Source: Pseudomonadota bacterium
GTDB taxonomy: Bacteria; Pseudomonadota; Gammaproteobacteria; Xanthomonadales; Rhodanobacteraceae
Assembly: GCA_021783385.1 (NCBI GenBank)
Contig: JAJXTX010000065.1
Span: 1-11,546 of the forward strand
DNA length: 11,546 nucleotides
Direction of reading: 5' to 3'
Part shown: positions 1 to 11,546 of the stretch, piece after piece
Position numbering within the stretch: position 1 is the first letter of the stretch
Layout: each line of letters begins with the position of its first letter
The notes under the pieces: model-generated
Databases searched by the model: none
The model's input: the letters and a program-made list of their open reading frames with translations, nothing else
Told to the model about the DNA's origin: nothing
Made by a program: the position numbers and the translations under genes

Positions 1-41
1 CCTGCATGAGCTTCCCCACTCCCCTGCGTGAGCACACAGTC

Positions 42-266
42 ATGGAACAGGTCATCGAATACATCATCGTCGGCGGTCCCGAGCATGGCCTGATCTGCCG
101 CGCGCCGCTGCCGTCGGTGCCACCGCAGGCGATCGCGATCTCCAGCAACGACGGCCAGCTGTGCCGCGTGGCCGCACGTCGCCATTCGGACGACATGGCC
201 ATGCGTATGCTGCTGCTGCATCCGCATGCGACCGGCGAACAGTTCCGCACCATGCTGGCCGCGTGA
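42..266 (+). CDS. Small hypothetical protein, 74 aa
   Basis: I do not recognise this protein. It would be a small soluble polypeptide that opens with MEQVIEYIIVGGPEHG and ends in a helical, Met/Leu-rich stretch followed by FRTMLAA. There is no signal peptide, membrane segment or metal-binding cluster. An in-frame ATG at 6 would add 12 residues. I prefer the ATG at 42 because a weak Shine-Dalgarno-like GTGAG (28-32) lies 9 nt before it and because the added residues (SFPTPLREHTV) look like untranslated leader. The reading frame has codon use compatible with the neighbouring genes, with third positions mostly G or C. A strong inverted repeat with a short T run begins 21 nt after the stop and may end its transcript. 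Because the window starts just upstream, the gene could belong to an operon entering from the left. Confidence 0.55.
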   Translation: MEQVIEYIIVGGPEHGLICRAPLPSVPPQAIAISSNDGQLCRVAARRHSDDMAMRMLLLHPHATGEQFRTMLAA

Positions 267-287
267 GCCACCACGCGGCACCTTTCA

Positions 288-363
288 CAGCTTCCGGTGG
301 GTTCCGGCGCCCGCCCCTGCTCTCCCCCGAGCCAAGGCCCGAGCCCATCGGAAGCTGCCTTTT
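288..363 (+). terminator. Long inverted repeat with T run, candidate terminator
   Basis: Positions 288-301 (CAGCTTCCGGTGGG) pair with 344-357 (CCCATCGGAAGCTG) as a 14-bp stem with a single G-U wobble. CC and TTTT (360-363) follow. The 42-base loop is long for an intrinsic terminator, but the stem is strong and lies 21 nt after the stop of the small gene. It could instead be an attenuator or a structured leader element for the FAD dehydrogenase gene downstream. The pairing is read directly from the sequence; the terminator role is inferred. Confidence 0.45.
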
Positions 364-511
364 CACCCATCGCCAAACCGCTGGCTGAGGCGCAGGCAAT
401 CCGCCGGACCTGCAGTGAACGCCTCCCTGGGCTGCAGCACGACCGCCACCGGGCGCGTCCTCGCCGGCCGCCGCCGCAATCGCCGCACGCGAAGCGCCCA
501 CGCAGCCCGCC

Positions 512-540
512 TTGTTCCGATCGTACGGCGCGTCGACAAT
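512..540 (+). promoter_or_regulatory. Weak candidate promoter for the FAD dehydrogenase gene
   Basis: TTGTTC (512-517) and GACAAT (535-540) are separated by 17 bases and lie 60 bases before the chosen ATG at 601. The -10 matches the sigma-70 consensus at four of six positions and the -35 at three of six. It is the best pair I found in this GC-rich gap, and it could be chance. Confidence 0.22.
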
Positions 541-600
541 GGCGCGCCCGGCCGCAGCACCGCTGTCGCCTTTGTGCCGAACGAGCGAGCGCGCCCAAGC

Positions 601-2232
601 ATGCTGCGACTGACCGACCTCAAACTGCCGCTGGATCACACCGAGGCCGATCTCGCCAAGGCGATCCGCACACGGCTGAAGCTCGGCGCGCACGACCTGC
701 TCGGCTACGCCGTGGCCAAGCGCAGCCACGATGCACGCAAGCGCGGCGCAATCGTGCTGATCTATGCGCTGGACCTCACGCTGGCCGACGAGGCCGCGGT
801 GCTGGCGCGCTTCGCCGATGATCGCCATGTCGGACCCGCTCCCGACACCCGCTATCGTTTCGTCACGCAGGTCGCGCAGGCCCCGGCGCATCGCCCGGTG
901 GTGATCGGCACCGGCCCGTGCGGCCTGTTCGCCGGGCTGCTGCTGGCGCAGATGGGGTTTCGCCCGATCATCCTGGAGCGCGGCAAGGCGGTGCGCGAAC
1001 GCACCAGGGACACCTGGGACCTGTGGCGCAAGCGCAACCTGCACCCGGAGTCGAACGTGCAGTTCGGCGAGGGCGGCGCCGGCACGTTTTCCGACGGCAA
1101 GCTCTACAGCCAGATCCGCGATCCGCAGCACCACGGCCGCAAGGTGCTGACCGAGTTCGTCAAGGCCGGCGCCCCGGAGGAGATCCTGTGGGTGAACAAG
1201 CCGCACATCGGCACCTTCCGGCTGGTGACGATGGTGGAGAACATGCGCGCCACGATCGAATCGCTCGGCGGCGAGATGCGCTTCGGCAGCCGCGTCGATG
1301 ACCTGCTGATCGACACCGATGCCGCCGGTGCGCGCCAGCTGCGCGGGGTGATGCTGGCCGGCGGCGAGCAGATCCGCACCGATCACGTGGTGCTGGCGGT
1401 GGGCCACAGCGCGCGCGACACCTTCGCCATGCTGCACGCGCGCGGTGTGCATCTGGAGGCGAAGGCCTTCTCGATCGGCTTCCGCGTCGAGCATCCGCAG
1501 TCGATCATCGACCGCGCCCGTTTCGGTGCGCAGGCCGGCCACCCGCTGCTCGGCGCGGCCGACTACAAGCTGGTGCATCACGCCAGCAACGGTCGCGCGG
1601 TCTACAGCTTCTGCATGTGCCCGGGCGGCACCGTGGTGGCCGCCATGTCCGAACCCGGGCGCGTGGTGACCAACGGCATGAGCCAGTATTCGCGCAACGA
1701 GCGCAACGCGAATGCAGCCATTGTGGTCGGCATCGACCCGGTGGATTTCACGCCCTACGATGCCAGCGGCAGCCCGCTGGCCGGCATCGCGCTGCAGCGT
1801 GCGCTGGAAAGCCAGGCGTACCTGCTGGGCGGCGAAAATTACAACGCGCCGGGCCAGCTGGTCGGCGATTTCCTCGCCGGCCGCGCCTCGCGCGAGTTTG
1901 GCGAGGTGCTGCCCTCGTTCAAGCCCGGTGTGACCCTGGGCAGCCTCGACCGTGCCCTGCCGGCCTACGCGATTGACGCCATCCGCGAGGCGATGCCCGC
2001 GTTCGAGCGCCAGATCAAGGGCTTCGCGCTGCACGACGCGGTGTTCACCGGGGTGGAGACGCGCACCTCCTCGCCGATCCGCATCCGGCGCGACGACTCC
2101 CTGCAAAGCCTCAATACCCGCGGCCTGTACCCGGCCGGCGAAGGCGCCGGCTACGCCGGCGGCATCCTCTCGGCCGGGGTCGATGGCATCAAGGTGGCCG
2201 AGGCGGTGGCGCTGAGCATGGTTGGCGGCTGA
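601..2232 (+). CDS. FAD-dependent dehydrogenase (COG2509-like)
   Basis: Predicted cytoplasmic flavoprotein of 543 aa, from the family of uncharacterised FAD-dependent dehydrogenases. The substrate is unknown. An N-terminal region of about 95 residues (starting MLRLTDLKLPLDH) precedes a dinucleotide-binding Rossmann motif at residues 100-124: VVIGTGPCGLFAG, ending in ILERG. The family-typical QFGEGGAGTFSDGKL segment starts at residue 154, with SDGK likely near the flavin. Near the C terminus GLYPAGEGAGYAGG (from residue 508) is the second FAD-contact motif, followed by DGIKVAEAVA. Length and motif order fit the family. The frame stays open upstream to 226, but the family's conserved N-terminus begins at the ATG at 601; no strong Shine-Dalgarno is seen there. 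It looks like an ordinary chromosomal gene flanking the hipBA/Wadjet cassette. Family identification is confident; the reaction is not known. Confidence 0.88.
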   Translation: MLRLTDLKLPLDHTEADLAKAIRTRLKLGAHDLLGYAVAKRSHDARKRGAIVLIYALDLTLADEAAVLARFADDRHVGPAPDTRYRFVTQVAQAPAHRPVVIGTGPCGLFAGLLLAQMGFRPIILERGKAVRERTRDTWDLWRKRNLHPESNVQFGEGGAGTFSDGKLYSQIRDPQHHGRKVLTEFVKAGAPEEILWVNKPHIGTFRLVTMVENMRATIESLGGEMRFGSRVDDLLIDTDAAGARQLRGVMLAGGEQIRTDHVVLAVGHSARDTFAMLHARGVHLEAKAFSIGFRVEHPQSIIDRARFGAQAGHPLLGAADYKLVHHASNGRAVYSFCMCPGGTVVAAMSEPGRVVTNGMSQYSRNERNANAAIVVGIDPVDFTPYDASGSPLAGIALQRALESQAYLLGGENYNAPGQLVGDFLAGRASREFGEVLPSFKPGVTLGSLDRALPAYAIDAIREAMPAFERQIKGFALHDAVFTGVETRTSSPIRIRRDDSLQSLNTRGLYPAGEGAGYAGGILSAGVDGIKVAEAVALSMVGG

Positions 2233-2237
2233 GGCTA

Positions 2238-2275
2238 TATTTCAACTTCAAGGTTGAAATAGCGATATTCAACCT
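2238..2275. promoter_or_regulatory. Candidate HipB operator (interleaved TTCAAC palindromes)
   Basis: TATTTCAAC (2238-2246) and GTTGAAATA (2253-2261) form a perfect 9-bp inverted repeat with a 6-base spacer. The right half also pairs with a third copy: AGGTTGAA (2251-2258) with TTCAACCT (2268-2275). Three TTCAAC/GTTGAA half-sites therefore alternate in orientation across 38 bases, covering the -35 of the candidate hipBA promoter. Autorepression by the HipB dimer, boosted by HipA, is established for E. coli hipBA, whose operators are inverted repeats of a different sequence (TATCC-N8-GGATA). Assignment to this HipB is inference from position. Confidence 0.6.
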
Positions 2276-2282
2276 GTAGATT
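2254..2282 (+). promoter_or_regulatory. Candidate hipBA promoter
   Basis: TTGAAA (2254-2259) matches the sigma-70 -35 box at five of six positions. TAGATT (2277-2282) follows after a 17-base spacer and matches the -10 at four of six. Transcription would start near 2289, giving a leader of about 26 nt. The -35 box lies inside the inverted repeats, so bound repressor would block polymerase. Confidence 0.5.
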
Positions 2283-2311
2283 GATTCTCATCGAATCAAC
2301 TCAGGAGTTGA
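2281..2311 (+). promoter_or_regulatory. hipB leader: palindromes and Shine-Dalgarno
   Basis: TTGATTC (2281-2287) and GAATCAA (2293-2299) are perfect 7-bp arms around 5 bases. Overlapping them, TCAACTC (2296-2302) pairs with GAGTTGA (2305-2311) around AG. The Shine-Dalgarno AGGAG (2303-2307) lies 7 nt before the hipB ATG and is partly inside the second palindrome. GTTGAA at 2307-2312 repeats the operator half-site. The two-base loop is too small for an ideal RNA hairpin, so this may be a further protein-binding site and not an RNA switch. Confidence 0.45.
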
Positions 2312-2314
2312 ATC

Positions 2315-2572
2315 ATGCTGTCTGTTCCGATCCGCCTGCCTGCCCAGCTCGGCGTTGTGTTACGCAGCGCACGCCTGGGTCGCGGTCTCACGCAAACCCA
2401 CGTTGCCCGGGAACTTGGCATTACCGCACAAGCTCTTTCGAAGCTGGAGAACAACGCCGCCAAGGCATCCTTCGAGCGCATTCACCGGCTATGCCAGGTG
2501 CTGGGTCTCGAACTGCTACTCCAAGAAAGGTCCGCCATGAACCTGCGGGACGCGAGCGGGCCGGAGTGGTAG
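2315..2572 (+). CDS. hipB: HipB-like antitoxin, XRE-family regulator
   Basis: Antitoxin and autorepressor of the HipBA type II toxin-antitoxin pair; 85 aa. It has one Cro/CI (XRE) helix-turn-helix. LTQTHVARELGITAQALSKLEN (about residues 25-46) gives the two helices and turn, followed by the dimerisation helices FERIHRLCQVLGLELLL. The C-terminal tail (about residues 72-85) is hydrophilic and ends in Pro-Glu-Trp. E. coli HipB also ends in Glu-Trp on a flexible tail that matters for its turnover and contact with HipA. AGGAG (2303-2307) sits 7 nt before the ATG. The stop at 2570-2572 is 2 nt before the hipA ATG, and the hipA Shine-Dalgarno lies within the last hipB codons, so the two are co-translated. 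The TTA leucine codon at residue 16 is unusual in such a GC-rich setting. The family call is firm; DNA-site specificity is inferred. Confidence 0.9.
   Translation: MLSVPIRLPAQLGVVLRSARLGRGLTQTHVARELGITAQALSKLENNAAKASFERIHRLCQVLGLELLLQERSAMNLRDASGPEW
2563..2566 (+). promoter_or_regulatory. hipA ribosome binding site
   Basis: GGAG ends 8 nt before the ATG at 2575 and lies inside the last codons of hipB. It decides the hipA start against the longer open frame that reaches back to 2281, which would read through hipB in another frame. Confidence 0.65.
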
Positions 2573-2574
2573 CG

Positions 2575-3954
2575 ATGGCGCGCACGCTGGCCCTCGATAT
2601 CTGGATGAATGGCACCTTCGTAGGCACCTGGGAACGCTCCCGGAATGCCTCCGATCGCTTGACCTACGACGCCGACTGGATCACTTCGGCCGCTGGGCGT
2701 CCGCTGTCGCTGTCGCTGCCTTTCAGTCTCGCGCCGGCGCGGCTCGGCGACAAAACTTTACCCTTGCGCGGCGCCAAGGTCGCCGCCTATTTCGAAAATC
2801 TGATCCCGGACAACGAGCGCATCCTGCAGCGACTGCGCGATCGGTATGCGGCGCGTTCCACCGCTCCGTTCGACCTGCTGGCCGCCATCGGGCGCGACTG
2901 CGTCGGCGCCATCCAACTGCTGCCGACCGGCTCGGCTGCAGGCAACATTCACCGCATCGAAGCGGAGCCGCTGGACGAGGCCGGCGTGGCGAACGTCCTT
3001 CGCCACACCACCACGGCGCGGCATTCAGGCGAACCACTCGACGGCGATGCGTTCCGGCTGTCGATTGCCGGCGCCCAGGAAAAGACCGCCCTGCTGCGGC
3101 ATAAAGGACATTGGTGCATCCCACATGGGGTCACCCCAACGACGCATATTTTCAAGCTGCCGCTGGGCGCAGTCGGCAACGTGCAGGCCGACATGCGCCA
3201 GTCGGTCGAACTGGAATGGCTGTGCATGGAGCTGGTGCGCGAATACGGCTTGCCGGTTGCGAAAGTCGAGATCGGTCATTTCGAGGATCAGAAGGCACTG
3301 ATCGTGGAACGCTTCGACCGCGCCCGAGCCACCGATGGCGACTATTGGTTGCGCATTCCGCAGGAGGATTTCTGCCAAGCCACCGGCCTGGCGCCGAACC
3401 GCAAATACGAAAGCGATGGCGGCCCGGGCATCGTTCCCATCATGGACATCCTGCGCGGCTCCGAAAACGCCCCTGCGGATCGCGAGAATTTCTTCAAGAC
3501 GCAACTGTTGTTCTGGATCCTCGCCGCCACCGATGGCCATGCCAAGAACTTCAGCCTCACCCTGCTGGCCGGTGGACGTTACCAACAGACGCCGCTGTAC
3601 GACATCCTGTCGACCTATCCGGTTCAGGGACGCAGTGCGAACCGGATGGACCCGCGCAAGGCCCGCCTGGCGATGGCGGTGACAGGCGACAATCGGCACT
3701 ACCTGCTGCACGAGATCCACCGCTGGCACTGGGTCGACATGGCCGAACAACTGGGCTTGCCCGATGGCGCAGGACCGATCATCACCGATCTCATCGAACG
3801 AACACCACGCGCCCTCGATGCATTGGCGAAGCGTCTGCCTGAGACGTTTCCGGCTGAGCTGTTCGACAGCGTCAGCGCTGGTGTGCTGGCGGCAGTCAAG
3901 CGGCTGGCCAGAGAGCCCGATCGCCGGTCAAGCGTCGCCAGCAGCCCACATTGA
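2575..3954 (+). CDS. hipA: HipA serine/threonine kinase toxin
   Basis: Toxin kinase of the HipBA pair, 459 aa (E. coli HipA is about 440). In E. coli it phosphorylates glutamyl-tRNA synthetase, raises ppGpp and causes growth arrest; the same target here is inferred. The HipA N-terminal subdomain covers about residues 5-115 and the kinase about 160-400. Visible motifs are SIAGAQEK with Ser163 (matching the autophosphorylated Ser150 of E. coli), TPTTHIFKLP with ATP-binding Lys194, VERFDR, the YESDGGPGI segment, catalytic DGHAKN with Asp320, and metal-binding YDI with Asp343. All are intact and the match to E. coli HipA runs along the whole protein, so this is the classic full-length type and not a split HipS/HipT form. 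It is coupled to hipB (2-nt gap). Its last 27 nt overlap the 3' end of jetD on the other strand, and the tail RRSSVASSPH is encoded there. A TTA codon (2758-2760) again hints at transfer. Confidence 0.93.
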   Translation: MARTLALDIWMNGTFVGTWERSRNASDRLTYDADWITSAAGRPLSLSLPFSLAPARLGDKTLPLRGAKVAAYFENLIPDNERILQRLRDRYAARSTAPFDLLAAIGRDCVGAIQLLPTGSAAGNIHRIEAEPLDEAGVANVLRHTTTARHSGEPLDGDAFRLSIAGAQEKTALLRHKGHWCIPHGVTPTTHIFKLPLGAVGNVQADMRQSVELEWLCMELVREYGLPVAKVEIGHFEDQKALIVERFDRARATDGDYWLRIPQEDFCQATGLAPNRKYESDGGPGIVPIMDILRGSENAPADRENFFKTQLLFWILAATDGHAKNFSLTLLAGGRYQQTPLYDILSTYPVQGRSANRMDPRKARLAMAVTGDNRHYLLHEIHRWHWVDMAEQLGLPDGAGPIITDLIERTPRALDALAKRLPETFPAELFDSVSAGVLAAVKRLAREPDRRSSVASSPH

Positions 3955-5091
3955 ACGGATCCGCGCCCACGCCAGGTCCCAGCCGATCCGCTCCTGCTCC
4001 AGCCGCACGCGCACGCCCCAGCGATCGCCGCGCAGGTCGCGATACAGCGCATGCTCGGCACCAGTCAGATGTTCGATGACATCGGCACGGTGAGGCTGCG
4101 GTTCGATCGTCCACAACGCGCGATGGGCCAGCAGGGTCGCCTCGTCCATCAGCAGGGATCGCACTTGTGGCAGATGCCCGCGTAGGCGGCCGAGGATGGC
4201 CAGGCCGTGGGTGTCCAGGTCGCCCCAGTAATGCACCGCTTCGGCGACCCGCAACCACGGCAATTCGTGCAGGCGTTCCACCGCATAGCCGCGTGCCATC
4301 AGCACCACGGCTTCGGGCAGGTCATCGAATGCCAGGCCGGTCTGCTTGTTTTCGACGATGAATACGTGGCGCGCCGGCAGCTCCAGCGCGGCCAGCTGAT
4401 CGAACGGGGCATGGATGTCGCCCAGACCGCCCACGCGTGAACGCAGGGCAGGGTCGAGCACGCGCAGGCGCAGCCGATCGGGCTCGCGACGCAGGCCGCT
4501 GGCTTGCCAGAAATCGGTTTCCCGCGGCAGCCCACCCAGCGTGCGCAGCCACTCGCCGAGCAGGCCTGTGCGCGTCTCCAGCCATTTGCTGTCCAGTCCG
4601 GCGACCGGCAGCTGGCGGGCAAACAGGCGGGACGAGGAATGCGCATGCAGCCACGCCAGCATGTCGCCGAAACGAGAAAATTCGGTGTCGTCGATGTCGG
4701 CCAACATCGCGTACTGACCGCGCAACGGGGCGGTTAGTGCAGGCCAGCGTCGCGCCCATGCGTCGAACCGCCCACGAGCACGCTGCCAACGGGTGGTTTC
4801 GCCAAGCAGTTCGGCCAGCGCATCCGCGTGGGGCAGCAACAGGGCCTCCGGCACCACCTGACGGCCGAGCAGCGGCCAGCGCCGTTCGACCCAGCTCACC
4901 TTGCCGCCATGCCAATCTTTCCACGCCGATCGCCACGCCTCAAACGCCGCCCAGTGCGCGCTGGCCTCCCGCTCGCCCGGTGCTGCAAGCGACACCCGCA
5001 ACGGCCACTCGCCGCCACCGCCCAGCCAGTGGCCGACCTGTCGGCGCCAGCTGATGCGCAGCAGCGCAATGGCTTGCTCAGGGCTGCGCAT
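3928..5091 (-). CDS. jetD: JetD, Wadjet Toprim nuclease subunit
   Basis: Nuclease of the Wadjet system, 387 aa. In characterised systems JetD joins the JetABC loop extruder and cleaves small closed-circular DNA. The N-terminal half (about residues 1-190) is the DUF3322 arm-like region, rich in Trp and Arg. The C-terminal half (about 205-380) is the DUF2220 Toprim domain. The acidic residues are visible: Glu247 in FIVENKQTGLAF and Asp291/Asp293 in YWGDLDTHG, the Toprim E and DxD metal ligands, so it should be catalytically active. The length is normal. It is the last gene of the operon: its start overlaps the end of jetC by 14 nt, with no good Shine-Dalgarno, which suggests re-initiation after jetC. 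Its last 27 nt overlap convergent hipA, and no intrinsic terminator is visible at the junction. The MksG name is used for the homologue in Mks-type systems. Confidence 0.92.
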   Translation of the reverse strand: MRSPEQAIALLRISWRRQVGHWLGGGGEWPLRVSLAAPGEREASAHWAAFEAWRSAWKDWHGGKVSWVERRWPLLGRQVVPEALLLPHADALAELLGETTRWQRARGRFDAWARRWPALTAPLRGQYAMLADIDDTEFSRFGDMLAWLHAHSSSRLFARQLPVAGLDSKWLETRTGLLGEWLRTLGGLPRETDFWQASGLRREPDRLRLRVLDPALRSRVGGLGDIHAPFDQLAALELPARHVFIVENKQTGLAFDDLPEAVVLMARGYAVERLHELPWLRVAEAVHYWGDLDTHGLAILGRLRGHLPQVRSLLMDEATLLAHRALWTIEPQPHRADVIEHLTGAEHALYRDLRGDRWGVRVRLEQERIGWDLAWARIRSMWAAGDA

Positions 5092-8000
5092 GGGTCGTTT
5101 CGCGCACCGCGCGAGGGAGTGCCAGGCGCTGGCTGGCAGCGTCGTATTCGATCATCAGTACGCCAGAATCATGGCGCCCATTGATCTCCACGAAGCAGGC
5201 GCCACCGATGAATGGCTCCAGCGTCATTACCGACTTCAGCGGCGTGGCCACGATCATCTGGAAACCGAAGTTCTCGAAGATGTGCATGGCCATCGCGGTG
5301 AACTCGTTGTCGGCCTTGTCGAACGCCTCGTCCAGCACCACCGCCGCGTATTGCGGCATGCCGCCGTCCTCGTCGCCCAGCTGATAGCGCAGCGCGGCAG
5401 CCAGGCAGGTGGTGGCAAGTTTCTGCCGCTGGCCACCGGACTTGCCGGCGCCGCTGCGGTACACCTCCAGCTGGCGGCCGGTTTGCGCGTCGCGCTCCTC
5501 GCCGATGAACTCCACGTGCAAGCGCACGTCCAGCACCTGCTCGCGCCAGCGCTTGTGTTCGCTCTCGGTCGAGGCCAGCCGCGCGACCAGCTTGCGCAGG
5601 GCCTCGAACTGCATCTCGGCGCGCTCGTGATCGTCGGTCCGCTGGTGCGCCAGCACGTCGCGCAGCTGCTGCCGGAACTCGATCACCTCCGGCAGGCGGC
5701 GATCCTCGGGCTTGATCTGCAGCACGCTGCCGCGGTTGAACGGCACTTTCTCCAGGCTGGCGTTGACGTCCTCCATGCGCGCGCGGATCGACTTGTGCGC
5801 CTGCGCGATATGCGTCTGCAGGGCGACCAGATTCTGCCCGCTCTGGGTGCGCAGCATGTCGAAGAAGCGCGCCTCGTGCGCGGGCAGACCGTCGCGTTCG
5901 AGCCGCTGCAGGCGGGCGAAAAAATCCGCCGCGCTGTCCAGGTTCGCCTGCACATCGCCGGCGTCCTGCGCCCAGCGGCGGCGGAAGCTCTCGAAGCAAG
6001 CCACGATGGCGTGGGTCAGCTCGCCGGCCTCGGCGTCCAGTGTGGCAATACCCTGGTTGAGAGCGCGCTCCATGCCCAGCACGCGCTCGGCCAGGTTGGT
6101 CAGCGTGAACGCCGCGCCCGCCTCACAACGCGCGTCCAGGCCGTGCTGCTGCAGCGGCGTGAGCGGCTTGATGGCGATGTTCTCGGTGCACTGCAGACGT
6201 TCCTTGCCCAGCCGCTCGCGCTCGCGCTGGCAATCCCGGCGCTCGTCGCGCACCTCATTCAGCAGGTTCTGTGCGCTGGCCACCTGTCGCTCCACGACAG
6301 CAATACGTTCGCCCAGCTCATGCAGCGTCGCATCACCCTCGCGCAGTTCCTTCAGCGTGGCCTCGATCGCATCGAGCCGCGTCAACAGCGGACCGGCGTC
6401 GATGTCGCTCCAGCGCAGGTTGGCCAGCGATTGCGCAGCGGCGGCATGACTGGCCTGTTGTGCACGTTCACAACGGATCTGCGCGATCGCCGCGTCGATC
6501 CCGGTGATGCGGCGCGCCAGCTCGCCGGCTTCGGCCTTGTAGAGGTCGAGCTTGGCGCGATTATCGAAGCCAAGCACCCAGTGGCGGCGATCGCCCACGG
6601 CATGGCGGTCGTCCTTTTCGTGGCGGCTGCGCCCGTGCTTGATCTGGCCCTGCGCGGTGAGCCCGCGTTCGCTTTGGCGCAGGCTTTGCACGCTATCTAC
6701 GCAGGCATAGTCGAAACGGTGCAAGAGCTCGCCGCGCAACCAGTCGTGATGCGCGTGATCGGCCAGCTCCAGCTTGTGCACCAGTGCGCGCGGCGAGGGC
6801 GTGGACACATTCGCCACGTCCGCCGCGCCGATGCGGTGGTACACCAGCTTGCCGCCGAGATGGGTTTGATCCACCCACGCGGCAACTTTGGCGTAGTGGC
6901 GTTCGTCTACCAGCAGCGACAGCGCGAAGCCGTGCAGCAGGCGCTCGATCGCGCCACTCCATGCCTGCTCATCGGCGCGCACCTGGATCAGCTCGCCGGC
7001 AAACGGCAGCGCGGTTTGCGCCAGCCCCACCGCTTCGCACAGACGCGCGCGCAGCGCCTGCAGTGGCGCCGGGATGCTGGATGGATGCGCTTCCAACGCG
7101 GCGATTTCGGTGCGGGCATGGGTGAACTCACGTTCGGCCTCGCTCTTCTCCAGCCCCAGCTCCAGCATGCGCTGGTCGGCGCTGGCGGTGGCGTCCTGGC
7201 CCGCATCGAGCAGGCTGCGCGCCTGCGTGAGCTGCTCGGCGAACCCCTGCGGCGTACCGGCCAGCGGCCAGCCCAGTTTTCGGCAGGCGTCACCGGCCAC
7301 GCCGCGGTGGCGCAGGCGGTCGTCGCGATCATGGCGGACGCTGTTGCGCTCGTGCTCCAGCTGCTCGATCTGCGCACCACCCTGCTCACGGTGGCGCGCC
7401 TGCAACTGAGCCAACTCGCGCTGGTGCTGTTCGAGCAGTTGCGTCCGACGTCCCTGCTCGCCTTCCAGGCCCCGATCGAGCGTTTCCAGCTCGGCCACGC
7501 GCACGTCCAGCAACCGCAGGCGCTGGCGCTCGCGGTAGCCGTCCACACCCTGCAGCAATTCGTCCAGCTCGCTGCATTCGCGCCGCGCCTCCAGTAGCCG
7601 CTCGTGCGCCTGCCGCGCGGGGGACAGCGCCTCGATCTGCTCGCGTGCAGTGACGACCGCCTTGTGCGCCTCGTCCAGCTCAGCGAACTCGGCCACCAGC
7701 CGGTCGGCCACTGCGAAGGTTTCCGGTCGCTCCAGCATGAAGTCGCGCAGGAAATGGTTGAGGTCGCCCAGATTCTTGGCCGACTGGGTCTTGTGCAGCA
7801 GCCGCAGTGCGGTGTCGTTGCCGATACCAAGCAGGCGTCGGAAACGCTCGGCGTAGGCGTTGAACGTATCGTGGTGGTGCACCGTGACGAGGCGCTGCTT
7901 GAGCCGGCGCAGGTCCAAGTCGAAGCCATCCAGCTCCGCGGCCAGGTCGAACGGCCGCTCGGCGATGATGAAATGCTTCTGCACGTCGACCGTGCCGGAG

Positions 8001-8452
8001 CTGTTGCCACGGATCCACAACAGCCGCACGAGGGTGATGCAGCGACCCAGCGCGTTGCGGTATTCCAGCGCCAGCGCCGACCAGGTAGCGCCGCGGCGCA
8101 GGTACTGAGTAGCCACTTCACCGGAGTCGTCGTCGTGCCGATCGGCCCAGGCGCCGCGCACGTAGGAGACCAGCGAGCGGTCGCGGCCGCTGCGCTCAGC
8201 CTCGCGCGCGGCGGCGTTGAAATCCACCAGCGACGGCGGCACCAGCAGGGCCGACATCGCATCGAGCAGGGTGGACTTGCCCGAACCGGAGCGCCCCACG
8301 AACAGGAAGCCGCGTTCGGCGATCGGCACCTCGTGCAAGCCGGAGAACGTGCCCCAGTTGAAGACCTGCAGACGGCGCATGCGGAACTGCTCGTCGCGCG
8401 CGGTGGGCAGGTCGGACAGAAACAGCGAAGCACCGTTGTTGGAGGTGGCCAT
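5078..8452 (-). CDS. jetC: JetC, SMC/MukB-like ATPase of Wadjet
   Basis: Motor subunit of the Wadjet complex, 1124 aa, related to MukB/MksB and COG4913 ATP-binding proteins. It dimerises, hydrolyses ATP and extrudes DNA loops together with JetA and JetB. The N-terminal head carries Walker A GRSGSGKST (residues 53-61, Lys59) after MRRLQVFNWGTFSGLHEV. Heptad-rich coiled coils run from about 260 to 490 and 650 to 900, flanking a globular hinge-like region (about 500-640). The C-terminal head has the ABC signature SGGQRQK (from Ser1005) and Walker B VVLDEAFDKAD (Asp1041, Glu1042). All ATPase motifs are intact. The ATG at 8452 overlaps the jetB stop by one base (TGATG), with AGGA at 8462-8465 nine bases upstream. 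The open frame reaches further back to 9031, but only out of frame across jetB. The length suits a type I JetC. Confidence 0.94.
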   Translation of the reverse strand: MATSNNGASLFLSDLPTARDEQFRMRRLQVFNWGTFSGLHEVPIAERGFLFVGRSGSGKSTLLDAMSALLVPPSLVDFNAAAREAERSGRDRSLVSYVRGAWADRHDDDSGEVATQYLRRGATWSALALEYRNALGRCITLVRLLWIRGNSSGTVDVQKHFIIAERPFDLAAELDGFDLDLRRLKQRLVTVHHHDTFNAYAERFRRLLGIGNDTALRLLHKTQSAKNLGDLNHFLRDFMLERPETFAVADRLVAEFAELDEAHKAVVTAREQIEALSPARQAHERLLEARRECSELDELLQGVDGYRERQRLRLLDVRVAELETLDRGLEGEQGRRTQLLEQHQRELAQLQARHREQGGAQIEQLEHERNSVRHDRDDRLRHRGVAGDACRKLGWPLAGTPQGFAEQLTQARSLLDAGQDATASADQRMLELGLEKSEAEREFTHARTEIAALEAHPSSIPAPLQALRARLCEAVGLAQTALPFAGELIQVRADEQAWSGAIERLLHGFALSLLVDERHYAKVAAWVDQTHLGGKLVYHRIGAADVANVSTPSPRALVHKLELADHAHHDWLRGELLHRFDYACVDSVQSLRQSERGLTAQGQIKHGRSRHEKDDRHAVGDRRHWVLGFDNRAKLDLYKAEAGELARRITGIDAAIAQIRCERAQQASHAAAAQSLANLRWSDIDAGPLLTRLDAIEATLKELREGDATLHELGERIAVVERQVASAQNLLNEVRDERRDCQRERERLGKERLQCTENIAIKPLTPLQQHGLDARCEAGAAFTLTNLAERVLGMERALNQGIATLDAEAGELTHAIVACFESFRRRWAQDAGDVQANLDSAADFFARLQRLERDGLPAHEARFFDMLRTQSGQNLVALQTHIAQAHKSIRARMEDVNASLEKVPFNRGSVLQIKPEDRRLPEVIEFRQQLRDVLAHQRTDDHERAEMQFEALRKLVARLASTESEHKRWREQVLDVRLHVEFIGEERDAQTGRQLEVYRSGAGKSGGQRQKLATTCLAAALRYQLGDEDGGMPQYAAVVLDEAFDKADNEFTAMAMHIFENFGFQMIVATPLKSVMTLEPFIGGACFVEINGRHDSGVLMIEYDAASQRLALPRAVRETTHAQP

Positions 8453-9153
8453 CAGTCGTCGTCCTGCAGGGTGGTATCCGCCGGGTCTGCATCCGCGCCA
8501 CTGCGCTGCCCGGACAGATGCTCGCGATAGACCTCGCCCAACGCCTGCACGTCCTCGGCGGAAAACAGCAGTTTCAGCGTGGGCGACACTTCGTGCCGCC
8601 CCTCGCTGCCGCGGATCGGCTGCAGCACATTGTTCTTCTTCATCTTCTCGATGGCGGCAGCGAGCTTTTTGGTGAAGCCGGCGCGGTCGGTGCCCTGCGG
8701 CGGCTCGTATACCGTCAGCTGCGCGTGCAGCTCGGCCTCCTCCACCACCGCGCGCTGGCCCTGCGCCTCGGCCTCGGCCAGGCGCTGGCGCAGGGTCAGC
8801 AGCAGCACCGAGTCGATGAAGGTGAGCGGACTGGAGCGCAGCAGCGTGGGCGTAGCCAGCTCGCCGGTGTCGGCCTGACGCACGAACGCCACGCGCAGGT
8901 CGCGATCGAGTACCAATTCCAGGAACAGCTCGCACAGGCGCGCGCGAACGGCGGCCTCCTCGCGCAGCAGCACCGGCCACAGAAGGGCGTGGCGTTCGGC
9001 GTCCACGCTGGGTCCGGCCAGCAGCTGGCACAGCACGCGGCGCGCCTCGAACGACAGGCTGCCGGTGTCGCCGGGGAACACGGCAGCATCGCCAACGCCA
9101 TCCGGCATCAGCACGACGGCGGCGGATTCGGCCATATCTTCAGACTCGTTCAT
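8452..9153 (-). CDS. jetB: JetB, Wadjet KITE-like subunit (DUF4194)
   Basis: MukE/MksE-like accessory subunit, 233 aa. It binds the JetA kleisin as a winged-helix protein and helps assemble the JetABC extruder. The fold region runs from about residues 34 to 210. SFEARRVLCQLLAG (34-47) begins the first winged helix. A helix-rich middle with TFIDSVLLLTLRQRL (111-125) is typical of DUF4194. A second winged helix contains FTKKLAAAIEKMKKNNVL (160-177) and the strand preceding SPTLKLLF. The C-terminal tail (about 215-233) is acidic and probably disordered. I chose the ATG at 9153, which lies 12 bp after the jetA stop. A second in-frame ATG at 9135 is possible, and neither has a strong Shine-Dalgarno. 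The gene ends in the one-base overlap with jetC. Identification rests on DUF4194-like features and on the jetA-jetB-jetC-jetD order. Confidence 0.87.
   Translation of the reverse strand: MNESEDMAESAAVVLMPDGVGDAAVFPGDTGSLSFEARRVLCQLLAGPSVDAERHALLWPVLLREEAAVRARLCELFLELVLDRDLRVAFVRQADTGELATPTLLRSSPLTFIDSVLLLTLRQRLAEAEAQGQRAVVEEAELHAQLTVYEPPQGTDRAGFTKKLAAAIEKMKKNNVLQPIRGSEGRHEVSPTLKLLFSAEDVQALGEVYREHLSGQRSGADADPADTTLQDDD
8462..8465 (-). promoter_or_regulatory. jetC ribosome binding site inside jetB
   Basis: On the minus strand AGGA lies 9 nt before the jetC ATG, within the Gln-Asp codons at the end of jetB. Together with the TGATG stop-start overlap it fixes the jetC start and points to translational coupling. 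Confidence 0.6.
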
Positions 9154-9165
9154 CCGGCGTGCTCG

Positions 9166-10629
9166 TCAAACAAGTTCATCGCGCTGTTCCTTGCGGAAAT
9201 ACATCAACGGTATGCGGGCGCGACGCTCTTGGCCGTCCTCACCGCGCCAGCTCACCGACTCGTGGCGATCGGCCACCTGCATGGCATGGCGGCTGCCCAG
9301 GGCGAGGTAGCCGATCACGCTGCCCAGCCCCTGCTCGGCCGGATAGAGCTGCAGCACGACGCCCACCGAGCATTGCGCCTGTTCGGCCAGCACGGCACGC
9401 AACTGCTGCTTCAGCTTACGAAAGTCGATCTCCGACTGCGCCACCAACTCGCCCACGCTGTCCAGCGAGATCGACGCGCCCTGGGCCCGCAGCATGCTGC
9501 CGTCGACCTGTCCGTGCCGCGGGTCCTGCAGCCGCCAGCGTGACAGCGAATGTAGCCGCGCGCTGCTCAGGGTCAGCGTGACATTGATGCCCTCGTTGCT
9601 GCGTACCTGGTCACGCAGTCTCAACGCGTCGGCCTGGGTCTGCTTCAGCAGCTGATGCAGCCGCCGCTGTTCCAGATAGGCGCGGCTCTGCACGAAGCCC
9701 TTCAGGCTGCGCGCGAAGTTTTGCAGCACGTCGTGGACGTGACCACCGCGATCGAGCAGGGTGCGGGTGAGGTGCAGCAAAAAGCTGCGTTCACGCCGAT
9801 CCAGCCGACGGGCAAAATCGCGACTGGTCACCGCATCCAGCGCTGCCTCCAGCTGACCGCTCTGCTCGGCATCGGTGAGCAGCCGCCAGAACGCGTCGAA
9901 GCTGCGCCCGGCCTCGCTTTCGGCAATCACGTCGACGCCGGCAAACAGTGCCTCCAGCATCTCGCCACGCTGGCGCTCATCGCCGATGATGCGCTCGCGA
10001 AACTCGCGGTCGAGCTGCTGGAAGTCGTCGCGTACGTGGCGAAAATCCTCGGCCAGCTCGTCGGCCAGCGCGATGATCTCGCGCGTCCTCTCCAGCGCGC
10101 GGGCGTCGTCGAGCACGTCGATCCGGCCTTCGCTGACCGCAGTTATCTGCGCATCGATGCGCTCACGCTCGGCCAGCAGCTCGCTCAGGCGACTATGCGG
10201 ATCGCCGTCGGTCTGGCGGGCCAGCTGCATCAGCTGCTGGATCACCAGCGCCAGCCGGCTTTCGGTAGCTACGCTTCGGCTGTTGTCCAACCCAGCGAGG
10301 AAACGCAGCGCACTCATCGCGGCCGTGGTCAATTCGTACTGCTCTTCACTGGCACCCTCGGGGAAACGCCGCTCCAGCCAGCCCGCGCCAAGCCAATCAG
10401 CGACATAAGCCTGTGCCGTGCGCGGCAGCTCGTGGCCATGCACTCGCAGCTCCTCCAGTTCGCGCGACAGGCGCTCATGCAGGAGCGACGCAGGCAACCG
10501 GCGCTCGGTGTCGAGCAACAGCGTCTGCAGCAAAGCAGCGATCATCGGCGCGTTGTCCGCGGCCAGCAGCTTCCACGTCGATTGCTGGCGCAGCCGCTGC
10601 CACGCGGCGATGCGGGCGCGGGTTTTCAT
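9166..10629 (-). CDS. jetA: JetA, Wadjet kleisin subunit (DUF3375)
   Basis: MukF/MksF-like kleisin that links the JetC heads and binds JetB; 487 aa, first gene of the operon. The N-terminal part (about residues 25-118) is a winged-helix region ending in [17 protein letters not shown], characteristic of DUF3375. A long charged helical stretch follows (about 145-225, with ERERIDAQ and [13 protein letters not shown]). The C-terminal half contains the predicted JetC-contacting domain and ends in [13 protein letters not shown] chose the ATG at 10629: AAGGG (10635-10639) lies 5 nt upstream and [13 protein letters not shown] looks like the native N-terminus. An ATG at 10665 would add 12 residues without a ribosome site. 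The stop lies 12 bp before jetB. No repressor gene sits in the operon, so control must come from the upstream region or from elsewhere. Confidence 0.9.
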
Positions 10630-10634
10630 GGGCA

Positions 10635-10639
10635 CCCTT
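10635..10639 (-). promoter_or_regulatory. jetA ribosome binding site
   Basis: On the minus strand AAGGG is followed by TGCCC and then the ATG at 10629. This decides between the ATGs at 10629 and 10665. The spacer and ATG together are one copy of a TGCCCATG sequence that recurs three more times upstream. Confidence 0.5.
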
Positions 10640-10724
10640 GGCGGCAGGCGACCATGGAGGCGCATCCCGGTGGAGCATGGGCAACGGCTGCAAGAGTGTG
10701 CATGGGCAAAAGTGCGACCGGGCT

Positions 10725-10753
10725 TGGACAGGCATCAGATCGATCAGTGTAAT
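10725..10753 (+). promoter_or_regulatory. Candidate promoter toward the DsbA/FrnE-like gene
   Basis: TGGACA (10725-10730) and TGTAAT (10748-10753) each match the sigma-70 consensus at five of six positions, with a 17-base spacer. Transcription would start near 10760 and leave a leader of about 210 nt before the ATG at 10973. The match is good for a GC-rich genome but unsupported by anything else. Confidence 0.4.
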
Positions 10754-10777
10754 TAGTGACGTCTCAACAGGTGCGAT

Positions 10778-10846
10778 TTTCCTGGCATGGGCAGCCGCGA
10801 TCCGAACAGATCGGCGATAAAACGCTGTTTCCTGGCAGTCCCAGCC
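10778..10846 (+). repeat. Short direct repeat, 50-bp period
   Basis: TTTCCTGGCA at 10778-10787 recurs at 10828-10837, exactly 50 bp on. The match continues after four differing bases with CAGCC (10792-10796 and 10842-10846), giving 15 of 19 identical positions. A spacing near five helical turns would suit two protein sites on one DNA face. Confidence 0.35.
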
Positions 10847-10890
10847 TGATTGATTGGGCTCGGCACACACCATTCCGGCACGACAGCAGC

Positions 10891-10919
10891 GCCGGTCGAT
10901 TGAGTCCGTGGCGACCGGC
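10891..10919 (+). other. GC-rich hairpin in the leader of the DsbA-like gene
   Basis: GCCGGTCG (10891-10898) and CGACCGGC (10912-10919) are a perfect 8-bp inverted repeat around a 13-base loop. It ends 53 nt before the ATG at 10973. There is no T run on either strand, so an intrinsic terminator is unlikely. It could be an RNA leader structure or an operator. Confidence 0.35.
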
Positions 10920-10972
10920 TCCATATCGGAATTCTGTCAACCAACCGGCGCCTTTCGATGGAGCTTCAAACC

Positions 10973-11546
10973 ATGCCCAACGGCCAACCGCTGCGGATCG
11001 ATTTTGTCTCCGACGTCTCCTGCCCATGGTGTGCGATCGGGCTGGCCTCGCTGCAGCGGGCGCTGGCGAATCTGCAGGGAGAGGTCACGGCGCAGATCCA
11101 TTTCCAGCCGTTCGAACTGAATCCGCAGATGCCATCCGAAGGCGAAAGCGCCACGGAACACCTGATGCGCAAATACGGCATCACGGCGGCGCAGGTCGAT
11201 GCGAACCGCGCGGCGATCCGCGCGCGCGGCGAGGCGCTGGGGGTGGCGTTCCGGATGGACCGGCACAGCCGCGTCTACAACACCTTCGACGCGCATCGGC
11301 TGCTGCACTGGGCCGAGCTGGAAGGCCGCCACGTGGCGCTGAAGCAGGCGCTGCTGCGCGCGTACTTCAGCGACGGTGACGACGTGAGCGCGCCGGCCAC
11401 GCTGCTGCGGCTGGCGGGTGAGGCCGGGCTGGATACTGCCCGCGCGCAGCAGATCCTGGCCAGCAACGCCTTTGCGGCAGAGGTGCGCGCACAGGAGCAG
11501 CTCTACCAGCAGCGCGGCATCCGCGCGGTGCCGGCGACCATCATCA
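10973..11546 (+). CDS. DsbA-family oxidoreductase (FrnE-like), 3' truncated by window
   Basis: Thiol-disulfide oxidoreductase of the DsbA superfamily, FrnE type (COG2761). The first 191 residues are visible and the gene runs off the window. The thioredoxin-fold start RIDFVSDVSCPWCAIG holds the CPWC redox pair at residues 17-20. Next come FQPFELNP, the all-helical insertion with EHLMRKYGI, and SRVYNTFDAHRLLHWA, a family signature. Near the cut end, GIRAVPAT carries the cis-proline loop that packs on the active site. There is no signal peptide, so it is cytoplasmic, unlike periplasmic DsbA. FrnE proteins have been linked to oxidative-stress tolerance; the partner here is unknown. The ATG at 10973 has GGAG (10960-10963) 9 nt upstream. 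An in-frame ATG at 10958 would add MELQT but lacks a ribosome site. It is divergent from jetA and looks like an ordinary flanking gene. Confidence 0.9.
   Translation, partial: MPNGQPLRIDFVSDVSCPWCAIGLASLQRALANLQGEVTAQIHFQPFELNPQMPSEGESATEHLMRKYGITAAQVDANRAAIRARGEALGVAFRMDRHSRVYNTFDAHRLLHWAELEGRHVALKQALLRAYFSDGDDVSAPATLLRLAGEAGLDTARAQQILASNAFAAEVRAQEQLYQQRGIRAVPATII

Follow-up and report, generated by a model that had tools for sequence, protein, structure and literature searches.

Wadjet operons of the JetABCD kind are also called EptABCD or MksBEFG. In the published mechanism the kleisin JetA, the KITE subunit JetB and the SMC ATPase JetC together make an ATP-driven extruder of DNA loops. 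If the DNA is a small circle, extrusion can go to completion, whereupon JetD is switched on and cuts it; the chromosome is spared, being too large for complete extrusion. The review PMC10586767 presents JetABCD as an endonuclease that senses shape and size, and sees in loss of JetD the likely origin of MksBEF, so that the change from Wadjet to condensin has already been proposed there as a kind of event. In PMC10123090 MksBEFG stands as a synonym for systems of this kind, and according to PMC7485682 MksBEF of P. aeruginosa works beside SMC. In our literature search, outside which most subscription papers lay, loss of JetD was met only in the above review, and no paper was found that joins Dyella or Rhodanobacter with Wadjet.

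The DNA analysed here, called the window below, is the entire 11,546-bp contig C349 of the Rhodanobacter genome G000 (2.83 Mb, 377 contigs, 79.8% complete). With the type I Wadjets of E. coli GF4-3 and P. aeruginosa PA14 it has in common the four protein families, the gene order, the ATPase motifs and the acidic residues of JetD. Both described systems are nevertheless distant, and for C. glutamicum MksBEFG (MksG 8b7f) identity to the window is about 25%. The motor subunits of P. aeruginosa MksBEF are of the same general kind, but MksBEF has no nuclease, whereas the window has JetD.

Results

Complete jet operon in the window

Four contiguous genes occupy the minus strand from position 10629 down to 3928 in the order jetA-jetB-jetC-jetD (Table 1), exactly as the sequence-only reading had described them. 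The stop of jetB and the start of jetC have 1 bp in common, the overlap of jetC with jetD amounts to 14 bp, and 27 bp are shared between jetD and hipA, which converges on it. For jetA the ATG at 10629 was used as the start, and its frame stays open upstream to another ATG at 10665.

Table 1. Features of the 11,546-bp window and the evidence on which they were named
Feature	Coordinates	Strand	Evidence
FAD-dependent protein gene (left flank)	226..2232	+	Pfam FAD-depend_C 1.1e-76; in 35/35 congeners
Three operator-like palindromes before hipB	2241..2312 (2241, 2268, 2295; 27 bp apart)		Pattern search
hipB-like antitoxin gene, helix-turn-helix	2315..2572	+	85 aa; Pfam HTH_3 6.1e-12
hipA, predicted kinase toxin gene	2575..3954	+	459 aa from ATG at 2575; Pfam HipA_C 2.1e-51, Couple_hipA 1.6e-21
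jetD, CAP-Toprim nuclease	3928..5091	-	387 aa; Pfam JetD_C 3.4e-53, DUF3322 1.4e-41; PADLOC JetD1 431 bits
jetC, SMC-type ATPase	5078..8452	-	1124 aa; Pfam AAA_29 6.7e-24, SbcC_Walker_B 1.6e-24; PADLOC JetC1 1410 bits
jetB, KITE subunit (DUF4194)	8452..9153	-	233 aa; Pfam PF13835 E 2.3e-45; PADLOC JetB1 320 bits
jetA, kleisin (DUF3375)	9166..10629	-	487 aa; Pfam PF11855 E 3.5e-153; PADLOC JetA1 646 bits; phmmer to solved JetA 8as8_E E 1.3e-27
dsbA-like gene (right flank)	10958..11545	+	Pfam DSBA 3.2e-31; in 31/35 congeners; runs off contig

The earlier assignment of these genes to a kleisin, a KITE-like protein, an SMC ATPase and a Toprim nuclease was to be checked by HMM placement, and Pfam did put all four proteins in Wadjet families (DUF3375, DUF4194, AAA_29/SbcC_Walker_B and JetD_C/DUF3322). 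Type I, which at that stage had been deduced from domains and sizes, was borne out by PADLOC, the top model being of this type for every subunit, with bit scores (Table 1) that speak against a chance resemblance. An NCBIfam search of the Jet proteins returned no Wadjet model and gave for JetC a weak SMC match far below the cut-off. All four reading frames are open, in agreement with the claim that no subunit is missing or broken. Thus the window holds the kleisin, KITE, SMC ATPase and CAP-Toprim nuclease genes in the contiguous order of a type I Wadjet, and the presence of JetD sets it apart from MksBEF, which is defined by motor genes without JetD/MksG.

A motif scan located the Walker A of JetC at residues 53-61 (K59), SGGQ at 1005 and Walker B at 1038-1044 (D1041-E1042), and in JetD the acidic residues E247, D291 and D293, at the very positions previously claimed for them. 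This acidic triad is identical in 22/22 JetD sequences compared, one further sequence with an internal stop having been left out. By phmmer the solved JetA and JetC aligned over most of the length of the window proteins (for JetC, chain 8as8_A, E 2.5e-79, residues 18-1095). JetD aligned with C. glutamicum MksG over residues 47-379 and with JetD of P. aeruginosa and E. coli only over residues ~230-369, that is, in the Toprim part, where E247 falls on the position mutated in the solved E. coli JetD(E248A); JetB matched no solved chain at E 0.001. The predicted fold of JetD matches solved JetD/MksG. Nei-Gojobori dN/dS against three congeners (G002, G005 and G015) was 0.13-0.16 for jetA, 0.26-0.32 for jetB and 0.19-0.21 for both jetC and jetD, which argues that all four subunits are kept by purifying selection.

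Variable site between the FAD and dsbA-like genes

The contig ends on the right inside the dsbA-like gene and on the left a few hundred bases before the conserved part of the FAD gene, whose true start is perhaps near 601 (searches were made with the part from 601 onward). In 21 of the 28 congeners with both flanks on one contig the FAD and dsbA genes are 90-205 bp apart, and the site between them is therefore variable. The remaining seven have cargo there: hipA without Wadjet in G001 and G008 (both with hipB) and in G035, Wadjet alone in G010, Wadjet with a different hipA in G002, a TonB receptor gene recognised by Pfam in G025, and in G026 a short frame with no Pfam match. JetA was found in 5/35 congeners. 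Assignment to Rhodanobacter follows from named neighbours, among them R. thiooxydans LCS2, whose JetA stands at 86% to that of the window. Further loci have Wadjet at the same site with both flanks (G216, G219) or one flank (G005, G015, G222) on the contig, while in G030 the FAD-dsbA site is empty and a Wadjet of a distant type lies elsewhere. In all, nine Wadjets were encountered in the genus; eight of them occupy this site, five sharing their contig with both flanking genes and three with a single one. G220 and G019 have C-terminal pieces of JetD only, adjoining dsbA, which reads as the loss of a former Wadjet. According to this survey Wadjet is a cargo of a variable chromosomal site, sporadic in Rhodanobacter and only loosely paired with hipBA.

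Origin from a mobile element was considered and rejected: all plasmid matches to JetA (11 records) were below 60% identity and the single phage record reached 34%. A scan of the window for tRNA genes gave none, and none of the Rfam families scored as high as its gathering threshold.

The neighbouring pair has the make-up of HipBA, with the N- and C-terminal domains of HipA (the Pfam search was run on the longer frame 2281-3954) and a helix-turn-helix antitoxin gene in front. One could suppose that Wadjet and hipBA form one unit, in which hipBA would serve as a growth-arrest back-up when Wadjet fails or is attacked, since hipA adjoins jetD not only in the window and in G015, where the two hipA products are 76% alike, but also in G002, G005 and G216 with a different, ~36-40% alike hipA. 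Two unlike types of hipA at the same place are, however, what free exchange of cargo would give, and the partners also occur apart, Wadjet without hipA in G010 and G219 and hipA without Wadjet in G001, G008 and G035. Nor do the operator-like palindromes before hipB have a counterpart near jetA, and a HipB operator shared with the jet genes was rejected on this ground. With up to 3 mismatches the palindrome pattern had 5 matches on both strands against 0.01 expected (it was drawn from the same stretch, which makes this expectation generous), and a looser pattern had 3 against 1.45, too small an excess to be informative. A single Wadjet-hipBA unit is thus unlikely.

It may also be asked whether the operon, albeit intact, is idle in its host, being silent or newly acquired and not in use. 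A simple scan of positions 10600-11000, confined to the sigma-70 consensus, revealed no promoter-like site, most congeners (21/28) have the site empty, and the two with mere JetD fragments indicate that loss does occur. The four open frames and dN/dS of 0.13-0.32 against three congeners speak against idleness, which we regard as quite unlikely. The parts and their order, the motifs, the predicted JetD fold, the selection and the sporadic presence favour instead a complete, probably working type I Wadjet (JetABCD), to which we give a probability of about 0.93. Assembly of the complex, loop extrusion, size sensing, cutting and exclusion of plasmids would then proceed as in published systems.

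Operons without jetD in the Dyella-type lineage

Among 233 genomes of the family, 44 had a JetA match (43 of them over the cut-off). At these 44 loci jetD follows jetC in 24, a complete jetA-jetB-jetC is found without jetD in 14, and six cannot be judged because of a contig end (G151, G222), a jetC present as a piece only (G261) or fragmentation (G147, G181, G259); the G147 fragment sits at the obgE site described below. G150, whose jetD-bearing operon is truncated before jetA, is not among the 44. Named members without jetD are D. acidiphila (G135), D. flagellata (G140) and D. monticola (G144), and those with it are D. marensis (G154) and D. nitratireducens (G145).

Thirteen of the 14 jetD-less operons lie between obgE and murJ, where asparaginase and cutC genes are also found in some genomes. 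Four operons at this site do carry jetD, so that 13/17 are without it, versus 1/21 elsewhere in the family (Fisher p 5e-6, which is not a true probability as the genomes are related). A whole-genome search for DUF3322, the N-terminal domain of JetD, was negative in all 14 jetD-less genomes, and the same search for JetD_C in 13 of them; the exception, G157, matches in part, on a contig other than that of the operon (E 9.7e-11, family positions 27-113), and a full JetD was found in none. No remnant of JetD was accepted after jetC: the best tblastn hit among the 14 loci had E 0.024 within a span of up to 4.5 kb, shorter where the locus ends (~2 kb in L095). In G140 and G144 the sequence at the stop of jetC seems to echo the start of jetD; we give this little weight, because nearly all of the echo is inside the old jetC-jetD overlap, where jetC coding alone could keep it.

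Candidates for a replacement nuclease were rejected. The next gene after jetC is that of an asparaginase in 7/14 (Pfam of one), and in six others murJ is the first marker; frames judged by eye showed no nuclease, either in the insert that G137 has between jetA and jetB or beyond jetC in G156; and a PDDEXK (YhcG) gene, considered as a substitute, sits in G145, which has JetD.

The motor itself is preserved. Walker A, SGGQ and Walker B of JetC are intact in 14/14 jetD-less operons, and in six pairs covering 11 of them dN/dS of jetA, jetB and jetC is 0.04-0.19. JetABC without JetD is thus not decaying and is under purifying selection in the pairs tested, though the pair G140/G144 spans two separate losses and much of its history therefore predates them. 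This weighs less on pairs drawn from within either of the two larger jetD-less groups. PADLOC still assigned JetA1, JetB1 and JetC1 to the motors tested (JetA and JetB of one species, JetC of two), so that these operons resemble MksBEF in make-up while the tested proteins are of type I Wadjet. Loosening of the JetB N-terminus after the loss of JetD was considered and dismissed, as (L/V)FxGDxG is kept in 13/14 operons, G144 having LFESDTG in its place; it is also kept in G151, whose jetD status cannot be judged. As a guess, this stretch may correspond to the IFDR motif that PMC10586767 names.

ScpB was detected in 20/20 genomes searched (14 jetD-less and 6 for comparison). From this, Smc-ScpAB is probably present in all 14 jetD-less genomes, and JetABC would be a second condensin there. 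One may suspect that the window system is itself mainly a chromosomal condensin rather than a defence: many relatives in the sister lineage have no JetD, and PMC10586767 ascribes chromosome organisation to MksBEF of P. aeruginosa, which is likely JetABCD without its JetD. Such a role is very improbable for the window, where JetD is present, intact and conserved and where Smc-ScpAB is probably available too, ScpB being found in the host genome G000.

Direction of change

In an IQ-TREE phylogeny built on the concatenated JetA, JetB and JetC of 35 operons, jetD-less G140 pairs with jetD-bearing G138 (support 98), jetD-bearing G145 joins this pair (95), and next outward come jetD-less G144 (98) and then jetD-bearing G136 (100). 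Several deeper branches are weak (45, 64, 84-85). The history of jetD on this tree takes four changes if gain is allowed and six losses if it is barred, so for the deeper groups jetD might also have been regained. JetD proteins of the obgE site cluster together (96), in keeping with their having been inherited in place, with a small mismatch: the order of G136, G138 and G145 in the JetD tree differs from that in the motor tree (support 82). Two genomes of another family of the same order, G047 and G056, have jetD-less operons at other places, which join G152 (FastTree 0.99).

As a wider control 377 genomes were drawn from the class, the first pass scoring up to 4 candidates per genome. Counting near-full JetA on one contig outside the family, and dropping 9 genomes with pieces only, we obtained 38 genomes with JetA, of which 34 had JetD somewhere in the genome. 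The other four are G047, G056, G286, where a distant JetC is followed by an SNF2 helicase gene, and G352, which is cut by a contig end. Loss of JetD is thus uncommon in general and concentrated in the Dyella-type lineage.

Discussion

With the window the known type I Wadjets gain another member, and attention is drawn to a variable site at which Rhodanobacter has Wadjet, hipBA, other genes or no cargo at all. As an ordinary complete system the window Wadjet matters less than its jetD-less sister lineage in the same order. There the nuclease seems to have been lost repeatedly, mostly at obgE, with the motor remaining under strong purifying selection, and we think it slightly better than an even chance that a defence was turned several times into a second chromosome condensin, a role in which JetABC would act without JetD. 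Close relatives in which loss of JetD appears to have occurred several times may be new. If the reading is true, the stages of the change are seen in close relatives, JetABCD in Rhodanobacter and JetABCD side by side with JetABC in Dyella. The origin of MksBEF from Wadjet by loss of JetD would then become directly testable, since Dyella-type bacteria include close relatives that differ in having JetD or not at one and the same site, and such pairs expose the very step at which the nuclease would have been lost.

Variable site between the FAD-protein and dsbA-like genes

The site bounded by the FAD-protein gene and the dsbA-like gene is variable in the window (2232-10958) and in loci of other Rhodanobacter genomes (L018-L037, L113, L114, L122 and L123), carrying Wadjet, hipBA, other genes or no cargo at all. 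JetD C-terminal pieces registered in two of these congeners are read as remains of lost Wadjet. The match to hipA in L122 covers only 897 bp. In G010 (L022), a Wadjet-bearing congener without hipA, a frame change interrupts jetC, reflecting either a sequencing error or a real break. The three palindromes preceding hipB in the window are probably HipB operators, and similar sequence was also found in front of hipB in G001 and G008, congeners that have hipBA without Wadjet.

Locations of the features registered in the window and in compared loci
Feature	Locus	Positions	Context
Three palindromes, 27-bp spacing	Window	2241-2312	Before hipB
JetD C-terminal piece	L122	4203-4319	Adjoins dsbA-like gene
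JetD C-terminal piece	L123	380-574	Adjoins dsbA-like gene
Complete jetABC without jetD	L088, L090, L092-L095, L098, L101, L103-L106, L110		obgE site (between obgE and murJ)
Complete jetABC without jetD	L100, L126, L127		Places other than the obgE site
YhcG/DUF1016 PDDEXK nuclease gene (PADLOC PDC-S02)	L046	11501-12559	Between jetA and jetB, Dyella nitratireducens
3-kb insert with membrane-protein-like frame	L090	6214-9259	Between jetA and jetB, jetD-less operon of genome G137
Distant jetABC-like operon, then SNF2 helicase gene; no jetD	L128	4666-13300	Genome G286

Motor genes without the nuclease gene

In the jetD-less operons of Dyella-type and related genomes the motor genes jetABC remain intact, and in the pairs tested they are under purifying selection. 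Between two operons of the obgE site (L102 versus L089) identity is 57% for JetD and 78% for JetC, while comparison of the window with three congeners gave 80-82% and 82-84%, respectively. In the lineage prone to losing it, JetD may be evolving faster.
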